Assembly (NCBI RefSeq): GCF_009497655.1
Contig: NZ_CP023317.1
Span: 2,385,501-2,449,500 of the forward strand
Length of the DNA: 64,000 nt
Direction of reading: 5' to 3'
DNA from: Priestia megaterium
GTDB lineage: Bacteria > Bacillota > Bacilli > Bacillales > Bacillaceae_H
Of the stretch, positions 1 through 64,000 are shown in pieces. The notes under the pieces were generated by a model. That model was not told the DNA's origin. It ran no database searches and was given only the letters and a program-made list of their open reading frames with translations. Position numbers and translations under genes: made by a program. Position 1 is the first letter of the stretch. Every line of letters begins with the position of its first letter.

Positions 1-1
1 A

Positions 2-568
2 CGAAAGATACCTTACGTCGTATATAATCCTAATTCGCTAGAAGATATCCGTCAAAATCTACAGGATTTAGGCCAGCGATTAAATATTGAAACAAAAGCA
101 GCTGAACTGTTAGAGCGGTATGATCAGTTTCTTTCTACATATAAAGGAATGGCAAGTCAAATCGAAAAAACCACTGTATACTGGGAATGGTGGCCAAAAC
201 CCGTTTTTACTCCTGGAAAAGCAAACTGGCTGACCGAAATTAGCGCGTTAGCGGGAGGAGAAAATATATTTGCTGATCACAAAGAAGCAAATGTACAGAG
301 TGATTGGGAAGAAGTGCTCAAACGAAATCCACATCACGTGTGTTTGGCTTGGGTAGGCGTACAGACAAACAAAGTAAATCCAACGATTTTACACAAGAGA
401 CCGAACTGGTCTGACATGCCGGCCATAAAAGAACATCGTGTATATGTACTAGAAGAATGGCTGTATTGTCGTCCTTCACCTCGATTGCTGTTAGGGTTAA
501 AAAAACTCGCGCCGCTTCTTCATCCAGATACGTTCCCTGCATTTGACGGTAAGGACCCTTTATTATAA
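2..568 (+). CDS. Cobalamin-type ABC transporter substrate-binding protein, C-terminal part
   Basis: The reading frame is open from the window edge, so the N-terminus, with any lipobox, lies outside. What remains is about 188 residues resembling the C-terminal lobe of BtuF-type (helical-backbone) binding proteins: a long bridging helix near the start, then a segment with WEWWPKPVFTPG and a SDWEEVLKRNP motif typical of cobalamin or iron-siderophore binders. The family captures corrinoids outside the membrane and delivers them to an ABC permease. No permease or ATPase gene is visible, so the substrate is inferred from family resemblance only. An ATG at 149 is internal, not the start. fabZ follows after 18 bases and may be co-transcribed. 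Confidence 0.75.
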   Translation, partial: RKIPYVVYNPNSLEDIRQNLQDLGQRLNIETKAAELLERYDQFLSTYKGMASQIEKTTVYWEWWPKPVFTPGKANWLTEISALAGGENIFADHKEANVQSDWEEVLKRNPHHVCLAWVGVQTNKVNPTILHKRPNWSDMPAIKEHRVYVLEEWLYCRPSPRLLLGLKKLAPLLHPDTFPAFDGKDPLL

Positions 569-586
569 GAAAAAGGAGCGATACAT

Positions 587-1012
587 ATGAAAGATATTGA
601 ACAAATAAAACATACCCTTCAACACCGCTATCCTTTTTTACTTGTTGATCGCATCTTAGAGCAAGAAGAAGGAAAGCTTGCTGTAGGAATTAAACAAGTA
701 ACAGCAAATGAACCTTTTTTTCAAGGTCACTTCCCGGACTACATGGTAATGCCTGGTGTACTTATTGTGGAGGCTCTTGCTCAGCTCGGCGGATTTGCCA
801 TGGCTACGGATGACCACCAAAAAGGAAGACTTGCTTTTTTAGCAGGAATAGATGAATGTCGCTTTAAGCGTCAAGTAAGGCCAGGAGATACACTACGCTT
901 AGAATTTGAGATTCTTAAGCAGCGCGGAAAGATTGTAAAAGGAAAAGGAAAAGCATTTGTAGGCAGCGAATTAGCTTGTGAAGCGGTCATTACCTTTGCT
1001 CTTGATGTATAA
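587..1012 (+). CDS. fabZ: 3-hydroxyacyl-ACP dehydratase FabZ
   Basis: A 141-residue hot-dog-fold dehydratase of the usual FabZ length. It removes water from 3-hydroxyacyl-ACP in the type II fatty-acid elongation cycle in the cytoplasm. The [10 protein letters not shown] entry motif is at residues 13-22, the catalytic His is His48 in GHFP, and the acidic partner is Glu62 in VEALAQ. An AAAGGAG Shine-Dalgarno sequence precedes the ATG. Bacilli usually carry a housekeeping fabZ (ywpB) elsewhere, so this could be a second copy or a specialised dehydratase. Its position beside a transporter gene rather than fab genes favours that, but the sequence alone cannot decide. Confidence 0.88.
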
Positions 1013-1103
1013 TACAAACGCCTTTGTAAAAAAGCAGCTGATGTTAGTAAGATGAAAACGACCGATGTAAAAAAGGAAATAATTCAGGATAAAGCGTAGC
1101 GAG

Positions 1104-1136
1104 AAAACCGCCTTATGTCGTAAAAGCGGTTTTTTA
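1104..1136 (+). terminator. Probable intrinsic terminator after fabZ
   Basis: The arms AAAACCGC (1104-1111) and GCGGTTTT (1126-1133) form an 8-bp stem with a 14-base loop, followed by further T residues. Confidence 0.55.
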
Positions 1137-1207
1137 TGAATACCTTTTTACCTTTTGATAAAAGAAGAAACGGGGTATAGAAGAAAAAAGGGAGAGGGGA
1201 GAATGCA

Positions 1208-1483
1208 GTGAGAACATTAACGGAAGTTGTTGTATTACTCACACTATTGGGTACGTATATAGGCATCTCACTACTTGTCTACAAACGGAAAAGAACGAAT
1301 CCGTTTTTCTACAGCATTTACTTTTATTTAGCTACCAGCGTCATTTTGATTTGCTTGGTTATCTTTTGGCTTCAGCTTCGTTTTGGACTCACTGATAAGC
1401 AAGTAGGAGGATTGCTTATCAGTGTGGTGGCATTCTTTTTACTTATTTATGGTTTGTTAAAAACAAGACAAAAAGACAGGTAG
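1208..1483 (+). CDS. Small three-helix membrane protein, unknown function
   Basis: A 91-residue hydrophobic protein with three likely membrane segments at about residues 5-24, 37-57 and 66-84, separated by short basic loops (YKRKR, KTRQKDR at the C-terminus). The start is GTG, chosen because a GAGAGGGGAG Shine-Dalgarno stretch lies about six bases upstream; the nearby ATG is out of frame. I do not recognise the family. The stop codon lies inside the stem of the following terminator, so this is a single-gene transcription unit. Confidence 0.6.
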   Translation: MRTLTEVVVLLTLLGTYIGISLLVYKRKRTNPFFYSIYFYLATSVILICLVIFWLQLRFGLTDKQVGGLLISVVAFFLLIYGLLKTRQKDR

Positions 1484-1502
1484 CCGGTGCTATCTGTTTT
1501 TA
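1474..1502 (+). terminator. Intrinsic terminator overlapping the stop codon
   Basis: The stem ACAGGTAGC/GCTATCTGT (one G-T pair) has a CGGT loop at 1485-1488 and is followed by TTTTTATTT. The 5' arm contains the TAG stop of the preceding gene. Confidence 0.8.
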
Positions 1503-1659
1503 TTTATATTTATGTTATATATTTTTATCAATTGTAGTGTCAATTCAATACATCTCTTCATATAATAAAGATAACAGCTTTCTTTTGCAGGTTAGTTGAC
1601 ATCGCAGCTTATAACTCGCTATTCTTTTGATAATTCATTTTGTGAAAGGAAGTGGACGT

Positions 1660-2280
1660 ATGGATGCATCCCGCATTATAGCTAAGTTAGAAAACCGGAT
1701 GCCGACAATCCTTGGGATGGAGCAGTTCTCCCGCTTCGGCATTCTTGTTCCGCTTATTGAAAAACAAGGGGAACTACATGTTTTATTTGAAGTAAGAGCG
1801 CTCGATTTACGTAGACAGCCCGGAGAAATTTGTTTTCCAGGAGGGCGTGTTGAAAAGACGGATGCAGATGAAAAAGAAACGGCTATCCGTGAAACCTCTG
1901 AAGAGTTAGGAATTACACCCCAATCTATTCAGCACGTACAAGCTTTAGATTATATTGTTTCTCAATTCGGAACAATCATTTATCCTTATGTAGGTTTCAT
2001 TGATGAGTCGCTTGAACTTCGACCGAATCCTTCGGAAGTAGCAGAAGTATTTACCGTGCCTCTTTCTTTTTTTCAGCGTACCGAACCTGATATACACAAT
2101 ATTAATTTCAGAGTAGAACCCGAACATAATTTTCCTTATGACGCGATTATTGGTGGTGAAAATTATAATTGGCAAACAAGAGAGATGGAAGAACATTTTT
2201 ATTACTATGAAGATCGAGTCATATGGGGACTGACAGCAAAAGTAATTTATCATTTAGTACATGTACTAAATAATAAATAA
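1660..2280 (+). CDS. Nudix hydrolase, CoA pyrophosphatase-like (NudL/YeaB type)
   Basis: About 206 residues from the ATG at 1660, which has AAAGGAAGTGG just upstream; a longer frame would need a TTG at 1627 without a ribosome-binding site. Two signatures stand out. One is the CoA-diphosphatase motif, an Arg-rich segment (VRALDLRRQPG) leading into ICFPGGR. The other is a Nudix box ending in TAIRETSEELGI, where the RExxEE acidic residues bind divalent metal. The family cleaves CoA or acyl-CoA to 4'-phosphopantetheine and 3',5'-ADP in the cytoplasm. The spacing of the first box residues departs from the simplest Nudix consensus, as is usual in this subgroup. Confidence 0.8.
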   Translation: MDASRIIAKLENRMPTILGMEQFSRFGILVPLIEKQGELHVLFEVRALDLRRQPGEICFPGGRVEKTDADEKETAIRETSEELGITPQSIQHVQALDYIVSQFGTIIYPYVGFIDESLELRPNPSEVAEVFTVPLSFFQRTEPDIHNINFRVEPEHNFPYDAIIGGENYNWQTREMEEHFYYYEDRVIWGLTAKVIYHLVHVLNNK

Positions 2281-2311
2281 AAAGCAGCGAATACGTATTC
2301 GCTGCTTTTTA
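2280..2311. terminator. Bidirectional terminator between the Nudix gene and yhfK
   Basis: A near-perfect palindrome AAAAGCAGCGAATA/TATTCGCTGCTTTTT separates two convergent genes and has A and T tracts on both sides, so it can stop transcription from either direction. Confidence 0.9.
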
Positions 2312-2313
2312 TA

Positions 2314-2958
2314 TTAAATAGACTGAATAGCTTCTGTGATAGGCGTATCGCCTGAAACTAAATCAAAAGAACGTCCGAATGTATGATCTTCACTTAACGT
2401 TTCTACTACCACACGCGCGACATCTTCACGAGGAATGGATCCGCGCTCTTTGTTCTCCCCAGCATCTACCCGTCCTGTTCCTGGTTCGTTTAACAATCCG
2501 CCTGGGCGAACAATTGTATATGTTAATCCGCTTGCTTCTAAGATTTTATCTGCATAATGTTTGGCTACATAGTAAGGAATTAGTGAAGTATTCCAGTTTT
2601 CACGGTGATGTGCTTGAAGGGCGCTTACCATCACAAATCGTTTAATTCCTAAATCTTCTGCAGCTTCCATCGCTTTTACTGATCCATCTAAATCAATTAA
2701 AAGTGTCTTATCATGACCTGTGCTGCCGCCTGATCCTGCGCTAAAGATAACGGCGTCACAACCTTTCATCACTTCCTTAATTTCATGCACAGTGCCTTCT
2801 AAGCTTGCAAAAGCCGTTTCTACACCTCTTGCTTCAAGCTCTTTTGCTTGTTCTTCTTTACGAACCATCGCACGTACAGTGTGCACATCACTTTCATTCA
2901 AAATGTTTACAATATGTTTGCCTACTTGACCATTCGCACCAATTACAAGAACTTTCAT
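2314..2958 (-). CDS. yhfK: NAD(P)-binding Rossmann-fold protein of the YhfK family
   Basis: A 214-residue atypical short-chain dehydrogenase, the same length as B. subtilis YhfK. The nucleotide-binding glycine motif GANGQVG is at residues 7-13. SAGSGGSTGHDKTLLIDLDG lies in the middle, and the YVAKHYADKILEASG stretch matches the family closely. The start at 2958 has AAAGGAGC upstream; a longer frame to 3027 lacks a signal. The substrate of the family is unknown. In B. subtilis the gene also neighbours the acyl-CoA ligase gene lcfB (yhfL), and the same pairing is kept here, with the two genes divergent. Confidence 0.88.
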   Translation of the reverse strand: MKVLVIGANGQVGKHIVNILNESDVHTVRAMVRKEEQAKELEARGVETAFASLEGTVHEIKEVMKGCDAVIFSAGSGGSTGHDKTLLIDLDGSVKAMEAAEDLGIKRFVMVSALQAHHRENWNTSLIPYYVAKHYADKILEASGLTYTIVRPGGLLNEPGTGRVDAGENKERGSIPREDVARVVVETLSEDHTFGRSFDLVSGDTPITEAIQSI

Positions 2959-3276
2959 GTCTAAATTTGCTCCTTTCAAATCCAAATACTTATATATTAT
3001 TGTTTCATATTCACGGTTTTCATTCAATGAATGAGCTCAAAATCCGGTGAATAAGGGGAAAGTAAGAAAATATATTAAAAAAATGAAAAACAAGAAATAA
3101 AAACTAATTTACAAACAAAAAAAGGAAAAAAATAGTTCATTAAACCCAGTGTCTGAACTGTTTAAATTTTGTAAATTTTTCTCAAACCCTTGGTAATACA
3201 ACACTTCTTAAAAACAGCATCTCTTTTAACATTTCCCGATACAACCTATATAAACACATTTTGATAATTTTAAACT

Positions 3277-3305
3277 TTTACTTCGGAAAAATTTTTTGTT
3301 ATTAT
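3277..3305 (+). promoter_or_regulatory. Sigma-A promoter of the lcfB-type gene
   Basis: The -35 box TTTACT (3277-3282), a 17-base spacer and the -10 box TATTAT (3300-3305) lie about 65 bases upstream of the ligase start. Confidence 0.6.
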
Positions 3306-3312
3306 GTTTTAG

Positions 3313-3330
3313 TCATTAAAATATTCATGA
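3313..3330. promoter_or_regulatory. Operator-like dyad downstream of the lcfB promoter
   Basis: TCATTAAAATATTCATGA is an imperfect dyad matching at 7 of 9 positions per arm, starting 8 bases after the -10 box where a repressor would block transcription. In B. subtilis lcfB is repressed by FadR, whose box contains TGAAT/ATTCA half sites. The resemblance here is partial, so FadR is only an inference. Confidence 0.35.
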
Positions 3331-3369
3331 ACGAAATATTTAGTCCGAGCGGACAAAGGAGAGGATAAA

Positions 3370-4881
3370 ATGAACACATTACAATACTTAGTCGCAGAAC
3401 GTGCAGAGATTTCTCCTCAACATGAAGCACTAGTCGAACATAATGAACGTTATACATTTAATGAATTTCATGAAAAAGTAAATCAATTGTCTCATTACTT
3501 CTTAGAGAAAGGAATTCAAAAAGGAGATCGTATTGGTATTTTAGCTCATACAAGCATTGCTTACCCAGTTGTTACAATGGGGATTTTACAAGTGGGAGCA
3601 GTCGTTGTTCCATTAAGTAAGAGCATGACACCTTATGAGCTTGATAGCATTATTACAAGCGGACAGTTAAAAGCGATTATCCACCACAATGAATTTACGT
3701 CTGTATTAGAAAAAGCGGAACAAACGGCTGGACTTAGCTTTACGTTAAAAATTGAGGATGCAAAAGAATTTACAACTCAATTCTCAGCGTATAACACAAA
3801 CACACCAGAAGCACTTCCTGAAGTACTTCCTGAAGATTTAGCATTAATGATGTTTACATCAGGTACAACAGGTAAATCAAAAGGATGTATGATTGCACAC
3901 GGATCGGTAAGTGCCTTTTTAAACTCTGGCGGACAGGAAGAACGTGCAAATATTGATAAAAGCATGCGCTATTTATTTGTTCATCCATTCTTCCACATGA
4001 GTTCGATGAGCATTTTATTTATGTGCATTAACACAGGAAACACAATGGTATGTTCTGAAGAAACAGATCCAGCTAAAGTAATTGAGGTAATCGAAAAAGA
4101 AAACATTAAAATGTTGTTTGCACTACCACCAGCATTAAAATACATCGTAGAAGAGCTTGAAAAAGGAAATCACTATGATTTCCCTCTAAAACTTGCTGTG
4201 TCAGGCGGAACAAAAGTATCAGAGTCTTTAATCGAACAATATGACCGTAACGGTATGATTTTAGCTCAAGGATACGGAAGCACAGAAGCTTGGATTATCA
4301 GTTCATGGCATCCTCAAATGGGATGGAAGAAAGTAAGCTCAGCTGGGAAACCGGCTCCACATGTGGAAGTTAAAATTGTAGACCCAGAAACACGTCAAGA
4401 AGTTCCAACTGGAGAAAAAGGTGAAGTGCTTGTACGAAGCCCTTATCTATTTAAAGGCTACTGGCAAAACGAAGAAGCAACAAACGCTGTCTTACAAGAT
4501 GGCTGGTTAGCGATGGGCGATGCAGGTCGATTAGATGAAGACGGATTTCTTTATATTGAAGGACGCTATAAAGATGTAATTGTATATGGAGGAGACAACA
4601 TCTACCCAGATCAAGTAGAAGAAGTTGTCCTAGCAGCAGACGGTGTGTTAGAAGCGACAGTTGTCGGCATGCCTGATGATGTGTACGGCGAAGTTCCATA
4701 TGCATTTGTTGTTAAACAAGCAGCGTCAGCTCTAACTGAAGAAGACGTAGTGAATTTCTGTAAAGAACGATTAGCACCATATAAAGTGCCAACTGTTGTA
4801 TTTGTTTCATCACTTCCTAAAAACAGCGTAGGAAAAGTGTTGAAAAACGAAGTGAAAAAACAAGCCTTAGCACACGCATAA
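3370..4881 (+). CDS. lcfB: AMP-forming acyl-CoA ligase, LcfB (YhfL) type
   Basis: A 503-residue member of the ANL adenylating family. It activates a fatty acid with ATP and joins it to CoA, the entry step of beta-oxidation. The P-loop-like motif MMFTSGTTGKSKG is at residues 160-172, GYGSTEA near 303, the GDAG/GRYKDVI hinge region at about 387-402, and the C-terminal lysine motif PKNSVGKVLK near 485. The start follows ACAAAGGAGAGG. Length and the neighbouring yhfK both fit B. subtilis LcfB (513 residues), although chain-length preference cannot be read from the sequence. It is monocistronic and ends in a bidirectional terminator. Confidence 0.85.
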   Translation: MNTLQYLVAERAEISPQHEALVEHNERYTFNEFHEKVNQLSHYFLEKGIQKGDRIGILAHTSIAYPVVTMGILQVGAVVVPLSKSMTPYELDSIITSGQLKAIIHHNEFTSVLEKAEQTAGLSFTLKIEDAKEFTTQFSAYNTNTPEALPEVLPEDLALMMFTSGTTGKSKGCMIAHGSVSAFLNSGGQEERANIDKSMRYLFVHPFFHMSSMSILFMCINTGNTMVCSEETDPAKVIEVIEKENIKMLFALPPALKYIVEELEKGNHYDFPLKLAVSGGTKVSESLIEQYDRNGMILAQGYGSTEAWIISSWHPQMGWKKVSSAGKPAPHVEVKIVDPETRQEVPTGEKGEVLVRSPYLFKGYWQNEEATNAVLQDGWLAMGDAGRLDEDGFLYIEGRYKDVIVYGGDNIYPDQVEEVVLAADGVLEATVVGMPDDVYGEVPYAFVVKQAASALTEEDVVNFCKERLAPYKVPTVVFVSSLPKNSVGKVLKNEVKKQALAHA

Positions 4882-4883
4882 TA

Positions 4884-4913
4884 AAAAAAGCGGCCTTTAT
4901 AGCCGCTTTTTTT
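4884..4913. terminator. Bidirectional terminator between lcfB and the MarR gene
   Basis: The stem AAAAAAAGCGGC/GCCGCTTTTTTT with loop CTTTATA sits between convergent genes. Confidence 0.9.
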
Positions 4914-4917
4914 ATAT

Positions 4918-5376
4918 TTATTGCTGTAATTTTTGAGATATTTTTTTCATAATGTGAAAGTATTGATCTCTTTCTTCTTCTGATAAGTGTGAAAGTAAAT
5001 CTGACCAAAAATCGACACGAGTAGCTTGCAATATTTCGACAACTTTTTCGCCTTTTTCCGTCAACTCTACCCACACGCTTCGGCGGTTTTGCTTTTTATA
5101 TATACGATTCACAAGCTCATCATCTTCTAATTGATTTAATACAATGGTGATAGCACCGGGTGAGAGCCCAAGTACTTTTGTGATATCGCTAACAATACAG
5201 CTTTTTTTATCGTGAATCGTCTTTAAGATTGCCTCTTTTGTTGAAGTTAAATGGTAGGGAAGCAAATCATATTTCTCACCGATTACGGTGTTTTTATATT
5301 TTAAAAGAGCTTCTTTTACATGATCTATACTTTCTAGCTGATGACTAATCTCTTCTTTGCTATAACGTTCAGTCAA
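4918..5376 (-). CDS. MarR-family transcriptional regulator
   Basis: A 152-residue winged-helix regulator. The DNA-binding region is at about residues 45-105, with the recognition helix around LGLSPGAITIVLNQLEDDELV and a wing ending in RRSVWVELTEKGEKV. The start is TTG at 5376, because GAGGAGGATT lies eight bases before it; an in-frame ATG at 5400 would place the Shine-Dalgarno sequence inside the gene. A 19-bp palindrome overlaps its own promoter at 5414-5432, suggesting autorepression. The target genes are unknown; the divergent VanW-domain gene is the obvious candidate by position. Confidence 0.85.
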   Translation of the reverse strand: MTERYSKEEISHQLESIDHVKEALLKYKNTVIGEKYDLLPYHLTSTKEAILKTIHDKKSCIVSDITKVLGLSPGAITIVLNQLEDDELVNRIYKKQNRRSVWVELTEKGEKVVEILQATRVDFWSDLLSHLSEEERDQYFHIMKKISQKLQQ

Positions 5377-5413
5377 GCGTAAATCCTCCTCATAAAACAA
5401 ATTCCATTTTTAC

Positions 5414-5432
5414 CATTATACCATGTATAATG
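5414..5432. promoter_or_regulatory. Palindromic operator over the MarR promoter
   Basis: CATTATACCATGTATAATG is a perfect inverted repeat of 8 bp with a 3-bp centre. On the minus strand its right half supplies TGGTATAAT, an extended -10 box, so a bound dimer would block the promoter. Autoregulation by the MarR protein is inferred. Confidence 0.55.
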
Positions 5433-5615
5433 CCCATAGAAAAATGAACAACACCGCGAAAATTGTCAGAAAAATTTTAAAATAATTACCATAATTCGTT
5501 AAAAAATCCTTGTTTTCGTGCTATTATATATAAGAATAGTAATAACAGGAAACGCATACAACATTTGTTTTCTATTGAGTTCATAAGAAAAAATGGGGTC
5601 TATGAACATCATTCC

Positions 5616-5752
5616 GCTTTACCTCATGTGTTGAATAAAGAAAAAAATATAAAAAATGGTGAGTATTCACTTTGGCAGATCGTCTTTTATAAGATGTTTG
5701 TATAAAATGAATGTATACATATTTTTATAGAAAAAACATATTGAGGTAAAGC
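5616..5752. repeat. Long-range 11-base inverted repeat in the VanW-gene leader
   Basis: GCTTTACCTCA (5616-5626) is exactly complementary to TGAGGTAAAGC (5742-5752), 115 bases downstream and only 7 bases before the G-rich Shine-Dalgarno sequence. It could be the closing stem of a structured leader RNA or two sites for one regulator. Confidence 0.45.
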
Positions 5753-5776
5753 CGAGATATGGGGGGATTCAATTAC

Positions 5777-6739
5777 ATGAAGAAAGTCTTAGGGGCGCTC
5801 TTGCTTGGCGCGACAATTGTTAGTGCGTTTATTGCGTACGGCATGTATACAAATCATTCCGCAAAGCAAACAGCTGCGATAGAACAAAAACAAGCGGCTA
5901 AAAAACCAGAAAAAAAGGCTGAGAAAAAGAAAAAGCCAGTCCTTAAAGTCGAAGAACTGACGTATCAGTTAAAAGATTCCCGTACAGGAGAAGTAATGAA
6001 AGAATTCAAGCCGGTTCATTACAAGGATAAAGGTGTATATGATCAAGAAATTAAACAGTTAGCGTCTGAGCTGGCAAAAGGGATCGATACACCTATGCAA
6101 AACATAAAAATAGATGAAAATGGATCGTTGACTGGCGGATCCAAGCAAATCATCTTAAAAGAAGCAGAACTTGTTAAAAATCTGCAGAACTTAAATACGA
6201 AACAATTGGAGGTAAAGGTTCCAATATACGAAACCGCTCCAAATGTCACGGCAGCATCTGCTCAAGGGATTGCCGATGTATCATTAGCTTCGTATTCTAC
6301 ACGTTTTCGTCCAAGTGATACAAGCAGAAACAGAAATGTTCAACTATCAGCAGAAGCAATTAATAACGTTGTGTTAGGACCAGGAGATTCATTTTCTTAT
6401 AATCAAACAGTTGGGGAGCGCACAGCAGAAAGAGGCTATCAGCCTGCTCCTGAAATTATCAATAAACAGCTGGTGATGGGAATTGGCGGAGGTATTTGTC
6501 AAACATCTTCTACGTTATTTAATGCGATTGACGGCGCTGGTCTTCAAGTGACAGCTAGGTCTCACCATTCAAAACATGTAGGTTATGTACCTGCGGGAAG
6601 AGATGCGACCGTATCGTGGGGAGGACCTGATTTTAAGTTCACAAACAACAAAGATTATCCTGTCATCATTAAAGCATATGCAAACGTAAATACAGGTGTT
6701 TTAACTGTAGATGTTCGTACTTCACAGCGTGCTATCTAA
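5777..6739 (+). CDS. VanW/YoaR-like protein, membrane-anchored and extracytoplasmic
   Basis: About 320 residues. The N-terminus (KKVLGALLLGATIVSAFIAYG) is a signal anchor, followed by a Lys-rich linker and a mixed domain. The C-terminal VanW domain, from about residue 165, carries the family signature PGDSFSYNQTVGERTAERGY, GIGGGICQTSSTL, and a GHV/VPAGRDATV-type ending. VanW domains are linked to peptidoglycan, but no enzymatic activity is established. The ATG at 5777 is preferred over 5759 because GGGGGGA lies nine bases before it. It is a single gene, bounded by a strong terminator. Confidence 0.82.
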   Translation: MKKVLGALLLGATIVSAFIAYGMYTNHSAKQTAAIEQKQAAKKPEKKAEKKKKPVLKVEELTYQLKDSRTGEVMKEFKPVHYKDKGVYDQEIKQLASELAKGIDTPMQNIKIDENGSLTGGSKQIILKEAELVKNLQNLNTKQLEVKVPIYETAPNVTAASAQGIADVSLASYSTRFRPSDTSRNRNVQLSAEAINNVVLGPGDSFSYNQTVGERTAERGYQPAPEIINKQLVMGIGGGICQTSSTLFNAIDGAGLQVTARSHHSKHVGYVPAGRDATVSWGGPDFKFTNNKDYPVIIKAYANVNTGVLTVDVRTSQRAI

Positions 6740-6740
6740 T

Positions 6741-6776
6741 AAAAAAAGACGTATCCCAACAGATACGTCTTTTTTT
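6741..6776. terminator. Bidirectional terminator after the VanW gene
   Basis: AAAAAAAGACGTATC and GATACGTCTTTTTTT form the stem between convergent genes. Confidence 0.92.
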
Positions 6777-6782
6777 CATTTA

Positions 6783-8363
6783 TTATGCTTTTTGTTGCTC
6801 GCGTTCACGAAGTTCCACACGTCGAATTTTACCTGAATTAGTTTTTGGTAATTCATCAATAAATTCAATTACGCGAGGATACTTGTAAGGTGCAGTAAGA
6901 GTTTTTACGTGATTTTGCAGCTCTTTAATAAACCCTGCATCTGTTGTTTTTGCATGATCGACAAGAACCACATACGCTTTTACAACATGGCCGCGATCAG
7001 CATCTGGGCTAGCTATAACGGCACATTCTTTCACCGCTGGATGCTTAATTAATGCATCTTCAACTTCAAATGGCCCAATTGTATAGCCGGAACTGATAAT
7101 GATATCATCTCCGCGTCCTTGGAACCAGTAATAGTTATCTTCATCTTTAGAAGCGCGGTCGCCTGTTAAATAGTAGTTTCCTTTATACGTTTTCTCAGTG
7201 CGCTCCATGTCTTTATAGTAGTGCTTGAAAAGAGAAGGGAGGTCTCTACGAACGGCAATGTCTCCAACTTCTCCAGGCTTACAAGGCTCGCCGTCTTCAT
7301 TAATGATTTCTACAAACCCTTCAAGCATCGGTTTACCCATTGAACCAATCTTCGTTTTTACACCTTTTAAGGTACCAATCAAAAGGGTATTTTCCGTTTG
7401 GCCGTATCCATCACGTACTTGGATATTAAAATATTTTTTAAACACATTAATTACTTCTTCATTTAGCGGTTCTCCGGCAGATACAGCGCTATGAAGGTGA
7501 GACAGGTCAAAACGTTCAAGCTCATCAATTTTAGCCATAAAGCGATACTCTGTTGGCGTGCAGCACAGTACGTTTACTTGTTCATCCTGTAAAATTTCTA
7601 AAAACTTTTTAGGTTCAAAACGTCCGTTATAAATAATGCCTGTTGCACCTTGTCCAAGTACAGATAAAAACGGAGTCCAAATCCATTTTTGCCAACCAGG
7701 ACCTGCTGTTGCCCAGACCGTATCGCCTTTTTTAATATCTAACCATTCAGCAGCAGCGATACGAAGGTGAGCATAAGCCCATCCATGAGTATGAACAACG
7801 CCTTTTGGCTGTCCTGTTGTACCAGATGTATAAGGAAGGAATGCCGTATCATCCTTAGTTGTGTTAGCTGCTTGGAACTGTTCTGATGCATCCGCTGTAA
7901 GTGACTCTAAGCGCGTCCACGACGTAACATCAGCACCAAATGTAATTTTATGTTGTAGAGAAGTAGGGAAGTTTTCAATCTTATCGATCTCATTGCAGAA
8001 AGGATGGTAAGAAATAATCGCTTTTGCTTCAGCGTGATGTAAACGATATTGGATATCTTTTGCGCGTAATAGTTCTGAAGAAGGAATTACAATAATACCT
8101 GCTTTTAAGCATGCTAAGTAAATAGCATACGATTCAATAAGGCGAGGTGCGATAACCAACACGTGATCGCCTTTTGTTAATCCTAGCTCCGTTAGCCCGT
8201 TTGCCACCTTATTTGCTTTTGCTAACAGCTGGTTATATGTAATTTCCTCACGCACACCGTCAGCGTCCTGCCACTTTAGCGCAAGTTGATCGGATGCATG
8301 TTTTTCAATTTCCTCTGTTAAGTTGTAATGTTCACTTGGAACTAAATCTTTTAGTTGAATCAT
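6783..8363 (-). CDS. Acyl-CoA synthetase, MbcS/YtcI type
   Basis: A 526-residue AMP-forming synthetase of the acetyl/medium-chain branch. The motif PYTSGTTGQPKGVVH is at residues 178-192, GYGQTEN near 311, a TGDRA hinge near 407, and the catalytic lysine motif LPKTNSGKIRR near the C-terminus. I place it with B. subtilis YtcI and Listeria MbcS, which activate short branched acids such as 2-methylbutyrate for branched-chain fatty-acid synthesis; this is family knowledge, not visible specificity. The start follows AAGGAGTCG. A 17-bp FapR-like box lies in its promoter, which would tie it to fatty-acid synthesis control. It is the second of three acyl-CoA ligases in the window. Confidence 0.85.
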   Translation of the reverse strand: MIQLKDLVPSEHYNLTEEIEKHASDQLALKWQDADGVREEITYNQLLAKANKVANGLTELGLTKGDHVLVIAPRLIESYAIYLACLKAGIIVIPSSELLRAKDIQYRLHHAEAKAIISYHPFCNEIDKIENFPTSLQHKITFGADVTSWTRLESLTADASEQFQAANTTKDDTAFLPYTSGTTGQPKGVVHTHGWAYAHLRIAAAEWLDIKKGDTVWATAGPGWQKWIWTPFLSVLGQGATGIIYNGRFEPKKFLEILQDEQVNVLCCTPTEYRFMAKIDELERFDLSHLHSAVSAGEPLNEEVINVFKKYFNIQVRDGYGQTENTLLIGTLKGVKTKIGSMGKPMLEGFVEIINEDGEPCKPGEVGDIAVRRDLPSLFKHYYKDMERTEKTYKGNYYLTGDRASKDEDNYYWFQGRGDDIIISSGYTIGPFEVEDALIKHPAVKECAVIASPDADRGHVVKAYVVLVDHAKTTDAGFIKELQNHVKTLTAPYKYPRVIEFIDELPKTNSGKIRRVELREREQQKA

Positions 8364-8414
8364 AAAAACGACTCCTTATATTATAGATATCAATGATTTT
8401 TTATCATTACTATT

Positions 8415-8447
8415 ATTATATTACTAACTATTAGTACTTGCTACTAA
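8415..8447 (-). promoter_or_regulatory. Promoter with FapR-like operator upstream of the MbcS-type gene
   Basis: The dyad TTAGTACTTGCTACTAA (8431-8447) has perfect TTAGTA/TACTAA half sites with a 5-bp spacer, the form I remember for the FapR operator. On the minus strand a -10 TATAAT lies at 8420-8415, so the dyad covers the -35/spacer region. FapR represses lipid-synthesis genes until malonyl-CoA binds it. Confidence 0.6.
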
Positions 8448-8472
8448 TTTGTTTTGGGTTTTAGTAAAAAAG

Positions 8473-8509
8473 CAAAAAAAGACCCGCTTGTCTTATTACG
8501 ACAGCGGGT
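8473..8509 (-). terminator. Terminator of the duplicated-domain gene
   Basis: ACCCGCTGTC pairs with GACAAGCGGGT (one bulged base) and is followed on the minus strand by TCTTTTTTTGC. Confidence 0.8.
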
Positions 8510-8519
8510 ATAACATATG

Positions 8520-9218
8520 TTATTTAAATAAGCTCCATTTTGTATGAATAGGTACTAGCTCTTCTTCAGACTCGTCCTCTTCGTATAAACCACGTTCTTT
8601 TAAGTATTCCACAAAATATAAGTCTGCTTCCTTACGTTCATCATAAGGCTTAATCGATAAAACAAACCCTACTTTATGCTGATCTTCATTTTCAACGCCT
8701 GAGAGATACGCTTTTACATTATGCTGCAAGAATAGCTCTTTAGCGGGAATAATTAAGTCCTTGACAAACTTCGACAGTAATTCTAACTCAAAGTCGAAGG
8801 TGAACTTAGCAATTTTTTCTAGATCTGCAAATACCACGCCGATAAAACTCGTATTATGTATTTCGTAGTCTTTCGTTTTTTCATCCCATTCAATATGTCC
8901 GATTTCCTTTAAGTAATTAATAAAATACCCAATGCCTTCATCGCGGCCAAAAGGTTGTTTAGAAAGAACCAAACCGATCTTTTTGTACTTAGGCAGATAC
9001 ACGCATGAGATAGCGGCTTCAACTTTATGCTGTTGAAATAAGTGCGTTGCCCCTTGAAGCAAAGCATCTAAGACATGATGGGTAATTTTCATTTGTTTAC
9101 GAGGAAAGTGATATTCGTTGCGTGCTAATTCATCTGTATCAGCAAACGTTGCTCCAATAAAGCCTGTGTTGGATAGGGTAGGAGGAAGCTTCTTTCTTTT
9201 TCTTTTTCGTACCGTCAT
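8520..9218 (-). CDS. Unknown protein built from two tandem copies of one domain
   Basis: A 232-residue cytoplasmic protein with no signal peptide and a very basic N-terminal ten residues. Residues about 17-110 and 120-215 are clearly related. Each half begins NTxFIGxxFADxxxxA, continues to a helix ending LFxQHxV, then KxGxVLSxxPxxRxE, and closes YFxxYLKExGxxE. I do not recognise the domain. The start follows AAGGAGTG. The gene has its own terminator and lies on the same strand as, and upstream of, the MbcS-type gene, but is separated from it by that terminator. The repeat suggests an intramolecular dimer or scaffold; function is unassigned. Confidence 0.7.
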   Translation of the reverse strand: MTVRKRKRKKLPPTLSNTGFIGATFADTDELARNEYHFPRKQMKITHHVLDALLQGATHLFQQHKVEAAISCVYLPKYKKIGLVLSKQPFGRDEGIGYFINYLKEIGHIEWDEKTKDYEIHNTSFIGVVFADLEKIAKFTFDFELELLSKFVKDLIIPAKELFLQHNVKAYLSGVENEDQHKVGFVLSIKPYDERKEADLYFVEYLKERGLYEEDESEEELVPIHTKWSLFK

Positions 9219-9406
9219 TCAAAAACACTCCTTGTGATCATCAATACGATAAAAAATAAAACGAACATATGTTCTTATCTAATGATACAAAAAATGTGTC
9301 GAAAAGTAAAGAGGAGTTAACGGAGAATTTGAAATTTTATAATAAAAGTAGCTAATGATCTTAAAACGTAGCGGTCATTAAAAGATGGAAAAGAAGAGGG
9401 GGAGCA

Positions 9407-9449
9407 AAAAAAATAAAAGGCTGCAGATGAAAAGCATCCACAGCCTTTT
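9407..9449 (-). terminator. Terminator of the 38-residue gene
   Basis: AAAAGGCTG/CAGCCTTTT with a 17-base loop; on the minus strand it is followed by ATTTTTTTT. Confidence 0.8.
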
Positions 9450-9458
9450 ATATATTCA

Positions 9459-9575
9459 TTAACGAGCTTCTGTTAAAGCTACCATATCTTCATCATCTAA
9501 ATCGATATCTACGTGACAATCCATTGTATGAATTGTTTTATCTTCATGATTTCCATAATAAATTGTAATGTTCAT
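9459..9575 (-). CDS. 38-residue acidic protein, unknown function
   Basis: A small gene starting at the ATG at 9575, ten bases after AAAGGAG. The product starts MNITIYYGNHEDKTIHTMDC and ends in an acidic tail rich in Asp and Glu. It has no membrane segment. It has a complete transcription unit of its own: a promoter at 9639-9667 and a terminator at 9407-9449. A longer in-frame extension to 9677 runs back through the promoter and is rejected. Family unknown; the single Cys and the two His residues are the only potential ligand residues. Confidence 0.65.
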   Translation of the reverse strand: MNITIYYGNHEDKTIHTMDCHVDIDLDDEDMVALTEAR

Positions 9576-9638
9576 GAGTATCGCTCCTTTAAAACTGGAT
9601 AATGACATCCAATTTATACCGTCATCTATTTGTTTAAT

Positions 9639-9667
9639 ATTATACCCGATGAAAAAGGAAACTACAA
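9639..9667 (-). promoter_or_regulatory. Sigma-A promoter of the 38-residue gene
   Basis: On the minus strand TTGTAG (9667-9662), a 17-base spacer and TATAAT (9644-9639). The leader is about 65 bases. Confidence 0.65.
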
Positions 9668-9924
9668 CTAAAATCACTAAAAAGCTGATAGGAAAGGGGT
9701 TTGCTGTAATTTTAACACAGAATTTTATAGAATAAAAATACTAAATAATGTATTTTATTGCAGAAAATACGAGGTTTTGACTTTTATAAATGAATAAAAA
9801 TCCATTTAATGCAAACATATGTACTAAATGAAAAATATACGTTCAGTAGCAAATAAATCCTTAAGATATTAAACGCAAACAGATTTCAACTTTTTGCAAA
9901 ATGTTCATTGAGAATACGATGAGA

Positions 9925-9976
9925 AAAAATGAATGAGTGTAAAACTTAATTTCTATAAGTAAACTCATTCATTTTT
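9925..9976. repeat. 14-bp perfect inverted repeat, hairpin
   Basis: AAAAATGAATGAGT and ACTCATTCATTTTT flank 24 bases that contain an inner CTTA/TAAG stem. It resembles a bidirectional terminator but has no gene on either side. Confidence 0.6.
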
Positions 9977-10152
9977 CAAACTCTCTAATTATAATCTAAA
10001 AATCAATCGAACTGATCAATCCTAAAAATAAACTGGTGAAATTCATATGTATTTCTATAAAATCATATCTGCAATTGTTCAATTAGAACAAATCTTGATG
10101 CTAATTAGTTTAGTGAGTTAGATCATATAAATACGAACCCTATCTCATTTTT

Positions 10153-10201
10153 AAATCATGTCTCACTATCATAAGTATACTTTTATAATGAGACATGATT
10201 T
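10153..10201. repeat. 13-bp perfect inverted repeat, hairpin
   Basis: AAATCATGTCTCA and TGAGACATGATTT flank a centre that includes AAGTATACTT, so most of the 49 bases can fold back. No adjacent gene explains it. Confidence 0.6.
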
Positions 10202-10212
10202 GTGTTTTATCA

Positions 10213-10254
<42 letters not shown>

Positions 10255-10714
10255 TAAAATCATTGAGGTCTCCCTTACTCTTAGATCCTTGGAATACTTT
10301 GCTTTTCCTTTAAAGTGTGTAGGTTCCTTTTAAATCAGCTGTTTTTGCTTTCGGGATTTTAATTTTCGGGTTGTGAACAGAACTCTCAAAGATCGACTGA
10401 ATGACGCGCTTAAGGTCAAATGAATTAAATTATGTACAAGCTATGGATAGATTGTATCTTAAAAATCGTTAAAATAGCCGCTCACTTAATCGCAATCTCC
10501 TGAATACGCCAGTACGTATCATTTTATATGTAATTAAGTAATGCCCTATGGTTTATCCTAGAACTTTACAATTTTGCATCCCAAGTTTAAGGTAGCTATG
10601 AATCAGTGTGATAGTAGTTGATTTAATGTAGAAGCGAAAAAAAAGGAAAAAGAACAACTTCTTCCCCTCCATCCGCTTGTCATACAAACTTTTCAAGTTA
10701 CTAGTTTCAAGGCT

Positions 10715-11395
10715 TCACTCACTAAGGTATGTTTCCCAATCGTAGTCATGAATTTTGTTAAATTGCCCAAACTCATTTCTTTCGTAAGCACATAGCGGTG
10801 TTTCATTTATAAAAGCTAAAATTGAGTCATCAACATTTAAAACAACTCCTAGAGCTACAATTTGAAAATTATCTGGATTACTGTTGAACTCATCTTCTTC
10901 GTATCCGCTAAAGATAACCCATCCTGAATCATTCGGTTCATTTGGTTTATCCTTTAACAGAAAATTAAACTCGTTTCTTTCTAAAACATCATTGCTAACT
11001 GTTACGAGAGCATTAAAGTAATAGTCCATCTTTTCAGCGTCATCGTTTTCATATTCAGTATCACAAATATGTTCAGTGCCAAAATGCAGGATTTGACCAA
11101 GTTTTAAGCTCTTTAAATGATAAGGTTCATTATCAAGCTTTCCAACAAAGTTCTCTTTGTTTCTATCCGTAATTTGCACCCACATTCTTTCTCCTTTGTA
11201 ACCATCTGTATCTGAATCACTAAAGAAAACTAACTTCACCAGGTCTCCCGCTTTTAATTTATCCGTCACCGCTTTGCTTGGCTTGTAAAATGTATAAGGA
11301 GATTCTTTGTTTCTTTTGTAAACGTTATCTAATTGCCAAGGTGTATTATCCTCAATTTTTTTATTGTTAGCATGTTTTTTGAACCAATTTTTCAT
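10715..11395 (-). CDS. DUF2185 (Imm33-type) protein with N-terminal DUF2314-like domain
   Basis: About 226 residues. The first half (residues about 45-115) has GDLVKLVF...GERMWVQIT...FVGKLDNEPYHLKSLKLGQILHF, resembling DUF2314-type domains. The second half (about 155-205) has SGWVIFSGYEEDEFNSNPDN followed by FQIVALGVVLNVDDSILAFI, the DUF2185 signature. As I recall, DUF2185 is listed among immunity families of polymorphic toxin systems. The start at 11395 is favoured because GAGGTA lies about nine bases upstream; the ATG at 11404 is too close to it. It is the last gene of a three-gene minus-strand cluster. Immunity function is inferred from family and context. Confidence 0.7.
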   Translation of the reverse strand: MKNWFKKHANNKKIEDNTPWQLDNVYKRNKESPYTFYKPSKAVTDKLKAGDLVKLVFFSDSDTDGYKGERMWVQITDRNKENFVGKLDNEPYHLKSLKLGQILHFGTEHICDTEYENDDAEKMDYYFNALVTVSNDVLERNEFNFLLKDKPNEPNDSGWVIFSGYEEDEFNSNPDNFQIVALGVVLNVDDSILAFINETPLCAYERNEFGQFNKIHDYDWETYLSE

Positions 11396-11425
11396 ATAAT
11401 ACATTACCTCTTTGATTTATATAAT

Positions 11426-12292
11426 TTAAATTTCTTTAATTGGATACTGAATTAAAATGGATTCTAACCCTTGAATAAACGCATCTATGTAAGTTAAATC
11501 TGTTTCAAATTCAAACTTTAGTTCTGTTCCCCAGCCAGCGGGATACTGTATAAACCCATCTACACTAACATTTTTTCTTCCATTCATAGTCAATGTGAAA
11601 CCAAAATAGGGTTCAGTGGGTTCAAAAAGTACTTTCTTCTGCTTTAAAGCTGAGAATTTCTTTAACTCGTTAAGATAGTACTTTATTGTACGCCCTTCTA
11701 AAATAACCTCGTCAATTTCAGCTTTAAATGCAGGAATATTAAATGTAAGATAATTTTTATGCCAATCTGCATCATGGATGTTATCTGCTTCTGGGTACGC
11801 GTATGCATAAGTACAAATCTTAAGACAAGAAAGTCCATCCTGTGCAGACAATTCTGCAAACGGATAGTTAGAAAAGTAATTTTGTTCCATGGAAAATACT
11901 AACCCTTCTGTTGATATCCCTTCACCAAAAACGCCTTCGTCAAAATAGCTGCACCATATTCCATCTTTACTAACAGCTATGTCTTGTACAGCATCTCCAC
12001 AATAAAATGACCGAATGACTTCTCCATCAATATTCATAATAAAAAGATTGTGCTCTTCTCCCTTGGTTCTGGCATTCATTATCAAAAAATGCTTATAATC
12101 AATCCATCTGACAAAAGGATAGTTTATTTTTAAACGTGGATAAAGTGTAGTACCGTTTACAGACAGTTCGAATTTATTATGACGTTTTTGAACTAAGACT
12201 AGTCCATATTCATCTCTATAATCTGCATCAATAATAGTTAAATAAGTGTCATCAGGTTCAATACTAAAAATAGTCGCCGCTTCAATGTTCAA
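11426..12292 (-). CDS. Unknown 288-residue protein in an immunity-type cluster
   Basis: A soluble protein without signal peptide or membrane segments. The N-terminal half alternates short beta-strand-like segments (YGLVLVQKRHNKFELSVNGT, HFLIMNARTKGEEHNLFIMNIDGEVI, AVSKDGIWCSYFDEGVFGEG), suggesting part of a beta-propeller. The C-terminal half is different and ends in an aromatic-rich segment. The start is TTG at 12292, nine bases after AAGGAG. It lies between the DUF2750 and DUF2185 genes with 30-39-base gaps, so the three are probably one transcript. I do not recognise the family; an immunity role is a guess from context. Confidence 0.55.
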   Translation of the reverse strand: MNIEAATIFSIEPDDTYLTIIDADYRDEYGLVLVQKRHNKFELSVNGTTLYPRLKINYPFVRWIDYKHFLIMNARTKGEEHNLFIMNIDGEVIRSFYCGDAVQDIAVSKDGIWCSYFDEGVFGEGISTEGLVFSMEQNYFSNYPFAELSAQDGLSCLKICTYAYAYPEADNIHDADWHKNYLTFNIPAFKAEIDEVILEGRTIKYYLNELKKFSALKQKKVLFEPTEPYFGFTLTMNGRKNVSVDGFIQYPAGWGTELKFEFETDLTYIDAFIQGLESILIQYPIKEI

Positions 12293-12331
12293 ACTTGGTC
12301 ACTCCTTATATTATAAAAAAGAAAAGTAAAT

Positions 12332-12703
12332 CTACTGTTTTTCTAACAAGTCTTCTAATTCTGTCAATAAATCATACGGCTCGACTTCTAACCCAATTAA
12401 CTTGGCATTCCAGTTAACACCAACTAACAAATCGTCGTCATTCATTCCGTATAGCCAATTATCCATAAATTCCTCCAACGGTATAGATGCTGATTTATAA
12501 TGTGACCATCCTTCTACTGCACATTGCTTTGCATATGCTTCATCCGACCAAAAAAGCATAACGACTGTCTGTTCATATTTATTCGATTCACATACGCACC
12601 AGCCATCTTCACTTTTTAATCCCCAGACCACAGTGCTTTCTGAAACTCTTTTAACAAAATTTGCGTAGCGTCTCTTCGAATTTACAGTTAGATCAAGTTC
12701 CAT
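12332..12703 (-). CDS. DUF2750 domain protein
   Basis: 123 residues from the ATG at 12703, which follows CGAGGAGATTAGCA; the longer frame to 12823 runs into the neighbouring SUFU fragment and is rejected. The DUF2750 pattern is clear: YANFVKRVxxxxxVWGLKxxxGW near the start, then MLFWSDEAYAKQCAVEGWSHY, IPLEEFMDNWLYGM, and LVGVNWNAKLIGLEVEPYDL. The family's role is not established, though members are often found among immunity-type genes. It is the first gene of the minus-strand cluster, and its upstream region is the truncated 5' end of a divergent SUFU-domain gene. Confidence 0.78.
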   Translation of the reverse strand: MELDLTVNSKRRYANFVKRVSESTVVWGLKSEDGWCVCESNKYEQTVVMLFWSDEAYAKQCAVEGWSHYKSASIPLEEFMDNWLYGMNDDDLLVGVNWNAKLIGLEVEPYDLLTELEDLLEKQ

Positions 12704-12768
12704 TGCTAATCTCCTCGTTTCCTTGTTATGTTTTTTTAAGCAATAAAATATCCCTGATAACTTTAAAT

Positions 12769-13221
12769 ACTCCGCCAGAAGTCGAAGGTGGTCGTTATAC
12801 TGAACTCCTTTGTTTTTTACCACCAGAATGGGACCTTTCAGAAGAAGGATTTAAGCAAGAAGAAATATATTGGCCAATTGAAAATTTAAAATTTTCAGCT
12901 CGCTTCCCCCATGAATTAGATACATGGGTAGGGTTTGGTCACACGATTCAAAATGACAACCCAATTAAACCATTTAGCTCTAATACAAAGCTTTGTGCTT
13001 CTCTTTTGCTCCCTCCACTAACTGAAGAAGAAGCCTGGAGCGTTCATATCCGTGAAGGAAAAGATGTTGAGTTCTATAATGTACTTCCTCTTTACGAAAG
13101 TGAAATGAACTATAAAATGAAGCGTGGAACTGATAAGCTACTTGATAAATTTGATAAACACGGCATCAGCCAAATATATGACATTCATCGTAAAAACGTA
13201 TGTAAAAAAATGTGGTTCTAA
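12769..13221 (+). pseudogene. Suppressor-of-fused (SUFU) domain gene, N-terminally deleted
   Basis: About 150 codons from TPPEVEGGRYTEL to the stop match the C-terminal part of bacterial SUFU-domain proteins. These include a FLPPEWDLS stretch, YWPIENLKFSARFPHELDTWVGFGHTI, a NTKLCASLLLPP segment, and YESEMNYKMKRGTDKLLDKFDKHGI followed by RKNVCKK. The N-terminal part is missing: upstream is the promoter region of the DUF2750 gene, and there is no start codon with a ribosome-binding site. SUFU-domain proteins are common immunity proteins. The deletion joint is near 12750-12770. Confidence 0.72.
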
Positions 13222-13252
13222 AAAAGCCTACTTAGTCAAGTAGGCTTTTACC
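13220..13252. terminator. Bidirectional terminator after the SUFU fragment
   Basis: AAAAGCCTACTT/AAGTAGGCTTTT with a four-base loop, between convergent reading frames. Confidence 0.85.
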
Positions 13253-13268
13253 ATGTTACCGTTGTTTA

Positions 13269-13919
13269 TTATTTTTCAATTCTCTTTTTAGTTTTCATAT
13301 CAAATTTGGCTAACACCTGTTTTTGTTGCTTGACAACTAAAACTCCATCTAAAAGTTGTAGTTCTAGCTTTTTTAACTGTTGGTCAGATGCTTTCAAAGG
13401 AGAAGCTTGCTCTTTATTAGTTGAACCTTTAAACCCTAAATCATAATTCAAAGTAAAATTTCCTTGTTCATTATATTTGAGAATGCTAGGAGACGAAAAA
13501 CCATATCCCAGTCCAGACCTATCTTGATTATCATCAGGATTAAATACATTGAAGCCAACGCTCTCTTCTAGTGCATTTTTTAATGGTATATGAGGCTGAA
13601 TTTCCATTTCAATTCCTTTGTCCGGATGTTCTTTCCCAACGCGTTTTTTACCTGTGTTTTTTAAGTCGATTTCGTAATATAAACTAGTAGGCACGAGCTC
13701 TTTTCCTTTGTCTTTTCCTTCTGTGATAATGGTTGAACCAACTAAACGTTTATCCGTAACAATCGATACATCCACTTTCACAAGTTCAAGGTGATTTCCT
13801 AACTCGTGAGCCTCTTTTTTACTTAGTCTGCTCGTTTTATCCACAGGTGGAGAGGGATTTTGGCAAGCGGTCGTGAGTAGAAAGAGAGCAAGCAGTGCGA
13901 ATATATAACGTTTTTTCAT
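13269..13919 (-). CDS. Lipoprotein of unknown function
   Basis: A 216-residue protein with a lipoprotein signal: basic KKR, hydrophobic stretch, then a lipobox ending in TTAC with the acylated Cys at about residue 19. The mature part is hydrophilic, with extended beta-like segments (VDVSIVTDKRLVGSTIITEG, SLYYEIDLKNTGKKRVG) resembling DUF-type lipoproteins that modulate cell-surface processes. The ATG at 13919 is the start because AAAGGAGAAATCAG precedes it; an upstream ATG at 13940 lacks a signal. Downstream is the bidirectional terminator at 13220-13252. Confidence 0.72.
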   Translation of the reverse strand: MKKRYIFALLALFLLTTACQNPSPPVDKTSRLSKKEAHELGNHLELVKVDVSIVTDKRLVGSTIITEGKDKGKELVPTSLYYEIDLKNTGKKRVGKEHPDKGIEMEIQPHIPLKNALEESVGFNVFNPDDNQDRSGLGYGFSSPSILKYNEQGNFTLNYDLGFKGSTNKEQASPLKASDQQLKKLELQLLDGVLVVKQQKQVLAKFDMKTKKRIEK

Positions 13920-13974
13920 CTGATTTCTCCTTTTGTGCATAATTTAGAAATATATTCTATGAAATTATACCTTA

Positions 13975-14014
13975 AAAAAGAAGCAACTCCCTTTTAGTTA
14001 GGAACGCTTCTTTT
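13975..14014 (-). terminator. Terminator of the EA-rich lipoprotein gene
   Basis: AAAAGAAGC/GCTTCTTTT with a 21-base loop; on the minus strand the stem is followed by TT. Confidence 0.6.
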
Positions 14015-14035
14015 AATAAACCTTTTTTCTTTTTA

Positions 14036-14998
14036 TTAGTAACCATCTACCGTAACATCAGTAATTGACCCATCACTAGGACTTACTTGATACCAACCTT
14101 GTGTAGCTGTATGTTCCTCTCCTGTATCTTCATTATCCACAACATTTTCATAAACATGGATAATATAGTTTCCTGAGTCGTCAAGGTGATCGTATTCTAC
14201 AAGAAGAGGTGAATCTTCAGATATGCCTTGTTGGTCACGAACTAGCTGGATAGCTTGCTCTTGGGAAACTGTTTGTTCGGCTGGTTCCTCTTCCTCAAGG
14301 GTTTCTGTATCTTCTTCTTGCTCTGATTCTGTTTGCGCCTCATCTTCCGAATCAGCCTGAGCTTCTTCCTCATCCGCTTTTGCCTGAGTTTCCTCTTCCT
14401 CCGCTTTGCGATCTGCTTCTGCCTGAGCTTCAGCTTCTGCATCAGCCTTGGCCTGCGCCTCTTCTTCTTTTTGTTTGTCTTCTTCTAGCTGCGCGTAGTA
14501 ATCATCTAATTCTTTTTCCATTTGCTGCTGCTCAAGGTCTGATAATTGCTTTTGTTGTTCTTGTATTTGGTTTTGAAGCAAAGCAATTTGTTCTTCTGAA
14601 GCATTATCAACAAAATTGATGTTTTCTACATAATCACCACTGGCGTCAAAATTAACTTCCATCATACAAAAAACATTTTGCTCTTGATTAATCCCGTAGT
14701 AAATATACTGATTGTCACCTACTTGGATATACTGATAACCATTCATTACGTTTAATAAGTAATCGCGATCAGCTTCTTTAGAATTAACGGCTTTTTTAAT
14801 GGTTGATGCTTTTGTTTGTAATGTATTTGGCGATGATTCTTTTACAGCCGTTTTGTTGCCGTTTTCTTTCGTATGAACCGCTGTTGATTTCTCTGCAGAC
14901 TCTTCTTTTTGCGATACCGTTTCACTGGACTCATCACTACACCCTGCTAGCAATACGGCTAACAACGGAATACCAAAAGCAACTTTCAACATTTTCAT
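14036..14998 (-). CDS. Lipoprotein with long Glu/Ala-rich coiled-coil segment
   Basis: A 320-residue protein with lipobox LLAGC (Cys at residue 20). Four zones are visible. First comes a Ser/Thr/Glu-rich linker to about residue 70. A small domain with DYLLNVMNGYQYIQVGDNQYIYYGI follows (about 75-135). Next is a coiled-coil/low-complexity stretch (about 135-240), rich in Glu, Gln, Ala and Lys. Last is a C-terminal domain (about 245-320) beginning EQAIQLVRDQQGI and ending in a GWYQVSPSDGSITDV motif like PepSY-related domains. The repetitive DNA behind the low-complexity zone makes length variation between strains likely. Function unknown; it is presumably anchored to the outer face of the membrane. 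Confidence 0.72.
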   Translation of the reverse strand: MKMLKVAFGIPLLAVLLAGCSDESSETVSQKEESAEKSTAVHTKENGNKTAVKESSPNTLQTKASTIKKAVNSKEADRDYLLNVMNGYQYIQVGDNQYIYYGINQEQNVFCMMEVNFDASGDYVENINFVDNASEEQIALLQNQIQEQQKQLSDLEQQQMEKELDDYYAQLEEDKQKEEEAQAKADAEAEAQAEADRKAEEEETQAKADEEEAQADSEDEAQTESEQEEDTETLEEEEPAEQTVSQEQAIQLVRDQQGISEDSPLLVEYDHLDDSGNYIIHVYENVVDNEDTGEEHTATQGWYQVSPSDGSITDVTVDGY

Positions 14999-15154
14999 AG
15001 ACTATTATCCCCTTTTTTTATCTTTTTTTAGGTTTTATATAATTCTAAAGAACTATAAAACCTTAGGGGTTATTATACCAAAATTAAGAAAATATAAGAA
15101 TATTTTCTTGTTTGATTTATGGTATTTTTTTGAAAAGATTATCTTTTTATGCAT

Positions 15155-15201
15155 AAAAAAACACAAAGCCATGTACTTTTCATAACACGGCTTTGTGTGT
15201 T
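15155..15201 (-). terminator. Terminator of the glutamate decarboxylase gene
   Basis: AACACAAAGCC/GGCTTTGTGTGTT; on the minus strand the stem is followed by TTTTTTATG. Confidence 0.8.
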
Positions 15202-15212
15202 CGTAATCGATG

Positions 15213-16616
15213 TTAATGATGAAATCCATTGTCGTATTTCGTGTCTTTAAGAACAGGTCTATCCAATGAGTTAAGAAATTCAACGGCTTGTTTGAAATTA
15301 ACCATAAATAAATGAGCAAGGTCTCTTGAAAATCCATTTCTAACAACAATGCGCATGATTGTGATTTCTTCCATGTCTGCTGGGAGTGGATAAGCAGGCA
15401 CTTGCCATCCATACGTGCGCAATTGTCTAGACAGGTCATAAAGAGTCCAGTTTGGCGTGTATCCTTCTTTTAGTTTCCAAGCAAGAACCGGGATATCTGA
15501 ACCATCTGCGATAATTTCGAATGCTTCCATTTCTCCAATTTCTTTGCTGAGAAACAGCGCGTTTTCTTGGGAGGTTTTTTGCACGGCATAATAGCCCTCT
15601 TTACCTAAACGTAAGAAATTGTAGTACTGTAAAAGGACTTGTGCTCCTGGTCTAGAGAAGTTAAGTGCAAAAGTTGGCATGTTGCCTCCTAAGTAAGAAA
15701 CGCGGAAAATAAGATCTTCAGGCAAGTCTTCTTTTTCTCTCCAAATCACCCACCCTAAACCAGGATAGACTAAACCGTACTTGTGTCCCGATACGTTAAT
15801 GGACTTTACTCGCGGCAAGCGGAAATCCCAGATAAGGTCTGGTTGAAGAAACGGAGCGATAAAACCTCCAGAAGCAGCGTCTACGTGGATAGGAATATCT
15901 AATCCTGTCTTTTCTTGTAACTCATCCAATGCTTTTGCAATAGCAGCAATTGGTTCGTAAACTCCTGTATACGTCACTCCAAGAATCGGTACGACACCAA
16001 TTGTATTTTCGTCAACCGCATTAATGACGCCTTCTGGATCTAAATAAGGATGATCTGCATTAATGTTCACATAACGAGGCTCTACGTCCCAATAGTTTGC
16101 GAACTTCTCCCACACCACTTGAACGGATGAACTAAATACAATGTTCGGCCGGTCTGTTGATAGCCCTTTACTTTTACGCAGTTTCTGCCACCGTCTTTTT
16201 AACGCCAGTCCACCAAGCATACAAGCTTCAGATGAACCTGTAGTAGAAACACCCATCGTTGTATCAGGATTAGGTGAATTCCACAAATCCGCTAAAATAC
16301 GTACACATCTCTCTTCAATAGCCGCTGTCTGCGGATACTCGTCTTTATCAATCATATTTTTATCAAAAGACTCTCCATACAAACGCTTTGCATCAGGCTC
16401 CATCCACGTAGTAACAAACGTAGCTAAATTTAAGCGGGCATTCCCGTCTAAAGCAATTTCATCATGAATGATTTGATAAGCTGTTTCGGGAAGCATACCT
16501 TGATCACCAATACGCAGCCTTGGAATCGTCACTTCTCCTTGTCGAGAAAAAAGCGGATTAACAGGAAATTCATCAGGTAAATTTTTTTGTTCACGATGCG
16601 GATGCCATTGAGGCAT
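15213..16616 (-). CDS. gadB: Glutamate decarboxylase
   Basis: A 467-residue PLP enzyme, full length for the GadA/GadB family. It converts L-glutamate and a proton to GABA and CO2 in the cytoplasm, contributing to acid resistance and GABA formation. The pyridine-binding Asp is in HVDAASG (Asp246), the PLP lysine is Lys279 in SGHKYGLVYPG, and STTGSSEACMLGG near 124-136 binds the phosphate. The C-terminus ends NGFHH, like the pH-sensing tail of E. coli GadB. The start follows AAGGAGATGATAC. No gadC antiporter gene is adjacent. It is transcribed alone. Confidence 0.93.
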   Translation of the reverse strand: MPQWHPHREQKNLPDEFPVNPLFSRQGEVTIPRLRIGDQGMLPETAYQIIHDEIALDGNARLNLATFVTTWMEPDAKRLYGESFDKNMIDKDEYPQTAAIEERCVRILADLWNSPNPDTTMGVSTTGSSEACMLGGLALKRRWQKLRKSKGLSTDRPNIVFSSSVQVVWEKFANYWDVEPRYVNINADHPYLDPEGVINAVDENTIGVVPILGVTYTGVYEPIAAIAKALDELQEKTGLDIPIHVDAASGGFIAPFLQPDLIWDFRLPRVKSINVSGHKYGLVYPGLGWVIWREKEDLPEDLIFRVSYLGGNMPTFALNFSRPGAQVLLQYYNFLRLGKEGYYAVQKTSQENALFLSKEIGEMEAFEIIADGSDIPVLAWKLKEGYTPNWTLYDLSRQLRTYGWQVPAYPLPADMEEITIMRIVVRNGFSRDLAHLFMVNFKQAVEFLNSLDRPVLKDTKYDNGFHH

Positions 16617-16840
16617 AAAGTATCATCTCCTTATGTATATCTAACAAATTGCTTTACGTTCCACCTGGTGTTGTAACAAGCAGGTCTCCTTTACACATTA
16701 TGAGCTTTGAAACCTATTTTCATTCTTTTCATTATTCGTAGCACGTAAGGACGAACTTTATTTAATAATACCCATGAAAATAGTCTTGCCAAACTCAAAA
16801 GGTGTAAGATATGGTAATATATTCTAAAGGAGGTTTTTAG

Positions 16841-17362
16841 ATGAAGAAACAAGGAATTATTTTGCAAGACAAGTTTTTCGAATTAGGTGAATCTCCTATC
16901 TATAATGAATCACAAGACATTGTTGGAAATGTCGCATATAAGTTATCTATTGCTAATAAATTTGAGATTTTAAAAAACGAAGAGATCGTGTTTACAGGTA
17001 AATCTAAAATGTTTGCCCTTATGCCAAAGATGATTATTTCAGATCACCACGGAAATGAAGTTGGAATGATTCAACGGAAATTCACTTTTTTTAAAAAGAA
17101 GTATCTTTATATTAGAAACGACGGCGATACATATGAAATTACGGGGAATATAACAGATCGTAAATTTGACGTTTTGCGTTCCGGCGTTCCTGTCATTCAA
17201 GTCCGCACACTTTCTTCGTTTCTGTCATTACGTCCACACACGTTTGCTTTAGAATTTCTCGAACCTGATCTTGATAAGTGGGAAGGAATTGCGGTTGTAC
17301 AAGGTGTAAGGATGATGGTAAAAGACGAAAACAGCAGTACAGCTACTGCTCCGGCTCAATAG
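16841..17362 (+). CDS. LURP-one-related (tubby-like) protein
   Basis: A 173-residue protein of the LURP-one-related/YxjI family, which has a tubby-like beta-barrel wrapped round a helix. The pattern of alternating strands is visible: LQDKFFELGESPIYNESQDIVGNVAYKL, then KFEILKNEEIVFTGK, MIISDHHGNEVGMIQRKFTFFKKKYLYI and TYEITGNITDRKFDVLRSGVPVIQVRT. The role is unknown; these proteins may bind phospholipid or sense membranes. An AAAGGAGG Shine-Dalgarno sequence precedes the ATG, and TGGTAATAT upstream could be an extended -10. A bidirectional terminator follows. Confidence 0.8.
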   Translation: MKKQGIILQDKFFELGESPIYNESQDIVGNVAYKLSIANKFEILKNEEIVFTGKSKMFALMPKMIISDHHGNEVGMIQRKFTFFKKKYLYIRNDGDTYEITGNITDRKFDVLRSGVPVIQVRTLSSFLSLRPHTFALEFLEPDLDKWEGIAVVQGVRMMVKDENSSTATAPAQ

Positions 17363-17386
17363 TGGTTATAGAAGGTTATATGATAT

Positions 17387-17429
17387 AAAAAAACGAACAA
17401 ACTTCAATATAAAGTTTGTTCGTTTTTTT
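17387..17429. terminator. Bidirectional terminator after the LURP-one gene
   Basis: AAAAAAACGAACAAACTT and AAAGTTTGTTCGTTTTTTT form a long stem between convergent genes. Confidence 0.92.
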
Positions 17430-17432
17430 AAA

Positions 17433-17744
17433 TTAAGGGCCAAATACTAACGTACCGATGACATGGTAGCCAATTGGTACAAGAAACAAGATGATATTTA
17501 AAATAATCGCCCATAGACAGAGCTTGTCTTTTTTTATAAAAAAACCAATAATTGCAGGAACAACCATGAGCGGAACTAAAAAGATAGGTGCGATAATAGG
17601 AAGGCCTTGAAGCTTTTCAGCCGCAACAAGTCCTGTAAAAAAGTTAAGGATCAATAAAGTATTAATAATAACATATAAAAGTGAAATTCCTCCAAGAACC
17701 CCACCTATTATCCCGCTTTTAGTTGTTTTAACAGTAGCATCCAC
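17433..17744 (-). CDS. Small membrane protein, three helices, unknown function
   Basis: 103 residues with hydrophobic segments at about 12-35, 48-68 and 74-98 and a short basic N-terminal tail. A GAGGTGAT Shine-Dalgarno sequence precedes the ATG. The composition resembles DUF4190/DUF4064-type small membrane proteins, but I cannot name a family. It is preceded by the terminator of the next minus-strand gene and so is transcribed alone. Confidence 0.62.
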   Translation of the reverse strand: MDATVKTTKSGIIGGVLGGISLLYVIINTLLILNFFTGLVAAEKLQGLPIIAPIFLVPLMVVPAIIGFFIKKDKLCLWAIILNIILFLVPIGYHVIGTLVFGP

Positions 17745-17823
17745 GTTTCTATCACCTCATTTTTTAGAAATATAAGTAAACTATACTATAATGTGGTTTT
17801 TATTGTAAAGGTAAGGTATGGAG

Positions 17824-17858
17824 AAAAAACACTGTAGCAATTGCTACAGTGTTTTTTT
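17824..17858 (-). terminator. Terminator of the TetM-like gene
   Basis: AAAAAACACTGTAGC/GCTACAGTGTTTTTTT with an AATT loop; the stop codon abuts the stem. Confidence 0.9.
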
Positions 17859-19818
17859 ATAAACAGTGCATTTTTTCTTCTGCTTCTTTCCAAGGAACCG
17901 TATATCCCTGTCCTTTGGCGCAAAAGACAGAGGATGAGCTGTATTCCGGATCTGCCTCTTTATTGTAGCGGATTCGTTCAATAACTTCTTCTTCATTATG
18001 ACAACGTTCATACCCTCCGAATAATAGAGACATCGCTCCTTTTCCGTGCGTAAAAGATGCTAGCGTCGAACCGTAGTTCATAAAAGTAGCAACAGGAACT
18101 TTCCCTGTAATAATCGCTTTGTTTTCGGTTGTTACAGGAGAATCAAAGCGGCCGTGTGCGCTTTGAACATCAGCTAATACCCTCCCCATTTGATCAATAT
18201 CCACTTTAATTTTAAAGTCATAATACGGTTCTAGCACAATATTTTTGGCTTTTTCTAACCCTTGTCGTAATGCTCGGTACGTTGCTTCTCTAAAATCTCC
18301 TCCGCTTGTATGCTTGTTGTGAGCTCGTCCGGTACACAACGTCACTTTTAGATCAGTAGTAGGCGACCCCGTTAGCAAACCGTGATGCGGCTTTTCAAAT
18401 ATATGCTGACGGACCAGATTTTGATACCCAACGGATAAATCATCGGCGTGACAAGCATTTTCAAAGGTAATTCCGCTGTTTCGTTCCGCTGCTTCTATTC
18501 TCAAGTGAACTTCTGCATAGTGTTTCAACGGTTCAAAATGCCCGTAGCCCATCACTGTATTTTCAATAGATTCTTTGTACAAAATTTCTGGTTCTTCAAA
18601 CTGTACGTTTATATTAAAGCGTTCTTTTATCAGTTTTTCGAGAACTTCAAGCTGAATGGCTCCCATCACATGAATATGAAGCTCTTGAGTCCTTTCTTCC
18701 CACGTCACATGTAAAGAAGGATCTTCGGCATCTAATAGTTGAAAAAGTTTAATTCCTTCTTTTGGATGAACAGAAGGCTCAAAAACAACTTTTGATTTTA
18801 ACGTAGGCAAAAGTTCATAGGAGCGGCTTTCTTTTAACGTTCCAAGACCGTCTCCAACGGATGCGGAAGTCAATCCTGTAACTGCAAAAAGTTCGCCGGC
18901 TGAACCTTCATTTACGTTTTTGAATGTGCTTCCGTTATAAGCACGAATTTGAGTGATTTTTTCTTCGTATAGCTCTCCGTTTTTTTCATAAGCCACTTCA
19001 TCACGCACTTGCAGTGTCCCGCTTAGAGCTTTGATAAACGTGATGCGCATGCCGTTTTCATCGTGCCGAATTTTATATACACGCCCTGAAAATGCTTCTT
19101 CCTGCGAGTAGTGAGTTTCTGTTAGCAAATCGAGCTTTTCTAAAAAACTTTCAATACCGATGTCTTGCAAAGCTGAGCCACAAGCACACGGGAAAATCTG
19201 ATTGGCTTGAAAAAGCTTTTGCATAGCCGCTTTCCAATAAGCTTGATCATTCTTGCCTTCCATAAATGCATCTAAAAGCTCTTCATCTTTTTCAGCTGTA
19301 AATTCAATAAGTTCCTCACTTAACGAGCCGTCTATAAGCTCTGAAGTTATGTCAAAAACATCAGGGGTTAAGTTATGTTTAATATCATTTATAACACGTT
19401 CAGGATCTGCTCCTACACGATCGATTTTATTGATGAAAAAGAATACGGGCACACGATGTTTTTGAAGCAGCTGCCAAACCGTTTCTGTATGCCCTTCCAC
19501 TCCCTCGACTGCGCTTAAGATAACAATCGCATAGTCCATCACTTGAATAGAACGTTCCATTTCAGGTGAAAAATCGACGTGGCCAGGTGTATCAATTAAA
19601 TAATAAGTAGAACCGTTATATGAAAAAGTTCCTTGGTCAGCAAATACCGTAATGCCCCGTTCTTTCTCAATCGTATGAGTATCAAGAAACGAATCTTTGT
19701 GGTCAACTCTTCCTCGCTGTTTAATACTTTTTGTGTGGTAAAGAAGCTGCTCGGAAAACGTAGTCTTCCCTGCATCCACATGCGCTGCAATACCGATTGT
19801 TTTGTTGAATTGTTTCAT
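17857..19818 (-). CDS. Translational GTPase of the TetM/ribosomal-protection family
   Basis: A 653-residue EF-G-like factor, the length of tetracycline ribosomal-protection proteins. GTPase motifs are intact: AHVDAGKTT (12-20), the DTPGHVDF G3 motif, NKIDR (G4) and a CGSAL-type G5. Domain II and the EF-G domain III-V architecture follow, with a domain IV segment containing TGRAHNKHTSGGDF and HGRFDSPVTTENK. Ribosomal-protection proteins dislodge tetracycline from the A site; chromosomal homologues like this one are often uncharacterised, and resistance cannot be assumed. The domain IV loop differs from the YYSPVSTPADF region of TetM. AAGGTGG precedes the start. No leader-peptide attenuator was evident in the short upstream gap. 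Confidence 0.82.
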   Translation of the reverse strand: MKQFNKTIGIAAHVDAGKTTFSEQLLYHTKSIKQRGRVDHKDSFLDTHTIEKERGITVFADQGTFSYNGSTYYLIDTPGHVDFSPEMERSIQVMDYAIVILSAVEGVEGHTETVWQLLQKHRVPVFFFINKIDRVGADPERVINDIKHNLTPDVFDITSELIDGSLSEELIEFTAEKDEELLDAFMEGKNDQAYWKAAMQKLFQANQIFPCACGSALQDIGIESFLEKLDLLTETHYSQEEAFSGRVYKIRHDENGMRITFIKALSGTLQVRDEVAYEKNGELYEEKITQIRAYNGSTFKNVNEGSAGELFAVTGLTSASVGDGLGTLKESRSYELLPTLKSKVVFEPSVHPKEGIKLFQLLDAEDPSLHVTWEERTQELHIHVMGAIQLEVLEKLIKERFNINVQFEEPEILYKESIENTVMGYGHFEPLKHYAEVHLRIEAAERNSGITFENACHADDLSVGYQNLVRQHIFEKPHHGLLTGSPTTDLKVTLCTGRAHNKHTSGGDFREATYRALRQGLEKAKNIVLEPYYDFKIKVDIDQMGRVLADVQSAHGRFDSPVTTENKAIITGKVPVATFMNYGSTLASFTHGKGAMSLLFGGYERCHNEEEVIERIRYNKEADPEYSSSSVFCAKGQGYTVPWKEAEEKMHCL

Positions 19819-19934
19819 TGTTAAATACCACCTTACTGCTGTATGTATAGCTGTTACTTTCTATTTTATAATAATCGTAAGAAAAAGTGGATGACAAAGG
19901 CCTAGAGCTGCTTACATCAAAAAAGAATGCGTGA

Positions 19935-20126
19935 TTAAACATCGCATTCCCTTTTTGTACGGCGTTTAGTATCTTTTTTGCCTTTGGCTATAAAAATAGC
20001 TGCTATAAGGCACCCAATTCCAGATAAATGCATGATGTTATTACCTGTTGCGCCTAGACTGTTACTGGTCAAACCAACTAAAATACTACCAAGTATAATC
20101 AATAAAACAGCAAGCATGAACTTCAT
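19935..20126 (-). CDS. 63-residue membrane protein
   Basis: The ATG at 20126 follows GGAGAGTG. Two hydrophobic segments are visible (about residues 3-20 and 30-46), with a strongly basic C-terminal tail (KGKKDTKRRTKREC). The longer frame to 20183 has no signal. It lies 116 bases upstream of the TetM-like gene on the same strand, but a link is not shown. Family unknown. Confidence 0.55.
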   Translation of the reverse strand: MKFMLAVLLIILGSILVGLTSNSLGATGNNIMHLSGIGCLIAAIFIAKGKKDTKRRTKRECDV

Positions 20127-20363
20127 TTTTTCACTCTCCGTTAGCGTTAGTAAGTTATTAAATATGATTTGCATATGAATCATATAAAACAGTAAGTAGT
20201 ACTAGATATTCAATTGCGAATGTATTAATCAACATCTAGTTAACCATAATATTATTATGAAAATAATAGTGTGGATTCAAACGCTCATGGTACCATATTC
20301 TAATCGATTTATATGTTATCATACATAAATTGTTAAAAGTACATTTTTTCACCTTTCACTATC

Positions 20364-20399
20364 AAAAAAGCAGCCTCTTTACTAAGAGACTGCTTTTTT
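20364..20399 (-). terminator. Terminator of the FNT channel gene
   Basis: AAAAAAGCAGCCTCTT/AAGAGACTGCTTTTTT with a TACT loop and one mismatch. Confidence 0.88.
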
Positions 20400-20421
20400 A
20401 ATGACAACTGATAAATCCTGA

Positions 20422-21216
20422 TTAAGAAGCTTTTTTTAATCGTTCTTTTTGTTTCTGTTGATAAGAAGAAAAATAAATAAGGCCTACAAATACAGCTCCA
20501 CCTATCATATTTCCAATAAAGGTAGGGATAATATTTGTCATAAAATCAATCCATGTAAAATGACCTGCAAGAATAGCAGCGGGAATAATAAACATATTGG
20601 CTACAACGTGCTGAAAGCCAATCGCAACAAATGCCATAATCGGAAACCAAATACCAAGAATTTTCCCCGTAACGTCGTCAGCGCCGTATGAAAGCCAAAT
20701 AGCTAAACATACAAGCCAGTTGCAGCCCACGGCAGAAATAAGCGTTTTAAAAAATGAGTCGTCAATTTTAGCTTGAGCAATTGCTACCGTTTTATCTAAA
20801 AAAGGCCCCGTTTCTGTTAACCCGACAATATGTCCAAAGAAATACGCAATAAATACGGCACCTAAAAAGTTAGCAAGCGTAACCCAAAACCAGTTATGAA
20901 GCAAGTGACGAAGCGAAATTTTTCTTGCATACAGGGCAATGGAGACAGACATCATATTCCCCGTAATGAGCTCTGCTCCCCCAAGTACTACCAGCATAAG
21001 ACCTACAGGAAAGACGGCCCCTCCTAAAAGATTTGATAAACTTCCCCATTCAGCTGGTAAATTACCAATGACGCGCACATCTAGTAAAAAACCAAGCGCA
21101 ATAAATGCGCCTCCTAGAAACCCAAGCATAAGAATAGAAGAAAGGGATAACTTCGTCTTTGAAACCCCCGCTTCTAAAGCGATGTTTAACATTTTATCCG
21201 GCTTGTGAAATGCCAT
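20422..21216 (-). CDS. Formate/nitrite transporter (FNT) family channel
   Basis: A 264-residue polytopic protein with six membrane helices, the FocA/NirC fold. It moves small monovalent anions such as formate or nitrite across the membrane as a pentamer. Recognisable segments are GGAELITGNMM (third helix region), AVGCNWLVCLAIWLS, and IGFQHVVANMF with the conserved pore His. It resembles B. subtilis YrhG and YwcJ; which anion it carries cannot be told, and no formate dehydrogenase or nitrite reductase gene adjoins it. AAGGAGGAG precedes the start. A terminator-like hairpin lies in its leader immediately upstream. Confidence 0.88.
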   Translation of the reverse strand: MAFHKPDKMLNIALEAGVSKTKLSLSSILMLGFLGGAFIALGFLLDVRVIGNLPAEWGSLSNLLGGAVFPVGLMLVVLGGAELITGNMMSVSIALYARKISLRHLLHNWFWVTLANFLGAVFIAYFFGHIVGLTETGPFLDKTVAIAQAKIDDSFFKTLISAVGCNWLVCLAIWLSYGADDVTGKILGIWFPIMAFVAIGFQHVVANMFIIPAAILAGHFTWIDFMTNIIPTFIGNMIGGAVFVGLIYFSSYQQKQKERLKKAS

Positions 21217-21233
21217 AAAACTCCTCCTTAATT

Positions 21234-21285
21234 AAAAAAGGCAGCACTCAAAAACACCTTTTACACAAGGTTTTTGAATGCTGCC
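21234..21285 (-). terminator. Hairpin plus U-tract directly upstream of the FNT start
   Basis: GGCAGCATTCAAAAACCTT pairs with a near-complement ending in TGCTGCC, followed on the minus strand by TTTTTT; the U-tract ends about 17 bases before the FNT start codon and the Shine-Dalgarno sequence follows it. It either ends the DUF2294 transcript or works as an attenuator of the channel gene. Confidence 0.7.
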
Positions 21286-21404
21286 TAATAATCCTGCACT
21301 TTCTTTACAGTATATCAGTCATCATTATCTATAATAAAACTAAATAAAAAACAAGCAGATCCTACTTCTCTTTCATTTAATTAAATTATGTATTTTGCGT
21401 TGTT

Positions 21405-21749
21405 CTACTGAATATTAGTTTCAAACACAAACACAGAAACAGCAATATCTTCTTCCACTTTGATATCAGAAAATAAGTACTCCAGCTTAGCTCCTAACAA
21501 GTCTTCAAGCCCCTCTGGAGGAGATGAAGCATAAAGGTTTTGAATAAGCTTCGTTCTTGCCATATGTACCGTCTCTTTACCTTCGGTTGTTCTCGCGATA
21601 AATTGTTCAGCTGGCGTTAAGTTGCCGTACAAAGTTGAAATAGCCATGTTTTGAACGAATACAGTATGAATTCGTTCTGGACCTTTTCCAAAAAGTTTTT
21701 TGCGCAGCTTTCGGATAATATCATTAAAATCATGTATTTTTTTAGACAC
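21405..21749 (-). CDS. DUF2294 family protein
   Basis: 114 residues from a GTG at 21749 that has GCGGAGG nine bases upstream; the ATG at 21797 has no ribosome-binding site. Conserved features are KLFGKGPERIHTVF, DUF2294's central VQNMAISTLYGNLTPAEQFIART, and a C-terminal FSDIKVEEDIAVSVFVFE. The family's function is not established; some members are reported near sodium-coupled or stress genes. It is transcribed towards the FNT gene with a terminator-like hairpin in between. Confidence 0.75.
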   Translation of the reverse strand: MSKKIHDFNDIIRKLRKKLFGKGPERIHTVFVQNMAISTLYGNLTPAEQFIARTTEGKETVHMARTKLIQNLYASSPPEGLEDLLGAKLEYLFSDIKVEEDIAVSVFVFETNIQ

Positions 21750-22145
21750 CGGTGTATGCCTCCGCTTATCTCGAGTATGTCTGTCCTGCTCATTCAAGTT
21801 TTCAACTAAGAATAAGTTACATTATACATGACGACGTTTACATTGTATACAATGTATCTGTTTTATTCTTATTAATCCAAACAATTGCAAAACTTTTACG
21901 GAATGAAAAAAAATCCTTCACTTATTAAAGTGAAGGATTACCTTTATATCTCTACTTAAAGGTTACAAATGAATTCTCAGTTATCAAAGAAATAACCAAG
22001 AACTTTGACAAGATAGCATGTCAAAATAGTCAAGTGGTATGTTTGTACCAGTACTTAATGCTATCACGTTAAAGTCATGGAATCCACTTAGTTTACTTTC
22101 ATAATACTTTATTTAATTTAAATATTCTTTTTTGATAGGTAGCCC
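21750..22145. other. 396-base gap with an ORF remnant and terminator
   Basis: No conventional gene. The minus strand is open from 22112 to 21984 and reads IKYYESKLSGFHDF... to ...SCQSSWLFL with only a GTG at 22067 as a possible start and no ribosome-binding site. A strong terminator for that strand follows at 21905-21939. Confidence 0.45.
21905..21939 (-). terminator. Orphan minus-strand terminator
   Basis: AATCCTTCACTT/AAGTGAAGGATT with an ATTA loop, followed on the minus strand by TTTTTTTT. The nearest annotated gene on that strand ends 207 bases away. Confidence 0.85.
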
Positions 22146-22337
22146 TTAATCTTCATCACGATCTGCTCTAAATTCATCATCAGATAATGAATTTAGTTGA
22201 TGGCTAAGCTTTTCGTAGTTATCTTGTTTTTGATTTTGTTGTACATCATTAGATATAGGAGTTTTACTAGAAACAGTAGATTTTTTTCTAGTCTCTTCGC
22301 TTCCGCTAACTCCAAACCCGACATTGTTATCTGTCAT
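22146..22337 (-). CDS. 63-residue hydrophilic protein
   Basis: The ATG at 22337 follows AAAGAGGTGAATCCG; the longer frame to 22397 has no signal. The product is polar and probably disordered, with a Ser/Thr/Lys-rich middle and a C-terminus ending in SLSDDEFRADRDED. The look is that of small sporulation or coat-associated proteins, but I cannot assign a family. Confidence 0.58.
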   Translation of the reverse strand: MTDNNVGFGVSGSEETRKKSTVSSKTPISNDVQQNQKQDNYEKLSHQLNSLSDDEFRADRDED

Positions 22338-22455
22338 CGGATTCACCTCTTTAACTGTTATTATGGAGAATTGCTCTAAAAAAATAACAGGAAACAAAAG
22401 GGACTCCGACTTAGCTAATAGCGGTCCAAGCTTCCTTATTTAACCTAAACGGTAT

Positions 22456-22647
22456 TTAAATAAGAAAATGACCCGCTTTAACTCCATAGACAATACCGAT
22501 AAAAAAACTTGCTATACCTAGTGTTTGACTTTTACATACATACTTTATAGTTAAGCCTGGAATCAGACCCCATATAATGATGAAAATAGCGAACGATACT
22601 ATAATAGAAGACCATGCATCTTGCCCTGATATACTTATACCTTGCAT
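22456..22647 (-). CDS. 63-residue membrane protein
   Basis: The start follows AAAGGAGAAACG. There are two hydrophobic segments (about 13-32 and 44-60) and a Gly-rich end (GIVYGVKAGHFLI). Family unknown. A loose CTTATTTAA/TTTAAATAAG inverted repeat just after the stop could serve as a weak terminator. Confidence 0.55.
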   Translation of the reverse strand: MQGISISGQDAWSSIIVSFAIFIIIWGLIPGLTIKYVCKSQTLGIASFFIGIVYGVKAGHFLI

Positions 22648-22748
22648 AAACGTTTCTCCTTTCAGTACTTATATCGGGAGAACATAAATTTTTTATAGTA
22701 TCTTACTGTACGAACTAAAAAATTCAGGTGACCTGTCCATATATGCTT

Positions 22749-23312
22749 TTACAGCGAATGGTGGCGTTCAAGCTCGATTGTTTTTGGTTTTTGCCATATT
22801 AATACCCCTGCCGCTACGTACATAAACGAAGTGATGTAAAAAAGGCTTCCGATTGTCAGAAAATCAATGATATACCCTGTTGCAATAACGGCTAAGGCTG
22901 CCCATATAGAGGTCCATAAATGATAGTGTCCTACTTGTTTTCCTGTGTGAGCACGATCTGTCTGCCTAGATAACGCTATTTTTTCTGCTGTTTTTTGAAG
23001 AGCTCCAAGCAGACCCATTATAATTTGAATGATATACACCTGCGTGATCGTTGTTAAAACGGGAATCACAATCATAACAACGGCCATCCCAAACGTATAT
23101 AAAAGAAGCAAGCGCTTTTCTCCTACTCTGTCACTCCATGAACCGATCAACGGATGACTCAAAGCTGCGGTTGAAGCAAAAATTCCGTAAGCTAAGCCAA
23201 ATTGTGAATAGCTATCGCCAAGATTTCGAAGCAGTAAAAGGTAAAAAGGAAACACAATACTGCTTGCGGTAATCATCAGGCTTTGTGAATGTAAGAGTTG
23301 TTTGTACGTCAT
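22749..23312 (-). CDS. Half-size MFS-type membrane protein
   Basis: 187 residues with about six membrane helices, half of a standard major facilitator. The signature loop between helices 2 and 3 is present in GSWSDRVGEKRLLLL, near residues 56-70, so this corresponds to the N-terminal half of an MFS transporter. The DNA after the stop does not continue an MFS frame. The start codon overlaps the stop of the FAD oxidase gene (ATGA), which implies translational coupling. Either it is a true half-transporter that dimerises, or a shortened gene kept with its partner. Substrate unknown. Confidence 0.68.
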   Translation of the reverse strand: MTYKQLLHSQSLMITASSIVFPFYLLLLRNLGDSYSQFGLAYGIFASTAALSHPLIGSWSDRVGEKRLLLLYTFGMAVVMIVIPVLTTITQVYIIQIIMGLLGALQKTAEKIALSRQTDRAHTGKQVGHYHLWTSIWAALAVIATGYIIDFLTIGSLFYITSFMYVAAGVLIWQKPKTIELERHHSL

Positions 23313-24748
23313 TTTCCATACTCCTTATAAAATAAATTAACGAACGTTTCGTTCCGGTCATATTTTCTTTTCAAATTAAAAAAGGCGGTTGTATGAGGGT
23401 AAGCCTCTTCTAACTGCTTCTTGCTTGGGTAGCCGTAGTAAGGCAAGTAATAGCTTCCCTGATGCTGCAGCGTCACATCCACCATTTTTCGGGCAACTTT
23501 TTGTGTATCAGAGATGCCTTTATTGTCTCTTTTCTGGTTAATAAGTAAAACAAGAGCAAACATATCGTCTTTTGCATAAGACATGACGGCTTTATTATCC
23601 TTCTCTACATAGCGAACGGTAATGTTCAATAAATTTAATTCCTCAGTTGATAACACTTGACGTAAATCCTCGATGTAAGAAGCAAATTCATCAACTGGAA
23701 CAAAGTATTCTTGTAAAATTTCCGTCCGGCTAGCACTTTCGTATTCCATAAAATCACTTTCAGAACGCATAACATTATTTCTTGTTTCAAGCCGTCCATT
23801 TTGCTTTAAGAAATAAGCCTTTTGTGTTTCCCACAGCATATCTTTTCCCCAGTCGCTGTATCGAGACAGTCCTAGCATAAATTTAGGAAGCGCCACTATT
23901 TTTTCTGTTTTGAGCGGTTCGTTTACAGTAGAAGTATTTTGAGAAGATAAACGGTAGTTTGTGACGTACATATCTGTTAGCAATTGATTAGGAGAAACAG
24001 AAATACGCGCCATATGCATACGAACGTCAGGATTATGCTGTACGTAGTTTTTAAAATACGCTGTATACTGCCTATAATCTAAGCGAATAATTTCATCTTC
24101 GTACCATTCATCATCCGTTAAACGAAGCGTCACATCTAAAATGACCCCAAATAACCCGTAGCCTCCGTTTACTAAAGAAAACAGCTCGGGGTGTTTCGTC
24201 CGGCTAATTTCGATAATAGATCCGTCCGCCTGCAGGAGACGCATAGATTTGACCGTATCCATTAAAGAACCGTATCGAATATCTCTGCCGTGTACGTTCA
24301 CGCTAATAGAACCTCCAACGGTAAAAATATTTTGTGATTGCATAACTTTAAGAGCAAGACCGTCTTTATGTATATATTGCTGAATATCATTCCACGTTGT
24401 CCCGCTTTGAACCGTAATTTCTTTTTGACGGGGCTTGTAATCTATAATTTTATTGTACTGCTTCATATCAAGTAAAATAGCATTAGGATAGTATGTCTGC
24501 CCTCCTTGGCTGTGCTGCATGCCTGAAATCGCTATTTTTTCATGATGCTGTGAAGCCGTTTTCACCCAATTTTTCAGCTGTTTTTCAGTGGTTCCATGCT
24601 TTATTTCTTTGACTTTTGTAGGAAGAAGCTGCGCAACATCCTCCGTTACAGGACGGGTTTGCTGCTGTTTATAGATATGATATGAGGTATACGAACCTAC
24701 TAGATAAAAAGATAAAAAAGATCCTAACAACAGGTTTTTCTTCATCAC
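23309..24748 (-). CDS. FAD-linked oxidase with PCMH-type FAD domain
   Basis: 479 residues. An N-terminal membrane anchor (LLLGSFLSFYLVGSYTSY) is followed by an FAD-binding PCMH domain: KIAISGMQHSQGGQTYYPNAIL (about 72-93), VQSGTTWNDIQQY, then FTVGGSISVNVHGRDIRYGSLMDTV near 142-166, where His is the usual site for a covalent flavin. The C-terminal half is that of aldonolactone oxidase/DprE1-like enzymes. The substrate is unknown. The start is GTG at 24748, with AAAGGAG ten bases upstream (an ATG follows directly). It forms an operon with the half-MFS gene, and a TetR-style dyad lies upstream. Confidence 0.75.
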   Translation of the reverse strand: MMKKNLLLGSFLSFYLVGSYTSYHIYKQQQTRPVTEDVAQLLPTKVKEIKHGTTEKQLKNWVKTASQHHEKIAISGMQHSQGGQTYYPNAILLDMKQYNKIIDYKPRQKEITVQSGTTWNDIQQYIHKDGLALKVMQSQNIFTVGGSISVNVHGRDIRYGSLMDTVKSMRLLQADGSIIEISRTKHPELFSLVNGGYGLFGVILDVTLRLTDDEWYEDEIIRLDYRQYTAYFKNYVQHNPDVRMHMARISVSPNQLLTDMYVTNYRLSSQNTSTVNEPLKTEKIVALPKFMLGLSRYSDWGKDMLWETQKAYFLKQNGRLETRNNVMRSESDFMEYESASRTEILQEYFVPVDEFASYIEDLRQVLSTEELNLLNITVRYVEKDNKAVMSYAKDDMFALVLLINQKRDNKGISDTQKVARKMVDVTLQHQGSYYLPYYGYPSKKQLEEAYPHTTAFFNLKRKYDRNETFVNLFYKEYGK

Positions 24749-24810
24749 AAACTGTAAGCTCCTTTCTTTATTTCTGTGAAATTATACCATACAAAAAGTG
24801 AAATAACACT

Positions 24811-24836
24811 AATATAGTGTATTTTTACACTATATT
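24811..24836. promoter_or_regulatory. Perfect 11-bp operator-like dyad upstream of the FAD oxidase
   Basis: The left arm AATATAGTGTA (24811-24821) and right arm TACACTATATT (24826-24836) flank TTTT. An extended -10 (TGGTATAAT) lies between it and the gene. The form is typical of TetR/AcrR-type operators; the regulator is not in the neighbourhood. Confidence 0.55.
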
Positions 24837-24902
24837 ATAACTTATTTTGAGAAAGTATATGAAAAAATCTTGTAATTTAATGTATGTTAACCTTATTGAA
24901 AC

Positions 24903-24937
24903 AAAAAAAGAAAAGACACTAGGTCTTTTCTTTTTTT
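24903..24937 (-). terminator. Terminator of the 45-residue gene
   Basis: AAAAAAAGAAAAGAC/GTCTTTTCTTTTTTT with an ACTAG loop. Confidence 0.9.
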
Positions 24938-24943
24938 GTTTTT

Positions 24944-25081
24944 TTATTTTTCAGCTTCGTATGCAACTAAAGCTACTCTTTTTCCCAACGTTTGTTGAAA
25001 CTGCTCTTCTAGTTGTTTAAGCTTCGCATGCATATCATCGTTAATTGAAGCTGGCTCAAAGGTCATTTTTGTTTGCTCCAT
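24944..25081 (-). CDS. 45-residue protein downstream of the chemoreceptor
   Basis: A short gene starting ATG with GAGGTGAAAGTATCTG before it, and ending at a strong terminator. The product starts MEQTKMTFEPASINDDMHAK, continues into an amphipathic helix (LKQLEEQFQQTLGKRV) and has no membrane segment. It lies 80 bases after the methyl-accepting chemotaxis gene on the same strand with no terminator between, so it may be carried on the sigma-D transcript. Family unknown. Confidence 0.6.
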   Translation of the reverse strand: MEQTKMTFEPASINDDMHAKLKQLEEQFQQTLGKRVALVAYEAEK

Positions 25082-25160
25082 CAGATACTTTCACCTCTTT
25101 CGTGTGTGTATGTTCTACTTTTTCCAATATAAAAGAGGTCTATGACGATTTGACGAAAGT

Positions 25161-27143
25161 TTACAAATTAAATTTGCTAATGAGTGCTGTTAATTGTTCT
25201 GCCATTTGAGACAGAGATTGTGCGGAAACAGCAATTTCCTCCATTGAAGCCAGCTGCTCTTCAGTTGATGCAGCCACTTCTTCAGATGTAGCTGCATTTC
25301 CTTTAGCAAGGATTGCCATTTCACCCGCTGTACGAGCCACTTCTTCAACCGCTGCTGAAATTTGCTGAGCAGTCGCAGCCACTTCTTCTACTTGCGGAGT
25401 CGTTTCATTCATGCTGCTTAGAATTTGTTCGAATTTTTGAATAGCCGTTTGTGATATCGTTCGTCCTTCTTCAACTTTGTTTGTAACTTGCTCCATTGTA
25501 TGTACAGATTCCTGAGTGTCTTGTTGAATAGCTTGAATAAGCTCAGAAATTTGAGACGCGGACACTTGTGATTGTTCTGCCAGCTTTCTTACTTCTGCTG
25601 CTACAACGGAAAACCCTTTTCCATGTTCTCCAGCTCGTGCCGCTTCGATTGCAGCATTTAAGGCTAGTAAATTTGTTTGAGCAGCAATGCCGCTGATTAC
25701 TTCTAAAATGGTTCCAACTTCTTTTGAACGTTGAAACAAAGTACGAATCGTTGTATTAGATAGCTCGACGGACTGAGAAATGGATTCCATTTGTTCGACC
25801 GTTTCTCTCACGGCTTTTCCACCTTCTACCGCTTCAGACGTTGTGTGATTTGATAGCTGAGAAACAGTTTCTGTACGCTTGGCAATGGTATAAACTCCTT
25901 GTACAATCTCATCTAAAGAAGCTGCATTTTGGTCAATAACAGACGTTTGTTTTTCTGCACTGGAAGCCACTTCTTGTATCGCAACCGATACTTGTTCAGT
26001 CGCAGCGCTCGTTTGCTGTGAGCTGGCCGTTAGCTCTTCTGAAGAAGCAGCCACTTGTTCTGCACTCATTTCAACATTTTGAATTAATGTACGAAGGTTG
26101 TTTTGCATCTGACTAAAAGCATACCCTAACTCGCCGATTTCATCCTTTGAATTGACGGTAATCGCTGTTGTCAGATCTCCTTCACTAACGCTTAGAGCCT
26201 GATTCTTAAGCTGTTTGAGCGGTTTAATAATTGATTGTAACACCACAAAAATGGTAAGACTACCTATTATCAGACAAGCTACAATAATAAATAGTGTTTT
26301 GTAAAAAATAGGCTGTGCTGCTTCACTCACTTCTGATGAATACATAGTGCCTGCAACTTTCCAGCTTGTTGTTTTATTTGTCGTAAAGACCATCTTTTTT
26401 TCATCACCGTTAAAGGTATATTCAAAGAATCCGGAGCTCTTTGCATAAAGCTTGTCAAAAAGAGAATCTGTTGCTTTTGTACCTGCTTTTTCCGTAGGGT
26501 GAACAATATATTTTCTTTCTCCATCTAAAAGAAATGGATATCCTTTTTCTCCGATTTTCACTTTGCTGACAGCTTTATTGATGCGGCTTATATCTAAATT
26601 TAAAGCAATAACCCCTGTGCCATCCGCCGTTGTTTTTGCTACAGTAATAACGGTTTGACCTGTAGAGGCTGAGGGATAAGGTTCAGTGACAACTGTTTTC
26701 CCTTTGTTCTGCATGGCTAGCTTGTACCAATCTCGTTCTCTGGGATCATAGCCTGCTTGTGTCACTTTTTTAGGCGCTTGAATAAACTTCCCCTGCTGAT
26801 TTCCTGTAAAAATGCTGACGGCTTCTGGATGAAGCGAAGCATATAAGTTAAAATCTTTGCTTAAAGTAGCCATATCTTTTTCATTGTAGCGCTCGTTGTT
26901 TACCACTGATGCAAAAAACTCTACATCATGAATTTTGGGTCCAATGGTATCGTCAATCACTGAATTAATGGACTGTACATTTTGCTGTGCTGTGTTAATA
27001 ATTTGGTTTTCAATTTCATGTTTCGCTGTTATGTAAGCTGATACACCTATCGTAACAGATGGCACTAATAAGATCGCTGCAAATGCTAGCCCTAGCTTTA
27101 TCTTGAAGTTATTAAGGGACCTTTTTTTTCTTACTCTCTCCAT
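25161..27143 (-). CDS. Methyl-accepting chemotaxis protein (dCache, HAMP, MA domains)
   Basis: A 660-residue transmembrane chemoreceptor with the layout of B. subtilis McpA/McpB/TlpA. TM1 is at about residues 15-36, followed by an extracellular double Cache domain (about 40-280) containing [26 protein letters not shown]2 is at about 283-305, a HAMP domain follows, and the MA signalling domain (about 370-660) has the hairpin [31 protein letters not shown]. Ligand binding outside is relayed to CheA/CheW inside; the ligand is not deducible. A canonical sigma-D promoter lies upstream at 27193-27219. Confidence 0.94.
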
Positions 27144-27192
27144 GCTATGTAGCCTCTCTCTCCGTAGTTAAAAGTAATCGTGCACTTCCTTT

Positions 27193-27219
27193 CTATCGGC
27201 AAGACTTCATATTCCTTTA
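27193..27219 (-). promoter_or_regulatory. Sigma-D (motility) promoter of the chemoreceptor
   Basis: On the minus strand TAAA (27219-27216), a 15-base spacer and GCCGATAG (27200-27193) match the sigma-D consensus TAAA-N15-GCCGATAA with one difference. Confidence 0.9.
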
Positions 27220-27292
27220 GTCATCGAGTGTATACATAATTAACAATGGGAGTGAAAAGATAAGAGTACGATAAAAAAAGTAGGTGATTTTA

Positions 27293-27517
27293 ATGGAAGA
27301 AAGTAAAAACAGCAAGTCTTTTTCAATGTTTGAAACAGAAAAGGTTCAGCGCGGAGAAGAAAAAGATATTTTTAATATCTATAAAGAAGGAGTAAAAATT
27401 GCGGAAGTAAGAGGAACGGATCCTCAAACTCAGCAGGTTATTCCGATGCATGACTTAAACGACTATGAAGAAAATAAGCTTCACGAATATATCGCTCATT
27501 TAGACCACACAACGTAA
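27293..27517 (+). CDS. 74-residue hydrophilic protein
   Basis: The ATG at 27293 has AGGTGAT five bases upstream; the GTG at 27284 lies inside that signal. The product is charged and soluble (METEKVQRGEEKDIFNIYKEGVKIAEVRGTDPQTQQ type sequence), with a beta-strand pair in the middle and an acidic, His-containing end. I do not recognise a family. It is convergent with the phosphoesterase gene and shares a terminator with it. Confidence 0.6.
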   Translation: MEESKNSKSFSMFETEKVQRGEEKDIFNIYKEGVKIAEVRGTDPQTQQVIPMHDLNDYEENKLHEYIAHLDHTT

Positions 27518-27528
27518 ACGTAAAAGTG

Positions 27529-27561
27529 CTAAAACAAGAGTCCCCTCTTGTTTTAGTCTTT
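27529..27561. terminator. Bidirectional terminator overlapping the phosphoesterase stop
   Basis: CTAAAACAAGAG/CTCTTGTTTTAG with loop TCCC. The stop codon of the minus-strand gene is inside the stem. Confidence 0.85.
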
Positions 27562-28053
27562 AGAATCATAAAAAACATGTTCAAAGTGCAGCGTGTCTTT
27601 TTTTATGTACAGCAGTCCAAACGAAAATTGCTTTTGACGCCGCTTGTCAGTAGCAGAACCTGGATTAAACAATGTAATATCACCAATTTGTTTATGAACA
27701 GGAATATGAGAATGACCAAAAATTACTGCATCGACTTGTTGATGTTCAAATGCCAAAAGTGCACGTTTTTCAGTCGTCTTTTCTTTTCCATGACCGTGGA
27801 CTACGCCAATCATAACATCATCAAACGGAAGAAGTAATGAAGTTGGAAGTACTTGCTGAAGCTCTTCACTGTCTACATTTCCAATCACACCGTGTACAGG
27901 AGCAAAAACGCGCAGTTCATGGTAGACATCTATCGTTTGAAAATCTCCGGTATGAATAATCGCATCAGCTGTTTTCAGTTCAGCTAGGAGTCTTTTTGGA
28001 AAATGTTTCGCTCTTTTGGGAATATGAGTGTCACCTAAAATAACGATCTTCAT
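27553..28053 (-). CDS. YfcE/MJ0936-type metallophosphoesterase
   Basis: A 166-residue calcineurin-like phosphoesterase with all metal-site motifs: GDTHIP (Asp8, His10), TGDF (Asp37), GNVD (Asn59), VVHGHG (His86, His88) and FGHSHIP (His114, His116). These small en zymes hydrolyse phosphodiesters in vitro and usually use manganese; physiological substrates are mostly unknown. It is related to, but separate from, the membrane-linked phosphoesterase at 28657. Confidence 0.88.
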   Translation of the reverse strand: MKIVILGDTHIPKRAKHFPKRLLAELKTADAIIHTGDFQTIDVYHELRVFAPVHGVIGNVDSEELQQVLPTSLLLPFDDVMIGVVHGHGKEKTTEKRALLAFEHQQVDAVIFGHSHIPVHKQIGDITLFNPGSATDKRRQKQFSFGLLYIKKDTLHFEHVFYDSKD

Positions 28054-28209
28054 TTATGATACGCTCCTTTTTCATTCAATATGGTGTAGTGTAGCGTATT
28101 ACGTTGGAATGAAGCAACTCTATACGGAGCGTCAGGCAAAAAATTTCTCTTTTTCGTTTAAGTTTGTGAAAATACTTTACATACTAAGTTACAGAATGGA
28201 GTTTTCGAA

Positions 28210-28509
28210 ATGGAAGTAAAAATTAATCGAAACGCAGCAAAAGTATTAAGAAATGCCTTGGCTAGCCCAGAAGGTCAAGGAAAAATGATCCGTGTATATG
28301 TAACTATCGACCACGGTGATCATGCGCATTATGATTGGAAATTCGATACGCCGACTGAACATGATGAAATCGTAAAAACAGATAAAGATATCGATATCGT
28401 TTTAGATAAACGCGAGAAATTTTTAGAAGGCGTATGGATTCAATATTTCCACGTTCCAGAGCCTGAATTTGTGATTAGCAGCCTTCACCACGCGCATCAC
28501 CATCATTAA
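28210..28509 (+). CDS. HesB/IscA-fold protein without cysteines, His-rich C-terminus
   Basis: 99 residues. The HesB-like core is suggested by an N-terminal helix (INRNAAKVLRNALASPEGQGKMIRVYV), a central DTPTEHDEIVKTDKDIDIVLDKREKFLEGVWIQYF segment and the closing FVISS. Iron-sulfur carriers of this fold use three Cys; here there are none in the whole protein. Instead there are three His in the middle (DHGDHAHYDW) and a terminal HHAHHHH cluster. It may bind metal through His, or not act in cluster assembly at all. It is transcribed alone and ends in a strong terminator. Confidence 0.7.
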   Translation: MEVKINRNAAKVLRNALASPEGQGKMIRVYVTIDHGDHAHYDWKFDTPTEHDEIVKTDKDIDIVLDKREKFLEGVWIQYFHVPEPEFVISSLHHAHHHH

Positions 28510-28512
28510 TAC

Positions 28513-28546
28513 AAAAAACACACCTTGTTTTATAGGTGTGTTTTTT
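28513..28546 (+). terminator. Terminator after the HesB-like gene
   Basis: AAAAAACACACCT/AGGTGTGTTTTTT with an 8-base loop. Confidence 0.9.
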
Positions 28547-28656
28547 CGTTTGTGCGACAGGCAAAAATTTTATTGATGAAAGAAGAGATAAAATTTTGTT
28601 GAAGCAATAAAAATGAGCTATAGTGGAATTACGGATGAAAGAAAAGAGGTTAGCGT

Positions 28657-29766
28657 ATGAAAGTAAGTGTGTTAGTAAGGTCTATTTTAGTTGTTATTTT
28701 ATATAATTTATTCGTTCTGTACATCGGATGGAACGCTTGGGTGTGGCTTCACACAATGTTTGAAGTGGAAAACAAATGGATTCTTACGGTGATCGTTGTG
28801 TTTTTTGCTTATTCCTTTATCATCAGTCGCGCGTTTCAACAAGTGAGCATGTTTAAGGTTGTAGGATCGTATTGGTTAGGATTTATTCAATATTCAGTCC
28901 TTTTGCTTCCTATAAGTAATCTAGCTGTATATATTCTCACTTTTCTAGGCGCTTCGCTTTCTACAGCTATCGATTCAATCGGACTTTTCATGATTGCTGC
29001 TTTTTTATTCATTTTTGCTTACGGTACGTATAATGCTTACAGTCCTGTAGTAAGAAAATATACAATTTCGCTTCCTAAAAAGACGAATCGGAAAAGCCTT
29101 CGCATTGCCGTAGCATCTGATATGCACTTTGGCACATTGTCCGGCAAAAAACATTTACAGCGGCTAATCACTCATGTACAAAAGATACAGCCAGATCTTA
29201 TTTTACTTCCTGGAGATATTATTGACGATGACCCCCACGTATTCTTTAAAAAAGAAATGGATTATATGATGAAGCAGCTCAAAGCGCCTTTAGGCACATA
29301 TGGAATCTTGGGAAACCATGAGTATTACGGCGGGAAGATCCCTCAGTTTGTGGAAAGAATGAAAGAAATGAACATTCCTATTTTAATGGATGAAGTGTTA
29401 AACATAGGCGATAGCTTGTACTTAATTGGAAGAAAAGATAAGACGGATAAAAATCGAGACAGCTTTTTCGATTTAGCGAGTGAAACGGATCGTTCTCTTC
29501 CGGTCATTGCGATGGATCATCAGCCGCTTTCTTTAAAAGAAGCGGAACAAGCAGGCGTAGATTTACTTCTATGCGGTCATACTCACAGAGGACAAATGGC
29601 ACCTAATCATTTGATCACAAAGCGGTTATTTGAAATTGATTGGGGCTACAAACAAACAAATCAGCTGCATACCATTGTCTCTTCAGGATTTGGCTTTTGG
29701 GGTCCTCCTCTTCGAATCGGAAGCCGATCAGAAATTATTCAAATTGATATTTCATTTACAAAATAG
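28657..29766 (+). CDS. Membrane-anchored metallophosphoesterase
   Basis: 369 residues. The first 125 residues hold four hydrophobic segments. A calcineurin-like phosphoesterase domain follows, with ASDMHFG (Asp and His of the metal site), LPGDIIDDD, GNHEYYGG, and CGHTHRGQ near residue 307. The layout resembles B. subtilis YkoQ/YkuE-type enzymes, which have been linked to lipid or wall-polymer precursors. The side of the membrane on which the catalytic domain lies is uncertain. AAGAGGTTAGC precedes the start. It is convergent with mug and shares a terminator. Confidence 0.85.
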   Translation: MKVSVLVRSILVVILYNLFVLYIGWNAWVWLHTMFEVENKWILTVIVVFFAYSFIISRAFQQVSMFKVVGSYWLGFIQYSVLLLPISNLAVYILTFLGASLSTAIDSIGLFMIAAFLFIFAYGTYNAYSPVVRKYTISLPKKTNRKSLRIAVASDMHFGTLSGKKHLQRLITHVQKIQPDLILLPGDIIDDDPHVFFKKEMDYMMKQLKAPLGTYGILGNHEYYGGKIPQFVERMKEMNIPILMDEVLNIGDSLYLIGRKDKTDKNRDSFFDLASETDRSLPVIAMDHQPLSLKEAEQAGVDLLLCGHTHRGQMAPNHLITKRLFEIDWGYKQTNQLHTIVSSGFGFWGPPLRIGSRSEIIQIDISFTK

Positions 29767-29793
29767 AGAAAGCCCTAAGGCTTTCTCTATTTT
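29762..29793. terminator. Bidirectional terminator between the phosphoesterase and mug
   Basis: AATAGAGAAAGCC/GGCTTTCTCTATT with a CTAA loop overlaps the stop codons of both genes. Confidence 0.88.
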
Positions 29794-30299
29794 AATGTAC
29801 GCAGCAGATTCGGAAGTTCTGCGTAAATAGCCACTACTTCATCTATTTTCATTCGAACGAGCCCGCTTGAAGACGGGGCAACAAAATCCATTATTCCTGA
29901 TACCATCGATTCTTCTTGTTTGCCCCACTTTACTTGCTTGCGTCCGCTGTACTGCTGATAGACACCTTTTCCAACAAAACAAACGATTTTAGGCGTGTAT
30001 GTAGCGATTTTTTTCTTTAGGATTTCTCTGCCTTCCGCATATTCTTCTTTTGTAATCTCATCAGCTGCCTTTGTAGGACGCTCCACAATATTTGTTAAAC
30101 CGTATCCTAGCTGTAACAGCGAGTGATCTTCCTCGGGATGGTATTTACGATCTGTTAAACCTGCTTTATGAAGAATCGTCCAGAAACGATTGGTTGGATT
30201 AGCAAAATGATGACCCGTTTCACCGGAACGGATGCTTGGGTTAAAACCGACAAATAAAATATCTAAGTTGGGCTGTATATGATCAAAAATAGAGTTCAT
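29787..30299 (-). CDS. mug: G/U(T) mismatch-specific DNA glycosylase
   Basis: 170 residues from the ATG at 30299, nine bases after AAGGAG; two upstream ATG codons are too close to or before that signal. The Mug signature GFNPSIRSGETGHHFANPTNRFW, with its active-site Asn, is near the N-terminus. The C-terminal motif is APSSSGLVR, which contacts DNA. The enzyme excises uracil or ethenocytosine opposite guanine in base-excision repair. Confidence 0.9.
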   Translation of the reverse strand: MNSIFDHIQPNLDILFVGFNPSIRSGETGHHFANPTNRFWTILHKAGLTDRKYHPEEDHSLLQLGYGLTNIVERPTKAADEITKEEYAEGREILKKKIATYTPKIVCFVGKGVYQQYSGRKQVKWGKQEESMVSGIMDFVAPSSSGLVRMKIDEVVAIYAELPNLLRTLK

Positions 30300-30320
30300 A
30301 GTCATACGCTCCTTACAATG

Positions 30321-30357
30321 TAAAAAGAAAACATCCAAATTGGATGTTTTCTTTTTA
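30321..30357 (-). terminator. Terminator of cwlO
   Basis: AAAAAGAAAACATCCA/TGGATGTTTTCTTTTT with an AAT loop, just before the mug start region. Confidence 0.88.
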
Positions 30358-30367
30358 CTATACCCTA

Positions 30368-31705
30368 TTAAATACGAACTACGCGTCCGTTGAATTTTTG
30401 TTTCCAGTAGCCGCTGCTCATGTTTGCAATTGCAACACCTGTTGAGCTTTGAGCACCGATGAACTTGCCGCCGCCTACATAAATACCAACGTGTCCGTCT
30501 TTTTTATATGTATCGAAGAAAACAAGATCTCCAGGCTGCATTTGACTAGAAGACACTTGCGTTCCAGCATGCTTTAACGTTTCTGTACTTACAGATCCAA
30601 GAGGCCCAAGGTTAACACCAACTTGAGAATATGCCCAGTGTACAAATGACGAGCAGTCAAATAAACCGTGGTTAATATCAGACTGGCTGCGTCCTCCGCC
30701 AAATACGTAAGCAGAGTTTCCAATCCAGCGGTTTCCTACCGTTACAACATTGCTAGCTTTTGGAGCCGGAGCGCTTGTAGGTGCAACATCATTGCTGCTT
30801 GCTTTTGGTGCTGCTTTAGGAGAAGGCGAATCAGCTTTTTCAGCTGGTTCCGCCGCTGCTTTTTGAGCTTGTTCGGCTGCTTTCTTAGCTGCCTCTTTAG
30901 CTGCTTGTTCAGCTGCTTTTCTTGCTGCTTCTTCCGCCGCTTTTTGATCTTTAATATTTTGTTCAAGCGTAGACTGTTCATTCGCAAGAGAGCTGTCTTT
31001 TGATTGTAGAGAAGCTTTTAGTTCTTCATTTTTTGCTTCTTTATCTTTTAGTTCTTTTGCCAACGCATCTTTTTGTTTCTTTTGAGCTGCTAGCTGGACA
31101 GTCATTTCATCCAGTTCTGCCTTCATATCTTCTAAGCTGGCAAGCTTAGATTTAACATCTGCTTGTTTTGTTTTTAGTTCGTCTTGCATATTTTTAGTTT
31201 CTTTTAAAATACCGCGGTCTGCATCTACAATAGTCGAAACAGCTAGCGCGCGGTCTACAAAATCACCAAAACTTGAAGAACCGAGTAAAACTTGTAAATA
31301 CTCTACGTTACCGCCGCTTTCTTGCATGGAACGTGCACGATCTTTTAAAATATCATTTCGCTTTTCAAGTTTTTCTTGAAGCAGCTTAATTTCTTTTTCA
31401 AGCTGGTCTACTTGTTTAGACGTTTCTTTAATATCCGCTTCTGTTTTTTGGGCTTTTTTATTATTTTCTTCTTCTGCTAATGTTAATCGCTCAAGCTGTG
31501 CTTTCATTTGATCTTGTTCTGCTTGAAGGCGTGTTAATTCATCAGAAGCTGCTTTGATGTTAGATTGCACATCTTGGCGTTGATTTTGAATTTGAGATTT
31601 TTGTGATTCCATATCCTGAATGGTAGAGGCATACGCTGGAGTTGATAAAACTCCTCCTAGGCCTAATAAAACCGTTGTGTTAAGTAAAAGCATTTTCTTT
31701 TTCAA
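30368..31705 (-). CDS. cwlO: D,L-endopeptidase of the CwlO type (PcsB-like coiled coil plus NlpC/P60)
   Basis: 445 residues. There is a Sec signal peptide ending near PAYAS (about residue 27), then a long coiled coil (about 28-270) of the PcsB/CwlO N-terminal type. An Ala/Lys/Pro-rich linker follows, and the C-terminal NlpC/P60 domain has catalytic Cys351 (FDCSSFVHWAY) and His405 (DGHVGIYV). CwlO cleaves gamma-D-glutamyl-diaminopimelate bonds in peptidoglycan during elongation and is controlled by FtsEX through the coiled coil; ftsEX is not in this window. The long upstream region has an extended -10 and a possible WalR site. Confidence 0.87.
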   Translation of the reverse strand: MKKKMLLLNTTVLLGLGGVLSTPAYASTIQDMESQKSQIQNQRQDVQSNIKAASDELTRLQAEQDQMKAQLERLTLAEEENNKKAQKTEADIKETSKQVDQLEKEIKLLQEKLEKRNDILKDRARSMQESGGNVEYLQVLLGSSSFGDFVDRALAVSTIVDADRGILKETKNMQDELKTKQADVKSKLASLEDMKAELDEMTVQLAAQKKQKDALAKELKDKEAKNEELKASLQSKDSSLANEQSTLEQNIKDQKAAEEAARKAAEQAAKEAAKKAAEQAQKAAAEPAEKADSPSPKAAPKASSNDVAPTSAPAPKASNVVTVGNRWIGNSAYVFGGGRSQSDINHGLFDCSSFVHWAYSQVGVNLGPLGSVSTETLKHAGTQVSSSQMQPGDLVFFDTYKKDGHVGIYVGGGKFIGAQSSTGVAIANMSSGYWKQKFNGRVVRI

Positions 31706-32256
31706 TATGAATTCCTCCGCTTTCTCGCTCTGTTAAACTAGTAATTTCTAATTATGTATCAATATGTATAAAAGTCTGACAATTTATGTAAAGTTCACTG
31801 TATTTGTCGATAAATAGCTAAATATGCTAATGAAAATCTACGAAAATTATACCACGATAAACGTTCAAAAAAAGAATAACAATATTACAATTGTATTTCA
31901 GTAATGTAACATTTAACGCTTGTGTATACATTCCCTTCTTGCCTGCAAAAATATACCTTTATTTCCCCATACAAGCGAAAAATCTATCAAGCTTCAAACA
32001 GCAGTGCTTTTAGCGTTATAAAGTAGATAATTATTATTGTTTAAGCTGTTTAGATTTAAGATATTTCTAAAAGAAACGTAACAACTCTTTAACATATTCG
32101 TCTATTTTTACCCTTTATCTACCATTTTTACAATATTTGAAAATGATTTTCTGGAATAACAATGAATTTATTTCTATTCGATGTTTGAAGAAGTTCAAAA
32201 AGAGGACAATAGGCAATTTTCAAACAATATTCGACAACGCTTGGATGAAGCCATAC
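31706..32256. other. 551-base upstream region of cwlO
   Basis: AT-rich. It holds the cwlO leader, the extended -10 at 31846-31851 and the WalR-like site at 31895-31911. Farther left the plus strand carries a 31-codon frame (32181-32276) that runs into the terminator at 32257. No other gene is supported. Confidence 0.5.
31846..31911 (-). promoter_or_regulatory. cwlO promoter with possible WalR site
   Basis: On the minus strand TGGTATAAT is an extended -10 (31851-31846). About 45 bases upstream, TGTTAC-N5-TGAAAT (31911-31895) fits the WalR box TGTWAH-N5-TGTWAH with one mismatch. WalR activates cwlO in B. subtilis; the site here is an inference. Confidence 0.45.
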
Positions 32257-32293
32257 AAAAAACCTTCTCGCCATGAGGCGAGAAGGTTTTTTT
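32257..32293. terminator. Strong hairpin terminator after the HemD-like gene
   Basis: AAAAAACCTTCTCGCC/GGCGAGAAGGTTTTTTT with an ATGA loop. T-tracts exist on both strands. Confidence 0.92.
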
Positions 32294-33101
32294 AATCACG
32301 CTGCTGATAATAGTGTTCTAAAGCTACAATTGCGCTTCCCATTCTTTCTTGGTCAGGAATAACAATACGATCTACTCCTTCTTCTTTTAAAGCAGCAGCG
32401 GTTACTTTCCCAACGGCCACAGCTACTACAGAGCTTTCAAAGAGTTCTCGAATGTGATCAGCTTGTCCGTGTTCTTTTGCAAACGAAAATAAAAAGCGGG
32501 CTTGGGGAGCGCTTGTGAAATTAACAGCATCGACTTTCCCGCTTGTTAATTCGTTTATAAGCTGTTCCATGACTTCTGCTTTTGGAGGAATATGCTGATA
32601 CGGTAAAATCTCTTTAAATTGGGCTTTTTGATTCGAAAGAAAATCAATCAATTTTGGTGCAGGATCTCCGTGAAGCTGAAGCGCTACATGCTTTCCTTCA
32701 AAAGAAAACGAATGAAGCGCTCTGACTAGGCCCGCTGTACTTCCATCATCATCTCGAACGGTTGGAGTAACACCGAGCTTTTTTAACATATTTACGGTTT
32801 TATACCCACGTGCAGCAATATTAGCTGCTTGTAAAGAAGAAAGGAATTCATCAGCTAGTCCTAGCTTATCTGCTGTTTTATATAAAATTTCCGTCCCGAC
32901 GCCTGTCGTAAAAATAAACCAATCATAATTTCCTTTTACCAGTTCTTTAATATCTGCTTCTAAGTGTGTGTCATCTAAAAAGATGGTTCCTTGTGCAGGT
33001 CGTACAAGCGGTGTCCCGCCAAGGTTTTCAACAATTTTGCTGATTTCTTCTACTTTACGCTGACCTACGAGTGCGACTGTTTTACCTTCTAATCGTTTCA
33101 A
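32292..33101 (-). CDS. Uroporphyrinogen-III synthase (HemD)-like protein
   Basis: 269 residues with the two-lobed HemD layout: KTVALVGQRKVEEISKIVENLGG at the N-terminus, DWFIFTTGVGTEIL near 60-73, then VDAVNFTSAPQARFLF near 190-205 and a VAVAVGKVTAAALKEEGVD ending. HemD closes hydroxymethylbilane to uroporphyrinogen III. No other haem gene is near, so this is likely a paralogue of unknown target rather than the main hemD. It lies 27 bases after the IclR gene and is probably co-transcribed with it. Confidence 0.78.
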   Translation of the reverse strand: MKRLEGKTVALVGQRKVEEISKIVENLGGTPLVRPAQGTIFLDDTHLEADIKELVKGNYDWFIFTTGVGTEILYKTADKLGLADEFLSSLQAANIAARGYKTVNMLKKLGVTPTVRDDDGSTAGLVRALHSFSFEGKHVALQLHGDPAPKLIDFLSNQKAQFKEILPYQHIPPKAEVMEQLINELTSGKVDAVNFTSAPQARFLFSFAKEHGQADHIRELFESSVVAVAVGKVTAAALKEEGVDRIVIPDQERMGSAIVALEHYYQQRD

Positions 33102-33128
33102 TGGTTTACCTCCATTTTTCTATGTATG

Positions 33129-33893
33129 CTACTTTAATGAACCTTGATAACCGAGTTTTTCAGAAATTAGGCTCGCCGCTTCTGTTACTTTTTGAATAAT
33201 GAACGGCAGTCTGTCTCCTTGAAATCTCGCTTCAATTCCCGCTACGCTAATGCCTGCAACCACTTCATTTTGATGATTTACAATCGGCGCGCTCACGGAT
33301 GTTGTAAAGTTTTCTAATTCAGAGGTGCTAATGGTATACCCTTTTTCTTTTGCTTCTTTTAATACATTTCTTAGTTTCTTTTGATCTGTAATGGTTCCAA
33401 TACCTATTGGAGTTAGCTCCGTTTGAGTAATATATGCCTCTTGTTCTTTTTCGGGTAAATGCGCCAAAATAATGCGTGAACAAGCTCCTGCATAAAGAGG
33501 TGAACGCCTTCCAATTGATGTATAGAGACGCACGGGATGAAGCGTATCTACTTTTTCAATATACATGGCTTGATCCCCATCTCGTACAATTAGATTAACC
33601 GCTTCTTCTACTTCGTCTCGGAGCGTTTCCATTACGGGCTTTGCGATATTTCTAATATCTAAGCGATTAGCCACTAGCTGACCAAATTGCAAGAATAAAA
33701 GTCCTAGCGAATAGTATCCTTGCGCGTCTTTTGTTAAAAATCCCATCTCTTCAAGCGAACCAACCATTCGATGCAAAGAAGTTTTCGGAACGCCTGAATA
33801 TTCCATCATTTCTGTGAAGGTCAGCTTAGGGTGGTTGATAAAAAGCGTGAGAATCTGCATGGATTTAACGACTGTTTTATTGTTAGCTTGCAT
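33129..33893 (-). CDS. IclR-family regulator of the pxp operon (KipR-like)
   Basis: 254 residues. The winged-helix N-terminus is at about residues 8-70 (FTEMMEYSGVPKTSLHRMVGSLEEMGFL) and the effector-binding GAF-like domain at about 75-250 (RRSPLYAGACSRIILAHLP, ISTSELENFTTSVSAPI). In B. subtilis the kipR gene closes the ycsF-kipI-kipA operon; here an IclR gene occupies the same end but behind a terminator (33984-34023), so it has its own promoter. Control of the pxp genes is inferred from synteny and the palindrome at 40628. Confidence 0.85.
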   Translation of the reverse strand: MQANNKTVVKSMQILTLFINHPKLTFTEMMEYSGVPKTSLHRMVGSLEEMGFLTKDAQGYYSLGLLFLQFGQLVANRLDIRNIAKPVMETLRDEVEEAVNLIVRDGDQAMYIEKVDTLHPVRLYTSIGRRSPLYAGACSRIILAHLPEKEQEAYITQTELTPIGIGTITDQKKLRNVLKEAKEKGYTISTSELENFTTSVSAPIVNHQNEVVAGISVAGIEARFQGDRLPFIIQKVTEAASLISEKLGYQGSLK

Positions 33894-33983
33894 AAAACCT
33901 TCTCCCTTATTTGTACGAATACATGTATTTGATAGAAGTATAGCTTACTAGCTAATCATATGTTCTTTTTATTATACATGAAG

Positions 33984-34023
33984 AAAAAAAGGAAAGCACT
34001 CCCTTATAAGAGCACTTTCCTTT
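33984..34023 (-). terminator. Terminator of the pxp-acc operon
   Basis: AAAGGAAAG and CTTTCCTTT arms with an interrupted CACTC/GAGCA inner part, followed on the minus strand by TTTTTTTC. It separates accC from the IclR gene. Confidence 0.8.
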
Positions 34024-34024
34024 C

Positions 34025-35389
34025 TTACACCGTTTCTAGTTCTTTAATTGAAATAGGGTTACTTTCTAGAAATTTGGTTGTAAAATCCCCTTCTTTAAAA
34101 GAAGGATGATTCAGTAATTCTAAATGAAAAGGAATAGTTGTGTGAATACCTATAATGATAAATTCTTCGAGCGCACGTTTCATTCGTTGAATCGCTTCAT
34201 TTCGGTCTTTCCCTGTTACAATTAATTTCGCCACCATTGAATCATAAAATGGAGAAATTTCATAGCCTGGGTAAACCGCGCTGTCTACACGAACGCCGTA
34301 GCCGCCAGGAGGTAAATACATCTCGACTTTTCCAGGAGAAGGCATAAAGTTTTTAGCCGGATTTTCTGCGTTGATTCGACATTCAATTGCCCATCCCTTT
34401 AACTGAACATCCCGCTGAGCAAATGATAGCGGGTAGCCTGCTGCTACTGAAATTTGTTCTTTAATTAAGTCGATATTTGTTACAAGTTCTGTAACAGGGT
34501 GTTCAACTTGAATCCGTGTGTTCATTTCCATAAAGTAAAAATGTCCGTGTTTATCTAACAGAAACTCCACCGTTCCCACACCTGTATAATCGACTGCTTT
34601 AGCTGCCGAGACTGCCGCCTTGCCCATTTTCGCACGAAGATTTTCATCTACTGCAGGAGACGGAGCTTCTTCTACTAATTTTTGATGACGCCGCTGAATC
34701 GAACAATCTCGTTCACCTAAATGAACTACATTACCTTCTTCATCAGCAATAATTTGAATTTCGATATGTTTCGGTTCTTCTAAATATTTTTCAAGGTATA
34801 CTCCGCCGTTTCCAAAAGCTGTTTCTGCTTCGTGCTGAGCTTGACGAATCGCTTTTTCTAGCTCCTCTTCGCTATGAGCTAGCCGCATTCCTTTTCCGCC
34901 GCCGCCCGCTGTAGCTTTTACAATGATTGGATAGCCTATTTCTCTTGCTACTGGAATAGCGGTGCTGCTATCTTCAATCAGTCCTTCCGTGCCAGGTACA
35001 ATAGGCACACCGGCTTGTTTCATTGTTTCTCTTGCTACAGCTTTTGCTCCCATTTTACGGATGGCTTCTGCTTTTGGACCAATAAAGGTAATATCATAGG
35101 ATTCACACATCTCAGCAAAATCAGCATTTTCAGCTAAAAATCCGTAGCCGGGATGAACAGCGTCTGCCTTGGTTACTTGTGCTACGGTAAGCAAATTCCG
35201 AATATTTAAGTAGCTTTCTTTAGAAGACGTTTTACCAATACAAAATGACTCATCTGCTAGCTTTACGTGAAGTGCATCTTTGTCTGCTTCTGAATACACG
35301 GCCACGGTTGAAATTCCCATCTCTTTACAAGCTCGAATGATACGAACTGCAATCTCACCGCGGTTTGCGATTAACACTTTTTTGAACAT
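34025..35389 (-). CDS. accC: Biotin carboxylase (AccC paralogue) in the pxp operon
   Basis: 454 residues from the ATG at 35389 (AGGAGGAGCCACT upstream). The ATP-grasp motifs are complete: [42 protein letters not shown] (nucleotide-binding glycine loop), the [15 protein letters not shown] motif, [15 protein letters not shown] and a C-terminal biotin carboxylase domain. It carboxylates biotin on a carrier protein using bicarbonate and ATP. Bacilli have a separate accBC for fatty-acid synthesis, so this copy inside the oxoproline operon presumably serves a different carboxyltransferase; PxpB/PxpC are the candidates. Confidence 0.9.
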
Positions 35390-35417
35390 AGTGGCTCCTC
35401 CTGACAATATGTATACT

Positions 35418-35879
35418 TTAATATGATTTTACGGTAAATAGAGGCTGTCCAAACTCAACAACATCTCCGTCTTTCACAAGAATTTCAAGCACTTCTCCTT
35501 CCATTCCTGCATCTACTTCGTTAAACAGCTTCATCGCTTCAATTACACATACAACATCTTTACGTTCAATAGTTTGTCCTACTTGAACAAACGGATCAGC
35601 GTCTGTTTCTGGCTTGGCGTAAAAGGTTCCAACCATTGGTGATAAGATTTGTTTTTCATTATTCTCTGTTGCGTTTACAGACATAGAATCTTGAGGCGTT
35701 TGCTCAGCAACAGCGGCTTTTACTTCCTCTGTTTTTACTTCTGTAACAGCTGTGTCTTCTAAAGGAATTCCCGCTTTATCAATGACAACTTTTGTTCCTT
35801 CATGTTCAATATGGAGCTTTTGAATACCAGATTCATTCATTAATGAAACAACTTCTTGCAATTCACGTACGTTTATCAT
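35418..35879 (-). CDS. accB: Biotin carboxyl carrier protein (AccB paralogue)
   Basis: 153 residues. An N-terminal helix ([26 protein letters not shown]) is followed by a linker rich in Thr, Ala and Glu (about 45-75). The biotinyl domain (about 80-153) has the biotinylation site EAMKLFNEV, with Lys117 in the conserved MK. It carries the carboxyl group from AccC to a carboxyltransferase. It is the usual AccB length and lies between pxpC and accC with 22-28-base gaps, so one transcript is likely. Confidence 0.9.
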
Positions 35880-35901
35880 TTCTTGTCACTCCCGTTTTAT
35901 G

Positions 35902-36897
35902 TTATTTAGTTGACGCAAGGTTAATAGCAATCTTCAATTCTTGAAGCAGCTGTTCTTTTTCTAAATAGATTTTTTCTGCTTCATGAAGCGAAATGTGAGA
36001 AAAATAGATGGATTCTCCGGGCTTTACTTGAGCTAAAAGCGGTAAATCCGCTGTGATGACTTGAGCGATTTTAGGATATCCTCCTGTAGTTTGACGGTCT
36101 GCTAACAGGATAATGGGATTTCCATCTGGCGGGACTTGAACAGAACCTTGTGAGACGGCTTCAGACAATAGCTCTTTTTTTTCTTGAAGCTGAAGAGAAG
36201 GTCCATCCATTCGATAACCCATTCGATCTGATTGATTTGATACTTTAAAGGGTTCTTGAGTAAAATGACTTTGGCTTTCAGCTGTAAATAAATCAAATTG
36301 ACCCCCATTTATAACACGGACACTTGGTTTCTTTGTAAAATGGACAAATTCTTTATAATTTACGGACCATGAAGAAGTATATACTCCGTTTATCAGTTCA
36401 TTGGAAAGAAAAGCAGGCTTTGAAGCAGCAGGAACAGATAGAGGTAAAACGTCGTCTGTTTGTAATGCTCTTCCTTTATAGCCACCAATTTCGCCCCTCA
36501 AATACGTGCTTTTACTATTTAACACTTCATTAATAGAAAATCCTCCAGCTACAGATAGATAGGAACGACAACCAGTTCTACAAGGCCCAAATGATAAAGT
36601 GCCTCCTTTTGGAATAAATAAAGGTTTCCACATCGGGACTGGCTTTCCGTTGACCGAAGGAGTTAAATCTCCACCTGTGATCGCTACTAAACAATCACTT
36701 TCTATTTCAAGGGTAGGCCCCATTAGCGTAACTTCAAGTCCCGCTTCTTTTTCATCGTTACCAACTAGTAAATTAGCAATTCGGAGAGAATAAGAATCCA
36801 TTGCACCGCTTACAATTACACCGTGCTGCTGAAATCCTTTTCTTCCTAAATCTTGAATGCTTGTTAATAACCCGGCTTTACTAACTCTTATACTCAT
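35902..36897 (-). CDS. pxpC: 5-oxoprolinase subunit C (KipA family)
   Basis: 331 residues of the KipA/allophanate-hydrolase-subunit-2 (AHS2) family. The family motifs are KAGLLTSIQDLGRKGFQQHGV (N-terminus), AITGGDLTPSVNGKPVPMW, SYLSVAGGF, VINGGQFDLF and a C-terminal RQTTGGYPKIAQVI segment. With PxpA and PxpB it forms the ATP-dependent enzyme that opens 5-oxoproline to glutamate. It overlaps pxpB by 4 bases (ATGA), indicating coupled translation. The same domain makes up part of the carboxyltransferase region of urea carboxylase. Confidence 0.92.
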   Translation of the reverse strand: MSIRVSKAGLLTSIQDLGRKGFQQHGVIVSGAMDSYSLRIANLLVGNDEKEAGLEVTLMGPTLEIESDCLVAITGGDLTPSVNGKPVPMWKPLFIPKGGTLSFGPCRTGCRSYLSVAGGFSINEVLNSKSTYLRGEIGGYKGRALQTDDVLPLSVPAASKPAFLSNELINGVYTSSWSVNYKEFVHFTKKPSVRVINGGQFDLFTAESQSHFTQEPFKVSNQSDRMGYRMDGPSLQLQEKKELLSEAVSQGSVQVPPDGNPIILLADRQTTGGYPKIAQVITADLPLLAQVKPGESIYFSHISLHEAEKIYLEKEQLLQELKIAINLASTK

Positions 36898-37649
36898 TTT
36901 TCTCCCTCCTTTGCCTGTAGTTCTTGATACTCTTCTTTAGAGATAGGCTCAAATTTTACAATATCTCCAGCCTGCAGCAAACTTGGAGGATTTTGCTCCG
37001 GCAAAAACAGTTTAATCGGCGTTTGACCAATTAGCTGCCATCCTCCGGGAGTGGAAATAGGATACACTCCTGTTTGCATTCCTGCAATACCAACCGAACC
37101 TGCAGGAATAGAGGTGCGAGGAGACGAGCGGCGAGGCGTAGCAATTTTTTCAGATAGTCCTCCGAGAAACGGAAATCCAGGAGCAAATCCAATCATGTAC
37201 GCTAAGTATTCGCCTTCAGAATGAATACTTATTACCTCTTCAGGTGTTAAGTTATGGTGACGAGCGACATATTCAAGATCAGGTCCATACTCTCCTCCGT
37301 AGCAAACTGGAATGGAAACCGTACGATGGTCTAACTCTTTTTCTGTCTGTTCGTTCTCTAATTTACTTTGAAGGATAGAAGACACTACTTCAAAAGGAGA
37401 CACAAATTCTTTTTTCTCCTTCTTTTTCACGGCTGCTACCACTTCAAGAGGGTTATAAAAGATCGTAAGGTTCGTAAATGCCGGCACGCATTCAATAAAC
37501 CCAGGGAAAGGATTTAATTCTATTGAATCTTTACACGTTTTGATTTGTTTATGAATATCGTACTGAATACTATCTCCAAACGTTATAACAAGCGCTGAGT
37601 CGCCAAGCGGAGAAATAACAGCTGGCGCTTTTGTTATGGTTTGATTCAT
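36894..37649 (-). CDS. pxpB: 5-oxoprolinase subunit B (KipI family)
   Basis: 251 residues, KipI/AHS1 family. The features are SPLGDSALVITFGDSI at the N-terminus, CVPAFTNLTIFYNP, a SIPVCYGGEYGPDLEYVA stretch, the conserved YMIGFAPGFPFLGGL core and PRRSSPRTSIPAGSVGIAG. It pairs with PxpC; in B. subtilis KipI was first described as an inhibitor of the sporulation kinase KinA. Which role matters here cannot be read from the sequence. Translation is coupled to pxpC. Confidence 0.92.
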   Translation of the reverse strand: MNQTITKAPAVISPLGDSALVITFGDSIQYDIHKQIKTCKDSIELNPFPGFIECVPAFTNLTIFYNPLEVVAAVKKKEKKEFVSPFEVVSSILQSKLENEQTEKELDHRTVSIPVCYGGEYGPDLEYVARHHNLTPEEVISIHSEGEYLAYMIGFAPGFPFLGGLSEKIATPRRSSPRTSIPAGSVGIAGMQTGVYPISTPGGWQLIGQTPIKLFLPEQNPPSLLQAGDIVKFEPISKEEYQELQAKEGEK

Positions 37650-37666
37650 ATCTACACCTCTTTCTT

Positions 37667-38458
37667 TTATAAAACACCTAGTTTTTCATCTCGAATATCT
37701 GTGATAAACATATGTCCAGGAGCATGTGTAATCATAATAGAAGGTTTTGTTTCCATTGCTACAGCTTGAGGAGTTACGCCACAAGCCCAGAACACGGGAA
37801 CTTCGCCTTCTTTGACGGAAACAGCATCGCCAAAATCCGGAGAGTGAAGGTCTTCAATGCCTATTGCAGCGGGGTTTCCAATGTGAACAGGTCCTCCGTG
37901 CACAGCTGGAAAACGTGAAGTTACTTGCGCTGCCCGCACTACGTCTTGCTGAGGAATTGGGCGCATACTAACGACCGTCGAGCCGTGGAATATTCCCGCT
38001 TCAGCGCATGAAATATTTGTTTTATACATAGGAACATTACAGTTTTCTTCAATGTGACGAACAGGTATGCCGTTGTTTAAAAGTGCGTGTTCGAATGTAA
38101 AACTGCAGCCGATGAGAAAAGCTACCATATCTTCTGTCCAATAGTCTGTGATATCGGTTACTTCTTTTACCAGTTCCCCATTTTCATAGATTCGATACTT
38201 TGGAAGGTCTGTACGAATATCTCCGGACGGAGCCGCAAACTTTGAAACAGGAGATCCAACGTCCGTTACATCTAAAAGAGGACAAGATTTAGGATTACGC
38301 TGACAGAACAATAGAAAGTCAAAGGCTTGTTTCTTTGGTAAAATAGCTAAATTAGCTTGAGCATAGCCGTTTGCCATGCCTGCCGTTGGGTGAATAAGCT
38401 GGTTGTTACGGATTTGCTGACGAAGTTCAGCTGGAGTTAGTTGTGAAAGGTTTGTCAT
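37667..38458 (-). CDS. YcsI-family putative hydro-lyase (DUF1445)
   Basis: 263 residues from the ATG at 38458, which follows GGGAGATAGAAAT. The family core is visible: HPTAGMANGYAQANLAILPK, FLIGCSFTFEHALL, PMYKTNISC, VVSMRPIP and the GDAV...PVFWACGVTPQAV ending (D-glutamate cyclase/hydro-lyase-like fold). B. subtilis ycsI sits at the same place in the operon. The family contains D-glutamate cyclases that make 5-oxo-D-proline, which would fit an operon using 5-oxoproline, but the reaction is inferred. A GC-rich hairpin precedes its ribosome-binding site. Confidence 0.83.
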   Translation of the reverse strand: MTNLSQLTPAELRQQIRNNQLIHPTAGMANGYAQANLAILPKKQAFDFLLFCQRNPKSCPLLDVTDVGSPVSKFAAPSGDIRTDLPKYRIYENGELVKEVTDITDYWTEDMVAFLIGCSFTFEHALLNNGIPVRHIEENCNVPMYKTNISCAEAGIFHGSTVVSMRPIPQQDVVRAAQVTSRFPAVHGGPVHIGNPAAIGIEDLHSPDFGDAVSVKEGEVPVFWACGVTPQAVAMETKPSIMITHAPGHMFITDIRDEKLGVL

Positions 38459-38477
38459 ATTTCTATCTCCCATCATT

Positions 38478-38502
38478 GCCCGCACGCAACTTACGTGCGG
38501 GC
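38478..38502 (-). other. GC-rich hairpin between the transporter and YcsI genes
   Basis: GCCCGCACG/CGTGCGGGC is a perfect 9-bp stem with a 7-base loop. It has no U-tract, lies inside an operon and sits just before the YcsI ribosome-binding site, so it looks like an RNA-processing or stability element rather than a terminator. Confidence 0.6.
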
Positions 38503-38510
38503 ACCTTGTT

Positions 38511-39749
38511 TTATTTAAATAATTGAGGAAGTTGATCCATTAACGTATAGCCACCCATTAAAGCCATCACAATAACGACAAGTACACCAGAAATGGTAAG
38601 CCATAAAGGATGCTTATATTCGCCAACGATACTTTTTTTGTACGCAGCAACTAGTAATGTTCCAAGGGCGATCGGAAGAATTAATCCATTAATTGCTCCA
38701 ACTAACAGAAGAACTTTTACAGGTTTTCCAATTAAGACAAACGACAGAGTTGAAATAATAATAAATCCAATAATAATCCAGTTTGAGTTTTTATTAAGTT
38801 TTTCACTAAACGTTTGAATAAACGAAACGGATGTATAAGCAGCTCCCACTACAGACGTAATAGCGGCAGACCACATGACAATACCAAAGATTTTATAACC
38901 GACGTTTCCTGCTGCGAGCTGAAACACGGATGCTGGAGGATTGGCCGGATCAATTTGTAACCCTTTAGATACAACGCCAAGTACAGCTAAAAACAAAGCG
39001 ATTCGCATAACGGAAGTGATAAGAATTCCTGTTACAGAACTTTTAGTTACTTGAGGTAAAGAATCGATGCCTTTTACCCCGGCATCTAAAAGACGATGTC
39101 CGCCTGCAAAGGTAATATAACCACCAACAGTACCTCCAACAAGCGTAACGATCGCAATGATGTCGATTTGATCAGGTTTAAAAGATTTCACTACAGCTTC
39201 TCCAACGGGAGGTGAAGTAGTAGCTGCTACATATAGCATTAGCCCAATCATGACAAAACCTGCAATTTGCGTGAAGCGATCCATTGCTTTTCCAGCTTCT
39301 TTTACAACGAAGATTAGCACGGCAATAACTGCACTAATTGCAGCTCCGGCTGTTGGAGAAATACCTGTAATCGCATTTAATCCAAGACCGGCACCGGCAA
39401 TATTTCCAATATTAAATGCAAGTCCTCCAATTACAATTAAAATAGCGAGCACGTATCCTAATCCGGGAAATACCATATTGGCGATTTCTTGTCCGCGTTT
39501 TTCAGAAACGGCAATAATCCTCCATACGTTGGTTTGAGCAAAGATATCAAGAATAATTGAAATTAAAATAACGAATCCAAAGCTTGCGGCTAAATTTTGT
39601 GTAAATACGGTAGTTTGAGTTAAAAAGCCTGGTCCAATAGCCGATGTGGCCATTAAAAAAGCGGCTCCAAGCATTAACGTCCAGTTTACTTTAGGTGCAG
39701 CCGAAAGCTTTTGCTGAGGTGTTGATTTTTTTATTGGCTCCAATATCAT
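38511..39749 (-). CDS. NRAMP-family transporter, YcsG type
   Basis: 412 residues with about eleven membrane helices. It belongs to the divalent-metal/NRAMP-like superfamily: the first helix has SAIGPGFLTQT, helix 6 has a GGYITFAGGHRLLD motif, where classical NRAMPs have the MPH metal motif. That replacement suggests a different substrate. As part of the ycsF operon in bacilli, uptake of 5-oxoproline or a related compound is a reasonable guess. It lies 24 bases after pxpA. Confidence 0.82.
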   Translation of the reverse strand: MILEPIKKSTPQQKLSAAPKVNWTLMLGAAFLMATSAIGPGFLTQTTVFTQNLAASFGFVILISIILDIFAQTNVWRIIAVSEKRGQEIANMVFPGLGYVLAILIVIGGLAFNIGNIAGAGLGLNAITGISPTAGAAISAVIAVLIFVVKEAGKAMDRFTQIAGFVMIGLMLYVAATTSPPVGEAVVKSFKPDQIDIIAIVTLVGGTVGGYITFAGGHRLLDAGVKGIDSLPQVTKSSVTGILITSVMRIALFLAVLGVVSKGLQIDPANPPASVFQLAAGNVGYKIFGIVMWSAAITSVVGAAYTSVSFIQTFSEKLNKNSNWIIIGFIIISTLSFVLIGKPVKVLLLVGAINGLILPIALGTLLVAAYKKSIVGEYKHPLWLTISGVLVVIVMALMGGYTLMDQLPQLFK

Positions 39750-39773
39750 CTTCCTCCTGATTGTATGTAGTTT

Positions 39774-40535
39774 TTATTGTGAAATAGCCTTAACTACCAC
39801 TTCTGATGCTTGTAAAGAACGGTTGACATGACGAGCAAATTCAAGTGCGTGAGCCCCGTCTCCGTGAATACAAATCGTGTCTGCCTGCAATTCTACATCC
39901 TTGCCTTGCTGAGATTTGACTTTCCCTTCTTTCACCATTGTAATAACTTGAGAAACAGCTTCGTCGTCATTTTCAATTAAAGCATTTGGTTCTGTACGAG
40001 GCGTAAGAGAACCGTCTAACTGATAGGTACGGTCTGCAAATACTTCGTTGGCCGTTTTCAAACCAATTCTGTTACCTGCTTGAATCAGCTCACTTCCAGA
40101 TAATCCAAACAAAATCAGCTCAGGATTTACGTTGTAAACAGCTTTTGCTATTGCTTCAGACAACGCTTTATTTTTAGCAGCCATGTTATATAGTGCACCG
40201 TGAGGTTTTACATGCTGCATTGATAACCCTTCTGCTTGCAAAAAACCGTTTAATGCACCAATTTGATAGACTACGATATCGTAGGCTTCCTGAGGTGAAA
40301 TATTGATGTTTCTGCGTCCGAAACCGATAAGGTCCTGTAGACCAGGATGAGCACCAATTTGCACTTTTTTTTCAGCGGCCAATTTTACCGTTTTTCTCAT
40401 GACGCTTGGATCCCCTGCATGAAATCCACAGGCTACGTTTACAGACGTCACGTGTTCTAAAATGGCTTCATCATTGCCAATGCGATAAGCACCAAAGCTT
40501 TCCCCTAAATCACAGTTTAAATCCACTCTACTCAA
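39774..40535 (-). CDS. pxpA: 5-oxoprolinase subunit A (LamB/YcsF family)
   Basis: 253 residues from a TTG at 40535, nine bases after AAGGGGG; ATG codons upstream give an overlong protein for this ~250-residue family. Conserved motifs are [19 protein letters not shown] at the N-terminus, [47 protein letters not shown] and CIHGDGAHA. It completes the PxpABC 5-oxoprolinase that recycles the cyclised glutamate lost from glutamine and peptides. It is first in the operon, with an IclR-style palindrome upstream. Confidence 0.92.
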
Positions 40536-40627
40536 TGCGTTCTTCCCCCTTAAAAACTTCATTGTAAGCGTAATCATTTGCAGATAGTAAATAAAATCCA
40601 AGCTGAATTATCTGCATCAATACTTCA

Positions 40628-40661
40628 AGTTCCGTTTTTCGGAACTGTAGTACCGTTTTTC
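40628..40661. promoter_or_regulatory. Palindrome plus direct repeat upstream of pxpA
   Basis: AGTTCCG-TTTTT-CGGAACT (40628-40646) is a perfect 7-bp dyad. Its centre CCGTTTTTC recurs 21 bases on (40653-40661), on the same face of the helix. The form and position fit an IclR-family operator, probably for the regulator at 33129-33893. Confidence 0.5.
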
Positions 40662-40881
40662 AGTTATATTTGGATTTTAGCACGAGATGATGAATTGAAC
40701 AACAACATTGTCAGAATATTTGACATAGTCATTATTTTCATTTGGATAATACTCCCTTATTTTATTGATGTTTTCTATCTATAGCCTTAATATAATGCAG
40801 CTTCTTAATGCCATTGGACACAGTAAATAACTAGGTTGTCAGAATAATTACTAGTTCAAAATAATCAAAATAAAATTTTCG

Positions 40882-40943
40882 TTGTAATCGTTTTCAAAGA
40901 GGTGCTATATTTCAATTGTAGTCAATTTATGCAAACGATTGCA
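40882..40943 (+). promoter_or_regulatory. Amylase promoter flanked by two CcpA cre sites
   Basis: TTGTAA (40882-40887), an 18-base spacer and TATATT (40906-40911, with TG one base before it) form the promoter. TGTAATCGTTTTCA (40883-40896) fits the cre consensus TGWAANCGNTNWCA fully and overlaps the -35. TGCAAACGATTGCA (40930-40943) lies in the leader and is a symmetrical cre variant. Confidence 0.75.
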
Positions 40944-40961
40944 AAAAAAGGGGATGAAACG

Positions 40962-42524
40962 ATGAAAGGGAAAAAATGGACAGCTTTAGCTCTAACACTG
41001 CCGCTGGCTGCTAGCTTATCAACAGGCGTTCACGCCGAAACCGTACATAAAGGTAAATCTCCAGCTGCAGATAAAAACGGTGTATTTTATGAGGTGTATG
41101 TAAACTCTTTTTACGATGCAAATAAAGATGGACATGGTGATTTAAAAGGTCTTACACAAAAGCTGGACTATTTAAATGATGGCAATTCTCATACAAAGAA
41201 TGATCTTCAAGTAAACGGGATTTGGATGATGCCGGTCAACCCTTCTCCTAGCTATCATAAATATGATGTAACGGACTATTATAACATTGATCCTCAGTAC
41301 GGAAATCTGCAAGATTTTCGCAAACTGATGAAAGAAGCAGATAAACGAGATGTAAAAGTTATTATGGACCTCGTTGTGAATCATACGAGCAGCGAACACC
41401 CTTGGTTTCAAGCTGCGTTAAAAGATAAAAACAGCAAGTACAGAGATTACTATATTTGGGCTGATAAAGATACCGACTTGAATGAAAAAGGATCTTGGGG
41501 GCAGCAAGTATGGCATAAAGCTCCAAACGGAGAGTTTTTTTATGGAACGTTCTGGGAAGGAATGCCTGACTTAAATTACGATAACCCTGAAGTAAGAAAA
41601 GAAATGATTAATGTCGGAAAGTTTTGGCTAAAGCAAGGCGTTGACGGCTTCCGCTTAGATGCTGCGCTTCATATCTTTAAAGGTCAAACACCTGAAGGCG
41701 CTAAGAAAAATCTCCTGTGGTGGAATGAGTTTAGAGATGCAATGAAAAAAGAAAAACCTAACGTATATCTAACGGGTGAAGTATGGGATCAGCCGGAAGT
41801 AGTAGCTCCTTATTATCAGTCGCTTGATTCCCTATTTAACTTTGATTTAGCAGGAAAAATTGTCAGCTCTGTAAAAGCAGGAAATGATCAAGGAATCGCT
41901 ACTGCAGCAGCGGCAACGGATGAGCTGTTCAAATCATACAATCCAAATAAAATTGACGGCATTTTCTTAACCAACCATGACCAAAATCGCGTCATGAGTG
42001 AGCTGAGCGGCGATGTCAATAAAGCAAAATCAGCTGCTTCTATCTTACTTACGCTTCCTGGCAACCCGTATATTTATTACGGTGAAGAAATCGGCATGAC
42101 TGGTGAAAAGCCTGATGAGTTAATCCGTGAACCGTTCCGCTGGTACGAAGGAAACGGACTTGGACAAACTAGTTGGGAAACACCTGTATACAATACAGGT
42201 GGCAACGGCGTGTCTGTAGAAGCACAAACCAAACAAAAGGACTCTTTGTTAAATCATTACCGTGAAATGATTCGCGTGCGTCAGCAGCACGAAGAGTTAG
42301 TAAAAGGAACGCTTCAATCTATTTCAGTAGACAGTAAAGAAGTTGTTGCTTATAGCCGTACGTATAAAGGCAACTCCATTAGTGTGTATCATAATATTTC
42401 AAATCAACCTGTAAAAGTATCTGTAGCAGCGAAAGGTAAATTAATTTTTGCTAGTGAAAAAGGTGCTAAAAAGGTCAAAAATCAGCTTTTGATTCCGGCG
42501 AATACAACGGTTTTAGTAAAATAA
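40962..42524 (+). CDS. Secreted alpha-amylase (GH13)
   Basis: 520 residues with a Sec signal peptide cut after residue 25 (VHA/ET). The (beta/alpha)8 GH13 motifs are complete: DLVVNHTS (region I), GFRLDAALH with nucleophile Asp233, LTGEVWDQ with acid Glu273, and LTNHDQNR with Asp340. A C-terminal beta domain follows. It hydrolyses starch outside the cell. The ATG at 40962 is preferred over an upstream in-frame GTG because it has an AAAAGGGGATG signal and a proper signal peptide. As recalled, it is almost identical to the P. megaterium amylase. Confidence 0.95.
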
Positions 42525-42527
42525 TTC

Positions 42528-42573
42528 AAAAAACCTCTAAGTAATTACCAGGTAGTCACTTAGAGGTTTTTTT
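42528..42573 (+). terminator. Terminator of the amylase gene
   Basis: AAAAAACCTCTAAGT/ACTTAGAGGTTTTTTT with a 15-base loop that contains a small inner TACC/GGTA stem. Confidence 0.9.
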
Positions 42574-42658
42574 ACCTAGAAGCAATAAAAAAAAGATTCT
42601 TTTTATTTATCTATCAGTTAATATACAACGGGTTTCCTTCATTTCAAGTCCCTAAAAT

Positions 42659-43582
42659 TCAATATTTATCTACCACTGCTCCCAAACTAGCTGCTTTAAC
42701 ATATAGTTTGTTTTTCAAAGAAAGCAGTTCTTCTTTTGTTCCTGTAACAACTACGCCTATAATCAATCCATTTTTCTGTCTGTTTTTTAAATTTTTCACT
42801 TCTCCTGGATCTGTTTTTTGGAGCTCATTTAAAAAGTCTGCTTCTGTTTTAATTTTAGTAGTCGTTAGTTTTGCTCCTAGTTGTGGTGATGGTTTAGAAA
42901 TACCTAATAGCCATCGCCCATTTTCTGGATTGTTTCTGTAACCAGTAGACTTTCCATAGTTATCTACCCAATACCACGTTTGGTGAGTAGATGTAGGCAG
43001 CATCTTTTGTACTTCTTTCAATGTGTAATTTTTATTGAGAGATATGGCCATCTCCATGTATTTATCATTTGGATATTTTTTAATCATGTCAAAGTCATTC
43101 GCATACAACTTATATTTGTATTTGGGTACGTAAAATAACATCTCACGTTGCCCATTAGGAATATGATAAACTGTCGTTTCATTGACAATTGTACTACTCA
43201 TGGAGAATGATGCATTCAAGTTTCCGAGTAAATCATACGTTATTTCTTCTGTATCCCAAGGTATCACTTTGTTTTCAATAACTTTAAATACTTCACTCTT
43301 AATAGTCCCCTTTAAAACTCCAATTGAAATTGTATCTGTACTAGTAAATGTATTTGGAGACATCCTCACATAATTTTCTGTGATTAACCGATCAGCAATT
43401 TTTTCTCCTTGTGTGTTAATAAAGTAATTATTCCCTTTTACAAATATACCAATAATAAAGCTGACTACGAGTGCGGAGATAAAAATTGTTCGTGAAATTG
43501 CTCTATACTTTGCTTTTCTAAGTGTTCTATGTAAAGACTTTCCATCAAAAATAGAATCTAACTCATCATTCGTTTTCTTCAT
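42659..43582 (-). CDS. Anti-sigma factor with Sigma_reg_N/Sigma_reg_C-type domains
   Basis: 307 residues from the ATG at 43582 (GGAGAGAATGTA upstream). The N-terminal cytoplasmic part (about 1-35) is followed by one membrane helix (about 32-52, TIFISALVVSFIIGIFV). The large extracytoplasmic part has a WYWVDNYG segment and ends in an AASLGAVVDKY domain resembling the sigma-factor regulator C-terminal family. The start lies 17 bases inside the preceding sigma gene, so the two are co-translated. It presumably holds the sigma factor at the membrane until a surface signal arrives. Confidence 0.72.
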   Translation of the reverse strand: MKKTNDELDSIFDGKSLHRTLRKAKYRAISRTIFISALVVSFIIGIFVKGNNYFINTQGEKIADRLITENYVRMSPNTFTSTDTISIGVLKGTIKSEVFKVIENKVIPWDTEEITYDLLGNLNASFSMSSTIVNETTVYHIPNGQREMLFYVPKYKYKLYANDFDMIKKYPNDKYMEMAISLNKNYTLKEVQKMLPTSTHQTWYWVDNYGKSTGYRNNPENGRWLLGISKPSPQLGAKLTTTKIKTEADFLNELQKTDPGEVKNLKNRQKNGLIIGVVVTGTKEELLSLKNKLYVKAASLGAVVDKY

Positions 43583-44072
43583 TACATTCTCTCCTATACA
43601 TCTCTTTAAATGTTTTTCTAGCACGAGCTAAATATGTTTTCACAGCCTCAGGTTTCATATCTACATATTCCGCAATTTGTTTATATGACCACTCTAGCTC
43701 GTATTTTAAAAGAAGCAGTTGCTTAAAGGTGGGAGACAACTTTTGAAGTATACTTCTTACTAGAAGCTGATTTTCTTGTACAATCATTATCTCTTCAATT
43801 AATCGTTCATTGGTAATAAGGTAATCTTCTACTACCACGTACTGAGATTTTTTGTTCTTTCGACAGTGATCGTAATATAAGTTTATAGCTACTTTAAAAA
43901 GCCATGATTTATATTTATCGGTATCAATCGATTCAAGATGAAGAAGTAGTTTACAAACAGCTTCTTGAAAAATATCTTTAGCTGTTTCTTGGTTTGCACC
44001 TTGTTTAATTAAATATGAGTAAAGTTGATTCATGACAATTTTTAGTTGATCGTTTGATAACCGATTTTTCAA
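43566..44072 (-). CDS. ECF-type RNA polymerase sigma factor
   Basis: 168 residues. Region 2 is at about 20-85 (AKDIFQEAVCKLLLHLESIDTDKYKSWLFKVAINLYYDHCRKNKK) and region 4 at about 105-160 (LSPTFKQLLLLKYELEWSYKQIAEYVDMKPEAVKTYLARARKTF). The start codon is TTG at 44072, eight bases after GGAGG. The gene overlaps that of its membrane anti-sigma factor. ECF systems usually autoregulate; a clear -35/-10 pair was not found upstream. The regulon is unknown. Confidence 0.85.
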   Translation of the reverse strand: MKNRLSNDQLKIVMNQLYSYLIKQGANQETAKDIFQEAVCKLLLHLESIDTDKYKSWLFKVAINLYYDHCRKNKKSQYVVVEDYLITNERLIEEIMIVQENQLLVRSILQKLSPTFKQLLLLKYELEWSYKQIAEYVDMKPEAVKTYLARARKTFKEMYRRECNEENE

Positions 44073-44143
44073 ATGTTTTTCCTCCTTCCTGTCTTATAAC
44101 GTCTGAACAGTGAAAAAGTATACAATTATTTCATATTTTTCTA

Positions 44144-44182
44144 TAAAAAAAGAAAAGTAATTGCTTTTTAGGCAATTACTTT
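44144..44182 (-). terminator. Terminator of the DJ-1 family gene
   Basis: AAAGTAATTGC/GCAATTACTTT with a 7-base loop, followed on the minus strand by TCTTTTTTT. Confidence 0.85.
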
Positions 44183-44283
44183 CTTAAACAAACAATCAAT
44201 TTAGTTAATATAAAACAGAATATAGGTATCTACAAAAATAAAAAAGAAGATTATTGTAATCGACCTTGTATATAATTAGGGAT

Positions 44284-44910
44284 CTATATTGAGCTCATTA
44301 ACTGAAAAAAGTATTCAGACTTCTGAGTTTTATTTAAGATATACCATGAATCTAATGTATTTGATGCGAATACATCTAATTTTTTTAATACGTCCCTCGC
44401 GAATTCTAGAGGTGCTATTCCTGAAGCAGTAATCATGTTATTATCGGATACTACAGGTCCACCCTCATACAACTTCTCCCCTTTATAGTTGGGACAGACC
44501 ATTTTTGTATATTCTAAGTTATTAAGCGTATGCTTTCTAGAATCTAAGTATCCACTATTTGCAAGGGCATCAGTAGCACCACAAATTGCAGCTACAATAG
44601 TACCAAGCTCTAAAACTTCCCCAACTTTTTTCAATATAGGTTGATGAATCTCCTCACTCCATGTATTTCCTCCCGGTAGAATTAAAAGATCTTTATCCAA
44701 AAGAGTGCACTCATCAAGAGAAATATCCGGCTGTATACTCAGCCCCCCCATTGTTTTAATAATTTCTTTATTAACTCCTACCGTCATTACTTTTAAAGGG
44801 GCTAAACCTTGTCTGAAATATCTTCCTGAATTTAGTTCAGCAATTAAATATCCATACTCCCAATCTGACATTGTGTTAAATACATAAATATAAACTTTTT
44901 TAGTTTGCAT
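44284..44910 (-). CDS. DJ-1/PfpI family protein
   Basis: 208 residues. The nucleophile elbow is AAICGATDAL with Cys110; the oxyanion-side acid and ILPGG loop are near 77-82, and DNNMITASGIAPLEFA closes the fold. The family includes glyoxalase III and chaperone-like proteins; a type 1 glutamine amidotransferase-like designation is common for this subgroup. No partner is evident: the next plus-strand element is an isochorismatase pseudogene. Confidence 0.82.
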   Translation of the reverse strand: MQTKKVYIYVFNTMSDWEYGYLIAELNSGRYFRQGLAPLKVMTVGVNKEIIKTMGGLSIQPDISLDECTLLDKDLLILPGGNTWSEEIHQPILKKVGEVLELGTIVAAICGATDALANSGYLDSRKHTLNNLEYTKMVCPNYKGEKLYEGGPVVSDNNMITASGIAPLEFARDVLKKLDVFASNTLDSWYILNKTQKSEYFFQLMSSI

Positions 44911-44993
44911 ACTAAGCCTCCAGAACTGACGTTCTCTATATTATACCATTTCAAAGACATATATTTATAAAAAATTAAAATATTCAGAAAATA

Positions 44994-45293
44994 ATTAAAA
45001 GGATTGAGAATCATTTGAAAGAAAACAAAATAGAAAAAGTCTTAATAGTAGGATTAACAACTCCACATTATGTATCAACTACTACTCCAATGAGTGATAA
45101 TTTAGGATTTGAAACGTAGCTCGTATCAGATGCCACAGCTACATTTGCAATAAAAGGAGAAGATAATGCATATTATCCAGCTGAACAAATACATACTGTG
45201 TCATTAGCAACTTTAGATAATGAGTTTGCCAAAGTTTTAACAACTGAAGAATTGATCAAAAAGTTAAATTTGACTGAAGCAATACAATCATAA
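44994..45293 (+). pseudogene. Isochorismatase-family hydrolase remnant
   Basis: About 100 codons in one frame match the C-terminal half of isochorismatase/cysteine hydrolases: IEKVLIVGLTTPHYVSTTT, DNLGFET, then LVSDATATFAIKG and HTVSLATLDNEFAKVL. In active enzymes the catalytic Cys is in HCVST; here it is Tyr. A TAG stop (45117-45119) interrupts the frame where FETYLVSDA is expected. The N-terminal half is missing. Confidence 0.75.
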
Positions 45294-45353
45294 GATCTTT
45301 ATTTTAACTGTATATCTTCTACAAGTGGAGTTACCATAATGTGACTTTTAGGA

Positions 45354-45388
45354 ATAAAAAAAGAACCCTTGTAAAATTAGGGTTCTGA
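45354..45388 (-). terminator. Terminator of the 39-residue gene
   Basis: AGAACCCT/AGGGTTCT with a 9-base loop, followed on the minus strand by TTTTTTT. Confidence 0.8.
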
Positions 45389-45454
45389 TTAAGATTTATT
45401 ATTTGTGGTATGCAGTCTTTTACAACCATATAGCTACTTAAGCCTAATTAATGG

Positions 45455-45574
45455 TTATTGTAAGTTACTTTTAACATGTAATAATAAATTTATAAATTCC
45501 CAAATCGCTAATACCACGCCTAATATCAACAAAAATAAACAAATTGAAGAGAAAAGTTGTTGTATCAATTTCAC
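45455..45574 (-). CDS. 39-residue single-pass membrane peptide
   Basis: The start is GTG at 45574 with AAAGGAGCAAAGTGAT upstream; the overlapping ATG is out of frame and stops at once. The peptide reads MKLIQQLFSSICLFLLI... (GTG start), with a hydrophobic stretch from about residue 7 to 32 and a short polar end (HVKSNLQ). It has its own terminator at 45354-45388. The size and shape recall type I toxins or small membrane regulators, but no antisense RNA was recognised. Confidence 0.55.
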   Translation of the reverse strand: MKLIQQLFSSICLFLLILGVVLAIWEFINLLLHVKSNLQ

Positions 45575-45666
45575 ATCACTTTGCTCCTTTAATTAGATAA
45601 GTCCCGTATCACTTAGGTCTTTTATAAAACAAGTTTTTTCATGAGCAGTATGAAGTAGAAATAATA

Positions 45667-46224
45667 TCACGACTCATTTTTATTTCTTTTCACCTTGTAG
45701 AAAATGAAGCATAAAAGGGGAATAGCGACTAATGGTAGTACGATAGACAAGTGTTGATGTAACCAAATTAACACTAATTTGATTCCAATTTTTTGGTTAA
45801 ACTTATAAACCATAAAAGTCCAACCGCCCGAATATAAGGAAGATGCTAAAAAGTTAGCTAGCAAGTATTTTTTTATCGGAAACTTTAAAATTCCGGCTAT
45901 ATAATGAATAGGGTGTCGAACTCCAGGTACAAAAAAAGCTAACATAATCGCCCCAGCCCCAAAACGATCAAGTAGCTTTTCGGCTTTTTGTAACCATTTC
46001 TTCGCCATCCATTTTTCAATTAGAGGCACCTGTCTAAAGAATCTTCCTACTAGAAAGAACCATAGAAAAGCTATAAAGAGTGTAATCCAAGACGATATCC
46101 ACACTACATAAGGGTTGATGCCCTTAGAAGCCCAGATACCGACTTGAGTTAGCATTAGAACATCATCAGAAATAGGCGTAAACATAATTTCTACTGATAG
46201 TCTAATTAGTTCATAAATCTTCAT
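45667..46224 (-). CDS. DedA/VTT-family membrane protein
   Basis: 185 residues with about four to five membrane segments. The VTT core is present: an amphipathic re-entrant start (SDDVLMLTQVGIWASKG), GRFFRQVPLIEKW, and RFGAGAIMLAFFVPGVRHPIHYIAGILKFPI with the conserved G-x-x-x-G/R region. DedA proteins flip or transport phospholipids or undecaprenyl phosphate and protect against cationic peptides. The gene overlaps the end of the histidine kinase gene by 14 bases, so its expression is tied to the two-component system. Confidence 0.82.
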   Translation of the reverse strand: MKIYELIRLSVEIMFTPISDDVLMLTQVGIWASKGINPYVVWISSWITLFIAFLWFFLVGRFFRQVPLIEKWMAKKWLQKAEKLLDRFGAGAIMLAFFVPGVRHPIHYIAGILKFPIKKYLLANFLASSLYSGGWTFMVYKFNQKIGIKLVLIWLHQHLSIVLPLVAIPLLCFIFYKVKRNKNES

Positions 46225-47713
46225 AAATGGTCTCTTTCTCCTTTATATCTTGGTGCAAAGGCAATGCAACATACATCGTTGTCTTGTTTTGCTCGCTTTC
46301 TGCCCATATTTCGCCTTGATGAAGTTCAACAATTCGTTTGGCAATGGAAAGGCCAATTCCCGACCCTACGACTTTGCTAGAGCGTGCTTTATCCATTCGA
46401 TAAAACTTATCAAACAGATGGTTTAATTCCTCAGAAGCAATTTGATCAGTTGTATTAGAAATACGTGCAATGACTTGTTTTTCGTTAGTATAGAGGACTA
46501 TCTCAATATCTCCACTTTCATGACTGTATTTTTCAGCATTCGAAAGTAAATTATCGAAAACGCGAATCATTTTCTCAATATCTATGGAGATAAAGACAGC
46601 ATCATTGGGAATATCTACTTTTACAGAGAGCCCACGATTTTCAAACATAGGGGTATACTCTCCTACAAGCTGATATAACACCCCACTTAAATCGACTTCT
46701 TGAAATTGCATGTCTACGTCAGGTAGGGACAACTTCGTATATTCGAATAGTTCATCCAATAAATTTTTCAATTTGAATGAAATACCGTAGGTGGTTTGAA
46801 TATATTGCTCCAGCTCTTCACTATTTTTATACTGTTTATCTTTCAAGAGTGTTAGATATCCAATAATAGAGGTCAATGGAGTTCGTAAATCATGCGAGAG
46901 ATTTGTAATTAATTCATTTTTGGCTTGTTCCACTTTACGTTCTTTTTCAAAACGTTGCCTCATTTGTTCGGTCATCCAATTGATGTTTTTAGCTAAGAAT
47001 GACAGTTCATTTTTTCCTTTCACCGGAATGGAATACGTCCAGTCCTTGTTCACAATCCTGTTGATTCCCTCTTCAATCTGCTTAATGTACCGTGTAATAG
47101 GCCTTGTCCATAATAAAAACAAGACAAAAAAGATGAGCACACTACCTCCAAGTCCCATATAGACTTGATAAATATATCTATTCGGACTGAAAATAGGATC
47201 AAAAGAAGGTCCTTCAATAACGAGGTATCCGATATCATCTTGAAGGGAAAGGAGCGATATAAAAGAAGAATAATGTGCATTAAATGATTGATTACCCGTA
47301 GATTCAGCTGCAAGCTTTTGTTTGAGTAAATACTTTATATTGGTACTTTTTATTTTTTTGTTATTTGAATGAAAAAGAACGTCTCCTTTGGCATTTGCTA
47401 CTAAGAACCCTAAATTAGGATGAGCATCCGTTATAGGATTTAGCGTTGAAGCAATGTTATCTATATCATCTAAGCTCATGTTCTTCTCTTCGATTGAATG
47501 AGTGAGCTGAACAAGGAGCTTTCTAATCGTCTCTTCCTCTTTTTGTTGCTCTATTTGTTGGTTACGGATATCCCCAAATTGGGGATTTATGAAGATAAAA
47601 AGAAAAAAGCTAAGGATAGATACAATCAAGGAGATAATAAAAATAAGGAATAATTTTGTGTTCAAATTAACTGATGGTCGTCCAATTTTGTCTGCATTAT
47701 TTCTCGTTTTCAT
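46211..47713 (-). CDS. Sensor histidine kinase
   Basis: 500 residues. TM1 at about 20-42, an extracytoplasmic sensor region (about 45-180), TM2 at about 184-203, a HAMP domain, then HisKA with phospho-accepting His274 in NLSHDLRTPLTSIIGY and an ATPase domain (N box SNAEKYS, G boxes GSGIGLS). It phosphorylates the response regulator encoded just upstream, whose stop overlaps this start (ATGA). The signal is unknown; the DedA and methyltransferase genes in the operon point to membrane or envelope stress. Confidence 0.92.
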   Translation of the reverse strand: MKTRNNADKIGRPSVNLNTKLFLIFIISLIVSILSFFLFIFINPQFGDIRNQQIEQQKEEETIRKLLVQLTHSIEEKNMSLDDIDNIASTLNPITDAHPNLGFLVANAKGDVLFHSNNKKIKSTNIKYLLKQKLAAESTGNQSFNAHYSSFISLLSLQDDIGYLVIEGPSFDPIFSPNRYIYQVYMGLGGSVLIFFVLFLLWTRPITRYIKQIEEGINRIVNKDWTYSIPVKGKNELSFLAKNINWMTEQMRQRFEKERKVEQAKNELITNLSHDLRTPLTSIIGYLTLLKDKQYKNSEELEQYIQTTYGISFKLKNLLDELFEYTKLSLPDVDMQFQEVDLSGVLYQLVGEYTPMFENRGLSVKVDIPNDAVFISIDIEKMIRVFDNLLSNAEKYSHESGDIEIVLYTNEKQVIARISNTTDQIASEELNHLFDKFYRMDKARSSKVVGSGIGLSIAKRIVELHQGEIWAESEQNKTTMYVALPLHQDIKEKETIYEDL

Positions 47714-48396
47714 GCTTTATAGCCTACGCCCCATACAGTCTGAATATAGATTGGCTTTTTAGGGTTCTCTTCTATTTTGTCTCTAATTTTTGTCATATGG
47801 ACCATAATCGTATTATCCGACTTATAAAAAGGTTCTTTCCATACAGTTTCATAAATCTGTTGAATACTAAATACTTGTCCTTGATGCTGAAGTAACAAAG
47901 AGAGAATTTGAAATTCTTTAGGAGTTAAACGAACCTCTTGATCTCTTACAAACACTTCATTTGTCCTTCCGTCCACTTTTAAGTCTCCCTTTTCTAAGAA
48001 GTGGGAAGAAACCTCTCTTTCAGGCGCCATATAGTATCGACGAAGTTGAGATTTTACACGCGCCATCAGTTCTAATGGGTTAAAGGGCTTTGTAACATAG
48101 TCTTCTGCTCCACTGGCCAGACCGTGAATTTTATCCATATCTTCTGATTTAGCTGATAAAAAAATAATGGGCATGGTATATTCTTCTCTGATTTTTAAGC
48201 AAGTATCTATCCCATTCATCCCTGGCATCATCACATCTAGAATAATCAGGTCAATTTTTTGTTTTTTTAACATATCCATAGCTGTTGCAGCATCCGGTAC
48301 ATCTACTACTTGATATCCTTCATTTTTTAAATAAATGGACATAAGATTTCTGATTTCGTCTTCATCGTCGACAATAAGGATGGTTCTTTCTGACAT
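47710..48396 (-). CDS. OmpR-family response regulator
   Basis: 228 residues. The receiver domain has the acidic pair Asp10/Asp11, phospho-acceptor Asp54 in LDVMMPG, a Thr/Ser switch (FLSAKSEDMDK) and Lys in VTKPF. The C-terminal winged helix ends with TIMVHMTKIRDKIEENPKKPIYIQTVWGVGYK. Direct repeats of CTTAA about 60-95 bases upstream of the first gene of the operon look like its binding sites, giving autoregulation. Confidence 0.93.
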   Translation of the reverse strand: MSERTILIVDDEDEIRNLMSIYLKNEGYQVVDVPDAATAMDMLKKQKIDLIILDVMMPGMNGIDTCLKIREEYTMPIIFLSAKSEDMDKIHGLASGAEDYVTKPFNPLELMARVKSQLRRYYMAPEREVSSHFLEKGDLKVDGRTNEVFVRDQEVRLTPKEFQILSLLLQHQGQVFSIQQIYETVWKEPFYKSDNTIMVHMTKIRDKIEENPKKPIYIQTVWGVGYKA

Positions 48397-48452
48397 GTTT
48401 CTTCACGCTTTCTATTCTTAAATTCAATATAAACTAGAGAACAGGAGTAGGA

Positions 48453-49010
48453 TTAGTTATTACATACGAATACATAAGCTGGTGGAACATTTCTATACAC
48501 TTTTTCATACTGAATCGTAGTAAAAAAGGATTTAAAGAAAGAGCGTTTTACTTTCGAATACTGGAATGTAATGAATTTGCCTTCTGGTCCCAGCAAAGAT
48601 CCTGTCTCATGTAAGATCTGTGTAGAAATAGTTCCTGGTAAGCTTGTAAAAGGCAATCCAGATACGATATAGTCTACTTTTTCAATGTCATATTGTTTTA
48701 AATAGTCACTTATATTCTCAGCAGAGTCATGAATAATGTGCACATTCTCGATATGTCCATATTTCTTCTTTAATATGTTATAGAATGTTTCATTGGCTTC
48801 TATCGCTAAGAAAATGGTGTCTTTCCGTTTATTTTGAACAATTTCTTCTGTAAATACGCCTGTTCCTGGACCATATTCAATGATACACGTTATTTCCTTA
48901 AATGGTATAGACTTCATCATTTTCTTAGCTAATGATTTAGAGCTCGGCATAATCGCTCCAACTGCACGCGGGTGTCTCATATATTCTTGAATGAAATGCA
49001 TGGCATTCAT
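48453..49010 (-). CDS. SAM-dependent methyltransferase, phospholipid N-methyltransferase/rRNA-dimethylase-like
   Basis: 185 residues. It opens with PRAVGAIMPSSKSLAKKM, a sequence typical of PmtA-like phosphatidylethanolamine methyltransferases. The SAM-binding motif EYGPGTGVFTEEI is at about 45-57, and SGLPFTSLP replaces the catalytic NPPF/NLPY region of rRNA dimethylases. Substrate lipid or other is uncertain. It is the first gene of an operon with the two-component system and DedA, which favours a membrane-lipid role. Confidence 0.8.
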   Translation of the reverse strand: MNAMHFIQEYMRHPRAVGAIMPSSKSLAKKMMKSIPFKEITCIIEYGPGTGVFTEEIVQNKRKDTIFLAIEANETFYNILKKKYGHIENVHIIHDSAENISDYLKQYDIEKVDYIVSGLPFTSLPGTISTQILHETGSLLGPEGKFITFQYSKVKRSFFKSFFTTIQYEKVYRNVPPAYVFVCNN

Positions 49011-49066
49011 GTATTTCTCCTCGTTTCTTCAGATGATAGGTTATAAGCAGTAGTTTAATGCCAAAA

Positions 49067-49105
49067 CCTTAATAAGATACGAGGAAAAACCTTAACAATT
49101 CTTAA
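49067..49105 (-). promoter_or_regulatory. Direct repeats, probable response-regulator site
   Basis: On the minus strand TTAAGA, TTAAGG and TTAAGG start at 49105, 49095 and 49072; the first two are exactly 10 bp apart and the second and third 23 bp apart. OmpR-family regulators bind such direct repeats. Confidence 0.5.
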
Positions 49106-49236
49106 GAAATACTTATGAAAAGATAACTTTTATAAAGAATCTGAAAGCAAACGTTATTTGCTGGTCTTAAAAAAGGAGGGTATTAACTTAATCTAAACCT
49201 TCAGTCATTCAGAGAAAACAACCTTTTTAGCAAGTA

Positions 49237-49292
49237 AGAAAGGGGTGCTATTAGTTCTTATCCTTTAAGAACTGATAGCACCCCATTTCTTT
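49237..49292. terminator. Long hairpin, probable terminator of the oxidoreductase gene
   Basis: GGGGTGCTAT-T-AGTTCTT pairs with AAGAACT-G-ATAGCACCCC, with AAGAAA and TTTCTT flanks that can extend it. It lies 114 bases after the oxidoreductase stop on the minus strand. Confidence 0.7.
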
Positions 49293-49405
49293 GATTGTAT
49301 ACTTATTAACATAATGTATTTTTTTGGATGTATTTCTCAAATATTTTAAAAATCTTTTATAGTGCGTGATTTTTGACATTAAGAAATCTCAATATAAATT
49401 TCTTA

Positions 49406-50401
49406 TCAGACTAATTTTACAATCGTTCTTCCTCTTACATGCCCTTTTAATATGTTAGGAAGAACAGTAGGAAGCTGATTTAAATTAATTTCTTGTGAGA
49501 TAAAATCTTCAAAATTTGATGGTTTGAAATCTGTTGCTATACGTTTCCATATTTTCAAACGTGTTTCCATTGGGCAGTATACAGAGTCAATGCCAAGTAA
49601 GTTGACGCCCCTTAAAATAAATGGAAAAACAGTAGAGGCCAGTTTTGTCCCAGCTGTTAACCCACTAACAGCAACTGAACCACCATATTGAATCTGACTT
49701 AAAACAGAGGACAGAGGATCTCCACCAACAGGGTCAACGGCTGCAGCCCATTTTTGTGCCCCTAAAGCTTTAACCTTTCCTCCATACGTCATATCCCTTG
49801 AAATAATGGTATGAGCTCCGAGTTTTCGTAAATACTCATACTCCGATTCTTTCCCTGTGCTAGCTTCTACTTTATAACCCAGAGAGTTTAAAAATGAGAC
49901 CGCAAAACTGCCAACGCCACCGGTTGCACCTGTCACAAGAACTTTTCCTTTGTCTGGTGACACCCCATTCTCCTCTAGACGTTGTATAGATAGGGCTGCC
50001 GTAAAGCCTGCTGTTCCTACTACAATGGCTTCTTTAAGAGTCAAATTTTCAGGTAAAGGTACAATCCAATCACCTGGAATACTGGCATATTCGCTGTATC
50101 CACCAAAGTGGGAAACACCTATATCGTAACTTGTTGCAATGACTTCATCTCCTTCATGAAAGCGAGGGTCATTAGAAGAAACGACTACACCTACTAAATC
50201 TACTCCTGGTATAAATGGATAATTTCTTACGATTTTACCATCAGGAGTACCTGCTAGCCCATCTTTATAGTTAATCCCTGAATAATGTACCTTGATTAAG
50301 ACATCACTCTTAGGCAAAAATTCTAGAGAAATATTTTTTACATTCATTGAAAATTCATCATTAACTTTGTCTACTACTAGCGCTTTGAATTGATCTTTCA
50401 T
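49406..50401 (-). CDS. Zinc-independent MDR oxidoreductase, YhdH/YhfP type
   Basis: 331 residues. The medium-chain reductase layout is clear: a GroES-like N-terminus (VHYSGINYKDGLAGTPDGKIV, PGVDLVGVV), the nucleotide-binding motif TGATGGVGSFAV near 157-168, and the acrylyl-CoA reductase-like ending GHVRGRTIVKL. It probably reduces an enoyl-CoA or quinone with NADPH. AGGAGGAATGAC precedes the start. A divergent TetR gene and two operators lie upstream, so induction by a xenobiotic-like effector is likely. Confidence 0.87.
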   Translation of the reverse strand: MKDQFKALVVDKVNDEFSMNVKNISLEFLPKSDVLIKVHYSGINYKDGLAGTPDGKIVRNYPFIPGVDLVGVVVSSNDPRFHEGDEVIATSYDIGVSHFGGYSEYASIPGDWIVPLPENLTLKEAIVVGTAGFTAALSIQRLEENGVSPDKGKVLVTGATGGVGSFAVSFLNSLGYKVEASTGKESEYEYLRKLGAHTIISRDMTYGGKVKALGAQKWAAAVDPVGGDPLSSVLSQIQYGGSVAVSGLTAGTKLASTVFPFILRGVNLLGIDSVYCPMETRLKIWKRIATDFKPSNFEDFISQEINLNQLPTVLPNILKGHVRGRTIVKLV

Positions 50402-50442
50402 TTTGTCATTCCTCCTTTGTGAAACTACTTCTAGTATACATT

Positions 50443-50485
50443 ATTATTCTGACCGGTCAAACTTTTTTTGGCCGGTCAGAATAAT
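50443..50485. promoter_or_regulatory. Tandem TetR operators between the oxidoreductase and TetR genes
   Basis: TGACCGGTCA (50450-50459) and TGGCCGGTCA (50469-50478) are two palindromes centred 19 bp apart, and the whole region is a 14-bp inverted repeat (50443-50456/50472-50485). On the minus strand TTGACC here is the -35 of a promoter with TATACT as -10. Confidence 0.75.
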
Positions 50486-50550
50486 TTTTTGTTCAAATTT
50501 TATAAAATGTTGTATACTAATTTGTACGTTTAGTTTGCTGGAGGTTTATT

Positions 50551-51144
50551 ATGAAGAAAAAAGCAGAAGAGAGAAAGAATCAAATATTAAGAGCAGCTTT
50601 CCAATCTATGTCAGTACAAGGTTATAATTCGGTTACCTTACAGAGTATTGCTGATCATGCAGAAGTTAGTAAAGGAGTCGTCCATTATTATTTTGAGAAT
50701 AAGGAAGATACCTTATCTCAACTCCTTGAGTGGCTTACAAATAAAATCTATAACTATGAGCTTGCATCAGTGAATTCAGAGTCTACTCCCTTGGGTAAAT
50801 TAAAAGCTTATGTAAACTCAGTGTTTGTCGCCCCTGAGAAAAATGCAAAATTTTATAGAGTTTATTTAGATTTCTTGTCTCAGGCAGGTCAAAATGAAAC
50901 ATATAGAAAAATTAATCATCATTTTTATCAAAACTGTTGGGGCATTACATCTGACATTATTGCTTCTGGTCAGAAAACAGGAGTGTTTGAACAGAATATT
51001 AATATAGAAAACACTTCAAAAACCATGCGCGCTATTATAGATGGATTGCTCATTCAATGGCTAATGAACGAAGATATAAATTCCCATCAATATTACAAAG
51101 AGACTTGCTATCAAAGCTTTTTAGACTTGCTAAAAGTTAATTAG
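50551..51144 (+). CDS. TetR/AcrR-family repressor
   Basis: 197 residues. The helix-turn-helix is at about residues 10-55 (RKNQILRAAFQSMSVQGYNSVTLQSIADHAEVSKGVVHYYFENKEDTLSQLL), of the BetI-like subgroup judged by its C-terminal half (ASVNSESTPLGKLKAYVNSVF, MRAIIDGLLIQWL). It is divergent from the MDR oxidoreductase and very likely controls it and itself through the double operator. GGAGG precedes the start. The ligand is unknown. Confidence 0.88.
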   Translation: MKKKAEERKNQILRAAFQSMSVQGYNSVTLQSIADHAEVSKGVVHYYFENKEDTLSQLLEWLTNKIYNYELASVNSESTPLGKLKAYVNSVFVAPEKNAKFYRVYLDFLSQAGQNETYRKINHHFYQNCWGITSDIIASGQKTGVFEQNINIENTSKTMRAIIDGLLIQWLMNEDINSHQYYKETCYQSFLDLLKVN

Positions 51145-51817
51145 ATGCTCTTTTTGACTTTTTAATCTGTCTGAACTGTCTACCTTCTATACTTTAAATG
51201 ATAAACAAGAAGAACAAAGTCTAAAATCAAATGACGCTTTGCTCTTTTTTATAATATGTAATTTCCATAAAAATTGGATAACTAAGGATTTTTATCAGAA
51301 CAAGCATATGTGTTATAAGCTATCGGTAGAAACAATCCAATAATCAAAGTTAGGCATATTATATGGAAAGCGAGTTAACATAATAGGTTTTATAAGAAGA
51401 AAAAAAACCTGTATTTTAAAATACGGGTTTTTTCATATTTCTCTTCAAAATATCTATTTAAAACTTATTATTTTTATTAAAAATCATTCATTTCCTACCT
51501 CTATAATACCATATTTTTGTACTTTTTTTCAGTCTAGTATTTAAATCTTTTTTCAATAAAATACAGATTAGGATTGGTATTCATATAAAAGAAATTGGGG
51601 AAGAATTTAAAGGTAGCTAGTGAAGTAGAAGTTATAGAATTAAAAATTGAAGCACTTGGTGACCAGATTGTATTAAATCCTACATCTGAAGGGGTTTCCT
51701 ATAGTAAAAGTAATATAAGATTATGCCACAAACGGTCCATTTTCTGGAATAACCCTTTAAAGGTAAAACAGTATTTGAATGTTAAAATCAAATGTAATTG
51801 CAAAAGGAGATTCATAG
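51145..51817. other. 673-base gap
   Basis: Holds a terminator at 51401-51433 and AT-rich DNA. A frame at 51595-51909 was considered and not accepted. Its first part (about 35 codons: SEVEVIELKIEALGDQIVLN) looks protein-like and may be a gene scrap. Confidence 0.5.
51401..51433 (+). terminator. Terminator downstream of the TetR gene
   Basis: AAAAAACCTGTATT/AATACGGGTTTTTT with a TTAA loop. It is 257 bases after the TetR stop. Confidence 0.7.
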
Positions 51818-52666
51818 ATGAAAGAAAACCAAATCAGTTTTACCGCGATGATGACAGCTTATATTCGAGATATTCACTCAAAATATGCAAACCACAAAAT
51901 TTTCAATGACTTTTTGGCATATGAACTAGTTCCTGAAGAACAAAAAAAATTAATAGAGAAGATTATGCCAAAAGAAGCCTTAATGAATTCTACAGCCTCT
52001 ATCACCCGTTCTCGATACACAGAAGATTGTTTTATGAAGGCGATTGAAACTGGTGTAGAACAGTATGTAATCTTGGGTGCTGGCTTAGATACTTTTGCAT
52101 TTAGATATCCTGATTTGTTAAAGAGTCTTAATGTATTTGAACTAGATCATCCTGCGACGCAAAGCTTTAAACGTCAACGTGTCGATAAGGTGGGTTGGGG
52201 TCATCCAGAAAACCTACATTACATTTCTATTGACTTCACTCGGGAGGATATAGTAAATAAACTCAATTCATCACTAAACTATTCTGCCTTATCCAAAAGT
52301 TTTTTTAGCTGGCAAGGAGTTACAATGTATTTATCCAAAAAAGAAGTATATAAAACACTAGCTAATATACCTAAAGTAACTCCCTCTGGGAGCATGATTG
52401 TATTTGATTACTTCAGTGTAGATGAATTTGATGAGGAAACTACTTCCACTGATTTGAAAAAGAAAGAAAAAATGATGAATAAGATAGGAGAGCCAATGAA
52501 AACAGGTTTTGATCCAGCTAGTATGAAGCAAGAAATGGCAGAACTCGGATTGAATTTGCTTGAGAATTTAAGCCCGACGGATATTGAGAAACGATATATG
52601 ACAGGATTAAATGTGAACTTAAAGGCGCATAAAAACGTGTACTTTGCACTAGCTGTAGTTGAATAA
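51818..52666 (+). CDS. SAM-dependent methyltransferase of the LCM/TIGR00027 family
   Basis: 282 residues. The family motifs are RSRYTEDCFMKAIETGVEQYVILGAGLDTFAFRYP (SAM-binding), FELDHPATQSFKRQRV, FSWQGVTMYLSKKEV and SGSMIVFDYFSVDEF. Members are O-methyltransferases of mostly unknown substrates, in part acting on small carboxylic acids or phenols. AAAAGGAGATTCATAG precedes the start. It stands next to a flavin monooxygenase gene transcribed toward it, but no shared control is visible. Confidence 0.82.
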   Translation: MKENQISFTAMMTAYIRDIHSKYANHKIFNDFLAYELVPEEQKKLIEKIMPKEALMNSTASITRSRYTEDCFMKAIETGVEQYVILGAGLDTFAFRYPDLLKSLNVFELDHPATQSFKRQRVDKVGWGHPENLHYISIDFTREDIVNKLNSSLNYSALSKSFFSWQGVTMYLSKKEVYKTLANIPKVTPSGSMIVFDYFSVDEFDEETTSTDLKKKEKMMNKIGEPMKTGFDPASMKQEMAELGLNLLENLSPTDIEKRYMTGLNVNLKAHKNVYFALAVVE

Positions 52667-52874
52667 ACTTTCATATTCTTTAATTTAGAAGTGTAATACT
52701 TTATAGAAAAATTGCTAATTTGCCGTCGATAAGAGTAAATAATAAAGGTAAATACTTTTAAATTTAATATCTAGTTAATATAACAGTTGATCAAAAGATA
52801 AGAGATACAATGTATTATCTGTCTGCAATATCTGATATTGATATTTTGTAATTTTTATGAAAGCTCACTCACAG

Positions 52875-52902
52875 GGCATACGTTTTAACACGTATGCCTT
52901 TT
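52875..52902 (+). terminator. Terminator of the methyltransferase gene
   Basis: GGCATACGT/ACGTATGCC with a TTTAAC loop, followed by TTTTGAGG. Confidence 0.75.
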
Positions 52903-52963
52903 GAGGTGTTATATTCTTTAATTTTTAACTAATCTTAAGTCAGGAGCATGCGTATTAGTTTAT

Positions 52964-54586
52964 TTACCATAGTACGCTAGTCATGACCTGCTTAAGAGTT
53001 AGATGAGGATTTGATTCGCCCTCTTTTGTACGCCATGCTACAAAACCATCTGGTCTTATTAATACAGCTCCTTGAGAGGTAACATCGTACACTGCTTCCC
53101 AGCTATCCTCATCCTCACACTCAACACAATCTCCTTGTAAACCGATCCCATAAACATTAATAGGAACACCTAAGTGAGAAGATACATTCCGGGTAGCAGT
53201 GCGCCAAAGGCTATTATCTTTTCCCGTGAATAAGACGAAATTTTCACCTATTAGATCTAAGGTAGATATACGCTTACCTTGGTACTTCAACCACATATGT
53301 GGAGCACGAGTACCTGGCCTTCCGTTTAGTTCTAATTGATCCATTCTATGCAGTGTATCGGAGTTTTCCTTGATAATTGCTGTTGAGTTATATTTATACC
53401 CTACAGTAACTGCAGTATGGTCCATACTATTGAGGGTGCTTACACCTTTCTTTATAACATTAAATAACAAATCACTGGCATATTTCGTTGTTACTTCTGC
53501 AGCATAGTGTCTTTCATTATGATAAGTTTGGAGCAATCGTGGATGAGCTTGTTTGTGTATCACTGCAGCAAGTTTCCAAGCTAAATTATGAGCATCTTGA
53601 ATACCTGTATTCGAACCAAATCCTCCGGTAGGTGGCATAAGATGAGCTGCGTCTCCAATTAGAAAGACTCGACTATCTTGAAAACGAGTGGCTGTCTGTT
53701 CTGCAGCTGCCCAAGGTAAAATACTGAAGATGACAATATCAAGATTTGAAACTCCTATAGCTTTTTTTAAAATCTCACAGCATCGCTCTTCAGAAAAATC
53801 TTCTGGACTTTCTCCAGTTGAGGGATTATAGGCCACATGATAAATCCATTCATCACGATTGTTAACAGTGATGAGCGCACCAAATACTTCTGGATTTAGG
53901 ATTTGAATCCAGCCAAACTGGCTAGGTTTCAGAAAGCGACTTAGATCAGCCTGAAAATAGATGTTGATATAATGTCCGCCGATCACTCCTCTTCCTGTAG
54001 TTGGAATTTTTGTATGTTGACGAATTGTGCTTTTAGCACCATCTGCCGCAATTAAATAATCACTTCGAATTTTTTCTTTCGTTCCTGTCTCTCTATTTAT
54101 TATAGTTGCTGTAACTCCTAAATCGTCTTGTTGATACTCTATAAGTTCAGTATTATAGCGTATATGCCCTTTTCCCTCTTTAGCAGCTTGAAGAAGGATA
54201 GGTTCTAGTTCAATTTGATAACAAGATGCTGGCTTTGAAGGGCTCACCTTTTCAAAATTTTCTATTCTCTCTTTTTCAAGAGATTTTTGGGAATTCTCCG
54301 CAGTTTCTAATTTCTCAGGGTCTATGCTTTTGATTGTCTCTACAGCAATCCTTCCACGAATATTATCTAATGGTTTGCTAGCAGTCCGGATAGCTGCCTC
54401 CAATCCAAGTTGTCGAAATATTTCCATCGTACGAAATGTAATCCCTCCAGCTTTTGGATGGATAGCTGTACCAGTGTGTTTTTCAATCAGTAAATAATCA
54501 ACGTTATGACGTGCCAAAAAGAGAGCAGAGGTAAGTCCACTAAGACCACCACCTACTATTAAAACAGGAACATGTTTGTGTATCAT
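52964..54586 (-). CDS. FAD-dependent aromatic monooxygenase
   Basis: 540 residues from the ATG at 54586 (AAAGGAAAATTTCT upstream). The phenol hydroxylase/PheA-TfdB class signature is complete: the dinucleotide-binding VLIVGGGLSGLTSALFLAR (about 8-26), the DG-type motif YLIAADGAKSTIRQ (about 180), and the GD motif FLIGDAAHLMPPTGGFGSNTGIQDAHNLAWKLA (about 310-342). The thioredoxin-like C-terminal domain is present. It uses NAD(P)H and O2 to hydroxylate an aromatic or polyketide; the substrate is unknown. Three palindromes lie upstream. Confidence 0.87.
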   Translation of the reverse strand: MIHKHVPVLIVGGGLSGLTSALFLARHNVDYLLIEKHTGTAIHPKAGGITFRTMEIFRQLGLEAAIRTASKPLDNIRGRIAVETIKSIDPEKLETAENSQKSLEKERIENFEKVSPSKPASCYQIELEPILLQAAKEGKGHIRYNTELIEYQQDDLGVTATIINRETGTKEKIRSDYLIAADGAKSTIRQHTKIPTTGRGVIGGHYINIYFQADLSRFLKPSQFGWIQILNPEVFGALITVNNRDEWIYHVAYNPSTGESPEDFSEERCCEILKKAIGVSNLDIVIFSILPWAAAEQTATRFQDSRVFLIGDAAHLMPPTGGFGSNTGIQDAHNLAWKLAAVIHKQAHPRLLQTYHNERHYAAEVTTKYASDLLFNVIKKGVSTLNSMDHTAVTVGYKYNSTAIIKENSDTLHRMDQLELNGRPGTRAPHMWLKYQGKRISTLDLIGENFVLFTGKDNSLWRTATRNVSSHLGVPINVYGIGLQGDCVECEDEDSWEAVYDVTSQGAVLIRPDGFVAWRTKEGESNPHLTLKQVMTSVLW

Positions 54587-54613
54587 AGAAATTTTCCTTT
54601 CAAATTTAAATGT

Positions 54614-54640
54614 ACCCATGGGTCTTACTGAATTCAGTAA
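54614..54640. promoter_or_regulatory. Two perfect palindromes upstream of the monooxygenase
   Basis: ACCCATGGGT (54614-54623) and TTACTGAATTCAGTAA (54625-54640) stand side by side. The second is a 16-bp perfect palindrome, typical of MarR- or TetR-type operators. Confidence 0.55.
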
Positions 54641-54647
54641 TCAAACT

Positions 54648-54689
54648 ATAACCTAAAAAAAATGAAATTGTAGACTGTTTTTAGGTTAT
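54648..54689. repeat. 12-bp inverted repeat
   Basis: ATAACCTAAAAA (54648-54659) and TTTTTAGGTTAT (54678-54689) with an 18-base spacer. Confidence 0.6.
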
Positions 54690-54710
54690 GTTTTATAATG
54701 ATAATAGAGT

Positions 54711-54736
54711 ACGCCCCAAATAAGGGGCGTTTTTTT
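54711..54736 (+). terminator. Orphan plus-strand terminator
   Basis: ACGCCCC/GGGGCGT with an AAATAA loop, then TTTTTTT. No plus-strand gene lies between it and the previous terminator at 52902. Confidence 0.75.
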
Positions 54737-55014
54737 CTATAACTTTTAAAAGAATATTCACTAATGTTAATGGAAACAACAAACACTTCCTGACTTTATA
54801 CATGTGTTCTATTCTGTATTATCTTACTGTCTGTGTCCTTCTATTTTATACATGTTAAGTTCTCATAATGGATTTTATCGGTAGGAAATATAAAAGTAAT
54901 CGTTTTCATTTTTTGCTTTCTCAAAATGATTTGATAGGTTATAATAAATGCCTACAAAAATATTAAATGATATGTAAGTAACAAGCAATTACACCCTTAA
55001 TATTTAACTAAAAG

Positions 55015-55046
55015 AAAAATCCACCTCTCAAATTAGGTGGGTTTTT
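55015..55046. terminator. Hairpin terminator of the VOC gene or of a small RNA
   Basis: AAAATCCACCT/AGGTGGGTTTTT with an 8-base loop. T-tracts are present on both strands. Confidence 0.65.
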
Positions 55047-55166
55047 CTTCTTTAAATGTATGTGATGCACATCCTTAGTTAATATAAAACACATTCAGGA
55101 ACCCAACCAAGAAAAGCTTGCAGGAGAAGAATTCTTGAGATAATAAGAATAACAGCTTTTCATTGA

Positions 55167-55598
55167 TTACTCATTATCAGCAGGTTGTGTGGAAATTTGC
55201 CAAGTAACACCGAATTTATCTGTTACTTGGCCATATGATGGGCTCCAAAAAGTTTCTTGAAGTGGCATTCCTACTTGACCACCTTCTTTCAGTTTTTCAA
55301 ATACTTCTTTTGATTTTTCTACACTGTCTATAGTGATAGCTACCGTTATTTGTGATCCAATTTGGTATGGTTGACCCGGGAATGTATCAGAAAGCATCAA
55401 ATCATTATCACCAACTTTTAAGTGCGCATTCATTACACGGTCTATTGCTTCTATAGGAGTAGGGAATTCTGGATTTCCAGGCATTTCTCCGAACGTTTGA
55501 ACTCCAATAACTTTTGCATCCAATGCTTTTTCGTAAAATTTAACAGCTTCTTGTCCATTACCGTTCATAACTAAATAAGGATAAATTCCTAAAACCAT
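55167..55598 (-). CDS. VOC-family (PhnB/YjdN-like) protein
   Basis: 143 residues from the ATG at 55598, six bases after AGAGGTG. The PhnB-type pattern is MVLGIYPYLVMNGNGQEAVKFYEKALDAKVI at the start, then LMLSDTFPGQ and the ending SPSYGQVTDKFGVTWQIS. Such glyoxalase-fold proteins are 3-demethylubiquinone-like by annotation, but their actual function is mostly unknown. It stands alone. Confidence 0.83.
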   Translation of the reverse strand: MVLGIYPYLVMNGNGQEAVKFYEKALDAKVIGVQTFGEMPGNPEFPTPIEAIDRVMNAHLKVGDNDLMLSDTFPGQPYQIGSQITVAITIDSVEKSKEVFEKLKEGGQVGMPLQETFWSPSYGQVTDKFGVTWQISTQPADNE

Positions 55599-55904
55599 TA
55601 AAAACACCTCTTTTAAAATTTTAGTTAGACTTTACTAAATCACAGTTAGATGAAAAAAGAACTCACGTTTGATTTAGTCATAACTCTCACTACATATCTA
55701 TACAACAAATTCATTGGGTTATCCTGCAGCGTTAGTTTATTAAGAAAAAAGATACACGTACATCTGAAAACGTAGATTTCTATGTACACCATATACAAAC
55801 CTAGTTACCATAAAACAAATTCTAGGAACAAAAGTATTTTAATGTTTATCTATAATTGGTTTAATAGAAAATGTAAATATTCCAAAATAAGAAAGTGAGA
55901 ACAA
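55599..55904. other. 306-base AT-rich gap
   Basis: No gene, palindrome or terminator of note was seen. Confidence 0.5.
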
Positions 55905-56084
55905 ATGGACTTTATTTTTAATTTTATAGTTGAATTTATTAAAACAATAATTTATGGGTGGCTTGTTTTATTTGCATTTGAAAAACTGAATGTCTTTCAG
56001 TTAGAGAAGAAAACTAAATGGATATTCATACTCACCCTTTCACTCATATTAGGTATTATCTTTGCATTAATTGACCTATTATAA
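55905..56084 (+). CDS. 59-residue membrane protein
   Basis: The frame runs from an ATG preceded by AAGTGAGAACAA. Two hydrophobic segments are visible, around residues 3-24 and 40-58, with a charged loop (EKLNVFQLEKKTK) between them. The C-terminus is hydrophobic (GIIFALIDLL). Family unknown. The ribosome-binding site is only moderate, so expression is less certain than for other small genes here. Confidence 0.5.
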   Translation: MDFIFNFIVEFIKTIIYGWLVLFAFEKLNVFQLEKKTKWIFILTLSLILGIIFALIDLL

Positions 56085-56354
56085 TATGCATATCGTATAC
56101 AAATTAAGTTTACATAATACCTCTTTCCGGAAGACACTCAAAAACGATGCCTTGGTGCATAAGGGCTCGTTTGCCTTTTCGTTTTACTGTTTATGCAGAA
56201 TTTTATACATCGTTGATATAGCAAGATTTTTGGTGACAATGAACGTGCGTATCTTTGCATAAAATTACCCCCTCACCAGTTGCTTGTTACCATTTTGCAT
56301 CGTTCGCATTCTTAATGGGGAAACTAACTAAAACAAGTATTTGGAGGACAACGG
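56085..56354. other. Unassigned 270-base stretch
   Basis: Less AT-rich than its surroundings, with several GCATAA and GCATCG words but no gene I could support. Probably part of the same acquired segment as the DUF3888 gene. Confidence 0.4.
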
Positions 56355-56720
56355 ATGAAACGATTCATGGCCGTCACAACTCTTGTCCTATGCTTAACAG
56401 GAGGAATGGGCACCTATACAGAAGCTGCGCCCCAATTGTCCATCAAGCAGAAGCATACGGATTTCTATGATGCCTTTTTGATGCTTCTGAATCCCTATGC
56501 GGAGAAAGCGATTCGAACGAGATACCCTGATCGTAGTTACAGTTTGTGGAATGCAGATATTTTAAGTGTGAAGCGTGTCTCGGGTGGGTTTTCAAACTAT
56601 GATTTCGTGGTGAAGGTGAAATACGATACGTTTACAGGCCCACATAACCCACCTGAAGGCCCAGTGGTTATCACATTTTCGGTGAGCACTGAAGTTAAGA
56701 TTCTAAAGGTTGAAGGATAA
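56355..56720 (+). CDS. Secreted DUF3888-type protein
   Basis: 121 residues with a signal peptide (KRFMAVTTLVLCLTGGMGTYTEAAP). The mature part has DAFLMLLNPYAEKAIRTRYPDRSYSLWNADILSVKRVSGGFSNYDFVVKVKYDTFTGPHNPPEGP, the pattern of DUF3888 proteins, which are small exported proteins of unknown function in bacilli. GGAGGACAACG precedes the start. Base composition is noticeably less AT-rich than flanking DNA, suggesting acquisition. Confidence 0.78.
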   Translation: MKRFMAVTTLVLCLTGGMGTYTEAAPQLSIKQKHTDFYDAFLMLLNPYAEKAIRTRYPDRSYSLWNADILSVKRVSGGFSNYDFVVKVKYDTFTGPHNPPEGPVVITFSVSTEVKILKVEG

Positions 56721-56729
56721 TGGATAAAT

Positions 56730-56762
56730 AAAAAGCGTTAGAAGCGTTTCTGACGCTTTTTT
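56730..56762 (+). terminator. Terminator of the DUF3888 gene
   Basis: AAAAGCGT-T-AGAA/TTCT-G-ACGCTTTT with a GCGT loop, then TT. Confidence 0.8.
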
Positions 56763-56876
56763 CTTATATTAATTGAAGTGAATAGCAAAGGAATATGAGA
56801 CTTTAACGCTTATGTTTTTAACTATCCTCAATAATTTATAATATTAAACATTAGAGAGTCCGTAAAAGTATACTTT

Positions 56877-56984
56877 TGCGAACTTTTGATTTATATAGAA
56901 AATCTATCATTTTCACCGTTCGTTTAAGTTTTGAGATATTATACGAACGTTCTCTAAAACACATAAAACTTTGCGAACGTTCTT
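56877..56984. repeat. Repeated GCGAAC/GAACGTTC motif
   Basis: GAACGTTC occurs at 56945-56952 and 56975-56982, exactly 30 bp apart, with related GCGAAC near 56878 and CGTTCG near 56918. Confidence 0.45.
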
Positions 56985-57070
56985 GTTAGAAAAAAATGAT
57001 GGATTCAAATCGAATCTTGATAGTGCGTTAGAACAAAACACCCTTAATCATGTGGAAACCAATAAGTGCA

Positions 57071-57114
57071 AAAAAACTGCACCTAGATTTAAAATAATCG
57101 AAGGTACAGTTTTT
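57071..57114 (-). terminator. Terminator of the immunity-gene remnant
   Basis: AAAAACTG-C-ACCT/AGGT-A-CAGTTTTT; on the minus strand followed by TTTTTTT. Confidence 0.7.
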
Positions 57115-57129
57115 ATTAAACATTGTAAT

Positions 57130-57429
57130 TTAATCTTCTTTATTCAATTCCCCAATAGAAAATTGATAGAAAATTGAGTGCATTCCATACTCATCTTCAC
57201 TGATGAAAATGCCAAATTTCTCATCAACATTTATAAGTATGAACCAGAAATAAGCTTCAGAATTATTAGCTTCTGTATAATATAATACACTTTCTAAGTT
57301 TTCATAAAAATCTTTTAATTTAATTATTAAATTAGGCAATTGTTCATGTTTTCTACCATTGTAAATTACAACTTTTTGATTGAGATAACCCTTTATTTTG
57401 TTTTGAAATTCTTCTAATTCAACTTTTAT
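57130..57429 (-). pseudogene. Immunity-type gene, start codon apparently lost
   Basis: The frame reads KVELEEFQNKIKGYLNQKVV..., then NGRKHEQLPNLIIKLKDFYENLESVLYYTEANNSEAYFWFILINVDEKFGIFISEDEYGMHSIFYQFSIGELNKED to the stop at 57130. It begins right after the toxin stop codon in the same frame, but the place where an ATG is expected, 15 bases after the toxin stop, has ATA (57429-57427). The first usable start is a TTG at 57339 without a ribosome-binding site. The layout is that of a toxin/immunity gene pair; function is inferred. Confidence 0.6.
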
Positions 57430-57444
57430 TCTTTTCTTAAATAG

Positions 57445-57600
57445 TTATCTATTGTTCTTCCCTCGCTTTTTGTATCCTGAACGATTTTCTGGGTAATGGG
57501 TGCTTCTTTGATCATATCTACCTTTTTTATAAGGATTTAACCCATCTACCACGTGAAAATGCGGACCTCTTCCATTTGCATTCCAGTACAGTAAAAAATC
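57445..57600 (-). pseudogene. C-terminal toxin fragment of a polymorphic toxin
   Basis: About 50 codons: DFLLYWNANGRGPHFHVVDG, then LNPYKKGRYDQRSTHYPENRSGYKKRGKNNR before the stop at 57445. A YWNANGRGPHFHV segment and a basic end resemble nuclease-type tips of LXG/Rhs toxins. There is no start, and the fragment is cut at the terminator of the GNAT gene, so the rest of the toxin is gone. Confidence 0.6.
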
Positions 57601-57623
57601 CGCGGATATAATCCACGGATTTT
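57595..57623 (-). terminator. Terminator of the GNAT gene
   Basis: AAAATCCG-C-GGAT/ATCC-A-CGGATTTT, between the GNAT stop and the toxin fragment, followed on the minus strand by TT. Confidence 0.7.
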
Positions 57624-57624
57624 C

Positions 57625-58083
57625 TTACAGTTCTTTTTCCAAGCAGTTAACTTGATTATGATGCAGCGGCTTAGTGGCATACTGTGTAAAACCAAGGCGC
57701 TCCCAAAACAGCTTGGCTCTAGGATTTTGAGACAGGACACCAAGGCGTAGAACAGAAATTCCTTCTTCTTTTAGCTTGTCTTCGAATGCTAAATATGCCT
57801 GCGTTCCGAAACTGAAATTGTGATAGGCGCTATGAATAATGAAAGCTCCAATCCACGGATGATCATCGTTAGGATTTTGTTTCATGTAATCAATAACCCC
57901 TACGTATGTATCGTCGGCTTTTATAAAATAACTGTCTGTTTTTTCATTCATATATTCTTTAAAAAGCTCTTCTTCCCTCCGCTCTTTCTTGCCGTTTTCT
58001 AACACGTTATAAGCTTCGTTTGAATTGATAATCTCTGACACAATATACATCGTGTCAGCTGTAACGGGTTCAAATGAAATCAT
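57625..58083 (-). CDS. GNAT-family N-acetyltransferase
   Basis: 152 residues from the ATG at 58083, which overlaps the end of the YhfT gene by 14 bases; the longer frame is rejected. The GNAT features are WIGAFIIHSAYHNFSFGTQAYLAFEDKLKEEG (acetyl-CoA loop, RxxGxG-like NFSFGT) and VLSQNPRAKLFWERLGFTQ near the C-terminus. Target unknown. It is translationally linked to the ligase gene yhfT. Confidence 0.82.
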   Translation of the reverse strand: MISFEPVTADTMYIVSEIINSNEAYNVLENGKKERREEELFKEYMNEKTDSYFIKADDTYVGVIDYMKQNPNDDHPWIGAFIIHSAYHNFSFGTQAYLAFEDKLKEEGISVLRLGVLSQNPRAKLFWERLGFTQYATKPLHHNQVNCLEKEL

Positions 58084-59503
58084 ATGTCTTCCCTTCTTTC
58101 TCTGCAAAGTAGCTGTATATCGTTGCTTTGTCAATTTTACCATTTTTCATTCGCGGAAAGGACGTTAAAATTCTCCATACACGCGGGATTTTATAAGGGG
58201 ATACTCGTTTTGACAGTGCTTGTCTCACATCAGAAAGAGAAATGTTCTCTAAGACAATTGCTGCACCTACGACTTCTGAACGTTCAGCATCTACTATGCT
58301 AAAGACAGCTGCTTCGCTAACGCCCGGTATTTGTAGTAGCAGCTCTTCAATTTCTTCAGCATATACTAAGCTTCCGCTGCTTTTGATTACATTTTTGTCT
58401 CTTCCTACGATGGTAATGTTTCCGTCTGGAAGCTGAACCGCAATATCATGCGATGTAACATATCCGTTAAAAAATGAGCGGTTCGTTTCTTCGCTGTCCT
58501 TAACAAATCCTTCGAATGCTTGAGTTGTTTTTACAAACAGTATTCCTTTGTCTCCTTTTTCTACTTCTTTTCCACGTTCGTTCAGGATTAAAACGTCTAC
58601 ACTGTCAACAGGATAGCCTACTGTATGAGGCAACGTTTCAGCTGTATCTGGTGAAAGTACCGTAACAAATCCCATTTCAGAAGATCCGTAATATTCATAA
58701 AGAGAGGAGTTAGGAAACACTTGTGAAAATTTCTTTCGAACGGAAGGCGATAATTTATTGCCTACTGAAATCACGGTCTGTGGAAGAAGTCGTTTTTCTT
58801 TCGGTCTGCTTTGTATGTATCGAAGCAAAGGAGAAATTAACGCGGGTGTAATAGACATACAGCTAGCTTCCTTGTTAAAAACAGCAGAAGGTGTAAACGC
58901 TTCTAGCATGATAGCATGCATGCCGGTGCAAAGCGCGTGCAAAACCGGATAAAGCTGGGCGGAATACGAAATATGTAAGGGGATAAGTACTTTTTCATGT
59001 TTCTGTAAAGAAAATACGTCCGACCATTCTTGAAATGATGAAGACCAAGAATGATGCGATTTTACAAATCCTTTCGGTCTCCCTGTTGACCCAGAGGTAA
59101 ATCCAAATAAAAATAGATCGGACAGTGCATTCACTTGCCGTATAGGCAGGATTGGTTTTTCTTTTGTTATGTTAGTTAAAGAAGACGTTTTCCATAGCCA
59201 ATTCGGGGACTGAATAGAAAAATAGGTATCCACTTCAGCCTCTGTTAGCTCATTATGTAAAAGCATCACAATTCCACCAGCTTTTAAAATCGCTAAAAAT
59301 GACACAACAGCTTCTGCATTGTTTGGCATACTTAACGCAACGAGCTCTCCTTTTTCCATCCCTTTTTCTTTCAGCTGATTTTCGGCTTTGCATACATGAT
59401 CCCACATTTGACCGTAGCTTAGTTTATTAACAGAATCCGATAGTGCGAGTCTGTCCGGCGTTTGTTGACACTGATTAAAAACTAGTTCTTCAATTCGATT
59501 CAT
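58070..59503 (-). CDS. yhfT: AMP-forming acyl-CoA ligase, YhfT type
   Basis: 477 residues, slightly short for an ANL enzyme. The P-loop-like motif FGFTSGSTGRPKGFVKSH is at 133-150, YYGSSEMG near 263, GRDKNVIKSSG and MKNGKIDKA near the end. B. subtilis yhfT lies with yhfS (thiolase) and yhfU (BioY) and is part of the biotin-regulated set there, so a role in making or activating a dicarboxylic or fatty acid precursor of biotin is suspected. It is divergent from bioY here, sharing the BirA-like operator. Confidence 0.83.
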   Translation of the reverse strand: MNRIEELVFNQCQQTPDRLALSDSVNKLSYGQMWDHVCKAENQLKEKGMEKGELVALSMPNNAEAVVSFLAILKAGGIVMLLHNELTEAEVDTYFSIQSPNWLWKTSSLTNITKEKPILPIRQVNALSDLFLFGFTSGSTGRPKGFVKSHHSWSSSFQEWSDVFSLQKHEKVLIPLHISYSAQLYPVLHALCTGMHAIMLEAFTPSAVFNKEASCMSITPALISPLLRYIQSRPKEKRLLPQTVISVGNKLSPSVRKKFSQVFPNSSLYEYYGSSEMGFVTVLSPDTAETLPHTVGYPVDSVDVLILNERGKEVEKGDKGILFVKTTQAFEGFVKDSEETNRSFFNGYVTSHDIAVQLPDGNITIVGRDKNVIKSSGSLVYAEEIEELLLQIPGVSEAAVFSIVDAERSEVVGAAIVLENISLSDVRQALSKRVSPYKIPRVWRILTSFPRMKNGKIDKATIYSYFAEKEGKTYDFI

Positions 59504-59568
59504 TACTCCGTAAGCTCCTTTTTATTTTACTTTTAGTGTACCGTAAATACGGGTTTGAGAAAAGAAAA

Positions 59569-59622
59569 ATGTAAACTTTAATAAAAATTAAGTTGACTAA
59601 TTTAAGTTTAATAAGATACGAT
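59569..59622. promoter_or_regulatory. BirA-like biotin operator and bioY promoter
   Basis: ATGTAAAC (59569-59576), 15 bases, GTTGACTA (59592-59599) have the spacing of the Bacillus BirA operator TTGTTAAC-N15-GTTAACAA, with mismatches in the arms. TTGACT (59593-59598), 18 bases and TACGAT (59617-59622) form a promoter for bioY, so the right arm overlaps the -35 box. Confidence 0.6.
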
Positions 59623-59656
59623 AGTCATGTTTTATCCTACATAGCGGAGGTTTACG

Positions 59657-60214
59657 ATGAAAACAAAAGATATGACGTACGTTGCTTTATTCACGGCTAT
59701 AATGGGAGCTCTAGGACTCGTCCCTCCTATTTTTTTATCTTTTACACCTGTTCCAATTACTCTTCAGCCTATGGGTGTTATGCTGTCGGGAGGAATTCTT
59801 GGCGCTAGATTAGGAGCTTTAAGTCAATTTCTTTTTTTATGTTTGCTAGCAGCTGGCGTTCCTTTACTTGCTGGAGGGCGCGGAGGAATTGGCGTATTTT
59901 TGAGTCCGAGTGCTGGGTATATCATTGGCTATGTGTTTGCAGCTTTCTTTATTGGCTGGACACTATCAAGGTTAAGAAATGTAACGGTTGCAAAGGCATT
60001 TGCCGTAAATGTGATATTTGGGATTGTGTTAGTATACGCATGTGGCATTCCTATACAGGCAATGCAGCTTCACATTCCATTTCTAAAATCCCTTCAGCTA
60101 AGCTTCGTTTACCTTCCAGGTGACTGTATAAAAGCAGTGGTCGCGGCGTATTTAATTACAAAAGTTCGAAAAGCAGTAGCGGTACCTGGCCGTTCGAACA
60201 CGGATTCTATGTAA
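59657..60214 (+). CDS. bioY: Biotin transporter substrate-specificity protein BioY
   Basis: 185 residues with six membrane helices, the S component of a biotin ECF transporter. BioY motifs are LGLVPPIFLSFTPVPITLQPMGVMLSGGILG (first helices), GGRGGIGVFLSPSAGYIIGY and FVYLPGDCIKAVVAAYLI. It captures biotin for uptake with the shared EcfAA'T module, which is not in this window. The start follows AGCGGAGGTTTACG. The biotin link fits the AccB/AccC pair at 34-36 kb. Confidence 0.93.
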   Translation: MKTKDMTYVALFTAIMGALGLVPPIFLSFTPVPITLQPMGVMLSGGILGARLGALSQFLFLCLLAAGVPLLAGGRGGIGVFLSPSAGYIIGYVFAAFFIGWTLSRLRNVTVAKAFAVNVIFGIVLVYACGIPIQAMQLHIPFLKSLQLSFVYLPGDCIKAVVAAYLITKVRKAVAVPGRSNTDSM

Positions 60215-60221
60215 GGAAGTG

Positions 60222-61323
60222 ATGACTTATCTATCAAGCAGCAATTGTAAAAGCGAAGCGTACGGTCATTGGAAAAGAAAACGGTCTACTGAAAGATTTT
60301 CATGTTCAAGAGCTAGCAGCTCCTTTATTAAAACAGCTTAGCGCTGGAATTGAACATGAAATTGATGACGTTATTTTAGGAAATGTTGTAGGTCCAGGAG
60401 GAAATGTAGCCAGGTTATCCGCTTTAGAAGCGGACCTCCCTTTTTCTATCCCGGGAATGACCATTGATCGTCAGTGCGGAGCTGGCTTAGAGGCGATTCG
60501 AATGGCCAGCTATTTGATAAAAGCAGGTGCAGGAACGTGCTATTTAGCTGGAGGCGTTGAAAGTACAAGTACTTCTCCATTTGAAAAAAGAGCACGTTTT
60601 TCTCCTGATAAAATTGGTGACCCTGACATGGGAATTGCAGCAGAAAACGTAGCTCAGCGATACAATATATCTAAAGATCAGCAGGACAGATATGCTCTTT
60701 TAAGTCATAAAAGAAGCTGGGAGGCTTTTGAAAAAAGATGGTTTGAAGAAGAAACGCTTCCTCTTCCAAACGTGATGCACGATGAAGCATTTATGAAAAA
60801 ACGAAACCTAACAAAGCTGCTGCAAAAAGCCAGCCCCGTCTTTTTAAAAAATGAAGGCACCGTCACCGCAGCCAACAGCTGTGGAATTAACGACGGAGCC
60901 TGCATTGCGCTTGTGATGGAAGAGCAAAAAGCACGCGCTTTAGGCTTTCAGCCCGTTTTGCGTTTTATTGACGCTGATATTTCAGGAGTGTCACCTCTTT
61001 ACCCTGCTATTGCACCAGTTTCTGCGATTAAAAATATCTTGAAGCGAAATTCTCTTACGGTAGATGATATTGATTTATTTGAAATCAATGAAGCATTTGC
61101 TGTTAAAGTTGTCGCTTGCATGCAAGAACTGGGAATATCAGAAGAAAAAGTGAATATTCACGGAGGAGCATTGACCCTAGGACACCCTTACGGAGCATCA
61201 GGAGCTATTTTAGCTACGCGTCTTTTTTATGAGAGCAAGCGCCGTGACGTGCGATATGTCATAGCAGCTTTAGGAAGCGGAGGCGGAATAGGAACAGCGG
61301 TATTATTTGAAGTCATCAAATAA
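60222..61323 (+). pseudogene. yhfS: Acetyl-CoA acyltransferase (thiolase) YhfS, frameshifted at codon 3
   Basis: The thiolase frame runs from about 60232 to the stop at 61323 and reads QAAIVKAKRTVIGKENGLL..., DRQCGAGLEA (active-site Cys84), VESTSTSPF, TVTAANSCGINDGA, EINEAFAVKVVA, GGALTLGHPYGASGA. Its natural start, ATGACTTAT at 60222 with AAGGAAGTG before it, is separated from this frame by a tandem TATC duplication (60228-60235); removing one TATC restores MTYQAAIVKAK. The closing glycine motif has GSGGGIG and lacks the second Cys of typical thiolases, as does B. subtilis YhfS. As written, translation from the ATG ends after about 39 codons. Confidence 0.8.
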
Positions 61324-61337
61324 TACCGCTGTTTTTA
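61294..61337 (+). terminator. Terminator encoded in the last codons of yhfS
   Basis: A perfect 17-bp stem, ACAGCGGTATTATTTGA (61294-61310) and its complement (61316-61332), with a 5-base loop, then TTTTT. The 5' arm codes for the last residues and the stop lies in the 3' arm. Confidence 0.93.
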
Positions 61338-61991
61338 TGCCTTTTTTATTACATTATGTTGCATCAAATATTGCTCAATATCTTTAAATGTCTCAACCGG
61401 AACAAATGAAACGTTTTGTTCGCGCAGTAAATCTTGCAAAGAATCTTTCGCAAAGGTAACATCTGCATGTTTTGCGGGATGTGAATCCGGTTCGCTGTCT
61501 CCAGCAAAATAAATCGTTTCGTATGCCTCTTTTAGTTCTTGAATAACAACAGATTTATCAATGCCGTAGCGTTCTGAATGCCATCTGTGAGCAGGATCTA
61601 GACGCAAGTGAACGTTGTTTTGATGGAAATATCCTTCATTCGAATAAACTTCCACTTTTTCAACACCGTATTTATCTAACAGCGGTTTAATATAGTACGT
61701 TGTTCCAGCGCTTAAAATATAAAAATCCCCGCCGTTTTTCTGAACAGCTTTAATAAAAGCGGGCACGTATTTATCAATTGGAATATTCGCTACTTCTTCT
61801 AAAATTTTCGGTTCTTCTTGGTGAATGGATTGAAAAACAGTAGATAAAAAATCAATATCTTTCATTTCTCCTGCTTTCCACCGGCGGAAAAGCTCTTCAC
61901 CTTCTGGAAAATACTTTTCAATCACAATCCAGTAAAAATCTTTTTTTGAAATCGTTCCATCAAAATCTGATACAAACGCCCATTTTTTCAT
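61335..61991 (-). CDS. HAD-superfamily phosphatase, MtnX-like
   Basis: 218 residues. Motif I is VSDFDGTI (Asp9, Asp11), motif II YILSAGT, motif III/IV around FAGDSEPDSHPAKHADVTFA. The cap is of the HAD-IB/MtnX type. MtnX itself dephosphorylates an intermediate of the methionine salvage pathway, but similarity is partial and no other salvage genes are near. It lies 17 bases after the helicase gene on the same strand. Confidence 0.8.
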   Translation of the reverse strand: MKKWAFVSDFDGTISKKDFYWIVIEKYFPEGEELFRRWKAGEMKDIDFLSTVFQSIHQEEPKILEEVANIPIDKYVPAFIKAVQKNGGDFYILSAGTTYYIKPLLDKYGVEKVEVYSNEGYFHQNNVHLRLDPAHRWHSERYGIDKSVVIQELKEAYETIYFAGDSEPDSHPAKHADVTFAKDSLQDLLREQNVSFVPVETFKDIEQYLMQHNVIKKA

Positions 61992-62008
61992 TCCTCACAC
62001 ATCCTTTG

Positions 62009-64000
62009 CTACATACTAAGCAGTTCTCGGAGCTCTTCTTCTGTCAAACTAGAAAGCATTGTTTCTCCCGGTTGAATAACCTGTTCGATGAGTTCTTTTT
62101 TCTTTTGCTGCAAGGCGTAAATTTTTTCTTCGATGGTTCCTTGAGAAATAAGCTTGATGACCTGCACAACATTTTTTTGTCCAATGCGGTGTGCACGGCC
62201 TGCCGCTTGTTCTTCAATCGCGGGGTTCCACCATAAGTCGTATAAAATAACCGTATCGGCTCCCGTTAAATTTAAACCCGTGCCTCCGGCTTTTAATGAA
62301 ATTAAGAAAATGTCTTGTTCTCCATTATTAAACCGATCCGCCATTTCCACTCGTTCTTTTGATGGCGTTTGACCGTCTAAATAAAAGTATGAGAGATTTT
62401 CTTTTTGAAGCTCTTCTCGAATAATATGAAGCATGCTTGTAAACTGAGAAAAGATTAACAAGCGTTTTCCGTTGGCAACCGCATTTCTTGTAATCTCAAG
62501 CAGCTGCTCTAATTTGCTTGAATACCCTTCGTAATTTTCAACGAATAAAGACGGATGACAGCAAATCTGGCGAAGTCTTGTTAATCCCGCCAAGATCTTC
62601 ATTCGGTTTTTATTAAAATCTTCACCGGCTAAAGATGATTTTAACTGCTCTAAATAGCCTACATACAACTCTTTTTGTTCTTTAGTTAGCTCAGATAAAT
62701 GAGTGGTTTCAATTTTATCAGGCAGTTCTTTTAACACATCTTTTTTTACTCGTCGCAGTAAAAATGGTCTTACAATTCGGCTGACCTGCTCCGATGACAT
62801 GTTTTTAAATTGGCGAAGCCCTGGAAATAAACCCGGAAGAATAGTCTGGAAAATTGACCAAAGCTCGTCAAGTGAGTTTTCAATAGGCGTACCGCTCAGC
62901 GCAAAACGTTTTTTAGCTGAAATAGTCCTAACAGCTACTGCTGTCTTTGTTGTATGATTTTTAATACTCTGAGCCTCATCTAGAATTAAAGCATGAAAAT
63001 GAAGGTGCTGATACAAATCAATATCTTGACGCAGCGTTGGATAAGATGTAATCCATACGTCAGCTGTGCGTTTTAGCTTCTCCTCACGCTCACTCGGCGT
63101 TCCTGTAATGGTTTGAACCGTTAAATTCGGTGCAAATCTCTCCAATTCGTTGCGCCAGTTATAAATCAAGGAAGCCGGCACAACAATTAAAAAGGCATTG
63201 CTGTCTTCATCAAGCTCTTTTTCAGATAAGATATAGGCAATGCTTTGAAGCGTTTTTCCAAGCCCCATATCATCAGCCAGTACGCCTCCTAAAGAGTAGT
63301 GAGACAGAGATTTAAACCACTTAAATCCATTACGCTGATAATCACGCAGGGATGCCTGTAAGGATTCCGGTACTTCCCAATCCATTTCCTCTGGAGATTT
63401 GAGCTGTGTAAGTAATGTTTTAAATGCTGAGCCAAACTTAGCCGCTGATTTATCACCTGCACTCATAATTTCTTCCACTTGCATTCCTCTGTATAAAGGT
63501 ACTTGCAATGAGTTATCCTTTAAATCTTTTTCCGTTACGTTCAGCTCCCGAAACAGATTTTGAATATGTTCAAAGCCCTCATTTTCAAGGGGGATAAACG
63601 CACCGTTATCTAGACGATGATAGCTTTTCTTTTCTAAGACAGATTTTAAAACATCTTGAACGGTCTGATGATCAATGTCTCCTAAATCAAAATTAATTTC
63701 TAATAGCCCATTGCTATTTTGAATGTCAACCGTTGTTACTGGCGCAGAAAAATCCGTATAAGCATAATCTTTCATCTCATCCGTAATATACACATCCGCT
63801 ATTTCATCAAGATTTGGAACAATATGAAACAAAAATTCATATAGAGAGTATTCGTCTTGATTTAAGTACAGCTGGTTTTTATAAATATTTAAAGGAGCCG
63901 TTTCAATTAAGTCCATAACGCGGTCTTCTTTTTCTAAATCTCGTATCAAGATTTTATCGTGTTTTTCAGACTGGGGTGAAAATGGATTAATCGAAATCTC
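62009..64000 (-). CDS. SNF2-family DEAD/DEAH-box helicase (C-terminal part)
   Basis: The frame is open to the window edge, so the N-terminus is outside; 663 residues are visible. The helicase motifs are complete: GGVLADDMGLGKTLQ (Walker A), ILDEAQSIKN (Walker B-like DEAQ), ALSGTPIENS, and in the second RecA domain LIFSQFTSMLHII, ISLKAGGTGLNLTGAD and AGRAHRIGQ. The part before them (SNF2-associated region) contacts DNA. It is an ATP-driven DNA translocase; in bacilli the B. subtilis relative is YwqA. The nucleic-acid substrate is not deducible. Confidence 0.88.
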   Translation of the reverse strand, partial: EISINPFSPQSEKHDKILIRDLEKEDRVMDLIETAPLNIYKNQLYLNQDEYSLYEFLFHIVPNLDEIADVYITDEMKDYAYTDFSAPVTTVDIQNSNGLLEINFDLGDIDHQTVQDVLKSVLEKKSYHRLDNGAFIPLENEGFEHIQNLFRELNVTEKDLKDNSLQVPLYRGMQVEEIMSAGDKSAAKFGSAFKTLLTQLKSPEEMDWEVPESLQASLRDYQRNGFKWFKSLSHYSLGGVLADDMGLGKTLQSIAYILSEKELDEDSNAFLIVVPASLIYNWRNELERFAPNLTVQTITGTPSEREEKLKRTADVWITSYPTLRQDIDLYQHLHFHALILDEAQSIKNHTTKTAVAVRTISAKKRFALSGTPIENSLDELWSIFQTILPGLFPGLRQFKNMSSEQVSRIVRPFLLRRVKKDVLKELPDKIETTHLSELTKEQKELYVGYLEQLKSSLAGEDFNKNRMKILAGLTRLRQICCHPSLFVENYEGYSSKLEQLLEITRNAVANGKRLLIFSQFTSMLHIIREELQKENLSYFYLDGQTPSKERVEMADRFNNGEQDIFLISLKAGGTGLNLTGADTVILYDLWWNPAIEEQAAGRAHRIGQKNVVQVIKLISQGTIEEKIYALQQKKKELIEQVIQPGETMLSSLTEEELRELLSM

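Follow-up and report, generated by a model that had tools for sequence, protein, structure and literature searches.

A 5-oxoprolinase operon of Priestia megaterium that includes genes for a biotin carboxylase and its carrier protein

Results

The operon contains accB and accC between pxpC and a regulator gene. We analyzed a 64,000-nucleotide stretch of Priestia megaterium DNA (contig NZ_CP023317.1, positions 2,385,501 to 2,449,500), referred to below as the window. Seven genes lie on the minus strand in the order pxpA-pxpT-ycsI-pxpB-pxpC-accB-accC and are followed by a gene for an IclR-family regulator (positions are those of the window):

39774..40535, minus strand: pxpA, LamB/YcsF family, 5-oxoprolinase subunit A (NF003813 above cut-off; PF03746)
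38511..39749, minus strand: pxpT/ycsG/mntG-like gene, NRAMP-family transporter (PF01566)
37667..38485, minus strand: putative ycsI (PF07286, D-Glu_cyclase; NCBI name 'putative hydro-lyase')
36894..37649, minus strand: pxpB/kipI, carboxyltransferase subdomains C and D (TIGR00370 above cut-off)
35902..36897, minus strand: pxpC/kipA, carboxyltransferase subdomains A and B (TIGR00724 above cut-off; clade II of the PxpC tree)
35418..35879, minus strand: accB paralogue, biotin carboxyl carrier protein (BCCP) with the motif IEAMKLFN (TIGR00531 above cut-off)
34025..35389, minus strand: accC paralogue, biotin carboxylase (BC; TIGR00514 above cut-off)
33129..33893, minus strand: kipR-like gene, IclR-family regulator (PF01614, PF09339)

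The gaps between genes are 24 bases (pxpA-pxpT), 25 bases (pxpT-ycsI), 17 bases (ycsI-pxpB) and 22 bases (pxpC-accB), pxpB and pxpC overlap by 4 bases, and the kipR-like gene lies 131 bases beyond accC. The start of accC is most likely the ATG at 35389, which is preceded by AGGAGG, rather than the TTG given in the list of open reading frames; in the same list, the pxpA frame is open to 40601. The transporter scored 23 against the MntH model (cut-off 430), and published papers name pxpT homologues either as 5-oxoproline importers or as Mn importers. No allophanate hydrolase was found among the operon's genes. The first-pass annotation had described a complete accB and accC between pxpC and the regulator, and positions, strand and family models all agree with this description. 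It had also stated that B. subtilis has no genes there, and in a locus of the B. subtilis group (L094) kipR directly follows pxpC, the order pxpA-T-I-B-C-kipR being that of the window minus accBC.

The accBC genes in the operon are an extra copy. A second accBC elsewhere in the genome was one of the checks proposed in the first-pass annotation; a housekeeping-type set was found, which makes the operon accBC an extra copy and rules it out as the sole set. The operon AccB and AccC are 36% and 68% identical to their housekeeping counterparts, respectively. The operon AccB retains the biotinylation lysine and has an insert that we take to be thumb-like, and the operon AccC retains every catalytic residue tested, the list applied being that of E. 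coli BC. The same genome has another pxp operon, which lacks accBC, and encodes a separate urea carboxylase with an allophanate hydrolase beside it (the latter named by eye from its sequence).

The extra accBC could serve lipid synthesis rather than the oxoprolinase. PxpABC would then be an ordinary kinase-type, ATP-dependent 5-oxoprolinase that works without biotin, and accBC would provide co-regulated extra subunits of acetyl-CoA carboxylase (ACC) that might, for example, adjust fatty acid synthesis to how much nitrogen or carbon is available. We regard this as somewhat unlikely, though a serious contender. The similarity of AccC to the housekeeping protein and its passing of the acetyl-CoA carboxylase equivalog favor it, as do two papers that assign such accBC genes to lipids: the authors of a study of S. 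aureus attribute the accBC of their operon to fatty acid synthesis (PMC11315280), and a genome paper on L. pentosus reads extra accBC of this sort as lipid synthesis. Against it, neither accA nor accD is among the genes of the window operon.

Linkage of pxpC to accBC is frequent in the family and rare in the wider sample. pxpC adjoins accBC in 9 of 16 family genomes, including that of the window, which is more than a chance neighborhood, and does not in the other 7; linkage was found in 1/46 pxpC-bearing Bacillota genomes (coordinates judged by eye). The seven genus genomes with a linked copy all have an unlinked pxp operon as well (broken in one, G010). Two sister genomes (G005 and G006) have a PxpC that is 68-69% identical and lack accBC, and two close relatives (L020 and L023) have the same order ycsI-pxpB-pxpC-kipR without accBC. 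YcsI was rejected as a marker of linkage, as it is found at linked and unlinked loci alike. Beyond Bacillota, the sample is limited to E. coli, to plasmid records and to a small number of Bacteroidota within the named loci.

Some genomes with pxpABC have no biotin carboxylase. BC is absent from 19 of the 46 pxpC-bearing Bacillota genomes. We read six of these 19 loci; four show pxpA, pxpB and pxpC, two show pxpB and pxpC, and no other ATP-using partner was recognized by eye beside them. The occurrence of pxpABC in genomes without any BC is consistent with a kinase. The 19 genomes contributed 13 rows to the PxpC tree, all in clade I, and six yielded no PxpC row. Clade II, which takes in E. coli, the B. 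subtilis group and the window, has no row from a genome known to lack BC, with BC content checked for a minority of the named clade II loci (L160 was excluded from the tree because of its very long branch). All 60 class-level genomes searched, hand-picked from 186 with a pxpC match, have BC, a result that is uninformative because ACC is nearly always present in Bacilli.

Most genomes with a linked BC have another one. A second free-standing BC is retained in 16 of the 17 linked genomes examined, which argues against the lipid role. The remaining genome is that of a Megasphaera (G175), in which the linked AccC is the sole free-standing BC and therefore probably serves ACC; this one case favors the lipid role.

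Biotin carboxylases were recruited to pxpBC repeatedly. The BC tree had 71 rows, 32 of them labelled as pxp-linked; two rows nearly identical to linked ones (L204 and L208) were kept out. A single clade of pxp-linked BCs was rejected (p-AU 1.8e-80), and the labels need 9 changes on the tree, 6 of which are forced by starred branches. One linked lineage is the Bacillota AccC paralogue (17 rows, window included). The others are those of an L. plantarum plasmid, the Bacilli groups f96 and f111, two rhizobial types, a haloarchaeon (its BC lies on the opposite strand, in tail-to-tail orientation, and is still counted as linked) and Acinetobacter. L258 and L260, which we guess to be from Staphylococcaceae-like genomes, have a linked BC of yet another type, distinct in lineage from that of the window. 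Because the linked BCs form no single clade, we conclude that they have more than one origin. The 14 core residues tested are retained in 32/32 linked BCs and in 39/39 others. At 30 linked loci, the best BCCP match has the MK motif in every case (E(A/V)MK in 28, ETMK or ESMK in two).

These findings bear on two of the alternatives. That several BC lineages, among them archaeal and acyl-CoA-carboxylase-like ones, lie beside pxpBC is left unexplained if accBC is there for lipid synthesis. Another reading makes accBC a passenger that is dispensable and does not work with PxpBC at all, as its absence from L020 and L023 might suggest. We consider this very improbable: accBC lies at the same position in the 9 linked family genomes, the motifs are intact in the copies read, and more than one BC lineage has become linked to pxpBC.

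PxpB and PxpC have the urea-carboxylase-type fold and differ from urea carboxylase at a key residue. Family models and structure matches show the two proteins to be the two halves of the carboxyltransferase fold of urea carboxylase, as the first-pass annotation had proposed. The components BC, BCCP, CT_A_B and CT_C_D are common to urea carboxylase (TIGR02712; K. lactis 3va7/5i8i) and the window, in a single chain in the former and in four chains in the latter. Lys1605 of KlUA is the likely general base of the carboxyltransferase (PMC5770610). In our alignment, the window PxpB has arginine at this position. Arginine is found in 148 of 163 aligned rows, and lysine in urea carboxylase (5/5) and in lysine-type copies (10/10). 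All 148 rows of the same kind as the window PxpB have the arginine, whether linked to accBC or not, and it may be a mark of oxoprolinases.

No PxpC column fully splits linked from unlinked clade II copies, and thus no residue signature of biotin use was found there. A first screen gave columns 30, 74, 242 and 278, none of which separates the two groups; column 242 instead sets urea carboxylase and lysine-type copies apart. Between linked and unlinked clade II copies, frequencies differed by at most 0.48, at column 135. This failure of PxpBC residues to split linked from unlinked copies favors the kinase. The PxpC_5OPro model (curated cut-off 500 bits) was rejected as a test of function because it is too narrow: E. 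coli PxpC scored 591.8 bits and was the only one over the cut-off, and the window copy (279.7), the unlinked copy of the same genome (296.6), that of the sister L020 (281.7) and that of the B. subtilis group (260.6) were all under it.

The linked operon might act on a different substrate from the unlinked one. In that case its biotin-dependent carboxylase would take another amide or a urea-like compound, leaving 5-oxoproline to the unlinked operon. The presence of both operons in this genome and in the other genus members with a linked copy is consistent with this, as is the published link of an Acinetobacter counterpart to urea use (below). We nonetheless think it improbable. The window retains the oxoprolinase set pxpA, pxpT and ycsI, its PxpB has arginine where urea carboxylase has lysine, the genome already encodes urea carboxylase and allophanate hydrolase, and the PxpC_5OPro scores of the window, unlinked and B. 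subtilis-group copies are similar, so that this model offers no ground for distinguishing them.

Related arrangements have been described in other bacteria. The PxpABC systems of B. subtilis, C. glutamicum (pxpTABC) and E. coli share pxpA, pxpB, pxpC and the PxpB arginine with the window, and all except E. coli share the transporter; no accB or accC adjoins them in the loci and papers compared. The pxp and accBC arrangement itself is not new: a paper on S. aureus describes a six-gene operon holding pxpB, pxpC, pxpA, accB and accC (PMC11315280), so that the three pxp genes and both acc genes are together there as in the window. The mum operon of A. baumannii is already in print as well. All five components (NRAMP transporter, PxpA, YcsI, PxpBC, and BC plus BCCP) are common to mumTLUHC and the window. 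In A. baumannii (L254), pxpT, pxpA and ycsI stand in a row with one gene for fused PxpB and PxpC and one for fused BC and BCCP, and the BC is from another lineage. In print, mumTLUHC is read as urea carboxylase plus allophanate hydrolase and tied to urea use (PMC5050338). Pfam finds carboxyltransferase domains, and no others, in the PxpB-PxpC fusion and none in the BC-BCCP protein. What the present analysis adds is the comparative evidence on the BC lineages beside pxpBC.

A structure in the PDB contains PxpB and PxpC homologues together with a biotin carboxylase subunit. Among the chains of entry 9yx5 are homologues of PxpC and PxpB and an alpha3 subunit of biotin carboxylase, along with two carboxylase beta chains that bear the labels D4 and D5. 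We take the entry to be mycobacterial, judging from AccA3 and the relative 3mml. Its PxpB has the same arginine as that of the window, and a PxpB of this type, PxpC and a biotin carboxylase subunit are found in both. The entry, known here from chain lists and alignments, differs in containing acyl-CoA carboxylase subunits, of which PxpBC may be a passenger. A kinase without biotin leaves 9yx5 unexplained.

Discussion

Because related operons acquired biotin-carboxylating subunits several times, we believe that the operon may encode an enzyme that runs on biotin. The proposal of the first-pass annotation, a split biotin-dependent enzyme acting on 5-oxoproline or a similar amide, is supported in part, with evidence on both sides. 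The carboxyltransferase fold, the intact extra accBC, the several BC lineages and 9yx5 are in its favor. Weighing against it are the arginine in place of Lys1605, the lack of a PxpC signature, the occurrence of pxpABC without BC and of relatives without accBC, and the ATP hydrolysis cited for PxpB and PxpC that were co-purified (PMC8453981), which fits a kinase. That AccBC works together with PxpBC at all we put at a little short of an even chance. Its most likely role is that of a carboxyl donor with whose help PxpBC activates an amide, a process that PxpA then brings to completion; whether 5-oxoproline itself is carboxylated is more doubtful, although plausible.

The operon would thus encode one split biotin-dependent enzyme plus genes for uptake and supply. 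AccC would spend ATP on carboxylating AccB-bound biotin, and PxpB and PxpC, as a urea-carboxylase-type pair, would move the carboxyl group onto the lactam of 5-oxoproline or onto a close amide. PxpA would then hydrolyze the activated ring, and the product carbamate would release CO2 to give glutamate. That the complex forms in this organism, that PxpBC transfers the carboxyl group, that 5-oxoproline is the substrate and that PxpA acts in this way are all inferred. The net reaction (5-oxoproline + ATP -> glutamate + ADP + Pi) would be the same as the published one, and dependence on biotin could therefore have escaped notice. In its widest form, which we think improbable, this would hold across PxpC clade II: PxpBC would be a carboxyltransferase and not a kinase, and the opening of 5-oxoproline a hidden biotin-dependent reaction. 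The ATP would be spent by a BC, which most bacteria would borrow from ACC and which operons with accBC would supply themselves. The ATP hydrolysis reported for co-purified PxpBC speaks against this form as well.

The defining paper on PxpABC is that of Niehaus (2017). We found no proposal of biotin for PxpABC in the open-licence literature searched. In the published model, PxpBC phosphorylates, a role that in the words of one text 'is assumed' and that raises the question of how proteins of a carboxyltransferase fold could phosphorylate 5-oxoproline. The contrast drawn in the first-pass annotation with a biotin-free reaction in E. coli is accordingly less than firm. An operon with its own BC and carrier, whose genome also offers an unlinked pxp copy for a control, makes the question testable in a laboratory Bacillus-type host. 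Use of biotin would give a widespread salvage reaction a cofactor, and annotations such as 'allophanate hydrolase', 'fatty acid synthesis' for accBC, and those of MumH and MumC would need to be revised.

An extra accBC set in the pxp operon

The pxp genes of the window form a single close-packed row with accB and accC. On the - strand the order is pxpA, an NRAMP-family transporter gene (pxpT), ycsI, pxpB, pxpC, accB and accC, followed 131 bases beyond accC by a gene for an IclR-family regulator (kipR). Gene order and family models confirmed the first-pass annotation's observation of a pxp row carrying accB and accC ahead of the regulator, and family-model searches largely agreed with its gene identities. 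The AccB motif is IEAMKLFN, and the E. coli AccC residues checked are kept in AccC. A consensus scan of the coding strand found no terminator-like sites within the row. A GC-rich inverted repeat of 10 pairs (38477-38503) lies at the pxpT-ycsI junction and overlaps the listed ycsI start; it is terminator-like on the opposite strand only.

The accBC of the window is an extra set, because the genome has a housekeeping-type accBC elsewhere, as the first-pass annotation had proposed to check. The window (C1:2385501-2449500) belongs to a 5.24 Mb genome that encodes five biotin carboxylase (BC) N-domains, the window's included. One is in the housekeeping-type set, whose neighbours resemble, by eye, sporulation and nusB genes; the others are in a probable acyl-CoA carboxylase, in a 1203-residue urea carboxylase adjoining a probable allophanate hydrolase, and in a frame sized like a pyruvate carboxylase. 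The window AccC shares 68% identity with its housekeeping-type counterpart and ~46% with the other two compared. There is also a second pxp row, with proteins 50-69% identical to their window counterparts, so linked (with accBC alongside) and unlinked rows within one genome provide a built-in control. The urea carboxylase and probable allophanate hydrolase lie ~8-10 kb past this second row (L013:2909-8283).

Reference features of the two pxp rows
Extends to 40535, - strand: pxpA of the window
Locus L012:7696-11370 (the window's own contig C1, ~947.7-951.4 kb): second complete row pxpB-pxpC-pxpA-pxpT, without accBC

Distribution of the linkage

Linkage was frequent in the family and rarer across the phylum. 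We found pxpC adjoining accBC in 9 of 16 family genomes, the window's own counted. All seven genus members with a linked copy also hold an unlinked paralogue (broken in genome G010), and three of the 10 genus members hold only the unlinked copy. In two sister genomes, whose PxpC is 68-69% identical, the order ycsI-pxpB-pxpC-kipR is retained and accBC is absent. Linked copies were found at 12 of 80 named loci (the best 80 of at least 589 confirmed candidates, biased to near relatives), in 1 of 46 pxpC-bearing genomes of a phylum sample read by eye, and in at least 5 of 60 class-level genomes hand-chosen from 186 with pxpC (three by coordinates among the matches listed, two by reading the loci). 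Sixteen plasmid regions were hand-picked to be diverse, from 50 listed out of 743 records: nine had a biotin carrier (BCCP) and BC by pxpBC, five did not, and two were fused urea carboxylases. A haloarchaeon, an L. plantarum plasmid and rhizobia with three different gene orders are among the nine.

Several of these loci have features of their own. The L. plantarum plasmid (L155, NZ_CP035145.1, an 80 kb record) carries a full set, pxpB-pxpC-BCCP-accC-ycsI-pxpA-pxpT, flanked by transposase genes, and a near-identical BC a second time. The haloarchaeal Natrinema plasmid (L151) has pxpB-pxpC-BCCP with pxpA ~5 kb on and, just beyond, a convergently oriented BC on the opposite strand. Rhizobial clusters (L149:4848-5291, L153:4856-5293, L158:4860-5297, L159:6952-7359) carry, next to the normal BCCP gene, another BCCP-like one that lacks the MK motif, possibly a structural pseudo-carrier (Pfam was run on L149 and L159 only, with a weak match for L159). 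In Clostridium brassicae (L118, ~12.0 kb) a BCCP-like match (29% identity) lies beside pxpB-pxpC-pxpA-pxpT, with no accC match in the locus.

The linked BCs do not share one origin in the BC tree. In a 71-row tree the 32 linked rows do not form one clade, and the best tree forcing them together was 523 log units worse (p-AU 1.8e-80). The linked label needed nine changes, each a gain or a loss, six of them forced by starred branches; a 61-row tree with 26 linked rows gave six changes, four forced (p-AU 5e-35). The window lineage adjoins Bacillus housekeeping accC, and Staphylococcaceae-like (a tentative name), L. plantarum, f96/f111 (two Bacilli groups), rhizobial, haloarchaeal and Acinetobacter linked lineages lie elsewhere, with long branches at some placements (L193, L197). 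The 14 core BC residues tested were intact in 32/32 linked and 39/39 other rows, which indicates intactness and not a special role. In our reading of this pattern, pxpBC was coupled convergently to whichever biotin carboxylase was available.

Evidence bearing on biotin dependence

The window PxpB has arginine in place of a likely catalytic lysine. Lys1605 of K. lactis urea amidolyase, described in PMC5770610 as the likely general base of the carboxyltransferase, is by the printed alignment the K of TKYNP. Across 163 aligned PxpB-type sequences (154, with 9 added), this column is K in 5/5 urea carboxylases, 7/7 linked lysine-type PxpBs and 3/3 second PxpBs of lysine-type clusters. The other 148 all have R: 26 linked ones of clade II (the window's division of the PxpC tree), the window's own among them, 89 unlinked ones of clade II, 13 from BC-less genomes, 17 unlinked clade I, the A. 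baumannii protein MumH, and two Staphylococcaceae-like. This split indicates two kinds of BC-linked cluster. The lysine kind resembles a relative of urea carboxylase in split form; the window belongs to the arginine kind. No PxpC column fully separated linked from unlinked clade II.

Lysine-type pxpB-pxpC-accB-accC clusters in f96/f111 (L255, L256, L257) are accompanied by a second lysine-type pxpBC, and the L256 and L257 stretches also contain pxpA. They are likely split urea-carboxylase relatives. Sporomusa, Pelosinus and Megasphaera loci combine a clade I and a clade II PxpBC, of which the clade II pair adjoins accBC; four Negativicutes loci (L069, L071, L097, L146) have two different pxpBC pairs, clade I and clade II, the latter beside accBC.

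Some genomes have pxpC and no BC. This was so for 19 of 46 Bacillota genomes with pxpC (listed completeness ≥95% each), and the six of these 19 loci that were read all had compact pxp genes. A biotin-free PxpABC would follow if the enzyme made by these genomes is the same one. In a quick tree, all 13 PxpC rows from BC-less genomes fell in clade I, alongside urea carboxylase, and none in clade II; this absence is weakened by clade II being mostly Bacilli, which have ACC anyway (60/60 searched). According to work cited in PMC8453981, co-purified PxpB and PxpC hydrolyse ATP, which fits a kinase.

PDB entry 9yx5, known here from chain lists and alignments rather than coordinates, includes two chains matched in sequence by PxpC and PxpB and annotated as subunits 2 and 1, respectively, of allophanate hydrolase. 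Also assigned to this entry are the alpha3 subunit of a biotin-dependent acyl-CoA carboxylase and two carboxylase beta chains (example chains labelled D4 and D5). Its PxpB has the same arginine as the window PxpB. The entry places PxpBC homologues and a biotin carboxylase complex together in a single structure, which does not demonstrate that the homologues use the complex; among the papers searched, none cited the entry.

Operons of this type have been published. A six-gene S. aureus operon has pxpB, pxpC, pxpA, accB and accC, with accBC assigned to fatty acid synthesis (PMC11315280). For L. pentosus, an extra copy of BCCP and BC was interpreted as serving lipid synthesis, and pxpB and pxpC were reported separately (PMC12427679). 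Split urea-carboxylase carboxyltransferase genes of unknown function were noted side by side in 2011 (PMC3199775). The A. baumannii mumTLUHC operon is described in PMC5050338; an A. baumannii record encodes, in this order, NRAMP, PxpA, YcsI, a PxpB-PxpC fusion (MumH) and a BC-BCCP fusion (MumC). By Pfam (L254:2740-6062), MumH has carboxyltransferase domains only and MumC has BC and biotinyl domains and no carboxyltransferase domain, so the published names, allophanate hydrolase and urea carboxylase, are at odds with their domains. Mutants indicated that mumC is required and mumH is not (PMC5050338), which does not favour a strict MumC-MumH pair acting on urea.

The analysis itself shows only the genes, motifs and evolutionary pattern. 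The reading we favour is a split enzyme that works with biotin: AccC would charge AccB, PxpBC would move the carboxyl group onto the lactam, PxpA would open the ring, and the carbamate would break down, giving CO2 and glutamate. Its net equation is the same as the known one, so biotin need not have surfaced in assays of partly purified enzyme. The old P. putida oxoprolinase had an ATP-using component of 64 and 51 kDa chains plus an 82 kDa component (cited in PMC8453981); as a tentative hint, the 51 kDa chain is about the size of AccC and the 82 kDa component about that of three PxpA chains. The split biotin-dependent enzyme proposed in the first-pass annotation is thus partly supported: the extra intact accBC, repeated BC recruitment and 9yx5 favour it, whereas the arginine for the general-base lysine, the lack of a PxpC signature, the BC-less pxp genomes and the cited ATP hydrolysis count against it. 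The window operon is another case of a known, biochemically unexplained arrangement, and with linked and unlinked copies in one genome, the biotin question is directly testable.
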